Virus record (IMG/VR): IMGVR_UViG_3300042938_001064 | Span: 1-39,844 of that record | Direction: 5' to 3' (one strand) | From: a virus | DNA length: 39,844 nt | In this document: positions 1 through 39,844 of the stretch, in pieces | Layout of the letters: each line of letters opens with the position of its first letter | Numbering within the stretch: the stretch's first letter is position 1 | Notes under the pieces: generated by a model | What the model was told of the DNA's origin: nothing | Databases searched by the model: none | What the model saw: only the letters and a program-made list of their open reading frames with translations | Position numbers and translations under genes: made by a program

Positions 1-901
1 CGATCGCGCCGCGCACCCGGTGCTTGTAGGTCGTGTCGACCGTGTCGCCGAAGTAGTTGTCGACCTTCTGCGAGCCGATCGGCTTGACGTCGATTCCGTC
101 AGTGACGTAGAACCCGTCGCCTGAGATGAAGTACGACAACCTTCCAAACTGCACCACGGCGTTCGGGAACAGGGCGCCTCTGGCCCGCTCGATCGTGTCG
201 AACTGGAAGACGACATTGCCCCCGACGTAGGCCATACGGGAGATACCGTTGCGCTGGAAGATGAGCCCGTAGCTCTCCCCGCCGACGATCGCCGTGACCG
301 GGCCGTAAGCGGCGTTCATGTACTGCTCGCCGGACTGCACGCTCTGCGCGGTGGTGGTCCCCGGGGTGGGCCAGTTTCGCGGGTCGTCGATGGCGCACCA
401 CTGCACGCGATTCTGCGCCGGTGCGGTGAGGTTCGTGTCCCCGAGCACCACATGCCGGCCAATCACCCCGACGCAGCGCGCCGAGGGGGCGGTGCCCGAC
501 ACGGCCAGCGCCCCGAAGGTCGCCGCGGAGCCTGCGGTGCCGCACTGCGGGACATCGTTGTAGTTCGTGGCGATCACCAGGTCGTCGTACTGGGCCATCG
601 ACCAATAGCCCTCGTCCGCCGTGGTGTAGGTCGCGCTCGAGCGATCCGCCCAGCCTGAGCCGGCGCGAACGAAGATCTTCTGCTTCGTGCCGATGTAGAA
701 GTACCCGGCGCCCGAGGTGTCGACCGCACTCACCCCGCCCATGGGGGCTGCGGTCAGGGCGTCGCCAATCCCGGTGACGGGCAGGAAGCTCTTGTAGACG
801 CTGTCCGAGGGAATGACGTTCTTCGCCTCGGTCATCCCGGGGTTGTCGAGCGCCGGGAGGTCGGGCAGCCACTCGGCGAACTTGACGACGCCGATGCTCA
901 T
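1..901 (-). CDS. Tail nozzle / gp10-like DNA stabilisation protein, allele A, C-terminus cut by window edge
   Basis: This is the first 300 residues of a protein that is present complete at 38102-39595. Reading from the ATG at 901 the frame stays open to the window edge in the parts I translated, and the product matches the complete copy except for scattered conservative changes (for example Val to Ile, Val to Ala, Ala to Ser). The start overlaps the stop of the adaptor gene as ATGA, as in the other copy. By position after the adaptor, and by its repeated beta-strand pattern, it is likely the tail nozzle or P22 gp10-like plug that closes the portal channel. It is not a pseudogene: it is truncated only because the window ends here. 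Confidence 0.75.
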   Translation of the reverse strand, partial: MSIGVVKFAEWLPDLPALDNPGMTEAKNVIPSDSVYKSFLPVTGIGDALTAAPMGGVSAVDTSGAGYFYIGTKQKIFVRAGSGWADRSSATYTTADEGYWSMAQYDDLVIATNYNDVPQCGTAGSAATFGALAVSGTAPSARCVGVIGRHVVLGDTNLTAPAQNRVQWCAIDDPRNWPTPGTTTAQSVQSGEQYMNAAYGPVTAIVGGESYGLIFQRNGISRMAYVGGNVVFQFDTIERARGALFPNAVVQFGRLSYFISGDGFYVTDGIDVKPIGSQKVDNYFGDTVDTTYKHRVRGAI

Positions 902-1150
902 CCGAGCGTCGCCACCATCTGCGACCCCCCGAACTCATCTTCCTTCCACTGGTCGCGGTAGTCCGCCAACGCGTCGGTGTAGAAGTCCCTCCAGACCGCG
1001 ATTCGGCTGTCGTTCTTCAGGAACGACTCGGCCTCGAGCAGTGCCCCGTACAGGCACAGGTCGGGCGCGTTCGTGGTCAACCAGTTGCTGCCGTCCTGCA
1101 GGAGCGGATCTCTGAGGGCTCGCGGTTTCGCGAAGTAACGCAGGGTCAGC
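1..1150. repeat. Left copy of a diverged terminal repeat (allele A)
   Basis: Bases 1-1150 align without a gap to bases 38695-39844 (constant offset 38694). I count 61 substitutions by eye, about 5 percent. The first 121 bases and the last 96 bases of the two copies are identical. The changes mostly fall at third codon positions of the nozzle and adaptor genes. This is what is expected when a circular or permuted phage genome from a mixed population is assembled as a line that passes through the same region twice, once per strain. A real duplication or a tandem prophage junction is less likely. Confidence 0.9.
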
Positions 1151-1512
1151 GTGTACTCGCCGTCCGGTTCAGGGCCGAACACGAACGACGTCCCATCGCG
1201 AGCAATCATGCGCGGCTTGCCGGGGATGCCGCGCGGCCAGGTCGCGTAGAGCATCTGTGAGGAGACGCGCTGCAGCGGCGGGCTCGAGGTCAGGGTGGCG
1301 TACTTGATGCCGAGAAAGTCCGCCGGCACGGTCGCGGCGGTCGTCAATAACGAGGTCGCACTCTCCATCCAGTTCGCCCAGTTCAGCGGCTGGCGGTAGA
1401 AGCGCTCCTCCCAGTTCTGGATGAAGTTCGGCGCAAACGAGGCCAGGTCATCGCGGGCGAGGTAGTCCCCGATCGCGGTCCCGAGCGTCTCGTAGTTCGT
1501 GATGACGGCCAT
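898..1512 (-). CDS. Head-tail adaptor protein (SU10/P22 gp4-like phage adaptor)
   Basis: A 204-residue protein that fits the phage adaptor family, which forms a ring under the portal and joins it to the tail nozzle. It begins MAVITNYETLGTAIGDYL, is largely helical, and has the family features of a W-x-x-R-F-Y stretch near residue 40 and a D-L-C-L-Y-G-A-L-L-E-A-E-x-F-L helix near residue 150. The start at 1512 has a good ribosome binding site (AGGAG about six bases upstream). It follows a glycosyltransferase gene by one base and overlaps the nozzle gene by four, so it belongs to the late operon. A partial second allele lies at 39592-39844. The assignment rests on family recall and gene order, not on a search. 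Confidence 0.75.
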   Translation of the reverse strand: MAVITNYETLGTAIGDYLARDDLASFAPNFIQNWEERFYRQPLNWANWMESATSLLTTAATVPADFLGIKYATLTSSPPLQRVSSQMLYATWPRGIPGKPRMIARDGTSFVFGPEPDGEYTLTLRYFAKPRALRDPLLQDGSNWLTTNAPDLCLYGALLEAESFLKNDSRIAVWRDFYTDALADYRDQWKEDEFGGSQMVATLG

Positions 1513-1513
1513 G

Positions 1514-2233
1514 TCAGCTCCTGTTGAACGCGTCCGCGACCATGTCGGGCGGCGAGCGTCCCTCGATGCGCAGGGCGCGGGTCAGCGTCTGGTGCCACTG
1601 CGCGGCGCCGTCGCAGTCGCGGTAGTGAGCGAAGCCCGGCACCCCGAGCGTGTAGTGCAGCAGCGCCGCGCCGTCGCTCTCCTGCTCCCCGATGAGCCGG
1701 TTCCACTCGTCGCCGAGGTGCCCGATCTGATCGTCCCGCAACCACTGGAAACGGTGCAGGAACGCCCCGCCCGCCTCCTCGAGGAACTGCCGGGTGAGGA
1801 TGCGGTGCGCGTAGTGCCCGCAGTTCCACAGCATCACCGAGGACTGGTTCTTGCGCGGGTAGTCGACGTTGATCGACTCCAGCGGGCTCCCGATGTACTT
1901 GCGCGGGTGCGCCGTCTCGTAGGCGTGCGGCACGACCATCAGCGCCTTGTTGACCGAGCGCTGCGCCCACAGCGTCGCGATGTCCTCGCGCATCACCATG
2001 TCGCCGTCGAAGAACGCCACCCACTCATTCGCAAAGTTCATCAGCTCGGGGATCAGGAAGCGCGAGAAGATGAATGCGTTGCTGCCGTCTCTCTGGCCGT
2101 CAAAGTTCTGCAGCATCGGGCGATGCAGCGGCACGAAGCGCACCGGGACCGAGGCGTGCTCGATCACGCTCTGGCAGAACACATGGTACGCGGCCGCCTC
2201 GCGCGGGTCGTACCCCACGAATGCGGTAATCAC
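1514..2233 (-). CDS. Glycosyltransferase (GT-A fold, GT8-like)
   Basis: A 239-residue protein starting at GTG 2233, where GTGA overlaps the stop of the methyltransferase gene. The N-terminus (VITAFVGYDPRE) is the usual first strand of nucleotide-sugar transferases of the GT8-like group, and FFDGDMVM near residue 80 is the D-x-D metal and sugar-nucleotide binding motif. A QSSVMLWNCGH stretch in the middle fits the acceptor side of this fold. It would transfer a sugar from a nucleotide donor to an unknown acceptor. With its three upstream neighbours it forms a sugar-modification cassette between the capsid and adaptor genes. Open reading continues upstream of the GTG, but that part overlaps the methyltransferase and looks non-coding. 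Confidence 0.75.
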   Translation of the reverse strand: MITAFVGYDPREAAAYHVFCQSVIEHASVPVRFVPLHRPMLQNFDGQRDGSNAFIFSRFLIPELMNFANEWVAFFDGDMVMREDIATLWAQRSVNKALMVVPHAYETAHPRKYIGSPLESINVDYPRKNQSSVMLWNCGHYAHRILTRQFLEEAGGAFLHRFQWLRDDQIGHLGDEWNRLIGEQESDGAALLHYTLGVPGFAHYRDCDGAAQWHQTLTRALRIEGRSPPDMVADAFNRS

Positions 2234-2790
2234 GAGGCGAGCTTCTCCCCGTCCACGCCCTCGATCGAGCGCGGCAGGCAGTACCCGATCACGTAGAAGC
2301 TGTGGTCGCTGATCTTCTGCACGCTCTGCAGGTCCCACCGGGCGGAGAGCTTCGGCAACCACCAGGCCATCGGTTCCTGAATCAGGTGCGCATTGCGCCC
2401 GTCCGAGAGCACCTTGCCCGCCGGGCCGCTGTCGATCGTGAGCATCACCACCAGCTCGGTGAGCGACTGCAGGTGGTCGAGCACGTTGTCCAGCAGCTCG
2501 GGCTCGATGTGCTCCAGCACGTCGATGCAGGCCACCATCTGCGCCGGGATCGGCTCCCCGGCGAAGTCGGGCACGCCCGGGTCGTAGGCCTGGTATGTGA
2601 GCTTGTGCTTCGGCTTGATGTGCTTCAGCAGGTTGGTGTGCTTGCCGCAGCCGTAGTCGAGGAGGTGCGTGATCTCCAGCCGGTTGAGGATCTCGGTCAC
2701 GAGCGGGGCGCGCTTGATGCTGGCGACGCCGTAGGTGTAGCGCGCGTGCATGTCTTCCTGCGCGGCGCGGTAGTCGTCAGAGATGAGCAA
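2230..2790 (-). CDS. Class I SAM-dependent methyltransferase
   Basis: A 186-residue protein with a Rossmann-type methyltransferase core. LLDYGCGKHTNLLKHI at about residues 43-58 is motif I, the SAM-binding glycine loop. CIDVLEHIEPE at about residues 88-98 is the acidic motif IV that is typical of methyltransferases acting on small molecules or sugars. It overlaps the TPR glycosyltransferase gene by 14 bases and the GT8-like gene by four, so the three are probably translated together. In such sugar cassettes the enzyme often O-methylates a transferred sugar; that is inference here. It has no target-recognition domain of the kind seen in DNA methyltransferases, so DNA modification seems unlikely. 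Confidence 0.75.
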   Translation of the reverse strand: MLISDDYRAAQEDMHARYTYGVASIKRAPLVTEILNRLEITHLLDYGCGKHTNLLKHIKPKHKLTYQAYDPGVPDFAGEPIPAQMVACIDVLEHIEPELLDNVLDHLQSLTELVVMLTIDSGPAGKVLSDGRNAHLIQEPMAWWLPKLSARWDLQSVQKISDHSFYVIGYCLPRSIEGVDGEKLAS

Positions 2791-4171
2791 AGTGCCTCCG
2801 GAGGTCGGCAGTCAGGGTCTGAATGGGCCAGCCCGTGCGGGCTCGGTAGAGCTTCACGGAGCGATACCAGGGCGTGTCGGTGTAGTCCTCGCCGTAGCGC
2901 CACTGAGTCTGCTTCGGCACCAGCACCCAAGCGGGGACGCCCAGCGCGCCCGCGAGGTGACCGACCGAGGTCTGCACGCAGATCACGAGGTCGCAGGCCG
3001 CCACCAGCGCGGCGGTGTCGTCGTAGTCCTTCGTGAGCGTGGCGTAGGGGTACTCGACCACCGGGGTGCCGGCGATCTCGGCGGCGGCGCTCTTGTACTG
3101 CAGGCTCACCCAGTGCGCATCGACGGCCTCGAACAGCGGCGCCCACTCCGCGAGCGGCATCTGCCGGTGCCGGCCGGCGTTCGCCCAGGTCCCGCCCGAC
3201 CACGCCACGCCGATCACCGGTTTGCCTTTGCTCGCAAACAAGGACTTCCACATCGCAGTGCGGTCAGGGCACGGGGTCAGGTACGCCGTACCGGGGAACT
3301 CCGCGTCGCTCTTGCGGTAGAAGCGGCCGATCTCGAACGCGGCGACGCTGGCATCGAGCGCGCGGTCCTCCTCGGGCCAGTCCAGCGCCTTCGACTGGCG
3401 GGTGCCATGCACCGCAGCCTCGGGGAACGAACGGCGGAACAGCGGCGCAAGCCGCGGGTCGCAGTCCACGATGACCTTGCGGCAGTCGCGGATTGCATCC
3501 GGCAGCATCGAGGCGGCGCTGATCTCATCGCCCAGCCCCTGCTCCCCGTAGATCGCCACCGTCTGCCCGGGGGTGCCGTCCCACGTCGGTTCGGGCTCGG
3601 GCAGGTATTTCACATTCAGCCTTGAAGGGCTCCCGATGCTCGCGCTATACGCGGCCCAGCCCTCCTCCCAGCGCCGCTGTGCAAGCAGCGACAGCCCGAG
3701 GTTGTGGCGGGGGCTGACGTCCACCGGGTCGAGCGCGATCGCCTCACGGGCGGGCGCCTCGGCTTTGCGGAAGTCCCCCGCGTCGAGGTACACCGAGGCA
3801 AGGTTGTTGGTGTACAGCGCCTTAAGCGCGGTCGTGTGCGCCCGCTGCAGCGCCTTGCGGTAGCAGGCAATCGCCTCGTCTAGGCGCCACAGCTGCTGCG
3901 CGGCGTGCCCCTGCGCGCCCCACGTCTCCGCCCGCTCGGGCCGCAGCTGCGCCGCCCGTGCCGCCAGCGAGTACGCGATCGGCAGCTTTTTCGCCTTCTT
4001 CAGCGCCTCGGCGGCAATCACCAGCGCCTGCGCGTCGTCCGGGTCCTCGCGCAGCACCGACTCAACCAGCTCGAACGCCTGGTCGATCTCCCCCGCCGAC
4101 AGCAGCTTCTTCGCTCGCGCGAGCCGTCGTTCCTCCGCTTTCGCGGGCTGCACCTGCATCACCTTCGCCAT
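2777..4171 (-). CDS. TPR-repeat glycosyltransferase (GT9/heptosyltransferase-like C-terminus)
   Basis: A 464-residue protein. Residues 1-170 are tandem tetratricopeptide-type helices (for example ETWGAQGHAAQQLWRLDEAI, then HNLGLSLLAQRRWEEGWAAY). The rest looks like a GT-B glycosyltransferase: IYGEQGLGDEISAASMLP near residue 210, GVAWSGG near 320, and ACDLVICVQTSVGHLAGALG near 400, which resembles the donor-binding region of GT9 heptosyltransferases and TPR-linked transferases. The TPR part usually binds a protein acceptor, as in O-GlcNAc-type transferases, so a virion protein is a plausible substrate; this is inference. It starts at ATG 4171, three bases after the preceding gene, and overlaps the methyltransferase gene. 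Confidence 0.75.
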   Translation of the reverse strand: MAKVMQVQPAKAEERRLARAKKLLSAGEIDQAFELVESVLREDPDDAQALVIAAEALKKAKKLPIAYSLAARAAQLRPERAETWGAQGHAAQQLWRLDEAIACYRKALQRAHTTALKALYTNNLASVYLDAGDFRKAEAPAREAIALDPVDVSPRHNLGLSLLAQRRWEEGWAAYSASIGSPSRLNVKYLPEPEPTWDGTPGQTVAIYGEQGLGDEISAASMLPDAIRDCRKVIVDCDPRLAPLFRRSFPEAAVHGTRQSKALDWPEEDRALDASVAAFEIGRFYRKSDAEFPGTAYLTPCPDRTAMWKSLFASKGKPVIGVAWSGGTWANAGRHRQMPLAEWAPLFEAVDAHWVSLQYKSAAAEIAGTPVVEYPYATLTKDYDDTAALVAACDLVICVQTSVGHLAGALGVPAWVLVPKQTQWRYGEDYTDTPWYRSVKLYRARTGWPIQTLTADLRRHFAHL

Positions 4172-4173
4172 GG

Positions 4174-4509
4174 TCAGTTGCGCAGGCGGTGGGTCTTGTT
4201 CGTGGTTTTCACGTACGGGAAATGCTCGTCGATCAGCCGCATCGCCCGCTTGAGGTGGTCGCGGTTGAAGATGTCGACGCCGTACTCGTACTTCAGCTTC
4301 AGGATCACCACGGGCGGGATGCGCGCGTAAAGGTGAATGTCCTGCTTCTTGGTGGCCGAATCGCCGAGGCCGTGGTCCCGCTCGTACTTGGCGAGCTCGA
4401 GGATCGGCTCGACGTCCTGCCGGTAGTGCAGCTGCAGGTTGCCGCCCTGCGTGCGCGCCTCGTACTGGGCGACGCCGCGCAGCGGGTCATAATCCAGGAA
4501 CTGAGCCAT
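4174..4509 (-). CDS. Conserved phage protein of unknown function (111 aa)
   Basis: A 111-residue protein beginning MAQFLDYDPLRGV. I recognise this opening and the central pattern QDVEPILELAK followed by IHLYARIPPVVILKL from small proteins that lie near capsid genes in many podovirus and T7-like genomes, but no function is known to me. It has no membrane segment and is basic at its C-terminus. The gene overlaps the start of the next upstream coding region by 23 bases and is followed closely by the TPR glycosyltransferase, so it is in the late operon. It is more likely a head or connector accessory protein than part of the sugar cassette. Confidence 0.65.
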   Translation of the reverse strand: MAQFLDYDPLRGVAQYEARTQGGNLQLHYRQDVEPILELAKYERDHGLGDSATKKQDIHLYARIPPVVILKLKYEYGVDIFNRDHLKRAMRLIDEHFPYVKTTNKTHRLRN

Positions 4510-4978
4510 ATTCCCTCGCGAAGTCGATGATGGTCACGCCGAGCGAGCGCAGACACTCGTTCTCGGCTCTCTGGTCATGGGCCCACCGCCTCGGCGGGCC
4601 CGGGGTGTCGTTCCACTTCTGCGAGTTGTCATCGCAGGGGTGCAGCACGCGGTCAAACCCGATCAGGGCGATCTCGCGTGCCTTCAGGTGTTCGATGGCG
4701 CAGAACACCGCCGAGAGCCCATGCGAGGGCTTCCACGGTCGCGGCTTGAACTGCGCGTAGTAGGTGATCCACGGCGAGCGGTCGCTGAACAGCCAGAACG
4801 GGATGCCCCGTGGGCGGTACAGCTCGGAGCGGCCGCAGATGTAGTCGGTGCGCGTGCCGAAGTGCTCGCGCGGTTGGTGCTTGGTCAGGCCGTGCTTGAG
4901 ACGCACGACGGGGTGGCGGTCGATGAGGTGCCCGAGGCACACGTTGATCGACGGGCCATGTCCGACGATGACGATCAC
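4487..4978 (-). CDS. Sialyltransferase-like glycosyltransferase
   Basis: About 163 residues from GTG 4978. The product begins VIVIVGHGPSI and continues with an aspartate, a VVRLKHG segment and GTRTDYICGR, a pattern that resembles the L-sialylmotif region of GT29-type sialyltransferases and related phage transferases; IALIGFDRVL near residue 100 fits the second conserved block. The frame also has an ATG at 5017, but the extra 13 codons run through a strong terminator hairpin and look non-coding, so I prefer the GTG; neither start has a clear ribosome binding site. At 163 residues it is short for GT29, so it may be a minimal or divergent member. Sugar donor and acceptor are unknown. Confidence 0.55.
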   Translation of the reverse strand: MIVIVGHGPSINVCLGHLIDRHPVVRLKHGLTKHQPREHFGTRTDYICGRSELYRPRGIPFWLFSDRSPWITYYAQFKPRPWKPSHGLSAVFCAIEHLKAREIALIGFDRVLHPCDDNSQKWNDTPGPPRRWAHDQRAENECLRSLGVTIIDFAREYGSVPGL

Positions 4979-4982
4979 AGCG

Positions 4983-5014
4983 AAAAACAGGGGCGGGTGT
5001 GCAGTCCCCGCCCC
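4983..5014 (-). terminator. Rho-independent terminator after the major capsid gene
   Basis: On the minus strand GGGGCGGG pairs with CCCGCCCC across a nine-base loop and is followed by TGTTTTT. It starts 16 bases past the capsid stop codon. It would lower expression of the downstream glycosyltransferase cassette relative to the capsid gene, unless the Q-modified polymerase reads through. Confidence 0.85.
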
Positions 5015-5029
5015 CATTGAGGGGTCACA

Positions 5030-6046
5030 TCAAGCGCAACCGACGACCTTCGCGCTGGCCTTCTCGTTGCGGCACACGAGGCCGAACTCGGTCACCAGCA
5101 GCTTCTTGGTCGCATCGCCGGTCTTGGCGAGGTCCTTCATCTGCGGCTTGCGCAGGAAGGCCACCGCCCAATAGTCCGGGTCGATGCACAGCACGACGCT
5201 GTCCCGGACGTAGCGCGAGAGCACCACCATGTGCGGCGAGCCGTAGCTCGACACGTACATGTTGGCCGCCCCCACGATCGGCGCCTGCGCGCGCGGCGAG
5301 GTGTCGACAAACCGGGTCGCGATACCCGAGAAGTTGTCGATCACGTTCTTCTGCCGAGCGCCCACGAGGATTACCCGCGGATCGCCACCGTCCTCCCACG
5401 AACCGCCGAGCGCCGCGTTGAGCTGACCGATGGTCAGCGCACCGGTGGTGCCGTCGGTCGGGGCGGTCACCTGGCCGGAGGCGAACCCGATCGTGGTGTG
5501 GCTGGCCCCGTTCGTGGTCGCGGTCACCACGTTGGCGAGCGTGCCCGCCGTGGTGGCCGTCCCACCGGCGATCCAGCTCTCCATGCCCGCCGAGGCGCGC
5601 GCGGTCGCGTCCGCGCCCAGCGAGGAGGCCTGGTTGCGCACCAGCGCGAACTCCATGTCACGCTTCAGCTCCTTAAGCAGCTTCGTGCCGAGGCGACCGG
5701 TCTCGGTCTTGCGGCCCGCCTTCTCCACGACCTCGAGCGTGTCGGACACGATGAAGGTCTTGTTGCTGATCTGCATGTAGTTGCCCATGCGCCGGGCAGG
5801 GGTCGCGGTCACGAAGCCCGCCTCGTCGCCTTCGCGCACGAGGTTGGAAGCCGCGGCGGCCAGCTCGTCGGAGAGCCACTCGTGGTAGGTCGCGGACGCC
5901 TTGACCTTCTCCAGGTTGGTGAGCGCCCAGGTGTCCATGGGGTCCAGCTCCCAGATGACGTCCTCGAGGTCTTCCCTCGCATTCGAGCCGTAGGTGAGCG
6001 AGTTGGCCGTGGCGCGAGTCCACGTAGTACCGGAAACAATAGCCAT
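5030..6046 (-). CDS. Major capsid protein (SU10-type, DUF5309 family)
   Basis: A 338-residue protein that forms the icosahedral shell (HK97 fold). It begins MAIVSGTTWTRATANSLTYG and continues with a NAREDLEDVIWELDPMDTW segment and a MGNYMQISNKTFIVSDTLEVVEKAGR segment, both of which I associate with the DUF5309/SU10 major capsid family. The start at 6046 has a GGGAG ribosome binding site eight bases upstream. It follows the scaffold gene by three bases and ends just before a strong terminator, the usual arrangement for a highly expressed capsid gene. The assignment comes from sequence recall plus gene order. Confidence 0.88.
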   Translation of the reverse strand: MAIVSGTTWTRATANSLTYGSNAREDLEDVIWELDPMDTWALTNLEKVKASATYHEWLSDELAAAASNLVREGDEAGFVTATPARRMGNYMQISNKTFIVSDTLEVVEKAGRKTETGRLGTKLLKELKRDMEFALVRNQASSLGADATARASAGMESWIAGGTATTAGTLANVVTATTNGASHTTIGFASGQVTAPTDGTTGALTIGQLNAALGGSWEDGGDPRVILVGARQKNVIDNFSGIATRFVDTSPRAQAPIVGAANMYVSSYGSPHMVVLSRYVRDSVVLCIDPDYWAVAFLRKPQMKDLAKTGDATKKLLVTEFGLVCRNEKASAKVVGCA

Positions 6047-6049
6047 GTC

Positions 6050-7027
6050 TTATCTCCCGAAAATGTCCGCAATGCGATCCTTGGCAATCGCCTGTCGCTG
6101 ACGCGATCCCGGCGGGCCTGCTTTCTGAAGCGCCTTGCGGTAGTTGAGGTAATTGCGTGTGTCGGAGGCCATCGGGTTGGCAGGGTTAACCTTGCCAATC
6201 GGGGCCGCCTTCTGGGCTGCGGCGCGAGCCGCGGGGGCACTGGTGCGGAGCTTGCGGTACTGCGCAGCCTCGTACAGCGTCTTGACGTAGCGTGGATCGA
6301 GAATGTTCCCCACTTCCTCGGCGGAGTAGCCCTCCGAGATGGCGAATTCCTTGATCTCCTGCACCGTCGCCTCGCTGAATCCGGGGATCGCCTTGCGCAC
6401 CGCTTCCATGCCTGCCTTCAGAAGGTCGGCATGGGCGCGCTGAACCTCGCCCGACCAGTGCTGGTGCTTGCCCTGCACCTGCCGCTCGAGGGCGCCCTTG
6501 CGCTCCTTGAGCTGGTCCATCTCCATCTTGTAGCGGATCATCTCGTCGGTGCTGAGGCTCCGCCAGTCGAGCTGGTCGTACTGCTTCAGCGTCGAGTCGA
6601 GCGTTGCCACTTGCGTAACCTCGTCGCGAACGAGGTCGGCAAACTTGCGCTCGGATTCCGCCAGCGCGAGCTGCTTGGCCTGGTAGTCCACCAGACGTCG
6701 CTGCTCGGCCACCTCCTGCGTCTTCTTCGTGTAGTCCGACTGCCGGAGGATGGCATCTTTCAGCTTCGGCGGGACGCTGTACCGTTCGCCCTCGTAGTCG
6801 ATTTCCTCGTACTGCGGCGCAGTTGACTCCCCCGGCGCGCCTTCAGAGGCGCTCGGGTCATCGGGTGCTGCATCGCTCGGTTCGGAGGGTTGATCGTGAT
6901 CGGGGGCGTCGTCGCGTGGTGCCGGAGCGTTCTCCTTGCGCAGCGGCGCTCCCTCGAACAGGGCGCCGATACGGTCAGAGATACTGGGCGACTCCGCAGC
7001 GGGTGCGGGCTGGTCGCTGGTCTGCAT
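6050..7027 (-). CDS. Capsid scaffolding protein
   Basis: A 325-residue acidic, highly charged protein just upstream of the capsid gene, the classic place for a scaffold. Residues 1-75 are acidic and rich in Pro, Ala and Ser. Residues 80-225 are a long coiled-coil-like region rich in Glu, Gln, Lys and Arg (YDGERY then KKTQEVAEQRRLVDYQAKQ and following helices). The C-terminus is basic (KALQKAGPPGSRQRQAI), as in scaffolds that bind the shell interior through a basic tail. No protease gene is visible, so the scaffold may leave intact. I rely on composition and position rather than on a specific family. Confidence 0.75.
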   Translation of the reverse strand: MQTSDQPAPAAESPSISDRIGALFEGAPLRKENAPAPRDDAPDHDQPSEPSDAAPDDPSASEGAPGESTAPQYEEIDYEGERYSVPPKLKDAILRQSDYTKKTQEVAEQRRLVDYQAKQLALAESERKFADLVRDEVTQVATLDSTLKQYDQLDWRSLSTDEMIRYKMEMDQLKERKGALERQVQGKHQHWSGEVQRAHADLLKAGMEAVRKAIPGFSEATVQEIKEFAISEGYSAEEVGNILDPRYVKTLYEAAQYRKLRTSAPAARAAAQKAAPIGKVNPANPMASDTRNYLNYRKALQKAGPPGSRQRQAIAKDRIADIFGR

Positions 7028-7033
7028 GGTGTG

Positions 7034-7321
7034 TTACCTGAAAAGTGAAAACCGACGCTTCTTGTCCTGCTCGTCCTGGCTAAGGCGGAACTGGGTGACT
7101 TTGCCGTCACTGATCGCCCCTTCCAGGTTGGCTCTCACGTCGTTCAAGAGCTTGAGCATGATGCGGAGCTTCTCCGCGCCTTCGGTGTCGCGCATCGGGC
7201 ACTGCTCGATGCGGTGAACGATTGCTTCGCGTACTTCAGCGAAGGCCGCCTGCAGCGCGGGGCTGTCGAGCAGGCGCTTGGCGTTTGCGGCGCGCTCGAG
7301 CTGTTCGGTGATGTCGGTCAT
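7034..7321 (-). CDS. Small conserved head-module protein (95 aa)
   Basis: A 95-residue, mostly helical protein starting MTDITEQLERAANAKRLL. The RIEQCPMRDTEGAEKLRIML region and the DVRANLEGAISDGK region that follows are patterns I recall from small genes next to the scaffold or portal in related podovirus genomes; no function is known. It has a basic tail (KKRRFSLFR). The gene overlaps the 151-residue gene upstream by four bases and precedes the scaffold by six. A minor head or scaffold accessory role is possible. Confidence 0.65.
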   Translation of the reverse strand: MTDITEQLERAANAKRLLDSPALQAAFAEVREAIVHRIEQCPMRDTEGAEKLRIMLKLLNDVRANLEGAISDGKVTQFRLSQDEQDKKRRFSLFR

Positions 7322-7773
7322 AAATCTCCCAGCGCGATCAGCGTCTGCGCGTCGTCTTGATCCTGCAGCCAGCGGCGAAGCTCCGCTTCAAGAGCGGCCG
7401 TCGCGCGGCGTGCGGCGTTCTGATACAAGGTCTCGATCAGCGCTCGGGCATCCCGCAGCGCGTCGCTTTCGGGAAGGTTCGTGCGCAAGGTCGGCGGCGC
7501 CAGTTGCACCGGCTCCACTTGCCCGAGGCTGCGCACCGAGGCCGTCCGCCGCGCAACCAGCTTGTCCGCTTGCCGCCTAGCTTCCCGCGGCGCGCGCTCC
7601 TCGAACTGCCGCAGCAGCTGCTGGGCTTCCGCCGGGGTGTTGACGTAGACGATCTGCCCGTTGATCTCGACCCAGTACCGGCGCGATCGACTTGCCCGCC
7701 CGCCGGCGTGCGCAATCAGCGACTCGACGATTTCGGTCGCTGCGCCCTGATTGAATAGCAGCAGCAGGCTCAT
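7318..7773 (-). CDS. Hypothetical head-module protein (151 aa)
   Basis: A 151-residue protein beginning MSLLLLFNQGAATEIVE. A YWVEINGQIVYVNTPAEAQQ stretch, followed by a long charged helix with ERAPREARRQADK, fills the middle, and the C-terminal third is helical (ALIETLYQNAARRATAALEAE). Proteins with this opening occur between portal and capsid genes in many phages of proteobacteria, with no function assigned that I know of. It overlaps the genes on both sides by four bases (ATGA), so it is translated as part of the head operon. Confidence 0.65.
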   Translation of the reverse strand: MSLLLLFNQGAATEIVESLIAHAGGRASRSRRYWVEINGQIVYVNTPAEAQQLLRQFEERAPREARRQADKLVARRTASVRSLGQVEPVQLAPPTLRTNLPESDALRDARALIETLYQNAARRATAALEAELRRWLQDQDDAQTLIALGDL

Positions 7774-7946
7774 TCCGCCCCCGTTTGCATGGGCACTGCA
7801 AAGCCGCCGTGCTCGTCCTCCATCAGTTCCGTCGCTGCGCCGAGCGCGATCAGCGACGCGCCGTCTGTGTCTGAAACAATCGCGCGCTGGCCGGCCTGCA
7901 AAGGCTCGCCATGCAGCGCCGTGTCAATTGAAATTAGAACTTTCAC
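7770..7946 (-). CDS. Small hypothetical protein (58 aa, GTG start)
   Basis: A short frame of 58 codons from GTG 7946 to the TGA that overlaps the next start (ATGA). It reads VKVLISIDTALHGEPL then RAIVSDTDGASLIALGAATEL, ending MQTGAE. It fills exactly the gap between two tightly packed genes, starts three bases after the stop of the 504-residue gene, and keeps the overlap style of the operon, which is why I accept it despite its size and weak start. It resembles small beta-rich adapter-like proteins found beside portal genes, but I assign no function. Confidence 0.6.
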   Translation of the reverse strand: MKVLISIDTALHGEPLQAGQRAIVSDTDGASLIALGAATELMEDEHGGFAVPMQTGAE

Positions 7947-7949
7947 GGG

Positions 7950-9464
7950 TCACGCAAAGAAAATGTCGCCGACGATGTCGTTCAGCGCGACCGCGGTGTT
8001 GTTGGCGTCTGCAGCGCCGGTCACGGTTGTGAGCGCGATGCCGGTTGAAAACGCGATGCCGCCTTCAAGGGAGAACGCAATGGTGCGGCCCGCCGGGATG
8101 CCGACCGAGCGCACAACGCCCGTCCCGGCGGTCGGCGTCGTTGTCTGGTTGTGGAACTTGACGTAGACCATCGTCGCGGCATTATTCGCCAGCACGTAGC
8201 CGAGAAGGCGCCCCGCGCCTGCTTTGACGACGGTCGGGTTTGTCGTCGCCGCAGAAATTAGGTGAGTGCCCGACGCCGCGCCCGTTGCGCTCCCGCGATA
8301 CTGTTGGGCGACGTCGCCGAACAAAGCAGAGCCGGCGACAAGCGCGGGCTGGGTAAACGTTACGGTTGCTGTGCCGACCTGCGAGACCGGCAGCGGGGCC
8401 TGCGAACCGAGTGGCCGCACTCCGGCGATGTAAGTCGGGACGTTCGCGTTGTCTTCGATGGAACAGAAGCCGATTGTCCAGGTCGTCGTAGAGGCCGGTG
8501 CTGTCGAGCCGTTGAACAGCCAGATGAACCAGTAAAGCTCTACGTCGTCTTCCGGGGTTGCTTCGATGCGAGACGCGCGAGAGGTCGCCGTCGGCGCTGT
8601 CGCCGACGCAACAAGCGTGTCGGCCCAGTTGACGTTCCGTCCGTCAGCATAGACCTGCATCACATGACCGGGGCTTGCAGTCGTGTTGATCGTCGCCGTC
8701 GTGTCGCCCGAGTTCCACCCGTTGCGCTGCGCGTCAACTCCAGATGCCGTGGCCGTCGTGCCGCTGTACGAGGAGCGGACAAAATTCCGCCCGAACAGGT
8801 CGACCGTGCATGAGCCGGACGCCGGCCAGCCCGCAACCGTGAACGTGATCGTGTCAACCGTTGGCACCGATGCAATGGCATAGCGACCCGGGACGCCGTT
8901 TGCACCAGTGATCGCGCCGACGTACATCGACTGGCCGACATTTGCAGCATTGAAGCCGTGCGCGGTTTTTGTGACCGTGATGCTCGTCGCGCTGTTGATC
9001 GTAGTCGACAGGCCCCCACCGACAAGATCGGCAAGCAGCATCACAAAGTTCTGGTTTGCGATGCGTTGCGACAAGATTGTCTTGTAACGCGCAGTAAACG
9101 CTCCGCGCCACGACGCGACGGAGCGCGCGAGGTATTCGCTGTTCGCGGTCGTGCCGGTCGTCAGCAAAAGGCTGCCCGAGGCCTGGGACACGCCGACGCC
9201 CGTCCCCGCTCGGCGCTGCGTGAATTTTTCGGTCTCCATGAGCGCCGAGCCAACTCGGCTGAACGACGATTCCCAAATATCGGCCGGCGCCTGCCGAACG
9301 ACCGCGCCGGCGTCTCCGAAGTTCGGGTGCACAGTGCGGACGCGCATGTGAACAGCCGAATCTGACTCGCCGTCCGACAGCTTCATTCGCTGGTACTGAA
9401 CGCCGCCGACGTCGTCGGTCGCGACAACCTCGCCAGTTGCCGGCAGCGTTGCGTTATCGGCCAC
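7950..9464 (-). CDS. Beta-rich structural protein (decoration, head fibre or similar), 504 aa
   Basis: A 504-residue protein rich in Thr, Ala, Ser and Val, typical of beta-rich virion proteins. The opening (DNATLPATGEVVATDDVGG followed by VQYQRMKL) is one I recall from phage structural proteins coded near portal genes. Residues about 155-240 hold an Ig-like or barrel-like segment (TSITVTKTAHGFNAANVGQ). The C-terminal part ends in a repeated beta pattern through VALNDIVGDIFFA. It lies between portal and small head genes, so it is probably on the capsid surface or at the connector. A tail-fibre role is less likely given its place. Exact function not known. Confidence 0.6.
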   Translation of the reverse strand: MADNATLPATGEVVATDDVGGVQYQRMKLSDGESDSAVHMRVRTVHPNFGDAGAVVRQAPADIWESSFSRVGSALMETEKFTQRRAGTGVGVSQASGSLLLTTGTTANSEYLARSVASWRGAFTARYKTILSQRIANQNFVMLLADLVGGGLSTTINSATSITVTKTAHGFNAANVGQSMYVGAITGANGVPGRYAIASVPTVDTITFTVAGWPASGSCTVDLFGRNFVRSSYSGTTATASGVDAQRNGWNSGDTTATINTTASPGHVMQVYADGRNVNWADTLVASATAPTATSRASRIEATPEDDVELYWFIWLFNGSTAPASTTTWTIGFCSIEDNANVPTYIAGVRPLGSQAPLPVSQVGTATVTFTQPALVAGSALFGDVAQQYRGSATGAASGTHLISAATTNPTVVKAGAGRLLGYVLANNAATMVYVKFHNQTTTPTAGTGVVRSVGIPAGRTIAFSLEGGIAFSTGIALTTVTGAADANNTAVALNDIVGDIFFA

Positions 9465-9466
9465 GG

Positions 9467-11593
9467 TTACGCGTTCCCGTCGGTGATCGGGCGAGACCCG
9501 ACGATGCGTCCCGCGCCGTCGCGCAGGGCTTCACGCGGCGCACTGACCATGCGCACGGCCTGAGAAAGTTCCTGCAGCGCCCGCATGATCGTCTCGGTCT
9601 GCTGCGTCTGCGACTGCATGAGCGTGCCGACAAATTCAACCATAGCTTTCGACTCGGTTTCCTGCGTCTTCGCCTCGATGACCTTGGGGTTGTTGCTGAT
9701 CCGCTTGTCCTCGGACGCCGCAGCGCCGTCGATCTTTACCAGCTCGGTCTGCTGGTCCGCGGCTGCGATCTGCAGCTTGGTCTGGTTGTCGAGCTGCGCC
9801 TTCTGCAGCAGCGTCTGCGAGCGCATCTGCTCGGCGGCCATCACCGTTACGTCAGGCTGCGGCGGCGGGCGGGGCGGCATCTGCGAGGGGTCGGTCCAGA
9901 ACCGCTGCGGGGCGCTGAAGTCCGCGGCCTTCGTGATCTCGAGCGCGGTCTGGTAGAGGTTCTGCGCGTTGACGATCGGCAAGCCGCCCGCCATCGCCTT
10001 CTCCTGCAGCTGCGCGATCATCATCAGCCGACTGACCATCGCGTCCTTGTTGCCCGCGGCGAACCCGACGCTGATGCGCATGTCGTTGCGGGTCTTCCAC
10101 TGCGAGGGGTCGACGCTCACCCACTGCCCGCGCAGGCGCACCACCTCGGCCTGGTGGCCGGTCTTGAGCACCAGCTCGTGCGCGATGCTGAACAGCTCCT
10201 CGATCCCGGAGGCGAAGATGCGCGCCACCTGTTCGACGCGCTGGGCGGCCATCGTCGAGAGCTGCTGGATACCCGAGGCGGTCTTGTTGAGCGTGTTCTG
10301 GTCCGAGCCCTGGAAGTACCTGTTGACGCCCGTGCGCCCCTCGGTGATCTGCTCCATGAACCCGAGCGCGTCAATCGCAGCGGGGAACACGAACGGCGTG
10401 GTGACGGGCAGGAAGGATGCCCCCGGGGGGCCATCGACGCGGATGCGCTGCCCGGGGCGCGAGGTCAGCACGTCGTCGAGGTTGACCGTGTTCTTGTCGA
10501 ACGCGATGGCGGGGTTGTTCGCGAAGTACAGGTTGTCGAGCGCCTGGCGCAGGATCGCGCTCTTGATGCGCTGAATGTCGCCCGTGAGGTCGGCAACCGA
10601 CAGCCCGATGTGCCGATGCGGCAGCGGGTTCGGCACGATCGAGCTGACCGGGATGCGGCTGCACTCCTCGCGGTAGAGCACTTTCCTGCCCACCCGCAGG
10701 ACGTACTGCAGCTCCGCGATGCCGTCCTCGTCGTAGTCGTGGCGTATCCACACGCAGCGCACGCGGACCCGGCGCATCTCGGGGCTGGAGACGCCCTGCA
10801 GGTCGATCGAAGCGGCGGTGTTCTCGTTGTACTGGTCGCGCGCATCGTCCTCGAGCGCGTCGCCCTCGACGTCGTCCGGAATGTCGTCCTCGACGTCGTA
10901 GCCCTCAGCGCGCAGCGCGGAGATCGTCTTGTAGTCCCAGTACTCGAAGTAGTCGCAGCCGCGGAGGCTGAAGCTCGGCGTGTTGTGCGAGACCTTCACC
11001 CGCTCAGGCGGCAGGACCTGAAACGCCAGCTGCCGGCGCTCCTTGGTGCGCCGTAGCTCGATGTCGTACAGCTGGCCGGTTTCATCCGAGGGGTTCGCCC
11101 CCACCAGCTCCACGCCCTCGCCCTGCATGAGCATCGCAAGACCTTCTTGCGTCTGGCGCTCGTAGCGCTCGATCTCGACGTGCCGGGTCTTGTCGATATA
11201 GGCCCAGCAGTAGGCGTTCTTGGTCAGCAGGGCGTCGGTGAACCACTCGTTGCAAATCTCAAACCACTTGTTGCGCTGCGTGACGAGGTAATTGAGGTAC
11301 TCGCCCTCCTGCTTCGCGGCCGCCTCGTCCTCGGGGCCCATCGGAATGAACTCCACGATGTCCTCGCCCGAGGCGAAGATCCGGCACAGGCTCGGCAGTA
11401 TCCACTGCACGGTCTCGAACGTGGTGCGGTCCACCACAGAGGAGCGCCCGGGCGGCGCGGGGTCGACGTCCTTGCCGAGGTACAGACGGATCGCCAGGTC
11501 GCGCTCGTCCGCCAGCTCGCTCTCGGAGGTGCCGCCGTAGGCGTACTCCTCCGCGGCGTCGATCGCTGAGAGCAGTTTGTCGAAATCAGGCAT
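9467..11593 (-). CDS. Portal protein (P22 gp1-like)
   Basis: A 708-residue protein of the P22-type portal family, the dodecameric ring through which DNA enters and leaves the head. Features I recognise include an early YLGKDVDPAPPGRSSVVDRT segment, ETVQWILPSLCRIFASGEDI, a GRKVLYREECSRIPV strand region, and FVFPAAIDALGFMEQITEGR before a TGVNRYFQGSDQNTLNKTAS segment at about residues 410-450. The last 150 residues form a long helical barrel-like tail rich in Gln and Ala, as in P22. Length matches the family (about 700). The ATG at 11593 overlaps the terminase stop as TAATG. Confidence 0.92.
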   Translation of the reverse strand: MPDFDKLLSAIDAAEEYAYGGTSESELADERDLAIRLYLGKDVDPAPPGRSSVVDRTTFETVQWILPSLCRIFASGEDIVEFIPMGPEDEAAAKQEGEYLNYLVTQRNKWFEICNEWFTDALLTKNAYCWAYIDKTRHVEIERYERQTQEGLAMLMQGEGVELVGANPSDETGQLYDIELRRTKERRQLAFQVLPPERVKVSHNTPSFSLRGCDYFEYWDYKTISALRAEGYDVEDDIPDDVEGDALEDDARDQYNENTAASIDLQGVSSPEMRRVRVRCVWIRHDYDEDGIAELQYVLRVGRKVLYREECSRIPVSSIVPNPLPHRHIGLSVADLTGDIQRIKSAILRQALDNLYFANNPAIAFDKNTVNLDDVLTSRPGQRIRVDGPPGASFLPVTTPFVFPAAIDALGFMEQITEGRTGVNRYFQGSDQNTLNKTASGIQQLSTMAAQRVEQVARIFASGIEELFSIAHELVLKTGHQAEVVRLRGQWVSVDPSQWKTRNDMRISVGFAAGNKDAMVSRLMMIAQLQEKAMAGGLPIVNAQNLYQTALEITKAADFSAPQRFWTDPSQMPPRPPPQPDVTVMAAEQMRSQTLLQKAQLDNQTKLQIAAADQQTELVKIDGAAASEDKRISNNPKVIEAKTQETESKAMVEFVGTLMQSQTQQTETIMRALQELSQAVRMVSAPREALRDGAGRIVGSRPITDGNA

Positions 11594-12885
11594 TAAACGA
11601 TTCCGCGTGTGTCGATGCGCAGGGGCTTCTCGCGCTTCTCCGGCTCGGCCTTGGCGGCGAGCGCGAAGTAGCGCCAGGCGTCGGCACCGTGTGACGACCA
11701 GTCGTGAATGGGGGTGGGCTTGGGCTCATCGAGCCGGTCATTCCAGCCCCACCGGTAGTGCTGCAGCGCCTCTATCCCGGCGGCGCAGCGTGTCTCGTCG
11801 ATGCGCACCCGGCCGAACACCAGGCGCGCGGCGTTGATGCCGTCCTCAAGCGAGAGCTTCGGGACCATGCGCACGCGGAACCCTGCCTTGCGCAGGATGT
11901 CGCACACGCTCTGGCCGCTCACGATGCTCTTGTTCTCCGCGTCGTGCGGCATCCACAGCGTGTCGTACTTGTAGCCGCGGCCTGCGAGCACCTGCATGTA
12001 GCTGGTGATCGGTTCGCCGTTCGCCTCGTAGTAGTCGATCAGCCGCAGCTCGCCGTCGATCGGCTGCCAGAACCAGATTGCCGTGCTGTCGCCGTAGCCG
12101 ATGTCCCAGGCCGTATGCACCAGCTTCGTAGGGTCATACGCCACGCGGCCGATGTTCCCGCGCGCCCTCGCCCCGAGCAGCTCCTTGGCGTAGATCGCGC
12201 CGATAATCGCGGCATCGAACGAGCACTCGTACTCCTGCTCGAACGCGTTCGCGGTCATGCTCTTGCGCGCATCCGCGAGCTCGTCCGCGGCGATCAGCCC
12301 CGTTTCGCTGGCCTTGAGCAGCAGCGAGAACCACGCCTCGTCGCGCGTCGAGTTGTCGTAGATCTGCCAGAACTCGTTCCGCCCCCGGGGTGTCCCGATG
12401 AACACCGCCCAGCCCCTGCGGTCACTGAGCGCCGGCCGGATGACCGTGCGCCACAGCTCGGGGCGCATGTCCGCGAACTCGTCCAGCACCACCCCGTCGA
12501 GGTAGATGCCACGCAGCGCGTTCGGGTTGTCCGCCCCGTAGAGGCGGATCACCGAGCCGTTGAACAGCCGCACCGTCAGGTCCGACTCGCGAAAGTCGGT
12601 CTCCGGGTCGACGGTCACGGGCAGCGCATAATGCTTGAGGTACTCCCACGCGACCGTCTTTGCCTGCTCCCGATACGGCGCAATGTAGGCGTACCGGGCG
12701 TTGGTCTTCGGCGTGGCGAGCGCCCGCGTAATCAGCTCCGCCACACACGCCACTGTCTTGCCGGCGCGCCGATGCGCCACGAGCACCGCCCAGCGCTCCG
12801 AGCGCAGGTGGAACGGCAGGAACGCCGCCCGCGGCTCGTAGACTACGGCTTGGGCTGGTCTAAGGTCGTCTGCGGCAGCGGCCAT
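11593..12885 (-). CDS. terL: Terminase large subunit (ATPase and nuclease)
   Basis: A 430-residue packaging motor. AHRRAGKT at residues 37-44 is a Walker A variant, VVLDEF at 132-137 is Walker B, and FIGTPRGRNEFW near 162-173 is the coupling motif. The nuclease domain follows, with acidic residues in AWDIGYGDSTA (D261), WMPHDAENKS (D315) and HDWSSHGADAWRY (D395, D402). It cuts concatemeric DNA and drives it into the head through the portal. It overlaps the small terminase gene by 43 bases, which suggests coupled translation. Whether packaging is headful or uses cohesive ends cannot be read from the gene. Confidence 0.95.
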   Translation of the reverse strand: MAAAADDLRPAQAVVYEPRAAFLPFHLRSERWAVLVAHRRAGKTVACVAELITRALATPKTNARYAYIAPYREQAKTVAWEYLKHYALPVTVDPETDFRESDLTVRLFNGSVIRLYGADNPNALRGIYLDGVVLDEFADMRPELWRTVIRPALSDRRGWAVFIGTPRGRNEFWQIYDNSTRDEAWFSLLLKASETGLIAADELADARKSMTANAFEQEYECSFDAAIIGAIYAKELLGARARGNIGRVAYDPTKLVHTAWDIGYGDSTAIWFWQPIDGELRLIDYYEANGEPITSYMQVLAGRGYKYDTLWMPHDAENKSIVSGQSVCDILRKAGFRVRMVPKLSLEDGINAARLVFGRVRIDETRCAAGIEALQHYRWGWNDRLDEPKPTPIHDWSSHGADAWRYFALAAKAEPEKREKPLRIDTRGIV

Positions 12886-13169
12886 ACGAACGGCGGAAGG
12901 GCATTGCCGTCCGCGTCTCCGATGTGATGCGCCTGGGCGGCCTTGCCGTCGAGGCGGTCCCAGAGTTCCACGATCGCCTTGTAACCCTCCCCGTCCATCG
13001 GGCCCTCGAGCGCGGCGACCAGGAAGCGCCTGGCGATGATCCGCAGCTTGGCGTGGCGCTTCTCGGGGGTTGAGCCCAGCTCGTCAAGGATCGCGGCGCG
13101 GAACCAGCGGTCCTTCGCGGCGTTGCGGTTGCCTTTCGGCGCTCCGGCAGTGTGTCGGTTTTTAATCAT
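12843..13169 (-). CDS. Terminase small subunit (probable)
   Basis: A 108-residue protein immediately before the large terminase. The start (GAPKGNRNAAKDRWFRAA) and the following helices with a WDRLDGKAAQ end resemble the DUF5681-like small proteins that lie in the small terminase position of many phages. It is basic at its N-terminus and could bind the packaging site. Position and overlap with the large subunit are the main evidence; the family itself is poorly characterised, so a different DNA-binding role is possible. Confidence 0.65.
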   Translation of the reverse strand: MIKNRHTAGAPKGNRNAAKDRWFRAAILDELGSTPEKRHAKLRIIARRFLVAALEGPMDGEGYKAIVELWDRLDGKAAQAHHIGDADGNALPPFVWPLPQTTLDQPKP

Positions 13170-13200
13170 GGCGATCCGACTCCCTTTCGGGTTGGTCGGC

Positions 13201-13797
13201 CTATTTCAGCTTGGTGATGGTTCCAATAGGCGGCGGCCGACGCGCAGGGCGTCCGCGGCTTGAGCCTCTCGTATACGGCCCGGTGGGGGTCGCGGAAACG
13301 TGCCCCGTGCGACTCACCCCTAGGCCTGCGGTGCGGGCGATGCTCGCCTGATACGTCGTCAGAGAGCCCACAGCGTCCTCGAGCGGGTCGCGCCTGCCGC
13401 CTGTAATCTCCGCACCGAAGGTCGCGAACGTTCCCGTTGCCACTCCGGCGTCGATCGTTGCGCCGAAGCTGCTGCCGACCCGGATTTCGGCGACGTAAGT
13501 CACCAGAGCGGCGCTCGCCGAGGCGCTGTCGATGGCGTCCGAGTCCGCGTAGGTCAGCAGCACCTTCGCAAAATGCTGCGCATACGGCCAACGGGCGCGG
13601 AACACTCCGCCTGAGCTGTACCGGGTGACGCGACCGAGCCGCGTCTCCGTGACCACCGAAACGGAGGTAATCGTTGCGCCGTGCGCCGTGAATGCAGCGG
13701 ACGACGTACTGAGCTGCACGACGCCCTGCGAGGCGCGGAACGCCTCCCGGCGTACCCGCTGCGCGAGGTCAAACGGTCGGCGGAATATGTGCCTCAC
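13201..13797 (-). CDS. Hypothetical protein with four short internal repeats (198 aa)
   Basis: I do not recognise this 198-residue protein. It starts with a basic segment (MRHIFRRPFDLAQRVRR) and then carries a beta-rich region with a recurring motif of about nine residues: AFTAHGATI, ALVTYVAEI, TFATFGAEI and SLTTYQASI. The C-terminal 40 residues are very basic and rich in Pro and Arg (RGRPARRPPPIG). It sits between terminase and a group of virion-like proteins, and overlaps the preceding gene by 29 bases. A small virion component or a DNA-binding accessory are both possible. Confidence 0.6.
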   Translation of the reverse strand: MRHIFRRPFDLAQRVRREAFRASQGVVQLSTSSAAFTAHGATITSVSVVTETRLGRVTRYSSGGVFRARWPYAQHFAKVLLTYADSDAIDSASASAALVTYVAEIRVGSSFGATIDAGVATGTFATFGAEITGGRRDPLEDAVGSLTTYQASIARTAGLGVSRTGHVSATPTGPYTRGSSRGRPARRPPPIGTITKLK

Positions 13798-13972
13798 GGC
13801 GCAGCCTCTCGAGCTCCGCGACCAGTTCCTCCCGCTTCGGCGGGCCGATCTTCGCGATCGCCGCCTCGAGGCGTTCGATTCGCAGTTGCAACCGCAGCGC
13901 CTCGTCGCGCTCGCGGGCGTGGTGCGTCTGCCACGCCATCAGGTAAGCGAGAAAATCCCGCTTGCGTTCCAC
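13769..13972 (-). CDS. Small coiled-coil protein (67 aa)
   Basis: A 67-residue protein dominated by charged heptads (ERDEALRLQLRIERLEAAIA, then a Gly-Pro-Pro break and REELVAELERLRREA). It looks like a helical hairpin or oligomerising coil. It overlaps its neighbours on both sides (34 bases upstream, 29 bases downstream), so it has no space for its own control signals and is translated with them. It may be a linker or chaperone for the adjacent structural proteins; nothing in the sequence fixes the function. Confidence 0.55.
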   Translation of the reverse strand: MERKRDFLAYLMAWQTHHARERDEALRLQLRIERLEAAIAKIGPPKREELVAELERLRREAHIPPTV

Positions 13973-14391
13973 GTCACCGCGAGATTCCCGGCCGTCAGGT
14001 CGGTTACCCCACCCAGATCGAGGAACGCCAGCGCTTCCTTGCCGGCTGAGGTGTCGTTGTAGATGATCGCCCAGCGCGCGTTGTTGGGGTTGCTAGCGTT
14101 CTGCGCAATGCTGACGTCGGCCGCATCGAAGGTGGCTGTGCCTGCCGTCTCGCTCCAGCTGCTACTGGCGAGCGTCGGGCCGCCAGTGGCGTAGTTGCCG
14201 CCCGGGGTCACCTGAGACGTCGACAAGTTGGTGCTGCCGCCCGCCCCCCAGCGAGGGTCGGAGGTGCCCGCGGCGGGCGTGACGGCGTTCGTGACGAGCC
14301 CGACCTTGAACGTGTCCGAGGAGAGGTTGTGAATCTTCTGACCCACGTCCTCCTTGAACTCGTGGAACAGCGTCACGTCACCCTGCGCCAT
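13939..14391 (-). CDS. Virion-like beta protein (150 aa)
   Basis: A 150-residue protein starting MAQGDVTLFHEFKEDVGQ. Its Ser, Thr and Gly-rich body with ATFDAADVSIAQNASNPNNA and the closing AVTWNASGIFSLT are a pattern I recall from small phage structural proteins described as head decoration or tail-associated. The start at ATG 14391 was chosen because the longer frame runs into the gene before it. It lies one base after the 153-residue gene and is probably translated with it. Confidence 0.65.
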   Translation of the reverse strand: MAQGDVTLFHEFKEDVGQKIHNLSSDTFKVGLVTNAVTPAAGTSDPRWGAGGSTNLSTSQVTPGGNYATGGPTLASSSWSETAGTATFDAADVSIAQNASNPNNARWAIIYNDTSAGKEALAFLDLGGVTDLTAGNLAVTWNASGIFSLT

Positions 14392-14392
14392 C

Positions 14393-14854
14393 TTAGCCGA
14401 CCTCCATCCAGCGCAGGCTGCCCGACCAGGTGCGGCTCGCCGCCACCGCCGTGCCGAGCGCGAGCGCAAGCCTGCCCGAGGGCGGGATCACGATCTGCTC
14501 CTCGGGGGTCGGCAGGTAGATCAGCGGCGAGAGCTGCGACCAATACAACCCGGCGAGCACCGCGCCTGCGCTGCCCTGAGTCGTCACCAGAGTGTTGACC
14601 GCGCAGGCTGCCGTGACCGTGTTTCCCCCGTCGAGTGGGTTCTCGGTCGCCGCCGAGCCGGACGAGCCCGTGGTGGTGCGGCGCAGCAGCGTGAGCTTCA
14701 CGCGCTCGTCGCTGGTCGTCGCGCTGTACAGCTCGAACCCGAGCAGCACGCAGGCAACGCCCGCACCGTTCACCATCTCCCAGACGTCCTGGCTCGAATC
14801 GTTCGTGACCGTCAGGCCATCGAGGGCGACCGTGTATACGCGTCCGACGCTCAT
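14393..14854 (-). CDS. Virion-like beta protein (153 aa)
   Basis: A 153-residue protein starting MSVGRVYTVALDGLTVTNDS. A GVACVLLGFELYSATTSDER strand region and IYLPTPEEQIVIPPSGRLAL near residue 120 give it the look of a jelly-roll or barrel-shaped virion protein; I recall similar proteins in phage structural modules without an assigned role. It has a strong ribosome binding site (AGGAGA eight bases before the ATG) and follows a terminator, so it can be expressed separately from the genes upstream or depend on read-through. Paired with the next gene (13939-14391), it may form part of a head or fibre complex. Confidence 0.65.
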   Translation of the reverse strand: MSVGRVYTVALDGLTVTNDSSQDVWEMVNGAGVACVLLGFELYSATTSDERVKLTLLRRTTTGSSGSAATENPLDGGNTVTAACAVNTLVTTQGSAGAVLAGLYWSQLSPLIYLPTPEEQIVIPPSGRLALALGTAVAASRTWSGSLRWMEVG

Positions 14855-14870
14855 GCTTGCTCTCCTAAAC

Positions 14871-14894
14871 TAAAAAACCCGCCGAAGCGGGTTT
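14871..14894 (-). terminator. Rho-independent terminator with UUCG tetraloop
   Basis: On the minus strand AAACCCGC, loop TTCG, GCGGGTTT, then three more T (six T in all). The C(UUCG)G tetraloop makes it unusually stable. It lies between the lectin-like gene and the 153-residue gene and separates the hydrolase/lectin module from the genes before terminase. Confidence 0.9.
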
Positions 14895-14920
14895 CATGTG
14901 GAACGTTGTGTCGTTGCGCC

Positions 14921-15523
14921 CTAGCGGCGCGCGTGCAACTGGTGGGGCCAGTCGTACTGGAACTTCTGCAGCGCGGCTGTCACCAGATCGCCGCCTTCCC
15001 AGTCGTCGCCGGCGGTGAAGTCCAACGCGTTAGCCGAAATATCCGCCACGCCGGGATTGCCGCTTGCGATGTTGCTATCAGTTTGAGTCCAGAACGACGT
15101 CCCGTTCTTCTTGCAGGTAAGCGTCGTTCCGCTTGCCTCTAAAGTCAAAACGTCATCGACGCTGAAAGCCAAACTTCCCGTACGCAGTTCTACATAATCG
15201 AAATTTATTCGCCTGACGAGCAAATATGCAGAGGAGCTTGTTACCAACAAATAGCAAGTTCCTGATGTGCTTGCTCTAACGCAAACACCGATACGGGAGT
15301 TTGAAGCAAACTTCGCTAGTTTAATTTGCGCGTATTGATCGTCAGCAAATGTCCCCGCTCGTCGCGCAAACCACGCAATGTTCTCGTTGAGTATCGAGCG
15401 GATTCGGTTGTCCGTGACAAAAAGTTTTCCGGAGCTACCGTTTCCGTAGGCCCAAATTGACGACCCGACGCTTGTGATGTCGGTGCCATTCGCCGCTGTA
15501 AACGTTTCGGTTTCGACGGCCAT
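14921..15523 (-). CDS. Lectin-like (concanavalin/LamG-type) protein, 200 aa
   Basis: A 200-residue beta-rich protein. It opens MAVETETFTAANGTDITSVG, continues with WAYGNGSSGKLFVTDNRIR, and has the alternating strand pattern (DDQYAQIKLAKF, then RIGVCVRAS, then DVLTLEASGTTLTCKKNGTS) of concanavalin A-like sandwich domains that bind sugars. It is noticeably richer in A and T than its neighbours. It follows the sugar-hydrolase-like gene by three bases. A role in binding or positioning on a host glycan is likely but inferred; no signal peptide is present, so it is probably a virion part. Confidence 0.6.
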   Translation of the reverse strand: MAVETETFTAANGTDITSVGSSIWAYGNGSSGKLFVTDNRIRSILNENIAWFARRAGTFADDQYAQIKLAKFASNSRIGVCVRASTSGTCYLLVTSSSAYLLVRRINFDYVELRTGSLAFSVDDVLTLEASGTTLTCKKNGTSFWTQTDSNIASGNPGVADISANALDFTAGDDWEGGDLVTAALQKFQYDWPHQLHARR

Positions 15524-15526
15524 GCG

Positions 15527-17242
15527 CTATACCTTCAACAGGACGAGACCGTCCCGATCCTGCAGCGTGACGCTCGTCACCTGCGCGCCGTTGTTGACGG
15601 TCGTGTCAGAGAATCCGCTGCGTCCTTGGAGCTTGCGCATGGTCTGGCCCAGGTTCACGGTGCGCACGCCGTTGCCTCTCGGGTTCCACAGCACCCAGCC
15701 GTTCTGAAAGCGCCGACGGTAAACGCCGCTTGTCCACGTTTGAGATTCGGAAGTCACGGGCAAATCTTCCGCCACGCCAAGGTAATAACGCGGCAGCGTG
15801 CCGTAATTGCCGTACTCGTCGTACCAAGCGCCCACGTTCGTTGCGCCCGTCGCGGCGAAGCTGTTATTTGAATACGCGATGTGGCCGTTACTGACAACCA
15901 ACGCAGAACATATTGCCTGCCGCATATCTTGAAACAGTTCCGAGCCTGAGCGGCGACTCGAGTGCATTAACTGCAAATCAGGCTTCGTCAGATGATTCGC
16001 CTGGCTTTTTGCGGCGTTGATCATGTCGCGTGGCCCGCCCCACGTTTCAGGCGAGTAAAATTCCCCCGACCAGTGCTCCAACAGCGCGCCGTCGTATTTG
16101 TTCCTCATCGTTGGATCGGGGTTTGTCGTGAGACGCGCATACCCGGCCGAGAACGTGTACGGAATCAAATTGCCGAGCACCGTCATGCTCGGAAACTGCG
16201 CGCGCAACGCATCCGCGCCGGCTGCAAGCCCTTGACGAAACGCAAGCGCCGTCGAGACGTCGCTTTTACCCATGCCGCCCTCGGTCGGTGCCGTGGTGCC
16301 ATCCATGTTCCAATCGCCTTGGTGAGCCGGCTCGATTAAAACGTTGTCGACAAAAAAACCATCAAGGTGCGGATTCGCCGCGTGGTATTGCGGGTACACG
16401 CCCTGCACATACATGTCGGATATGTAGGTAGACAGGAAATGCTCGATCGGTCGTTTTCCGTTGAGCAAATACGAGCTTGAATTTGACGGCGCGTTAATGG
16501 AAAGGTTGAGCAAGTAGGCGTTGTAATCGGGAGAAATGATTCGGCTGCCGCTTGGCCATTCTTTTCGCACCCACCAATTGCGAGAGCTCACCAGCGATTC
16601 GATAACAGGATAGATGCCAGTTGTGACGGCGTTCGGGTTCGGATCAGAAGCCGGCACCGATCGGCTCCACATGTCGTAAGGGTTCACATACTGGAACAGC
16701 TTGATTGCCGGGTTGATCGCTTTCACCGCAGCGCAGCACGCCGCAAACGATCTCGGCTGGGGCTTCCACGAGCCCCAAGTCTCCGCCATGTTCCAGATCA
16801 ACAAGTCAAACTGTGCCGCAGCTTGCTGCACGCTCGTCAGTTCGTAATCAAAGTTTCCAATCCAATACGACCCGACGCGCGGAAACAGCAGCGCCGTGCT
16901 CGGCGCAATCGTCGCCGCCGTCGTCGCGCTCACCGTCGCGCTGTACGCACTGGCGCGCCCGGCCACATCGAGCGCCCGCGCCCGGTAGTAGTACGTCGTG
17001 AGCGCGATGCGCCCGCCGTCGACAAACTGCACCGGAGGGTTGCCGAAGATCGAAGGCCCCGTGGCGATCGTCGACCAGGTGCTGCCGTCGAGGCTGCGCT
17101 GCAGCTCGTACTGCGCAAGCGCGGCAGGCCCGGTCGAGGCGCGGTTCAACGGGACCGTGATCGACTCGAACGTAACGCTCGTCGGGGTGCCAAGCTCGGG
17201 CACCGAGGGCCCGTCGACCTTGCGCTTGATCAGGATCTGCAT
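15527..17242 (-). CDS. Fibronectin III + glycoside-hydrolase-like protein (possible depolymerase), 571 aa
   Basis: A 571-residue protein from ATG 17242 (ATGA overlap with the preceding gene). Residues about 10-100 read as a fibronectin type III domain (YYYRARALDVAGRASAYSA). From about residue 110 the sequence resembles a TIM-barrel of the GHL15-type putative glycoside hydrolases: FDLLIWNMAETW, AINPAIKLFQYVNPYDMW, HLDGFFVDNVLIEP and DGALLEHWSGEF, with acidic residues at strand ends. It could cleave capsule, exopolysaccharide or O-antigen. A TIM-barrel depolymerase is less common than beta-helix spikes. The middle is AT-richer than the genome. Catalytic residues are not proven. Confidence 0.65.
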   Translation of the reverse strand: MQILIKRKVDGPSVPELGTPTSVTFESITVPLNRASTGPAALAQYELQRSLDGSTWSTIATGPSIFGNPPVQFVDGGRIALTTYYYRARALDVAGRASAYSATVSATTAATIAPSTALLFPRVGSYWIGNFDYELTSVQQAAAQFDLLIWNMAETWGSWKPQPRSFAACCAAVKAINPAIKLFQYVNPYDMWSRSVPASDPNPNAVTTGIYPVIESLVSSRNWWVRKEWPSGSRIISPDYNAYLLNLSINAPSNSSSYLLNGKRPIEHFLSTYISDMYVQGVYPQYHAANPHLDGFFVDNVLIEPAHQGDWNMDGTTAPTEGGMGKSDVSTALAFRQGLAAGADALRAQFPSMTVLGNLIPYTFSAGYARLTTNPDPTMRNKYDGALLEHWSGEFYSPETWGGPRDMINAAKSQANHLTKPDLQLMHSSRRSGSELFQDMRQAICSALVVSNGHIAYSNNSFAATGATNVGAWYDEYGNYGTLPRYYLGVAEDLPVTSESQTWTSGVYRRRFQNGWVLWNPRGNGVRTVNLGQTMRKLQGRSGFSDTTVNNGAQVTSVTLQDRDGLVLLKV

Positions 17243-17511
17243 CAGCCGACCGCCGCGATCGCCTTGACCAGGCGCTCCCGCGCCACCTTCACCAGCTCGG
17301 CGTCCTCGATCAGCTTGCCCTCGGCGGCAAGGCACGCGGTCACCGCATCGTGCAGCGCCACGAGCGCTGGGAGCACTTCTCGCGCCTTCACCGCCCACGC
17401 GGCATCGGTGGTCGAGGCAAAGCCCCCGAGCGCCCCGGGGACCTTCTCCCTGCCCGCAGGCAAGGCATCCCACAGCGGGTCGCTGACTCGCAGAATGGGG
17501 TCAATGGGCAT
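17242..17511 (-). CDS. Small helical protein of unknown function (89 aa)
   Basis: An 89-residue protein starting MPIDPILRVSDPLWDALPAG. It is helical with many Ala, Val and Lys residues (LVALHDAVTACLAAEGKLIE). The start at 17511 is preferred over one further upstream, because the longer form would run back through a region close to the terminator at 17591-17616. It is the first gene after that terminator and overlaps the hydrolase gene as ATGA, so it may be a chaperone or assembly partner for that protein; this is guesswork from position. Confidence 0.55.
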   Translation of the reverse strand: MPIDPILRVSDPLWDALPAGREKVPGALGGFASTTDAAWAVKAREVLPALVALHDAVTACLAAEGKLIEDAELVKVARERLVKAIAAVG

Positions 17512-17590
17512 GGTGATCTCGAGGAGGTGCCCGCGGGGACCGGCCTGGTGCATACGCGAGGGGGTGTGTGCCGGGCGCGGGCGTAGAAAC

Positions 17591-17616
17591 GAAAAACCCC
17601 GCACAGGGGCGGGGTT
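17591..17616 (-). terminator. Terminator just after the Q-like gene (tR'-like)
   Basis: On the minus strand AACCCCGC, a six-base loop, GCGGGGTT, then a run of T. It lies 28 bases past the Q-like stop codon and ahead of all late genes. This is where lambda-type phages place tR', the terminator that only Q-modified polymerase can pass. Confidence 0.85.
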
Positions 17617-17643
17617 CAGAGCGTCAGTTCTGCGACGCTGCGC

Positions 17644-18003
17644 CTATTGTGTCGATTCCGCGGCCACGGTTGAAGCACTAGTTAGCGCAAAATTTACCCG
17701 CTGCTCCGCCTCCCTCACCCGACGCCGCAGCGTGCGCTCGCTCGCACCCACTCGCACCGCTCGCACCCAGAACGGGCCGCGCCAGACATAGACCGCATAG
17801 ATCGCCTGCCGCAGTTCCGCGCTCAAAGCCCGCACGGCCCGCTCCACCTCCTCGATGGACGGTGGCAAGTCGGGCCCGCTCCCCTCGCCCCTGGCGCCTT
17901 CTCCGGCGCGCACAAACGCGCTGCGGCTCGGGTAGCCGGTCTGCACTCCGCCCCGGCACCAGCGGCCCCACTGCGAGAGCCGGACCCGCGTCCACTCGAT
18001 CAC
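17644..18003 (-). CDS. Q-like late antitermination protein
   Basis: A 119-residue protein from GTG 18003 (GTGA overlap with the gene before). LSQWGRWCRGGVQTGYPSRS at residues 9-28 followed by helices EEVERAVRALSAELRQAIYA (51-70) and a helix-turn-helix-like ASERTLRRRVREAEQRV (87-103) match the antitermination Q family as I know it. Such proteins bind near the late promoter and let RNA polymerase read through terminators. Its place, last gene of the leftward early operon and next to a terminator and the late genes, fits exactly. An ATG at 18054 would add 17 residues, but it overlaps the previous gene far more than is usual here. Confidence 0.72.
   Translation of the reverse strand: MIEWTRVRLSQWGRWCRGGVQTGYPSRSAFVRAGEGARGEGSGPDLPPSIEEVERAVRALSAELRQAIYAVYVWRGPFWVRAVRVGASERTLRRRVREAEQRVNFALTSASTVAAESTQ
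17646..17674 (-). promoter_or_regulatory. Possible late promoter (pR'-like)
   Basis: Minus-strand TTCAAC (17674-17669) and CACAAT (17651-17646) are spaced by 17 bases. They match the sigma-70 boxes only moderately (3 and 4 of 6). The start of transcription would be near 17639, about 25 bases before the terminator. The position between Q and the first late genes is the main support. Confidence 0.35.
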
Positions 18004-18194
18004 GTTGGATTGCTGTTGAAACAATGAAACCCATAGCCCAGAACAAGCGTCCATAGACACCCCCCAATTGCGCCTACCAAAAGCCACACCACCACCAGCC
18101 CGAAGCGCGAGCCGCGCTGCTCCTCGAGCGCCTGCTCGACCGCTGCATCCAGCTCGCACTGGGTGAAGCGCCCGAACTCGCGCTCGGTCGTCAC
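18000..18194 (-). CDS. Small single-span membrane protein (64 aa)
   Basis: A 64-residue protein. The first 30 residues are charged (TEREFGRFTQCELDAAVEQA); residues about 32-55 are a hydrophobic membrane span (GLVVVWLLVGAIGGCLWTLV). It overlaps the DUF1064 gene before it and the Q-like gene after it by four bases each. Small membrane proteins near Q sometimes act in superinfection exclusion or lysis timing, but nothing here tells which. Confidence 0.6.
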   Translation of the reverse strand: MTTEREFGRFTQCELDAAVEQALEEQRGSRFGLVVVWLLVGAIGGCLWTLVLGYGFHCFNSNPT

Positions 18195-18529
18195 CCGAAG
18201 TCCTCGATCTGCCAGATGCCGCGCTTGTGCGTCAGCGCCACGAACCGGAACGGGTACAGGCTCGCGGCGACCTTGATCTTCACGCGCGCGTCGTCCTGCC
18301 AGAACCCCTTGATCTCGTGCATCTCAAGCGTGCCGTCCGACAGCATCACGGCGAAGTCCGGCGAGTAGAAACACCCGTCCGCCAGGCGCAGCTTGATGCC
18401 CTCGAACTTCCACCAGGCGACCGTGCCGGCCGCACGCTGCAGCTCCAGCTCGGCGGCGTACTTCGCCTCGGTGCGGTTCATGTCGCCGGTCTTCAGCCGG
18501 CCGAGCGCATACCGCGCGGGAGCCTTCAC
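18191..18529 (-). CDS. DUF1064 family nuclease-like protein
   Basis: A 112-residue protein with the DUF1064 pattern: NRTEAKYAAELELQ near the start, WWKFEGIKLRLADGCFYSPD at about 39-58, and EMHEIKGFWQDDARVKIK at about 69-86. The D...E-x-K arrangement (PDF then EIKG) is that of a small PD-(D/E)xK nuclease, and related proteins are thought to act as junction resolvases or DNA-processing nucleases in phage replication. It is coded within the leftward replication operon. The enzymatic role is inferred from the fold motif. Confidence 0.75.
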   Translation of the reverse strand: MKAPARYALGRLKTGDMNRTEAKYAAELELQRAAGTVAWWKFEGIKLRLADGCFYSPDFAVMLSDGTLEMHEIKGFWQDDARVKIKVAASLYPFRFVALTHKRGIWQIEDFG

Positions 18530-18867
18530 AGGTCACCCCGTGGCAAGCCCTTGTGCAGCCCCTGCGCATACCAGCGCGCCGCGGTCACGCTCAGGCCGTA
18601 GCGCTTCGCAAGCCCGGCAAGCGAAGGCGTGCGGACGTACTGCGCGTGGTGATCCGCGAGCCGTCGACAGACCTCGCTGGTGAGCCCGGCGCGCGGTTCA
18701 GCGTCAGGCCGCGCGATTCGCCGATAGGCCTCCCGCACGGAGATGCCGAGATCGGCAGCCAGCACCTTCAGCGGAGGGAGTGCTCGCCTCTGCGCGTACA
18801 GCTGGCGCAGCTCCGCGGCCTGCTCGATCGTGAGCTTCAGACGTCGACCAGAGCGCCGCGGCGTCAT
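18526..18867 (-). CDS. DNA-binding protein with two helix-turn-helix-like segments (113 aa)
   Basis: A 113-residue basic protein. LKVLAADLGISVREAYRRIA at residues 33-52 and LAGLAKRYGLSVTAARWYAQ at about 83-102 both read as helix-turn-helix segments. It begins with a basic arm (MTPRRSGRRLK). It overlaps the DUF1064 gene by four bases and follows the SSB-like gene by two. A regulator or replication accessory protein is plausible; two HTH units in tandem suggest binding to a paired or extended site. Confidence 0.6.
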   Translation of the reverse strand: MTPRRSGRRLKLTIEQAAELRQLYAQRRALPPLKVLAADLGISVREAYRRIARPDAEPRAGLTSEVCRRLADHHAQYVRTPSLAGLAKRYGLSVTAARWYAQGLHKGLPRGDL

Positions 18868-18869
18868 GG

Positions 18870-19142
18870 TCAGAACGGGATGTCGTCGTCGAAGTCAGGC
18901 GCAGCCGGGGCAGGCGCAGCAGCCGCCGGCGTAACCGCGGACTGCCCGTCCTTGCGCTTCAACGACAGCGAAAAGAACTTCTCGCCGGCCATCTTCGAGC
19001 CGTCCCTGCCGACCTTCAGCCAGCCTGAGAGCCAGTACTCGACGCCGTCCACGTTCACGCTGCCCGAATAGTCGGGGTGGGTGTCTTTCTCCTTGCGTTT
19101 GTTTTTCGCGAGCAGGCCGGAATTGGTGTTGTCGTATGCCAT
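18870..19142 (-). CDS. SSB-like single-strand DNA-binding protein (short)
   Basis: A 90-residue protein. GLLAKNKRKEKDTHPDYSGS followed by VNVDGVEYWLSGWLKVG gives a short beta core like half of an OB fold, then a Pro/Ala linker, then an acidic tail DFDDDIPF that is the same as the C-terminal tip of bacterial SSB (DDDIPF), which recruits replication and repair proteins. It is much shorter than a standard SSB (about 170). It lies in the replication operon. Either it binds single strands itself or it mimics the SSB tip to capture host proteins. Confidence 0.6.
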   Translation of the reverse strand: MAYDNTNSGLLAKNKRKEKDTHPDYSGSVNVDGVEYWLSGWLKVGRDGSKMAGEKFFSLSLKRKDGQSAVTPAAAAPAPAAPDFDDDIPF

Positions 19143-19163
19143 GAAATCCCCTCGGTGATGGTG

Positions 19164-19388
19164 TTACAGCGGCTCGCCGAACAGTCGCTCGAACGCGCTT
19201 GCGTAGGTCTCGGTCCTGCCGTCGGCTCGCTTGCCCGCCTCAAGGTTCGCAAGACCGCCGGCGCGAATCTCGGTGCGGATGTGCTCGCGTCTCGACTCGC
19301 GCGTGGTCAGCCCCTGGTTGAGCGTCTTGATGCCGACGCGGCCGGCAAGCCATGCCTCCCCGCGATCGATGCGCGCCTCTAGCGTCAC
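19164..19388 (-). CDS. Hypothetical protein (74 aa)
   Basis: A 74-residue protein beginning MTLEARIDRGEAWLAGRVG, with a basic middle (RESRREHIRTEIRAG) and a helical end (YASAFERLFGEPL). I do not recognise it. It overlaps the helicase-loader-like gene by four bases and precedes the SSB-like gene by 21 bases. Its place in the replication operon suggests a DNA-related role. Confidence 0.55.
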   Translation of the reverse strand: MTLEARIDRGEAWLAGRVGIKTLNQGLTTRESRREHIRTEIRAGGLANLEAGKRADGRTETYASAFERLFGEPL

Positions 19389-19894
19389 TTGCGCCGCATC
19401 CCGGCGAGCAGCGCCTTCACCGGGTTGTCGCGGGCGAGCGCCGGCAGCTCCTCGCGGATGTCGGTCGCCTCGCGGATCTCGCTGTAGTTCGCCGTGAACC
19501 GTCGCTCAAGGAACCGCAGGTCCTCGTCGGTGGCATGCCCGATGATCTGCCACCCTCCGATCGCGCGAACGGCACGGTCGACGTCTGCGGGCGCTGCAGG
19601 GCCGTCGCGATGGCGGCCCTTGCGGACGTGCTCGAGCGCGAGCGCCCAGGCCTCCCCGGGGGTGACGCGATTCGCGGCTTGGCGCAGCTGCTGGAAGTGC
19701 CAGGGGTTCGGGAAGAACTGCTCGGTGAGCGTCAGTCGCTGGGCAGCCTGGCGGAACTCCGCGATCGTCCAGTCGGTGAGCGCTCCGAACCACATGTCGA
19801 GCGCCTCCGGGGTGATCTTGCCGCCGGGTTTGAGTTCGGCGAGCGCGACCAGGATGCGGGCCATTTCGGCGCGGTCACTGTGCTGCATTGCCAT
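19385..19894 (-). CDS. Putative replication protein, helicase-loader type (169 aa)
   Basis: A 169-residue helical protein. The opening helices (RAEMARILVALAELKPGGKI), TPEALDMWFGALTDWTIAEF and FFPNPWHFQQLRQAAN resemble the N-terminal region of phage helicase loaders of the G39P or replisome-organiser type, which hand the host helicase to the origin. It has no ATPase motif, which fits G39P-like rather than DnaC-like proteins. It follows, and overlaps by 20 bases, the O-like gene, matching the lambda O-P order. The call rests on shape, motif feel and position. Confidence 0.5.
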   Translation of the reverse strand: MAMQHSDRAEMARILVALAELKPGGKITPEALDMWFGALTDWTIAEFRQAAQRLTLTEQFFPNPWHFQQLRQAANRVTPGEAWALALEHVRKGRHRDGPAAPADVDRAVRAIGGWQIIGHATDEDLRFLERRFTANYSEIREATDIREELPALARDNPVKALLAGMRRK

Positions 19895-20699
19895 CCCCTG
19901 CGAGCCACGCCTGCGCGGCTGCGATGTTGGAGCTTTGCGCGGCGACCGACTTGGTGGGAGGAAGCGGCCAAGGCTGCGACCAGGGTGCGTCCGGGTCGCC
20001 GAAAAAGCGGGCGGGGTTCAGCACCATCCGGTTCGTGGCAGTGACCAATCGCACGTAGCGCTGGACGCCTTCGTGCATCTGCTGCCAGGTAGCGCCGCGC
20101 TCGATCTGCCGCCGGATGTGGTGCTCTGCCGTGATCCAGTCCGTGCGGCCGGAGTGCGGCGGGTACTGAGCCTTCAGCGCTTCGATTTCGCGCCGCTCGT
20201 CGTCCTCCGCGCGTGCGATTTTCGCCCCGGGGAACGTAGAGATCACACACAAGGAACTAGGAGGGTGATTAGGTATATCTGTCTGGAGTCTGGAGTCTGG
20301 AGTCTGGAGAGGTGAGGCGTTCGTTGAACGATTCGTTGCACGACTCGTGCTCGGTTCGTGCTCATTGCGGGGCGCCTTGCGCTTGGCCTCTCGCTCCACG
20401 GCGATGCGACGATTCGTGCCTCGCTGCTCGTCCGCTTTGGCGATCTCGAGCTTCGCCCTGGCGTTGGTCCACCCGTCTTGCTCGAGCGCCCAGAACTCGG
20501 CGAGAACTCGCTTGATCGCATCGCGATCCGCCTTCGACGCTGCCCCCACCAGTCGGGCCAACTGGGTCATGTCGGTCGGGAGCGGCCGCTCGGTGGCGTA
20601 GAAATGATCCAGCAGCGCCCGATACGCGCCCCGCTCGATCAGCGACAGGTGACCCGTGTCGCGCTGGAAGTCCCCGATGAAGTGCTTGTAGAAGTTCAC
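19875..20699 (-). CDS. O-like replication initiator (DUF1376 N-terminus)
   Basis: A 274-residue protein. The first 90 residues are the DUF1376 domain (MNFYKHFIGDFQRDTGHLSL, then GAYRALLDHFYATERPLP), found at the start of many phage replication initiators. Residues about 90-150 are a basic, low-complexity linker coded by the repeat-rich segment 20281-20363. The C-terminal region (TDWITAEHHIRRQIERG, then NPARFFGD) is the usual second part of O-like proteins. It is expected to bind the origin and recruit the loader coded next. Start ATG 20699 overlaps the HTH gene as ATGA. Confidence 0.7.
   Translation of the reverse strand: MNFYKHFIGDFQRDTGHLSLIERGAYRALLDHFYATERPLPTDMTQLARLVGAASKADRDAIKRVLAEFWALEQDGWTNARAKLEIAKADEQRGTNRRIAVEREAKRKAPRNEHEPSTSRATNRSTNASPLQTPDSRLQTDIPNHPPSSLCVISTFPGAKIARAEDDERREIEALKAQYPPHSGRTDWITAEHHIRRQIERGATWQQMHEGVQRYVRLVTATNRMVLNPARFFGDPDAPWSQPWPLPPTKSVAAQSSNIAAAQAWLAGDGNAAQ
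20281..20308. repeat. Four exact 7-base tandem repeats inside the O-like gene
   Basis: The unit GTCTGGA occurs four times in a row. The sequence just before it (20240-20280) is AT-richer than its surroundings. Tandem repeats inside the initiator gene are how lambda-type phages mark their replication origin, so this is an origin candidate. Confidence 0.8.
20318..20363. repeat. Four imperfect iterons about 11 bases apart inside the O-like gene
   Basis: Units start at 20318, 20329, 20341 and 20352, that is every 11-12 bases or about one helical turn. They read CGTTCGTTG, CGATTCGTTGC, CGACTCGTGC and CGGTTCGTGC; consensus CG-N-TTCGT-(T)-GC. They could be initiator-binding sites beside the 7-base tandem repeat. 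Confidence 0.55.
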
Positions 20700-20917
20700 G
20701 AGGGGAACAACCCCCGCTGCACCGGTCCGACGAGCCGATACCGGGCGTAGCGCTTCCCACCCTGCCTCTCGATCACGGTCTCGATGGGCAGGCCCTCCTC
20801 CCGCAGCTCGTCGATGCGGGCGGCGAGGCGGAAGCAGCCGTAGCGGTTCAGCGCGTCGAGCGCCGTCAGCTCGCTACCGCTCAAAAGTGCGGCGCGGATG
20901 CATTCGGTCTGTGTCAT
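20696..20917 (-). CDS. Helix-turn-helix protein (73 aa)
   Basis: A 73-residue protein starting MTQTECIRAALLSGSELTAL and continuing with a NRYGCFRLAARIDELREEGL helix-turn-helix and a beta-wing-like end (IERQGGKRYARYRL). I recall this as the short HTH domain family found ahead of replication genes in many phages. It is the first gene after the operator-bearing promoter at 20935-20963 and overlaps the O-like gene as ATGA. It likely regulates the operon or helps replication. Confidence 0.65.
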   Translation of the reverse strand: MTQTECIRAALLSGSELTALDALNRYGCFRLAARIDELREEGLPIETVIERQGGKRYARYRLVGPVQRGLFPS

Positions 20918-20934
20918 GTGTGTACGCCTCGGAA

Positions 20935-20963
20935 CTTATCCAAAGGATTACCCTCTGAGTAAA
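20935..20963 (-). promoter_or_regulatory. Promoter with operator for the leftward replication operon
   Basis: Minus-strand TTTACT (20963-20958), 17 bases, GATAAG (20940-20935). The operator-like TTACCCTCTGAGTA at 20948-20961 (one mismatch to TTACC-N5-GGTA) covers the -35 box. The start of transcription would be near 20928, eleven bases before the HTH gene. Confidence 0.5.
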
Positions 20964-21193
20964 GAAAGCTCGGCCGACCGGCCCAACGCCGAGGGCGCCC
21001 AGATGTCGGGGCGCAGCTCGTGCAGGCCCACCTGGCCGTCGGTGGCGGCGAAGATTTTCTTGGCCATGGCGGGACCGACCCGCTTGTGCCCAAGACGGAG
21101 GAGCCGGACATATCCCGGCGTCGTTCCGATCGTCAGCGCGAAGGCGTCGCGGTCCGGGGCGGGTAGGCTCTGCAGGAATTTCTGGAGGTTCAT
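20948..21193 (-). CDS. Cro / YdaS-like regulator
   Basis: An 81-residue protein from ATG 21193. LTIGTTPGYVRLLRLGHKRV at about residues 18-37 is the helix-turn-helix, and GQVGLHELRPDIW matches the conserved end of Cro/YdaS-like phage proteins. It would repress the repressor promoter and tune early genes. It is divergent from the repressor-like gene, the usual lambda order. The predicted promoter puts the RNA start within a base or two of the ATG and no ribosome binding site is visible, so the mRNA may be leaderless. Longer starts would lie inside the promoter. The stop codon is within the operator at 20948. Confidence 0.75.
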   Translation of the reverse strand: MNLQKFLQSLPAPDRDAFALTIGTTPGYVRLLRLGHKRVGPAMAKKIFAATDGQVGLHELRPDIWAPSALGRSAELSLLRG

Positions 21194-21200
21194 GCCGTGA

Positions 21201-21229
21201 AGATTACCCAGCAGGTGCATCAGATGCAA
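21201..21229 (-). promoter_or_regulatory. PR-like promoter with operator (cro direction)
   Basis: Minus-strand TTGCAT (21229-21224), 17 bases, TAATCT (21206-21201). The operator-like TTACCCAGCAGGTG at 21204-21217 overlaps the -10 box, so a bound repressor would block it. Confidence 0.6.
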
Positions 21230-21251
21230 CCGAAATGCACCCAGCCGCTCA

Positions 21252-21287
21252 TTTCACCCTTCGGTGCAGAAAGTTACATTTGGGGTA
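21252..21287 (+). promoter_or_regulatory. PRM-like promoter region with operator (repressor direction)
   Basis: TTTCAC (21252) and TACATT (21275) are 17 bases apart and match the consensus poorly, as promoters that need activation often do. The operator-like TTACATTTGGGGTA at 21274-21287 covers the -10 box and reaches the first base of the start codon. A separate perfect dyad CACC-N4-GGTG lies at 21255-21266. Confidence 0.4.
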
Positions 21288-21745
21288 TGGACATTTACGA
21301 GATCCGTCGCAACAATCTTCGAGTACTGGTCGAGGCGCTCGGTGAAGGCAAGCAGGCCCGCGTGGCCGAAAAGCTGGAAAGACCGGCGAATCTCATCAGC
21401 CGTTACCTGAAAACGAAGAAGATTGGCGACGACATGGCGCGCCACATTGAGGCGGTCTACGAGTTGCAGCCCGGCTGCATGGATAGGCCCTTCGAGGCGC
21501 CCGCCGCCGGGGAGACGATCATTCTGTACGGCATACCGGTGACCAAGGACTCGGTCGACGTCGCGCACGAGATCGACAAGCTGCCGAAGGAAATGCGCGA
21601 GCAGGTGGCCTCCCTGGTGCACAGCATGGTCAAGCACCACAAGCTGGCGCAGCGGATGCGCAAGCCCCCGTTGCAATCCGGTGGTGCAGGTGATACCCCC
21701 CCCCCCCACTCGCAACAAAGTCTCAATGAGCTGACGGGCGACTAA
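21287..21745 (+). CDS. CI-like repressor without a peptidase domain (152 aa)
   Basis: A 152-residue protein from ATG 21287. Residues about 20-55 (GKQARVAEKLERPANLISRY, then LKTKKIGDDMARHIE) are a helix-turn-helix domain. The C-terminal half has helices (DVAHEIDKLPKEMREQVASL) and no Ser/Lys S24 peptidase region, so RecA-driven self-cleavage is not expected. It is divergent from cro and faces operators on both flanks. The only ribosome-binding-like signal is a G run directly before the ATG; a leaderless or weakly translated message is likely. A 12-C run near the 3' end codes for part of the tail. Confidence 0.72.
   Translation: MDIYEIRRNNLRVLVEALGEGKQARVAEKLERPANLISRYLKTKKIGDDMARHIEAVYELQPGCMDRPFEAPAAGETIILYGIPVTKDSVDVAHEIDKLPKEMREQVASLVHSMVKHHKLAQRMRKPPLQSGGAGDTPPPHSQQSLNELTGD
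21696..21707 (+). repeat. 12-C homopolymer near the 3' end of the repressor gene
   Basis: Twelve consecutive C within codons 137-141. Loss or gain of one C would change only the last 8-12 residues, since stop codons follow soon in the other frames. It is either a slippage site or a place where base calling may be wrong. Confidence 0.85.
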
Positions 21746-21774
21746 ACCTGCGCGGTTCGCTCCGCTTCGAAAGT

Positions 21775-21788
21775 TTACCTACGGGGTA
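21775..21788. promoter_or_regulatory. Operator-like site OL1 (TTACC-N5-GGTA)
   Basis: TTACCTACGGGGTA, directly before the -35 box of the strong plus-strand promoter. Matches the shared motif exactly. Confidence 0.65.
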
Positions 21789-21816
21789 TTGACTAAGATT
21801 ACCCGTCCGGTATAGT
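21789..21816 (+). promoter_or_regulatory. Strong PL-like promoter of the recombination/integration operon
   Basis: TTGACT (21789-21794), 16 bases, TATAGT (21811-21816): the best sigma-70 match in the window. Transcription would start near 21823. It is bracketed by two operator-like sites, so it should be shut off in the lysogen. Confidence 0.75.
21799..21812. promoter_or_regulatory. Operator-like site OL2 (TTACC-N5-GGTA)
   Basis: TTACCCGTCCGGTA, between the -35 and -10 boxes and overlapping the -10 by two bases. Matches the shared motif exactly; its start is 24 bases from the start of the neighbouring site. Confidence 0.65.
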
Positions 21817-21838
21817 GGCCTCTCACTCAGGAGGCCAC

Positions 21839-22051
21839 ATGCAGCTCGCAACCCGCCGACTCGACCCTGTCTCAGCCGACGACCACCTCGACCTCGACGA
21901 GGACGAGCTGCGGCTCGTGGCGCTGTGGCGCCGCGCCCGCGCCCTCCGCCGCCAGGCCGAGGAGCGCTTCCGGGAGCACAACGAGGCCGACCGCCTCTGC
22001 AACCTCGCGCTGACGGACATCGAGATGATGTGCCGGGAGTTCGAGACGTGA
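21839..22051 (+). CDS. First gene of the rightward early operon, hypothetical (70 aa)
   Basis: A 70-residue, strongly charged helical protein (DDHLDLDEDELRLVALWRRA, then RALRRQAEERFREHNEADR) with a near-perfect ribosome binding site (AGGAGG, six bases before the ATG). The position right after PL is where lambda has N, but the protein lacks a clear Arg-rich N-terminal RNA-binding arm, so I do not call it N. It overlaps the next gene as GTGA. Confidence 0.6.
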   Translation: MQLATRRLDPVSADDHLDLDEDELRLVALWRRARALRRQAEERFREHNEADRLCNLALTDIEMMCREFET

Positions 22052-22242
22052 GCCTGGTCGTGACGCTTGCCGCCGGCCTGCTCACGCTCGCCGCGCTGGC
22101 AGCCCTCGCCGGCCTGCTTGAGGGCGTCGCCGCCAAGCGCCGTCGCCGCATCCTCGATGAGACGCTCCCCCCGCCCGACTGGGCGTGCAAGCGGTTGCGC
22201 AACGACGGCCTGACCGTCAGCGCCGCGAGGGTGCGCTCGTGA
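22048..22242 (+). CDS. Small membrane protein (64 aa)
   Basis: A 64-residue protein from GTG 22048. Residues 1-25 are a hydrophobic span (SLVVTLAAGLLTLAALAALA), followed by a basic cytoplasmic tail (AAKRRRRILDE). It overlaps both neighbours by four bases. Function unknown; early membrane proteins of this kind can affect superinfection or host physiology. Confidence 0.6.
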   Translation: MSLVVTLAAGLLTLAALAALAGLLEGVAAKRRRRILDETLPPPDWACKRLRNDGLTVSAARVRS

Positions 22243-22451
22243 CCGAAGAAGCCTGGAGAAGGAAGGTCCGCGACCTTGCGGCCGCCGCGCCCAGCACCGC
22301 GCCCCTGCAGACGCTCGAGATCGCCGACGACGTGCTCGTGGGCACGCTCGTCCGCGCGCTCGCCGCAGGCGGCCTGACCATCAAGAACATCACCGGCCGA
22401 GGGCTGCGGATTGTCCGCGCCCCGACCCCGGGATCGGAGGACGGAGAATGA
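22239..22451 (+). CDS. Hypothetical early protein (70 aa)
   Basis: A 70-residue protein from GTG 22239. EEAWRRKVRDLAAAAPSTAP is a helical start and VGTLVRALAAGGLTIKNITG a second compact unit. I do not recognise it. It is coupled by GTGA and ATGA overlaps to the genes on either side, RecT being downstream. Confidence 0.55.
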   Translation: MTEEAWRRKVRDLAAAAPSTAPLQTLEIADDVLVGTLVRALAAGGLTIKNITGRGLRIVRAPTPGSEDGE

Positions 22452-23194
22452 CCAACGCAGTGATCAACGCCGAGCCGGTGCCCTACACCCAGCTCGAGCG
22501 CATGGCGGCGACGCTCGCCAAGAGCAACATGTTCCAGTGCAAGACCCCCGATCAGGCGATGAGCCTGCTGCTGATGGCGCAGGCCGACGGCGTGCACCCC
22601 GCCCGGGCGATGCAGGAGTACCACGTCATTGATGGGCGCCCCGCCCTTCGAGCGGACGCGATGCTGGCGCGCTTTCAGGCCGCGGGCGGGCGCGTGCGCT
22701 GGATCGAAATGACCGACGCCGTCGTGCGCGGCGAGTTCAGCCACCCGAAGGGAGGCTCGGTCGAGATTGACTGGACGATCGAGCGGGCGAAGTCCGCCGG
22801 CCTCGCGAACCGCGGGCCGTGGAAGGCGTACCCCCGGGCGATGCTTCGCGCCCGCTGCATCAGCGAGGGCGTGCGCTCGACGTTCCCCGGTATCGCAGTC
22901 GGCTTGTACAGCGCCGAGGAGACCGCCGACATCGTCGCAGACGAGCGCGAGCGCAACGTCACGCCGCAGCGCATCGACGAGGCCGTGGCCTCGGTCGCCG
23001 CAGCGCACCCGCTCACCGAGGACGAGCGCTTCGACCATGTCCTCGGGATGCAGGAGGCGACCGACGCGGCGAGCCTGCGCTCCGCGTTCAGCGCTGCGTG
23101 GAAACACGCCAGCGAGGCGAAGGACGAGAGCAGCAAGTGCTTGTTCAAGGCGACCTACGACGGCCTGAAGCCCGCCGCGGAGGTGGCGCCGTGA
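22448..23194 (+). CDS. recT: RecT-family single-strand annealing recombinase
   Basis: A 248-residue protein that fits RecT-type annealing proteins: MAATLAKSNMFQCKTPDQAM near the start, a QEYHVIDGRPALRADAMLAR segment at about 56-75, FSHPKGGSVEIDWTIE at about 96-111 and YPRAMLRARCISEGVRSTFP at about 126-145. These proteins pair complementary strands in phage recombination and repair. No companion 5'-3' exonuclease (RecE or lambda Exo type) is visible in the window; the next gene is Gp157. Translation is coupled to neighbours by ATGA and GTGA overlaps. Confidence 0.82.
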   Translation: MTNAVINAEPVPYTQLERMAATLAKSNMFQCKTPDQAMSLLLMAQADGVHPARAMQEYHVIDGRPALRADAMLARFQAAGGRVRWIEMTDAVVRGEFSHPKGGSVEIDWTIERAKSAGLANRGPWKAYPRAMLRARCISEGVRSTFPGIAVGLYSAEETADIVADERERNVTPQRIDEAVASVAAAHPLTEDERFDHVLGMQEATDAASLRSAFSAAWKHASEAKDESSKCLFKATYDGLKPAAEVAP

Positions 23195-23700
23195 AGCTGC
23201 CGGCGCTGTACGAGCTGGCGCAGCAGCACCGCGAGCTGGAGGCGCTCGCGGACACGACCGACGATCTGCCGCCGGAGGTCATCAGGGACACGCTGGAGGC
23301 GCTGGAGGGCACGATCCAGCAGAAGGCGGTCAGCGTCGCGGCTTTCGTGGCGAACGTCGAGGCGAACGCGGAGATGGTCGAGGGGGCTGCCAAGGCGCTC
23401 GCGGCGCGGGCTGCGCGGATGCGCCGGCGTGGCGACCAGGTGCGCGCCTACCTGCTGTTTAACTTGCAAGCGACGGGGATCACCAAGATCGAGTCCCCCG
23501 AGTTCACGATCGCCCTGCGCAACAACCCCGAGTCGGTGCGCCTGGCGGATGGAGTGGAGCTGCCCGAGGAGTTCCTGGTGCAGCAGCCCGCTCCTCCCCC
23601 GAAGCCCGACAAGAAGGCGCTCAAGGATGCACTCAAGGCCGGCCGCCTCATCGACGGGGCGTGGCTGGAGAGCGGGCAGCGGGTGGAGATTCGCGCATGA
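23191..23700 (+). CDS. Siphovirus Gp157 family protein
   Basis: A 169-residue protein from GTG 23191 (GTGA overlap with RecT). Helices LYELAQQHRELEALADTTDD and a long coiled region (AAFVANVEANAEMVEGAAKA), then IESPEFTIALRNNPESVRL, then KPDKKALKDALKAGRLIDGA are the Gp157 pattern. The family is found beside recombinases and has been linked to phage resistance in Streptococcus; its biochemical action is unknown. Here it most likely assists recombination or replication. Confidence 0.78.
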   Translation: MKLPALYELAQQHRELEALADTTDDLPPEVIRDTLEALEGTIQQKAVSVAAFVANVEANAEMVEGAAKALAARAARMRRRGDQVRAYLLFNLQATGITKIESPEFTIALRNNPESVRLADGVELPEEFLVQQPAPPPKPDKKALKDALKAGRLIDGAWLESGQRVEIRA

Positions 23701-23972
23701 GGGTGGAATTCAACCACGCCGGCGTGGACTGGGCCGCGTACGTGATCTACGACCCCGGCGCCCCGGCGTATCGCCTGGACGACCCCGACCTCGCCGAAGA
23801 AGGCATTCCGGACGAGATCGAGGTCGAGGAACTGTGGCGTCGTTGCAGCTCAGATGAAGACTGGGAGTGCGTCGACTGGGTGCTGGCGACGGACTGGGCC
23901 GAGCCGCTGATCGGTGCGGCGCTGAGTGCGGCGCGGCTGGAGTGCCTGCGGGGTGGGCGTGATGAGTCCTAA
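23697..23972 (+). CDS. Acidic hypothetical protein (91 aa)
   Basis: A 91-residue acidic protein from ATG 23697 (ATGA overlap). It has many Asp and Glu residues (LDDPDLAEEGIPDEIEVEEL) and several Trp. I do not recognise it. A negatively charged surface of this kind could mimic DNA or simply be a small binding protein. It overlaps the HNH gene by 11 bases. Confidence 0.55.
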   Translation: MRVEFNHAGVDWAAYVIYDPGAPAYRLDDPDLAEEGIPDEIEVEELWRRCSSDEDWECVDWVLATDWAEPLIGAALSAARLECLRGGRDES

Positions 23973-24645
23973 GCGCAAGCGCCGGCCGTGGACCGCGCAC
24001 GACCTCGAGGTGCTGGCGCGCGAGTACCCGCATCGGCCGACCGCCGAGGTCGCCGCGTTGCTGGGGCGCAGCACGATCACCTGTTACGCGCAGGCACGGG
24101 TGCGCGGGCTGCACAAAACCGCCGAGTATCTCGCCTCGCCGATGAGCGGCAGGGTCAACGGCAAGAACAGAGGCACGTCGGGCCGCTTCCGCCCCGGCCA
24201 GCGCCCCTGGAATGTCGGCCAGCGCTTCAGCGCAGGTGGGCGCGCGCAGCTCACCCAGTTCGAGAAAGGTCAAAAGCCCCACAACTGGGTGCCGATCGGG
24301 AGTCACAGGGTGAACAGTGATGGTTATCTCGACCGAAAGGTCCGCGAGGGCAACCGAGGCGCCATGAACTGGGTCGCGGTCCACCGCCTGGTGTGGATCG
24401 GGGCGCACGGCCCGATTCCGCCGAAGCACGCCTTGCGGTTCAAGCCGGGCAGGTTCTCGACGCGGCTCGAGGACATCACGCCCGACGCGCTCGAGCTGAT
24501 CACGATGCGCGAGTCGATGCTCAGGAACAGCCTGCACAACCTGCCGCCCGAGATTACAGAAGTCATCTACATTCGCGCCGGCCTCGTGCGGCGGATCAAT
24601 CACATGGAGAAAGCGCGAGATGAGCAACACAAAGAACAAAATTAG
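23962..24645 (+). CDS. HNH-type endonuclease with N-terminal HTH
   Basis: A 227-residue protein from ATG 23962. Residues 10-50 are a helix-turn-helix (EYPHRPTAEVAALLGRSTIT). A basic, Gly-rich middle follows. The HNH-like part is VHRLVWIGAHGPIPPKHALR at 140-159, then FKPG, then LELITMRESMLRNS at 177-190, a pattern common in phage HNH proteins. The usual Asn of the motif is replaced here (DITPDALEL). It may nick or cut DNA near the recombination genes or be a homing-type enzyme. The start used avoids extra residues that overlap the previous gene. Confidence 0.72.
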   Translation: MSPKRKRRPWTAHDLEVLAREYPHRPTAEVAALLGRSTITCYAQARVRGLHKTAEYLASPMSGRVNGKNRGTSGRFRPGQRPWNVGQRFSAGGRAQLTQFEKGQKPHNWVPIGSHRVNSDGYLDRKVREGNRGAMNWVAVHRLVWIGAHGPIPPKHALRFKPGRFSTRLEDITPDALELITMRESMLRNSLHNLPPEITEVIYIRAGLVRRINHMEKARDEQHKEQN

Positions 24646-24889
24646 CCACCTGCGGGATCACCTGTTTGCGGTGCTCGAAGCGCTGCAGGACAAGGACGAG
24701 CCGATGGACCTGGAGCGTGCGCGCACCGTTGCCGCTGTCGCCCAGGTGATCGTGAACACCGCGACCGCGGAGACCAAGCACATGCAGGTCACGGGCAGCA
24801 TGCAGGGGACCGGGTTCATCCCGGACGCGCTGCCTGAGGCGCCGACGCCGATCGCGCTGCGGTCGATTTCGCGCGGAGGTGGGGCGTGA
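24620..24889 (+). CDS. Conserved phage hypothetical protein (89 aa)
   Basis: An 89-residue protein. SHLRDHLFAVLEALQDKDEP then MDLERARTVAAVAQVIVNTA is a pattern I recall from small early proteins of many phages of proteobacteria, without known function. It is helical at the start and rich in Pro and Ala at the end. It overlaps the HNH gene by 26 bases and the next gene by four. Confidence 0.65.
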   Translation: MSNTKNKISHLRDHLFAVLEALQDKDEPMDLERARTVAAVAQVIVNTATAETKHMQVTGSMQGTGFIPDALPEAPTPIALRSISRGGGA

Positions 24890-25242
24890 CCGACAAACTG
24901 GACGAGATGTGGGCCGCTCTGGAAGCGCACCAGCCTGCGCCGACGTATGTTGGGGCTTGGCAGAGGATGCTTAGAGAGCGGACGCAGGACGCAGCGGCGT
25001 CGGCAGCGGCGTACGCAGCGCAGTGGAGAGCGTGGACAGCGTCGGCAGCAGCGGCGGAAGCGGTGGTGGCGATTATTGCGGTGCGAGTAGATCGAATACT
25101 GAGGGGGGAAGCGAGGGGGCTGGCAGAGCGAACGCACGACGCAGCAGCGTTGGCAGCGGATGCGCGGTCGGCAAGGGAAGCGGCGCGGGCAGATCGGGCA
25201 GCGCAGCGCGCCATCGACGCGATCAAGGAGGTGGAGTCATGA
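24886..25242 (+). CDS. Ala-rich helical hypothetical protein (118 aa)
   Basis: A 118-residue protein from GTG 24886. Apart from a short ordered start (DKLDEMWAALEAHQPAPTYV) it is almost all Ala with regularly placed Asp, Glu and Arg (RTQDAAASAAAYAAQWRAWT, then DARSAREAARADRAAQRAID), so a long helix or helical bundle is expected. Base usage is repetitive (GCAGCGG-like runs). I do not recognise a family. It is coupled to both neighbours by four-base overlaps. Confidence 0.55.
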   Translation: MTDKLDEMWAALEAHQPAPTYVGAWQRMLRERTQDAAASAAAYAAQWRAWTASAAAAEAVVAIIAVRVDRILRGEARGLAERTHDAAALAADARSAREAARADRAAQRAIDAIKEVES

Positions 25243-25397
25243 GCGAATGGTTGCGATTCAATGACCTGACGCAGTGCGTGGAAACGAAAGATGGCACAAG
25301 CGTCCCGGTCGAGTTGACCGACAACTTGACCTGTCTGGCCGACGTGGCCTACATCGCGACCCTTCGGGAAAAACAACGAGAGGAGGTGCAGCCGTGA
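25239..25397 (+). CDS. Small hypothetical protein (52 aa)
   Basis: A 52-residue protein from ATG 25239 (ATGA overlap with the gene before). MSEWLRFNDLTQCVETKDG then LTDNLTCLADVAYIATLREK. No family recognised. It ends with GTGA overlap to the next gene. Accepted because it fills the space exactly and keeps the operon's overlap pattern. Confidence 0.5.
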   Translation: MSEWLRFNDLTQCVETKDGTSVPVELTDNLTCLADVAYIATLREKQREEVQP

Positions 25398-25675
25398 GCA
25401 ATCTCCGCAAAGCCGCCGAGCAGGCGCTGACGGCGCTGGAAGCGATGCAGTCATACGCCGCAGCCCAGCGCAGGGGGTTACGCATTTGCGACGAGGCAAT
25501 CCCGGCCCTCCGCGCTGCGCTTGCGGAGCCGGATGAGGTCGCTGCGGCGGTCAAGGCCGAGCGTGAGGCGTGCGCGAAGGTGTGCGATGAGATCGGCGGA
25601 CGCGACAGTGATTCTCATGCGTGGGACGCGGCTGCTGCAATTCGTGCGAGGGGCGGTGATGTTTCTGACGACTGA
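25394..25675 (+). CDS. Hypothetical protein (93 aa)
   Basis: A 93-residue protein from GTG 25394. The start (SNLRKAAEQALTALEAMQSY) and the end with KAEREACAKVCDEIGGRDSD and AWDAAAAIRARG are patterns I recall from small phage proteins of the kind placed near integration genes, with no defined role. It overlaps the DUF4224 gene by 17 bases. Confidence 0.6.
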   Translation: MSNLRKAAEQALTALEAMQSYAAAQRRGLRICDEAIPALRAALAEPDEVAAAVKAEREACAKVCDEIGGRDSDSHAWDAAAAIRARGGDVSDD

Positions 25676-25868
25676 GGAACTGGTGGCCCTGACCGGCAAG
25701 CAGAAGCCGACCGCACAGCGGCGGGTGCTTGATTACCTTGGCATCGTCCCGATGGTCAGAAAAGACAAAACCCTGGTCGTCTTGCGATCCCAGCTCGAGC
25801 TGGCGCACTCTCCGAAACCGAGACACCCTCAAGTGAAGCGAACCAATGGGCCGACCGCGCAAGCATAA
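25659..25868 (+). CDS. DUF4224 family small protein (69 aa)
   Basis: A 69-residue protein from ATG 25659. FLTTEELVALTGKQKPTAQR then RRVLDYLGIVPMVRKDKTLV is the DUF4224 pattern. These proteins are almost always coded directly before a tyrosine integrase and look like small winged-helix DNA-binding proteins, so an excisionase or integrase-helper role is likely. The gene overlaps the integrase gene by 23 bases, as expected for a partner. Confidence 0.75.
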   Translation: MFLTTEELVALTGKQKPTAQRRVLDYLGIVPMVRKDKTLVVLRSQLELAHSPKPRHPQVKRTNGPTAQA

Positions 25869-26838
25869 CAAGCACCTGCCGCCCTGCGTGTACCAGCGCC
25901 ACGGGGCCCATTGGCTCGTGCGCGCCGGCAAATGGCTGCGGCTGGGCTCGACGCTGGCTGAGGCGCTGGCGGCCTACGCTGCCGCCTACCAGCCGGCTGG
26001 GCGCGGGACGATGCCGTGCGTGATCGCGGACGCGATGGTCGAGATCCTGCCGCGGGTGAAGCCGAGCACGCGCAAGCAGTACGAGCTGGCTGCCAAGGTG
26101 CTGCGCCAGGCGTTCGCGGAGTTCCGGGTTGAGCAGGTGACGGCTGCGGACGTGGCCGAGTTCCGCGCAGACTGGGCGACCAAGCCCAACATGGGCAACC
26201 GGCACCTGTCGGTGCTGCGGGCGGTGTTCGACTGGGCGCTCGAGCGGCGCCTCGTGACACAAAACCCCTGCGTCGGGATCAAGCGCCACGCCGAGAAGAA
26301 GCGCACCCGCCTGATCTCCCACGCCGAGCTTGCCGCGATCTACGCCCAGTCCGGCGAGCGGCTCCAGGTCATCATCGACCTGTCTGTGACGACCGGGCAG
26401 CGCATCACCGACGTGCTGCGCATTCGCCGCTCGGACATCACCGACGACGGCATCCGGTTCGCCCAGCAGAAGACAGGTGCCCGGCTGGTGGTGCGCTGGA
26501 CCCCGAGAATGCGAGACGCCGTGCGCCGGGCGGCCGAGCTGCAAGGGTCGGTGCCGACGCTGACGCTGCTGCGGAACAGGCGCGGGAAGGCGCCGGATTA
26601 CCGCACGATCCGCCTGCAATGGGACACGGCCTGTCAGGCGGCCGGGATCACCGACGCGCACCTGCACGACCTGCGCGCACTGGCTGCGACGGCGGCGCAG
26701 GCGCAGGGATTGGACGCCCAGCAGCTGCTCGGGCACCGGACGAAGGCGAACACGGCCCGGTATCTGCGGGACCGCTCGGATGTGCTCGTGGACGGGCCGA
26801 GTATTGGACAGTTATGGAATATTGGACAGAAGCCCTAA
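25846..26838 (+). CDS. int: Tyrosine-type integrase
   Basis: A 330-residue site-specific recombinase. An N-terminal arm-binding part (residues 1-50), a core-binding helical domain (about 55-145) and a catalytic domain with R186 (TTGQRITDVLRI), K209 (QQKTGARL), H274 and R277 (LHDLRALA), H297 (LLGHRTKA) and the nucleophile Y306 (TARYLRDR). All six catalytic positions are present. It inserts the phage genome into the host chromosome at attP, which probably lies just downstream, and with the DUF4224 protein may excise it. It is the last gene of the rightward operon under PL-like control. Confidence 0.95.
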   Translation: MGRPRKHNKHLPPCVYQRHGAHWLVRAGKWLRLGSTLAEALAAYAAAYQPAGRGTMPCVIADAMVEILPRVKPSTRKQYELAAKVLRQAFAEFRVEQVTAADVAEFRADWATKPNMGNRHLSVLRAVFDWALERRLVTQNPCVGIKRHAEKKRTRLISHAELAAIYAQSGERLQVIIDLSVTTGQRITDVLRIRRSDITDDGIRFAQQKTGARLVVRWTPRMRDAVRRAAELQGSVPTLTLLRNRRGKAPDYRTIRLQWDTACQAAGITDAHLHDLRALAATAAQAQGLDAQQLLGHRTKANTARYLRDRSDVLVDGPSIGQLWNIGQKP

Positions 26839-27008
26839 TGGAATCATGGGCTTAGACCACACGCCGATGATGCAGCAGTACCGTTGCGGGGTGTGCTCAA
26901 GTGCTGGAAATTAAGGCACTTCCGCGCATTTGGTGTCCAAAAAAGAACGACCAGCACATGCGCAAAATTGCGAAAGAAATCAAAGGCCGCGCCGGGAGTT
27001 TTGGACAG
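26802..27008. other. Probable attP region with repeated integrase arm-type sites
   Basis: Downstream of the integrase catalytic codons the sequence TTGGACAG recurs at 26804, 26822 and 27001, and an inverted copy (TGTCCAAAA) lies at 26934-26942. Two of the copies, as TATTGGACAG, are 18 bases apart in the last codons of int. In the middle an inverted repeat AAGTGC-N11-GCACTT (26899-26921) could be the core where strands are exchanged. Arms plus core beside int is the normal attP layout. No tRNA fragment was recognised. Confidence 0.55.
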
Positions 27009-27009
27009 G

Positions 27010-27288
27010 TCAGCGGGTGGGTTTTGGCCGTTCAGCAGACGTTCGACAGTCCGCCAGCTCGGCGATCGCCTGCAGCCGCAGCGAGCTGACGACCAGACAC
27101 TCGCGGGCATCAACCAGCGCCTGCGCCAGGTCGCCGTTGACCTCGAGCGCCCGCGGCTCCGGCTCGCAAGTCTCAGTCAGCGACCGCGGGATCGGCGGGC
27201 ACTGCAGGATCACCGAGGGCGTCGCGCACGCGGCCAGGCACAGGCTCGCGAGCCCAGTCACGAGCGGCCGGGTCGAATTGGATCGCAT
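27010..27288 (-). CDS. Rz1-like outer-membrane spanin lipoprotein
   Basis: A 92-residue protein from ATG 27288. SLCLAAC at residues 15-21 is a lipobox with Cys21 as the lipid-modified residue. After it come Pro-rich and Cys-containing segments (CPPIPRSLTETCEPEPRAL) and a helix (AQALVDARECLVVSSLRLQA). It overlaps the Rz-like gene by 116 bases in another frame, the typical Rz/Rz1 arrangement. It would tether the outer membrane to Rz so that both membranes fuse in the last step of lysis. Confidence 0.75.
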   Translation of the reverse strand: MRSNSTRPLVTGLASLCLAACATPSVILQCPPIPRSLTETCEPEPRALEVNGDLAQALVDARECLVVSSLRLQAIAELADCRTSAERPKPTR

Positions 27289-27547
27289 CGCTGAGTTTCT
27301 CCCGAGTCTTGTTCGCCGACCGCCTCGCCTTGCCCAGCTCCCCGTCGAGCTGCTCGAGGCGGGCCTGCTGCGCCGCCAGAGCCTCGGCGAACCGCTCCCC
27401 GGCCTCGCGGGTCGCCTGCTCCCAGCGTGCCCGCTCAGAGGCCGTGCCGCGGTCGTGCGCCCAGCTGTAGCCCGCCCACAGCAGCCCCGCGACCAGGAGC
27501 GCGCCGAGCAGCTGCGGGGCGAACCTAACCGCCCACAACGCCGGCAT
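27173..27547 (-). CDS. Rz-like inner-membrane spanin
   Basis: A 124-residue protein from ATG 27547. A hydrophobic span at about residues 10-28 (APQLLGALLVAGLLWAGYSW) is followed by a long periplasmic coiled coil (ASERARWEQATREAGERFAE, then RLEQLDGELGKARR). It partners the overlapping lipoprotein gene. A longer start exists upstream but would place a basic stretch before the membrane anchor; the ATG used gives the usual short cytoplasmic end. Confidence 0.75.
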   Translation of the reverse strand: MPALWAVRFAPQLLGALLVAGLLWAGYSWAHDRGTASERARWEQATREAGERFAEALAAQQARLEQLDGELGKARRSANKTREKLSDAIQFDPAARDWAREPVPGRVRDALGDPAVPADPAVAD

Positions 27548-27734
27548 GCTTCTCGAACGCCTCGATGGAGTGATGCCACGGCCGGCGCTTGACGAACGCA
27601 CCGCCTCCGCAGGCCGGCAGGTCGGTCATCCAACCGTGGCAGCCGGCGTGCGCGCACCAGACCTTCGGGGCGTCGCGGGTGACGTCCGCAGCCCAGAAGC
27701 AGGTGCGGCAGGGGAGCGGCGCCGGGTCAGTCAC
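27525..27734 (-). CDS. Cys-rich small protein (69 aa, possible zinc binder)
   Basis: A 69-residue protein with CRTC near the start (residues 9-12) and further Cys and His residues in VWCAHAGCHGW and PACGGG. Such spacing suggests bound zinc. It overlaps the phosphoesterase gene by eight bases and the Rz-like gene by 23. I know of no function for it; small Cys-rich proteins are common in phage late regions. Confidence 0.55.
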   Translation of the reverse strand: MTDPAPLPCRTCFWAADVTRDAPKVWCAHAGCHGWMTDLPACGGGAFVKRRPWHHSIEAFEKHAGVVGG

Positions 27735-28827
27735 GGCGGCGCAGCCAGGTCAGGTAGTCGGCGCCGGCTTCGGGCTCCCAGAATATCTTGATGAGATCGG
27801 GGTGCGTCTCGGGCAGCGCCGGGTTGATGACGGTGACGGCGCAGGGGCTGAACGCCTGGTCGCGGAAGCCCTTCTCGCGGGCGTAGCGGTCGTAGACCTT
27901 ATAGGAGGCGACCTTAAGGGCGTGCATCGCGATGCCCGTGTTCTGGCACTTGAGCACGCTGTAGGCGCTCTCGTGCTTGTGCCCGGCGACGTACAGGTGG
28001 TCGCGGGTGCCCATGATCGCGGCCTTCATCGGGCCGTGGGCGGGGTTCCAAATGCTCGACCCGGCGAAGTCGTGCCGGGCGTTGACGCGAACGGTCAGGC
28101 CGCTAGGGAACTTCAGCCCCATCCGGCACTCGGACGAGGTGTAGAGGCTGCCCTGCTGCTTGGTGATCCACTTCAGCGGGTCGCCCGCCCCGGACCATAA
28201 GTCGTGGTTCCCGGCAATCATGTAGAGCCAGTCGCAGCGGCGCACGAACCACTCCGCAAGCCTCCACGCCTGCGCTGCCGAGGTCGACTGCTCGGCGTAG
28301 AGCCGCGCCAGTCGCCCGGTCCAGTTGTTCAACGTATCGCCGACGTTGCACCCGAACAGCCCCGGCGTGTCGCGCACGAGCTGCGTATGCCGCTCCAGCG
28401 CCTCGATGTCGGTCCCGTCGTCGTCAACGTGCGGGTCGCCGAAATGCAGCAGCCCGATCGCCCCGCGCATCGTGACCGTGACGGGCAAGAGCTTCGCGGC
28501 CTCCTCGTGCCGGGCTTTGAACTGGAACTGCCGCTTGCGCTGCTCGACGAGCTGCTCGATCGGGATGTCGCCCTCGGGGAGGGCATCGACGAGGAACCCT
28601 TTATCGACAAGCTGCGGCTCAATGGGCGCGGCAAGCTCCGCGGGCATCCGGCCGTGCCGCTCCATCGTGTCGATGCGTGATCGCAGCGCGCTCGGGTGAA
28701 TCCCCAGCACCGACGCAGCCTCAACTCTCCACCGGGTGGGCGCAGTGCGCCTGGCCTTGTCGATCACGTCAAGCACGACCCGATCCGTCAGATCGGTGCG
28801 TCGCTGCCCGCGTTTTGAGGCGGACAT
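27727..28827 (-). CDS. Metallophosphoesterase (calcineurin-like) with N-terminal HTH-like region
   Basis: A 366-residue protein. The first 60 residues resemble a helix-turn-helix (RWRVEAASVLGIHPSALRSR). The enzyme part carries the calcineurin-like metal motifs in order: GDPHVDD (about residue 130), GDTLNNW, GNHDLW (about 213), a His in NARHDF, and GHKHES (about 289). The second motif has Asn where Asp is usual (GDTLNN). It can hydrolyse phosphoesters; nucleic acid or nucleotide substrates are possible. It lies between holin and spanin genes, an odd place for such an enzyme. Confidence 0.82.
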   Translation of the reverse strand: MSASKRGQRRTDLTDRVVLDVIDKARRTAPTRWRVEAASVLGIHPSALRSRIDTMERHGRMPAELAAPIEPQLVDKGFLVDALPEGDIPIEQLVEQRKRQFQFKARHEEAAKLLPVTVTMRGAIGLLHFGDPHVDDDGTDIEALERHTQLVRDTPGLFGCNVGDTLNNWTGRLARLYAEQSTSAAQAWRLAEWFVRRCDWLYMIAGNHDLWSGAGDPLKWITKQQGSLYTSSECRMGLKFPSGLTVRVNARHDFAGSSIWNPAHGPMKAAIMGTRDHLYVAGHKHESAYSVLKCQNTGIAMHALKVASYKVYDRYAREKGFRDQAFSPCAVTVINPALPETHPDLIKIFWEPEAGADYLTWLRRRD

Positions 28828-29046
28828 TCAGTCCAGCGACTTCTGGCCGCCGATCTGCAGCTGGGAGCGATACCAGGCAAGGACAACATTCCCCATGCCG
28901 AGGCACAGCAGCACCGCGCCGGTCCAGCGCTGCGGGATAAAGCTCAGGTCTGCGGCCATCAGGAACCCGAGCAGCGCGGTCGCCAGCCCGATCCAGTCGT
29001 AGTTGATGCGAGCGCTTGCGGCGCGCTTGAGGTTGTCGATGTTCAT
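28828..29046 (-). CDS. Holin-like membrane protein (72 aa)
   Basis: A 72-residue protein with two hydrophobic spans (about residues 19-36, IGLATALLGFLMAADLSF, and 42-60, GAVLLCLGMGNVVLAW) and charged ends, the size and shape of a small class II-type holin. It is directly downstream of the endolysin gene, with four bases of overlap. It would open the inner membrane so that the endolysin reaches the wall. It is a call from topology and place, not from a specific family. Confidence 0.6.
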   Translation of the reverse strand: MNIDNLKRAASARINYDWIGLATALLGFLMAADLSFIPQRWTGAVLLCLGMGNVVLAWYRSQLQIGGQKSLD

Positions 29047-29507
29047 GCGAGGCCCTCCAGATAGCGTGTCTGTCCGTTAATCTTCCGCGCGGTGCGGATC
29101 TGCTTGCCCGGGGCGCGGGCGCCCTGCGGTGCGACGCTGACGTGGACCCAGCCCTGCGGCGGGAATTCGAGGATCAGCTGGTGGAAGGGCAGCTCGAGCT
29201 TCACGATCCGCTCGCACACTTCGCGCGGCGTCAGCCCCGGCACGATGATGTCCGCGGCCTCGCCAATCATGTGCTGCGAGCGCGGGCTACCCCCGACCAG
29301 GCGATTGAGCCACGGCGGTCGATAACCAGAGATAACTACGATCGGCTTGCGCAGGCTGGCGCGCAGCGGCTCGAGGATCTCCTCGCAGAGGCGCTCGAGG
29401 TTCGGTCGGACGTGCTCGGCAAGCTCGACCGTGCGCCCTGCGCGAGCGGCGGCGGCGGAGACGGTCATCTCGGCGACCGTGAAGTTCCGCGAGATGCGGT
29501 CGCTCAC
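29043..29507 (-). CDS. Endolysin, M15A-type zinc peptidase
   Basis: A 154-residue protein from GTG 29507 (GTGA overlap with the gene before). SQHMIGEAAD at residues 77-86 is the S-x-H-x-x-G-x-A-x-D motif giving zinc ligands H79 and D86, and WVHVS at 120-124 gives H122. GYRPPWLN near residue 61 is also conserved in this group. It would cut peptide cross-links of the cell wall. There is no signal peptide, so release through a holin is needed. The longer frame upstream overlaps the preceding gene and looks non-coding. Confidence 0.88.
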   Translation of the reverse strand: MSDRISRNFTVAEMTVSAAAARAGRTVELAEHVRPNLERLCEEILEPLRASLRKPIVVISGYRPPWLNRLVGGSPRSQHMIGEAADIIVPGLTPREVCERIVKLELPFHQLILEFPPQGWVHVSVAPQGARAPGKQIRTARKINGQTRYLEGLA

Positions 29508-29722
29508 TTGAACACCTGCGAGATCAACACCCCGGCCATCCCGGCGAGCAGCATGAGCGCCACAACGCGGATCAGTTGATTGGTCGAGGCCAGCTCGTTG
29601 CGCATGTGCTTTGCGCCGTCGACGATTTGCTGATAACGCTCCGCGCACACCGCTTCGTGCGTCGTAACTTTGCTCTCGACATCTCGTAAACGGTAATCAA
29701 ACTCGGCCAGAGGGTCGGGCAT
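29504..29722 (-). CDS. XhlA-like coiled-coil membrane protein (72 aa)
   Basis: A 72-residue protein: an N-terminal coiled coil (EFDYRLRDVESKVTTHEAVC) and one C-terminal membrane span at about residues 52-69 (VVALMLLAGMAGVLISQVF). This shape matches XhlA-type lysis proteins that work with a holin. It starts the lysis gene group and overlaps the endolysin gene by four bases. It could alternatively be a holin or an antiholin partner of the 72-residue two-span protein downstream. Confidence 0.65.
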   Translation of the reverse strand: MPDPLAEFDYRLRDVESKVTTHEAVCAERYQQIVDGAKHMRNELASTNQLIRVVALMLLAGMAGVLISQVFK

Positions 29723-29730
29723 CTTGGCTC

Positions 29731-30906
29731 CTAGTCGTAGTAGGGGATTTTTTTGGTGGAGCCGTTGACCTGAATGGTCACGTAGCCCGAAGGGGTCGCG
29801 GGCAGCGCGGATGCACCGCCTGCCGTCGCCGAGCTGCTCGTCGTGTGCGTGCCGAAGTTCAGGACCTTGGCGATCGTCACCTTGTCGACCACTGCCCCGG
29901 TGCGGTCAACGATCAAGGCAGCCTCGGAGGCGCTGTCTGCGTCGTTGTAGACCTCGAGGTACGTCTGCTCGCCGGTGTTCCTCCAGCGCACACGACCATT
30001 GTCGGCGCTGGCGGCCTCGTCGATCAGCGCAACGATCGGACCGAACGGGCCGCCTTCGCGCAGCGTCAGCACGCCCTGGTCGGAAAGCGTCATCACATCC
30101 GCCGTGACCGACCCGGTGCGGTTCGACCAGCTCACGGAGTAGCCCGTGGCGTCGCCGATGTACTGCCGGACGGTCGGGTACTCGTAGCTGAAAATGCCGG
30201 GGTTAGCTGCAGCGCCCAAGGTCGCCGCCCCGGCGATGCGCATCGACCCGGCGAGGGTCCATGCAATCCCGGCTGAAGCGGCGTCGACCCCTGCGACCTC
30301 GGTCCCGTTCACGCGCAGGCTGATCTCGCTGCCGTTGATAACCAGCGGCACCGCAGCCGCGCCGGTGCGGTCGTAGGCCTGCACCGTGGCGATGGTGTTG
30401 TCGGGATCGTAGGCCAGCTCGAGCCCCGCCCCCGTCGCGTGCGCCACGTCCTCGGTGACCCGCAACAGCCCCCCGGTGAAATCGGTGGGCCCTGCGGGGA
30501 ACTTTGTCGGAAGGCTTGAATTCTCGGGCGTCAGGATCGACAGCGACACGCTGGAAAGCGTGTTCGGGGCGTTGAACTCCGCGATTGTGATCGTCGTCGT
30601 CGGGGCGCTGTAGGTGGAAGCGGAGATCGTTCCGTAGGTTGTCGAACTCCCGGCCATCTTGAGTCGCCGCCCGACCGTGTACACCGGGGTGTAATCCCCG
30701 GCGAGCGTGATCGACCCGCCCGACACCCGCGTGTGCGTCAAGCCGAGGTCGACCCACTGCGCGTTTTCGTACCAGGTGCGGATCTGCGCCATCAGCTCGC
30801 GGATCGTGTCGTTGACCCCGCTCGGGGGCATCCCCTCGGGCGCTCCGTCAGGGGACGCGGAGGAGTTGACGGCGGCGTTTGTCGACCAGGTGCTGATAGC
30901 GCTCAT
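29731..30906 (-). CDS. Tail fibre protein
   Basis: A 391-residue protein. The N-terminal 60 residues (SAISTWSTNAAVNSSASPDG, then NDTIRELMAQIRTWYENAQW) are the usual virion-attachment end of podovirus fibres. The middle is repetitive beta structure rich in Thr, Ser and Gly. The end with ALPATPSGYVTIQVNGSTK and KIPYYD is a tip pattern I know from many phage fibres. It recognises the host surface. It lies between the ejection-type proteins and the lysis genes, overlapping the former by four bases. Confidence 0.8.
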   Translation of the reverse strand: MSAISTWSTNAAVNSSASPDGAPEGMPPSGVNDTIRELMAQIRTWYENAQWVDLGLTHTRVSGGSITLAGDYTPVYTVGRRLKMAGSSTTYGTISASTYSAPTTTITIAEFNAPNTLSSVSLSILTPENSSLPTKFPAGPTDFTGGLLRVTEDVAHATGAGLELAYDPDNTIATVQAYDRTGAAAVPLVINGSEISLRVNGTEVAGVDAASAGIAWTLAGSMRIAGAATLGAAANPGIFSYEYPTVRQYIGDATGYSVSWSNRTGSVTADVMTLSDQGVLTLREGGPFGPIVALIDEAASADNGRVRWRNTGEQTYLEVYNDADSASEAALIVDRTGAVVDKVTIAKVLNFGTHTTSSSATAGGASALPATPSGYVTIQVNGSTKKIPYYD

Positions 30907-32993
30907 GGGGTATCCCCTTGGGTCGTAGTCTTTGCCATGGCTTGCGCCACCTCAGACACGTCCCGCGCCTGCAAGGCGCCCTGCCGGCGCAGCTGCACCA
31001 GGCGCTCGAGGAACGCCTGCTGTGCGGCCGGGTTGTCGAAGTTGGTGACCTGCCGGGCAATCTCCGCGCCGGTCTCCTGAGAGACTCGGGTGCGCAGCCA
31101 CTCCCCCGCCGTCCGCAGGAGGCCGAGCTTGTTGCCCGTAGCCGCATCGGTCGCGACGCTGGCGGCGGTATCCAGTGCTTCGGCCGCCTTGTCGGCGGTC
31201 TGCGACCCGGACGCAACGAAGTTTCGGGTTTGCGCCGCCTGGTTCTCCATCATCAGCGCTTCATCGAGCAGGCCTCGGCGGCGAGGGTTGACCACCTCCT
31301 GCACTTTCGCTCGCTCGGCGCGACTGCCGTAGATCGAGCCCACGGCGTTTCGATTTCCCGTCAGATCAGGCGTGCGGTCGATCTTGTTCCGCAAGCTCTC
31401 AAGGGCGCCGCGCTCGTACCACTTCCGCTGCGCAGGCGACAGGGTGGAGAGTGACGCGCGAACGTCCTGCAGCTCGGTGGGAGTGCGCGGAAGCTCGCGG
31501 CCCTGCTCGAACGCGTCGCGGGCCTGCGCCGGCCCCGCGTAGCTGGAGCGGGCGCTCTGATAGGTCTGCCCGCCCGGGGCTGCGTCGGCTGCGGTAATCA
31601 GCTCGCGCCGGAGCTGCTGCAGGTCCTGCTGCATCTGCCGTGTGGCGATGCCTGGCGCCTTGTCGGCGGGCCTCGGCCCCTGCTGGTACACCGATCGCAG
31701 ACCGTCGTCGATCGACTGCTTGACCGAGTCGACATCTCGGAAGGTGATCGGACGCAGAAGGTTACCGGCCTCGTCGTAAAGGTCGCTGACGGGCATCCCG
31801 AGCGAGCGGCGCGAGGCCTCCAGAGACTGCACCTGTTCGCGAACGTAGGGCGTTGAGAAGATGCGCAGCACCGTCGGATCGGTGACCTCGGGCAAGCTGT
31901 CCAACTGACGGTATAGCGGGCCTGATTCAGTGCGCGCGCGAGCAATCAGCGCATCCGCGCGACCGCCTGCATTGCTGCTGCTGACTCGCCCGAACCCGCG
32001 TTCAAGCTGACCGATCAGGCGATCCTGCTGGCCCGCTGCCCGCGTCGACAGTGCGTCATCGACGATCGCGCTGCCTTCCCCGGGCAGAGTGCGCACGGCG
32101 CGCGTGAGGCGCTGAATCGGCTGCCCGCCGACATCGGCTAGGCCGAGCGGAACATTGGCACGACGCGCCCGCTCCAGCGCCATCGCGGCAGCTTCCGGGG
32201 TGATGCCGGCTTCCTCCATGGCGCGCAGGATCTTGGCTTCCGCGCTGGTAATCGTGGGAGTTCCACCGGGGACGCCAGGGCCCGCAGGTACGGCGCGGGA
32301 CACTGACCCCGCCTCCAGGTTCAGTGCATCGGTCACGCGCCTCAGGTACGGCTCGACTTTGCGCGACAGCACCTGGCCGCCCTGCATCGCCCCGCCGACC
32401 GCTCCACCGACCGCTCCGCCCAGAGCCGTGCCTACGACGGCGCCCTCGAGGCGCTGCCCGGGCTCGGCTGTTCCGGCGCCTGCGACAAAGCCCGGGATCG
32501 CACCGGCTCGCGCGCCTTCGCGCACGGCATCGAACACGGTATTGACCGGGCGCACCGACGTGCCGCCCCCGAACAGTGAGTTGCGCAGCAGGTCAAAAGC
32601 GCTCTTGCCCCCGCTCGCGATGGCTGCCGGCGCTGCGAACATGGCGGATGCCGCGGACGGCAGCACGGCGCCCAAGGCGGTAGCTGCTGCGGATGCGTAC
32701 GGGTTGTCCTGCTGGAACTGCTGCCGCTCGCCGCGCTGCCGCGCCATCGAGTCGGCATACGGGGAGCCGACGCGGCCCCTAGTCGCCCGGTTGACCAGGT
32801 TTTCCCCACCAGCCTGCAGCTCGTCAGCAAACCCGACCGAGATGCCCTGATTGAACTGCGAGGCGAGGCCCGAGGCGTACTCCAGAGGGGAGCGGCGGCG
32901 GCGCTGTTTCGCCAGATATGCCTTGGCCACAACCGACGGGTCGGCGCCGTCCGGTGCTTCGAGGATGGTGCCGTCAGGAAGTTCGATTTCCAT
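30903..32993 (-). CDS. Internal virion / DNA-ejection protein (696 aa)
   Basis: A 696-residue protein beginning MEIELPDGTILEAPDGADPS, an opening shared by many podovirus internal proteins. Residues about 100-215 hold Ala/Gly-rich membrane-active-looking stretches (AAATALGAVLPSAASAMFAA, then GAVVGTALGGAVGGAVGGAM). The rest is helical with many Gln and Arg residues. Such proteins are packed in the head and leave with the DNA to form a channel across the cell envelope. The exact equivalent among known ejection proteins is not clear. Confidence 0.7.
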   Translation of the reverse strand: MEIELPDGTILEAPDGADPSVVAKAYLAKQRRRRSPLEYASGLASQFNQGISVGFADELQAGGENLVNRATRGRVGSPYADSMARQRGERQQFQQDNPYASAAATALGAVLPSAASAMFAAPAAIASGGKSAFDLLRNSLFGGGTSVRPVNTVFDAVREGARAGAIPGFVAGAGTAEPGQRLEGAVVGTALGGAVGGAVGGAMQGGQVLSRKVEPYLRRVTDALNLEAGSVSRAVPAGPGVPGGTPTITSAEAKILRAMEEAGITPEAAAMALERARRANVPLGLADVGGQPIQRLTRAVRTLPGEGSAIVDDALSTRAAGQQDRLIGQLERGFGRVSSSNAGGRADALIARARTESGPLYRQLDSLPEVTDPTVLRIFSTPYVREQVQSLEASRRSLGMPVSDLYDEAGNLLRPITFRDVDSVKQSIDDGLRSVYQQGPRPADKAPGIATRQMQQDLQQLRRELITAADAAPGGQTYQSARSSYAGPAQARDAFEQGRELPRTPTELQDVRASLSTLSPAQRKWYERGALESLRNKIDRTPDLTGNRNAVGSIYGSRAERAKVQEVVNPRRRGLLDEALMMENQAAQTRNFVASGSQTADKAAEALDTAASVATDAATGNKLGLLRTAGEWLRTRVSQETGAEIARQVTNFDNPAAQQAFLERLVQLRRQGALQARDVSEVAQAMAKTTTQGDTP

Positions 32994-32996
32994 GCG

Positions 32997-34091
32997 CTAC
33001 GGCCTCACGTTCCCGTTGGCGTCGACCTTGACGCGCTTTCCAGGCTTTACAGGCGCTGAGTTGGAGGGCGCGACGGGGGGCGCAGAGATTGCTGCGGTAC
33101 CTGCCATGCCCAGCATTCCGGCTGCAGCCTGAGCACGCGCGATTTTCTTCTGTTGGATTGTTTCGGCTTTGTCGCCGGGCACAGGAAAGTAAGTCTTGAT
33201 TTCCTGCTCCATTTCTTCCGGGCCGATGACTGCGCCTGATTCTTTTCGCAGTTTTGCGCGCACCCAATCGGCCGCCGCTTGATAGAACAGCTGGCCTTGC
33301 GGGGTGATGAATTGGTTGGAGATCGAGGCGCGCAAGGCGCCGCCCTTCATCATGCTCGTCGCGGCCATGTAGTCCTGAGTCGAGGGAGCGTAGTCGCCGA
33401 TCAGCGGCTCGGCTGCCTGCATTCGCCCCAAAAAGTTCGCGGTCGACTTTTCACCCTCCGTTGATCTGTCGGGTGCGCCGGGCTCACGCGCCAAGCCAGG
33501 CTCGCCTTCTATCGGGCGGTACATTCCAGGCGGAGGGGTCCCGAGCTGAGGCCCCCGCGCCCCGACGTTGACCACGGTGCCCGTGTTGCTGGGATTCCAC
33601 CGCGGGCCTTCGCCAAGGAGTTCCCACCGCCCGGTTTCGGGGTTGAACTCCTCGGTGCGCACCATATTTCCAACGTTTACCTGGCGGCTTTCGCGCGGCT
33701 TCGGCATCGCAGCAGGCGCCTCCACGTTCGGCAGTACGCGCGTCCCGTCCTCGTAGTAGTCGAGGCCGTCTGGGCCCTTCACGATGCGGCGCTGCGGAGC
33801 CGCTCCCGGGGCGTTCATCGCCTGAATCTGCGCCTGCATGTACTGCTCGCGCAGCTTCGCTTGGGCAGCTTCGGCGGCCATCTGCCGCGACTGCAGCATC
33901 GAGGTGCCGAGGATCTCCCCGAACCCGCGCCGTCGGCTGCTGTACCCGCTGTTCGCAAGCAGCGCGAGGCCCAGGTCCATCGTTGCCGGGTTCTGCAGCA
34001 GGCCCTGCGCACCGCCCACCGCACCGAGCAATCCGCGCCGCGGCTGCCCCGTGTTGCCCGCGTTGCCCACAATCTGGTCGAGGATTCCCAT
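32997..34091 (-). CDS. Internal virion / DNA-ejection protein (364 aa)
   Basis: A 364-residue protein. It starts MGILDQIVGNAGNTGQ and has an AQGLLQNPATMDLGLALLAN region and long Gln/Ala helices (RQMAAEAAQAKLREQYMQAQ). The C-terminal half includes EKSTANFLGRMQAAEPLIGD and RASISNQFITPQGQLFYQAA, patterns I associate with podovirus ejection proteins. It overlaps its upstream neighbour by one base and precedes the 696-residue gene by three bases. Confidence 0.65.
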   Translation of the reverse strand: MGILDQIVGNAGNTGQPRRGLLGAVGGAQGLLQNPATMDLGLALLANSGYSSRRRGFGEILGTSMLQSRQMAAEAAQAKLREQYMQAQIQAMNAPGAAPQRRIVKGPDGLDYYEDGTRVLPNVEAPAAMPKPRESRQVNVGNMVRTEEFNPETGRWELLGEGPRWNPSNTGTVVNVGARGPQLGTPPPGMYRPIEGEPGLAREPGAPDRSTEGEKSTANFLGRMQAAEPLIGDYAPSTQDYMAATSMMKGGALRASISNQFITPQGQLFYQAAADWVRAKLRKESGAVIGPEEMEQEIKTYFPVPGDKAETIQQKKIARAQAAAGMLGMAGTAAISAPPVAPSNSAPVKPGKRVKVDANGNVRP

Positions 34092-35008
34092 TATCCCTTC
34101 CTCCCGAGGATGCCGCCGCCGAGCGCCCCGAGCAGCGCCGCCCAGCCGTTGTCACTGAACTGGCTGCCGAGCGCAGCCCCGGTAAGCGCGCCGCCCACCA
34201 TCCCGGCGGTCTTGTTCGTGCCGCCCGAGGGCTCGTAGGTGCTCTGCCCGAGGTTGCCGTTCACGCGCGAGAGGTACTGGTCGAGCAGCACCTGCGGCGC
34301 ACGCTGCTCGTAGTCAAACCGGCCGCGCTGGTCCTGCTGCACGCGGCCCGCCAGGTCCTCGACCGACGCCCCGACCGAGCCGAGGCGCTGCATGTCGAGG
34401 TAGGGCTGCTCGGCGAGCTGCCCGACCATGCCGAGCGCCTGCCCCTGCTGGCCGCGCTGCGAGAGGATGTCGGAGAGCGCGCGCTGCTGGTTGTTCTCGT
34501 AGGTGCTGCCGTAAAACTGAGTCGCCAGGTCGTTGAGCTGCTGCCCGCGGATCGGGGCTGCGGCGTTCACGTTCCGCCCGGCGCGGGCGAACTCGCCCTC
34601 GAGCTGCGAGCGGCTGTTGGTCGCTGCGCGCTGGAACATCTGGTCGAGGTACGGGTTTGACTGCGACCCGAACGAGGATGTCGGGGTGCCGGCGAGCTGG
34701 TTCTGCGCGTACTGCGTCGCCTGATTGACGAGCGGCGAGCCTGCCAGCGCCCGCTGCTCGATGCCCTGCATCGCCCGCTCGGTCTGCCCGCTGAACGGCA
34801 CGACCGTCTGCCCGCCGTACTGCTGCGGGGCGCCCATGTTCAGCATGTTCTGGGCGTACTCGAGGCCCTTGGCCTGGTACGGCTGCTGCCACGAGGGCCC
34901 CTGAGTCTGCAGCACCGCGGTGCCGGGGCTCGAGGTCTGGTAGGGCTGCTGGCCCGCCGGGGCGGGGACCTGGATCGCAGACGATCCGGAGTTGCTGTCG
35001 TTGCTCAT
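34091..35008 (-). CDS. Internal virion / tail-associated protein (305 aa)
   Basis: A 305-residue, Gln-rich protein (QQPYQTSSPGTAVLQTQGPS, then QGIEQRALAGSPLVNQATQY). The end is Gly/Ala-rich and hydrophobic (GMVGGALTGAALGSQF, then AALLGALGGGILGRKG), like a membrane-inserting tail. The pattern is common in podovirus proteins placed between nozzle and ejection genes. It likely leaves the head together with its neighbours. Overlap with both neighbours is one to four bases. Confidence 0.65.
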   Translation of the reverse strand: MSNDSNSGSSAIQVPAPAGQQPYQTSSPGTAVLQTQGPSWQQPYQAKGLEYAQNMLNMGAPQQYGGQTVVPFSGQTERAMQGIEQRALAGSPLVNQATQYAQNQLAGTPTSSFGSQSNPYLDQMFQRAATNSRSQLEGEFARAGRNVNAAAPIRGQQLNDLATQFYGSTYENNQQRALSDILSQRGQQGQALGMVGQLAEQPYLDMQRLGSVGASVEDLAGRVQQDQRGRFDYEQRAPQVLLDQYLSRVNGNLGQSTYEPSGGTNKTAGMVGGALTGAALGSQFSDNGWAALLGALGGGILGRKG

Positions 35009-36999
35009 GCGTACCTCCCGAACTGCGCGAGCAGGCCGGCGTAGATGGGGTCGATGTTCATGTTGTTGCGATTCGCGAACGCGCCGAGCAGGCCGCCGGG
35101 CTGGACGTAGCCCATGGTTTCGGCGCCCTGAGTCGGCATCATCGACGGCGCTGCAGGCGTGCCGGGCATGTCGTCTGCCGGGTTGAAGTAGTACATGTCG
35201 TTCGCGAGCGAGGGCGCGTCGGCTGCAGGCGTTCCCGGGCCGTCTTGCGCCGGGTCGAAGTAGTACATGTCGTTCGACAGCGAGGGCATCTCGCCCCCTG
35301 GCGCTTCGGCTGACATCACCGGAGGGGCGGCGCTCGGCTGCGGCGAGGGCGCGGCTCCCGGGTACACCGGGCGTTCGCTGACGATGCGATAGCCGCTGTC
35401 GTTCTTGACCTGCGCGTTGCTGATCGGCTTGCCGTTCTGATAGTTGAAAATCAGGTCGGTCATCATGTGGTCCTGCACGGCGTTCAGGCGCTCGTCGTCA
35501 GACCCACCGCCCATCTTCGACATCCACGGCTTGACCACCTGCTCGTAGATCGTGCCGGGGCTGGAGTCAGCCGGCACGGCGCCGCTCGTCACCGCGCCGT
35601 TGATCTGCTGGGTCATGTCGAACAGGAAGTCTTCGTTGCCCTTTCGCCCGTAGGCGTACTGCCCGGGGAAGTTCAGCTTGTTGGTGCGGTAGAGGTTCAC
35701 AAACCCCTGCGCAAGCTCGACCGGGTCACTCTCCCCGACGCCCCTGCCCTGCTCGACGCCGGCCCAGTAATTCGAGAACGCCTTGTCGCCGAACTCTTTG
35801 GTGTTCGTGAGGGTGGCGGCCAGTGCCGCAACGCCCGCGCCCACCAGCCCGATCGGGCCGAGTGCCGCGAGTCCCGTCAACCCGGCCAGGTATCCCGCGG
35901 ACGCCGCCGCCACCGCCCCGCCGACCGCCGCACGGCCTTCCTTGCCCTTGCCGATGCTGTCCGCAGCGTAAGCCCCGCCCGCGAGCAACCCCAAGCCCGC
36001 GCCCGCGGTGCCCAAGGCTCCCAGACCTGCGCTGGGGGCTGCTGCAGCGGGAACCGCCGCTGCCGTACCCGTCGCCGCTGCACCGCCGCCTGAGGCCCCC
36101 AGGGCCGCTCCCATGCCGCCTGCCTGAGAGGCGATCGAGCCGGACGCGCCGAGCATCCCGGAGAGGCTTGCGCCCGGGGCTGCAGCGGCCGCCAGCGACC
36201 CGGTGGCCGCCGAGCCCAGCCCGGTCGAGGTCAGCCCACCGAGCGTGCCGAGACTGCCGAGCCCTGCGGTAGCGCCGGCAGCTGCGCCCGCACCCGCTGC
36301 TCCACCCCCGCCCGCGCCTGCGAGGCTGCTGAGGCTGGAGAGGTCGGGCGCGAAGGTCACGCCCGGGGCGGGGATCGAGGCCATCGCCGGAGGGGGCGAA
36401 TTGATCGCCGCCAGGTCCCCGGGCTGCAGCACGTTCACCGGGGTGATGGGGTCGGCGACTGCCGAGGGACCGAGCAGCCCTGAGAGCGGCGCCCCGGACT
36501 GCGCGGTCGAGAGCATCGAGCCCGGGTACTGCGCCGGCGTGGGGATCGACCCCGTCGAGGTGGGGCGCAGGGATTCCATGTCGCCGGGCTGCAGGACGTT
36601 CGGCGTGGTGGGGGTGTAGTTCGCAGCGCCCGGCAGGGCTTCAGCGAGCGAGCCTGCCTTCTGCGCGGTATCGAGCATCGAGCCCGGAAACTGCGCCGGG
36701 CTTGCGCCCGATCCGCCGAAGAACTTCCTTGCGGCGTCCGTCAGGGACGACAGCGCCTGCGGGTTCTGAGCCAGCGCCGCAAGCAGTCCGCCCGCAAGCC
36801 CCGCGCTGTCGCTGCCACCGCCGCCACCGCCCGAGGTCGGGAACGGCGCGAGCGGGGCGTCGAGGTTGTATGGACGCTGGCTATACGCCGGCGGCGCCCC
36901 CGCCAGTCGGTACGCCTGCTGGCCGTAGGCGCCGAGCCCGGGGGGCTGCGGGGCGTAGGGCACCTGCCGAACATTCAGGAATCCGGGGAGACTGGCCAT
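35005..36999 (-). CDS. Large Gly/Ala-rich internal virion protein with internal repeats (664 aa)
   Basis: A 664-residue protein. Near the N-terminus two similar units each contain P-A-Q-(F/Y)-P-G-S-M-L-x-T-A-Q and later N-V-L-Q-P-G-D. A central stretch is Gly/Ala/Leu-rich and membrane-like (GAGLGLLAGGAYAADSIGKG, then LAALGPIGLVGAGVAALAAT). Near the C-terminus two 24-residue units contain S-L-(S/A)-N-D-M-Y-Y-F-(D/N)-P-A. By size, composition and position it is probably an ejection or channel-forming protein; the repeats look like recent internal duplications. Confidence 0.65.
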   Translation of the reverse strand: MASLPGFLNVRQVPYAPQPPGLGAYGQQAYRLAGAPPAYSQRPYNLDAPLAPFPTSGGGGGGSDSAGLAGGLLAALAQNPQALSSLTDAARKFFGGSGASPAQFPGSMLDTAQKAGSLAEALPGAANYTPTTPNVLQPGDMESLRPTSTGSIPTPAQYPGSMLSTAQSGAPLSGLLGPSAVADPITPVNVLQPGDLAAINSPPPAMASIPAPGVTFAPDLSSLSSLAGAGGGGAAGAGAAAGATAGLGSLGTLGGLTSTGLGSAATGSLAAAAAPGASLSGMLGASGSIASQAGGMGAALGASGGGAAATGTAAAVPAAAAPSAGLGALGTAGAGLGLLAGGAYAADSIGKGKEGRAAVGGAVAAASAGYLAGLTGLAALGPIGLVGAGVAALAATLTNTKEFGDKAFSNYWAGVEQGRGVGESDPVELAQGFVNLYRTNKLNFPGQYAYGRKGNEDFLFDMTQQINGAVTSGAVPADSSPGTIYEQVVKPWMSKMGGGSDDERLNAVQDHMMTDLIFNYQNGKPISNAQVKNDSGYRIVSERPVYPGAAPSPQPSAAPPVMSAEAPGGEMPSLSNDMYYFDPAQDGPGTPAADAPSLANDMYYFNPADDMPGTPAAPSMMPTQGAETMGYVQPGGLLGAFANRNNMNIDPIYAGLLAQFGRYA

Positions 37000-37373
37000 T
37001 ATTTGCCTCGGGCTTTTGGCTTGACGTAAAGGTCAGCCTGCTGGTTGTGCAGCGACTCGGCATACGCCGTAGCCTCATCTGGCGTCTTGAAAACGCCAAG
37101 GTGCTTTCCTGTTTTCCGATATAGGTCTATCGCTTCTTGCTCGGACAAGGTCCGCCCGTCTGGAGAAATCATTGGAACTAGAATTTCTCCCTGATCGGTT
37201 CCAAAGCTCATGGAGAGCACGGTGCTTACTGATCCGTCTGGATTTTTCACAACGGGCCGCGAATAGAGGTCAATGTTTCCTGTTTCAAGGAGCCCCCGCG
37301 GGATAGTCGTCGGCCTGCTTTGTAATGCGTCGGGGCGCTTGCTTAGCAGCATCTCGAGTAAACCTAGCGGCAT
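36999..37373 (-). CDS. Small conserved virion-region protein (124 aa)
   Basis: A 124-residue protein from ATG 37373 (TAATG overlap with the gene before). [20 protein letters not shown] followed by [20 protein letters not shown] and a [12 protein letters not shown] region form a domain I recall both as a free protein and as part of large internal virion proteins in podoviruses. Function unknown. Base composition is AT-richer than its neighbours. It precedes the four internal virion genes and may be an additional internal protein. Confidence 0.65.
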
Positions 37374-37798
37374 TACTGCGGCCCTCTTAAAAGGTTCTTT
37401 TCCAGTACAACCGCGCGCTCGCGGTATTCGGGTAGCACGCGCAGCCAGCCTTTCCTTCCGATGATCTCGATCGCGGCGCAGTCGAGCCCGCGCGCCCAGT
37501 CCTCGATCAGCGCCAGCCCGTCGTGCAGGATCGGCATCAGGTCCCCGACCGCCACGAACACCGCGCAGTACTTGCCGCGCAGGTGCTGGTAGATCTGCGT
37601 GATGCAGACGCCGCGGATGACCCCGTTGTCCTGGTAGCCCCATACCTGCGCCTCGCAGTTCAGCGCGAGCGCCTTGAGCGACGCAGCAGACGTGGTGGCG
37701 GTCTGGAACTCGAAGCGCAGCAGGTGCGGCTCGATCTGCGGCCATAGCTCCTCGAGCTGGTCCGCGCGCAGGGCAAACACGCTACCCAATCCGGACAT
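37373..37798 (-). CDS. Hypothetical tail-region protein, GNAT-like (141 aa)
   Basis: A 141-residue protein. [20 protein letters not shown] followed by [20 protein letters not shown] and [19 protein letters not shown] is a pattern common in small phage proteins next to tail genes. The strand-helix order and the closing E-I-I-G-R-K-G-W region suggest an acetyltransferase-like (GNAT) fold. No catalytic residue can be named. It overlaps the 106-residue gene by 17 bases. Confidence 0.6.
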
Positions 37799-38102
37799 AC
37801 GCGAACGTCCGGTCGGTCGAGGCGGTGCTGGCGTGCGTCACGGTGAAGCTCCCGCGCGAGCGCGCCGAGAGGTACAGCCCGCCGAGCGCTGCCGCGGCGT
37901 TGCTGGTCAGGGGCACCCACAGCACCACTTGATTTGCCTCGAACTTGTTGTCGCTGACCACCGTGCTCGTCACCGATGCGGCCAGCGTGAAAGTGCCCGT
38001 AACGTCGAGCTTGCCCCCGATCAGGCCGTTGATGGCGCTGGCGATGCGCTCGCGGTGCCGGCGCTCGTCCGGGTCGTCTACGAACAGGTACGGAATCGCC
38101 AT
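37782..38102 (-). CDS. Small tail-region protein (106 aa)
   Basis: A 106-residue protein. It begins MAIPYLFVDDPDERRHRERI followed by ASAINGLIGGKLDVTGTFTL, then beta-rich to the end. I recall this type directly after nozzle genes in related phages, with no assigned function. The ATG overlaps the nozzle stop as TGATG, so translation is coupled. A minor tail or fibre-anchoring component is plausible. Confidence 0.6.
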   Translation of the reverse strand: MAIPYLFVDDPDERRHRERIASAINGLIGGKLDVTGTFTLAASVTSTVVSDNKFEANQVVLWVPLTSNAAAALGGLYLSARSRGSFTVTHASTASTDRTFAYVRIG

Positions 38103-39595
38103 CAGGTCGCCCCGCTGCTCACGGCCTGGTACTCAATCCCGAGCGCCGAGTCGAAGGCGCCCGCGATCGTCACCCGTGCGCGGTGGTAGCGCGCCTCGCT
38201 GCGCAGGTCTGCGAACCCGGTGCGGGCGTTCGGAGTGCGCGCAGCGGTGTAGGTTACGGCGCTGCCGAGAGAGTTGCGGCTGCCCACCTCCACGGTGAGT
38301 ACAGGATCAGAGCCCACGACGAGCGGCTTGACGCCCTGCACGCGGGAGAGCGCACCCTTCGTGAGTTCCGCTTCCGTCCCGTCCAGCACGGCCGTTCCCG
38401 CCAATCCTGTGAACCCACCGAGTTTCTTGCTCCCATCGATCGCGAGGATCGTGTTGTTTCCGCCGGCCCAGTTCGCCGAGTCGAGCGAAGGACTGACGAT
38501 ATCAAGCGAGTCGAAGTAGGTGTCGAGGTCGTCGAGCGTGATCGCGGTGGTCACGCCGGAGGTGAGGAACTCGACCTGGTCCTCAGCCCTCGACCAGCGG
38601 CCCTCCTCGTAGTTGTAGATCAGCACGCGGTTCGGGCGCCCGCCGACGTTGCCTGACCCCGGGTACGCCCAGTAGATGCACTTGTTGGCGTAGTCGATCG
38701 CGCCGCGCACCCGGTGCTTGTAGGTCGTGTCGACCGTGTCGCCGAAGTAGTTGTCGACCTTCTGCGAGCCGATCGGCTTGACGTCGATTCCGTCAGTGAC
38801 GTAGAACCCGTCGCCGCTGATGAAGTACGCCAGGCGCCCGAACTGCACCACGGCGTTCGGGAACAAGGCGCCTCTGGCCCGCTCGATCGTGTCGAACTGG
38901 AACACGACATTGCCCCCGACGTAGGCCATGCGCGAGATGCCGTTGCGCTGGAAGATCAGCCCGTAGCTCTCCCCGCCGACGATCGCCGTGACCGGGCCGA
39001 AGGCGGCGTTCATGTACTGCTCGCCCGACTGCACACTCTGCGCGGTGCTGGTGCCCGGGGTGGGCCAGTTACGCGGGTCATCAATCGCGCACCACTGCAC
39101 GCGGTTCTGTGCAGGCGCGGTCAGGTTCGTGTCCCCGAGCACCACATGCCGGCCGATCACCCCGACGCAGCGCGCCGAGGGGGCGGTGCCCGACACGGCC
39201 AGCGCCCCGAAGGTCGCCGCGGAGCCCGCGGTGCCGCACTGGGGCACGTCGTTGTAGTTCGTGGCGATCACCAGGTCGTCGTACTGGACCATCGACCAGT
39301 AGCCCTCGTCCGCCGTGGTGTAGGTCGCCCCCGACCGATCCGCCCAGCCCGAGCCTGCGCGAACGAAGATCTTCTGCTTCGTGCCGACGTAGAAGTATCC
39401 GGCGCCCGAGGTGTCGACCGCGCTCACGCCGCCCATGGGGGCTGCGGTCAGGGCGTCGCCGATCCCGGTGACGGGCAGGAAGCTCTTGTAGACGCTGTCC
39501 GAGGGGATGACGTTTTTCGCCTCGGTCATCCCGGGGTTGTCGAGCGCCGGCAGGTCGGGCAGCCACTCGGCGAACTTGACGACGCCGATGCTCAT
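38102..39595 (-). CDS. Tail nozzle / gp10-like DNA stabilisation protein (complete copy)
   Basis: A 497-residue protein from ATG 39595, which overlaps the adaptor stop as ATGA. It begins MSIGVVKFAEWLPDLPALDN followed by PGMTEAKNVIPSDSVYKSF, typical of podovirus nozzle or packaged-DNA stabilisation proteins, then has a repeated beta pattern (YFYVGTKQKIFVRAGSGW, QYDDLVIATNYNDVPQ, RCVGVIGRHVVLGDT, YGLIFQRNGISRM, GRLAYFISGDGFYVTDG). It closes the channel below the adaptor ring and carries the tail tip. A longer upstream frame overlaps the adaptor gene and is not real. The partial copy at 1-901 is another allele. Confidence 0.78.
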   Translation of the reverse strand: MSIGVVKFAEWLPDLPALDNPGMTEAKNVIPSDSVYKSFLPVTGIGDALTAAPMGGVSAVDTSGAGYFYVGTKQKIFVRAGSGWADRSGATYTTADEGYWSMVQYDDLVIATNYNDVPQCGTAGSAATFGALAVSGTAPSARCVGVIGRHVVLGDTNLTAPAQNRVQWCAIDDPRNWPTPGTSTAQSVQSGEQYMNAAFGPVTAIVGGESYGLIFQRNGISRMAYVGGNVVFQFDTIERARGALFPNAVVQFGRLAYFISGDGFYVTDGIDVKPIGSQKVDNYFGDTVDTTYKHRVRGAIDYANKCIYWAYPGSGNVGGRPNRVLIYNYEEGRWSRAEDQVEFLTSGVTTAITLDDLDTYFDSLDIVSPSLDSANWAGGNNTILAIDGSKKLGGFTGLAGTAVLDGTEAELTKGALSRVQGVKPLVVGSDPVLTVEVGSRNSLGSAVTYTAARTPNARTGFADLRSEARYHRARVTIAGAFDSALGIEYQAVSSGAT

Positions 39596-39844
39596 CCGAG
39601 CGTCGCCACCATCTGCGACCCCCCGAACTCCTCCTCCTTCCACTGGTCGCGGTAGTCCGCCAGCGCGTCGGTGTAGAAGTCCCTCCACACCGCGATACGG
39701 CTGTCGTTCTTCAAAAACGACTCGGCCTCAAGCAGTGCGCCGTAAAGACACAGGTCGGGCGCGTTCGTGGTCAACCAGTTGCTGCCGTCCTGCAGGAGCG
39801 GATCTCTGAGGGCTCGCGGTTTCGCGAAGTAACGCAGGGTCAGC
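38695..39844. repeat. Right copy of the diverged terminal repeat (allele B)
   Basis: Matches bases 1-1150 at a constant offset of 38694 with 61 substitutions and no indel. It holds most of the nozzle gene and the end of the adaptor gene. See the left copy for interpretation. Confidence 0.9.
39592..39844 (-). CDS. Adaptor protein, allele B, N-terminus cut by window edge
   Basis: The last 83 codons of the adaptor gene whose complete allele lies at 898-1512. The visible product (ending WKEEEFGGSQMVATLG) differs from the other allele by Asp to Glu in the part I compared. The frame continues to the window edge, so this is a fragment caused by the window, not a broken gene. Confidence 0.8.
   Translation of the reverse strand, partial: LTLRYFAKPRALRDPLLQDGSNWLTTNAPDLCLYGALLEAESFLKNDSRIAVWRDFYTDALADYRDQWKEEEFGGSQMVATLG

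Follow-up and report, generated by a model that had tools for sequence, protein, structure and literature searches.

A lambda-like immunity region with predicted operators of the epsilon15/SPC32H Rep type and a candidate operator beyond cro

The Rep protein of phage SPC32H binds DNA as a tetramer; its tetramerisation domain is of a type with which another repressor brings DNA into a loop (PMC9638917, PMC9986798), and in TP901-1 the third operator for CI is placed within the distal portion of mor (PMC7250872). Salmonella phage epsilon15 encodes a Rep homologous to the repressor described here and holds five perfect TTACC-N5-GGTAA sites, three of which, all in the PL region, carry a repressor-binding annotation. 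We compare with these systems the switch of an unstudied phage, found in a window of 39,844 bp that is the whole virus record, so that no further copies of the motif are to be had from its own genome; DNA similarity to annotated phages is limited to a 65-bp RecT patch.

Repressor, gene layout and promoters

The repressor of the window matches 5d50, the SPC32H Rep-Ant complex, in phmmer (E=3e-5) and the SPC32H Rep profile in hhalign (97.8%), and a Foldseek search with its predicted structure again returns 5d50 as the best match. With phmmer, profile and fold in agreement, the protein is a member or close cousin of the epsilon15/SPC32H Rep family. AlphaFold places the HTH with confidence (pLDDT about 90-97 over residues 1-70; recognition helix 34-42) and the C-terminal beta-alpha part at middling confidence, and hhalign gives the C-terminus a weak match to the tetramerisation (TetDloop) domain (8.9% probability, E 0.0037). 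No S24 peptidase domain is matched in the 152-aa protein by Pfam or PHROGs. Near the 3' end of the gene, a run of 12 C at 21696-21707 may reflect slippage or a sequencing error, and a change in its length would alter the last residues. The genes and promoters of the region are as follows.

21287-21745, plus strand: repressor, 152 aa, epsilon15/SPC32H Rep-type HTH
20948-21193, minus strand: Cro/YdaS-like protein, 81 aa
20696-20917, minus strand: winged-helix HTH_39 protein, first gene after cro (Pfam 9e-13)
19875-20699, minus strand: DUF1376 primosomal/replication protein
21839, plus strand: AGGAGG of a 70-aa ORF after PL
22448, plus strand: RecT-like gene
23191, plus strand: Gp157/Gam-like gene
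25846, plus strand: integrase
21789-21816, plus strand: predicted PL promoter TTGACT-16-TATAGT (10 of 12 in the promoter scan; conserved in relatives)
21201-21229, minus strand: predicted PR promoter TTGCAT-17-TAATCT for cro (read by eye; relatives share the layout)
21252-21280, plus strand: predicted PRM promoter TTTCAC-17-TACATT (by eye; 6 nt before the repressor ATG, with the -10 placed as in 47 relatives)
20935-20963, minus strand: proposed replication promoter TTTACT-17-GATAAG (doubtful; weak hexamers)

The gene order is that of lambda, with the repressor codirectional with PL and with cro and the replication genes divergent on the minus strand. Predicted operators lie over PR and, less securely, over PRM, and PL would be operator-controlled. 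We find that the region is, by this layout, a lambda-like immunity region of a temperate phage, and the earlier note, which had called it lambda-type, is borne out by the divergence of repressor and cro and the shared direction of PL and repressor. A LexA-like box of the form CTGT-N8-ACAG does not occur in the window. The same note had set the operators on four early promoters; PL, PR and PRM fit the positions of the family, and the replication promoter does not hold up as well, being weak and absent from the output of the scan that reports PL. At PRM, the hexamer from -12 to -7 relative to the repressor ATG resembles a -10 box across 47 loci, with A at -11 in 43 of the 47 and T at -7 in 44; since this box stands 6 nt before the ATG throughout the family, transcription is expected to start at or next to the ATG, and the repressor mRNA should be leaderless across the family.

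The operator family and its five sites

The earlier note had described a half-symmetric 14-base motif shared by five sites. All five are present, at the coordinates below and far above chance, and they do share a motif, but the actual repeat unit is a 15-bp palindrome, TTACC-N5-GGTAA, against which each site is scored out of 10.

20948-20962, unstranded: candidate cro-distal operator (OD-like) TTACCCTCTGAGTAA, 9/10, overlapping the cro stop codon
21204-21218, unstranded: predicted OR operator TTACCCAGCAGGTGC, 8/10, over the PR -10, as are operators in relatives
21274-21288, unstranded: weak operator-like site TTACATTTGGGGTAT, 8/10, over the PRM -10 and the repressor start codon
21775-21789, unstranded: predicted OL1 operator TTACCTACGGGGTAT, 9/10, abutting the PL -35, part of the conserved module
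21799-21813, unstranded: predicted OL2 operator TTACCCGTCCGGTAT, 9/10, between the PL -35 and -10, second half of the conserved module

Allowing at most one mismatch to TTACC-N5-GGTAA, the whole window contains three sites (20948, 21775 and 21799) where shuffles of the window lead one to expect 0.087, and with at most two mismatches the 1-kb region contains all five where 0.18 are expected, a count equalled in 0 of 2000 shuffles. The count that the earlier note had proposed as a check, of TTACC-N5-GGTA with at most one mismatch on both strands of the full sequence, gives 10 matches where 1.2 are expected, a number that 100 shuffles never reach; eight of these matches belong to the five sites, three of which are counted on both strands, and only those at 9736 and 32238 fall outside the region. 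These counts rule out a chance motif or a genome-wide repeat.

The same note had regarded the operator as the region's own, which does not stand. Motif and layout recur in epsilon15-type phages, and more than 40 further relatives carry the form with a 4-bp centre, TTACC-N4-GGTAA, at matching positions, so the operator is not private to this phage and, on these comparisons, belongs to an already known repressor family. Across 59 distinct loci (58 relatives and the window), ACC-N4-GGT is enriched beside the repressor (2.97 versus 0.32 per kb), as is ACC-N5-GGT (0.94 versus 0.27 per kb); spacers N2, N3, N6, N7 and N8 are not enriched near the repressor in these loci, and the increase for N9 is no more than about twofold, with 12 matches. 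In the majority of N4 relatives, OR sites stand near -73, -49 and -34 and the OL sites are paired as TTACC-N4-GGTATTGAC...TTACC-N4-GGTA within a conserved PL module, of which the OL of the window, TTACCTACGGGGTATTGACTAAGATTACCCGTCCGGTA, is the N5 version (TTACC-N4/5-GGTATTGAC). A scan of IMG/VR for the N5 module by DNA only returns eight contigs, most with further matching sites upstream; an IRR-type repressor is recognised in L122, L124 and L125, and L121 shows neither such sites nor such a repressor. The conservation evidence comes from family relatives rather than from close kin of the window phage, as a search of 369 genomes yields no close relative and one more N5 relative, L211. Alignment-based scans of nine divergent repressors find no conserved stretches to work with.

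The site at 21274 is the least secure of the five and could be chance. It falls on the -10 hexamer TACATT and on the GGTATG of the repressor start codon, and it lies some 20 bp beyond the usual OR3 position of the family. The OR3 of relatives begins at -34, over the PRM -35, and that position in the window holds TTTCACCCTTCGGTGCAG, i.e., TTTCACC-CTTC-GGTGCA instead of a TTACC site. A score of 8/10 and an expectation of 0.18 such sites per kb likewise leave room for the reading that 21274 is only a -10 box meeting a start-codon context and that the true array has four sites, a reading we take seriously without favouring it. Against it, a weak site near -39 is found in epsilon15-like phages too, and ordinary autoregulation would follow from a site over the -10.

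The protein that reads the sites

Operator centre length varies with a single position of the recognition helix. A Tyr or Phe occupies this position in 36 of 36 repressors with automatically assigned N4 operators (3 of the 36 residues assigned by eye from sequence, the rest by script) and in 0 of 22 with automatically assigned N5 operators. The window repressor, which has Leu36 there, is among 11 loci outside the automatic operator assignment and counts as N5 by its five sites. On the repressor tree three changes between the N4 and N5 classes are needed, two of them forced by supported branches, and L211 (Glu, N5) falls inside the N4 clade; as the independent events are few and the association was found by looking, the covariation is support and not proof. 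Two other candidate determinants are rejected: the length of the loop after the recognition helix, as L052, L056 and L072 combine short loops with N4 sites, and a Trp or Tyr after the conserved Arg as a mark of N5, which SfV-type repressors and L211 contradict. That centre length tracks the recognition-helix residue makes the repressor the likely reader of the TTACC-N5-GGTAA sites, and we consider it very probable, from the sequence comparisons, that such sites are its operators.

In lambda, repressor and Cro both read the same sites, and the Cro-like product of the window is a credible HTH protein, so the site family could instead be that of Cro or be common to both proteins equally. We regard this as rather unlikely, given that centre length follows the recognition helix of the repressor and that the motif persists where the cro-like genes differ, e.g., epsilon15 gp39; moreover, a separate cluster in OR offers a better Cro candidate. 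This cluster comprises TGCACC/GGTGCA half-sites between 21214 and 21268 (21214 on the minus strand, 21236 on the plus strand and 21263 on the minus strand, with TGCAACC at 21225), the first three spaced at 11-bp steps. Together with TTTCACC-CTTC-GGTGCA over the PRM -35, the cluster provides candidate Cro-specific sites.

The operator beyond cro and comparison with known switches

The earlier note had placed an extra operator in front of the replication genes, and this much is credible from the sequence, since epsilon15-type phages have a counterpart in the same interval; the further reading, that 20948 acts by occluding a promoter, is less likely, that promoter being weak. The epsilon15-type site, TTACC-N5-GGT(A/G)T, lies 68 bp past the cro-like gene (e.g., L037 2035-2049 and L168 2543-2557) and is not annotated in the examined stretch of the epsilon15 record. 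Among 57 distinct sequences, no aligned copy departs from the eight arm bases (TTACC, GGT), and variants average 35% per column over the centre and 16% over the flanks (P=0.0005 by resampling, indicative because the sequences are related); invariant arms beside a variable centre and flanks point to a cro-distal operator kept by selection in these phages. In one epsilon15-type locus, L171, the centre has lost one base. A fully conserved AAAAAAGATCAACCGTAT block adjoins the operator. A second epsilon15 match at -529, before gp40, is set aside as a probable Shine-Dalgarno. The distal operator is not a general feature of the family: in about 50 N4-type relatives, matches up to 250 bp from the end of cro are no commoner than chance. 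As the window site overlaps the cro stop codon and the epsilon15-type site does not share this position, common descent cannot be read from their likeness.

A classical operator at 20948 that directly shuts a separate replication-gene promoter, TTTACT-17-GATAAG, is a rival reading, favoured by the overlap of the site with the proposed -35 and by the RBS-like GAGG and HTH_39 ATG that follow. We judge this unlikely: the -10, GATAAG, lacks the final T, the scan is silent, the transcript would begin at or inside the likely Shine-Dalgarno, and the epsilon15-type distal site covers no evident promoter box. An OD-like role for 20948, after the distal operator of TP901-1, is in our estimate an even call.

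The direct results being the sites, their statistics, the homologies, the conservation of layout and the selection on the epsilon15-type cro-distal operator, we consider the overall reading probable, namely a temperate-phage immunity region in which a Rep-type repressor acts on 15-bp palindromes and 20948 is OD-like. In this proposal the short repressor (21287-21745) would bind the TTACC-N5-GGTAA palindromes, shutting PL (recombination genes and integrase) from OL1 and OL2 and PR (cro and replication genes) from the OR site at 21204, if the promoters are correctly assigned, and it may adjust its own promoter through the weak site at 21274. Repressor bound at 20948, probably in an oligomer that also holds OR, would most likely tighten the shut-off of PR and keep transcription from running on into the replication genes. 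Because SPC32H Rep is a tetramer with a DNA-looping type of tetramerisation domain, bridging between 20948 and OR is plausible by analogy.

The analysis connects the switch of this unstudied phage with a repressor family of solved structure, predicts the binding sites of the repressor and links one repressor residue to operator spacing in a testable way, and the conserved epsilon15-type operator opens TP901-1-style distal control to testing in well-known laboratory phages. A broader generalisation is offered only tentatively: the cro-distal operator may recur as a third point of control in proteobacterial phages whose Rep-type repressors are short and lack a peptidase, and one position of the recognition helix may set the centre length in this family (4 bp if aromatic, 5 bp if non-aromatic).

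Among described arrangements, the TP901-1 switch (OR, OL, OD) is nearest to that of the 20948 site, and its repressor also consists of an HTH and a C-terminal oligomerisation region; it differs in belonging to a Gram-positive phage, in its unrelated operator sequence and in its CI-MOR complex, and the likeness proposed is one of working only. Lambda likewise has its repressor and cro divergent, PL pointing the same way as the repressor, its operators on early promoters and a PRM giving a leaderless repressor mRNA, as is expected here, whereas the window has two OL, one or two OR and one distal site against three plus three, no S24 autocleavage domain and another operator sequence. N4-type relatives, e.g., Pseudomonas phage PseuP_224, share the repressor HTH family, the placement of OR and OL and the GGTATTGAC PL module, but have a 4-bp operator centre, mostly a C-terminus of S24 length and no cro-distal operator. 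The epsilon15/SPC32H Rep switch (Uetakevirus) has the homologous repressor HTH and the operator TTACC-N5-GGTAA, placed in PL and in the interval from cro to repressor, as well as a cro-distal operator before the next gene; epsilon15 differs in the larger number of its sites, the greater length of its repressor (198 aa), a cro-like gene that looks unrelated and a distal operator 68 bp past cro rather than at its stop codon. The switch described here is well supported but mostly ordinary, of the same kind as that of epsilon15.
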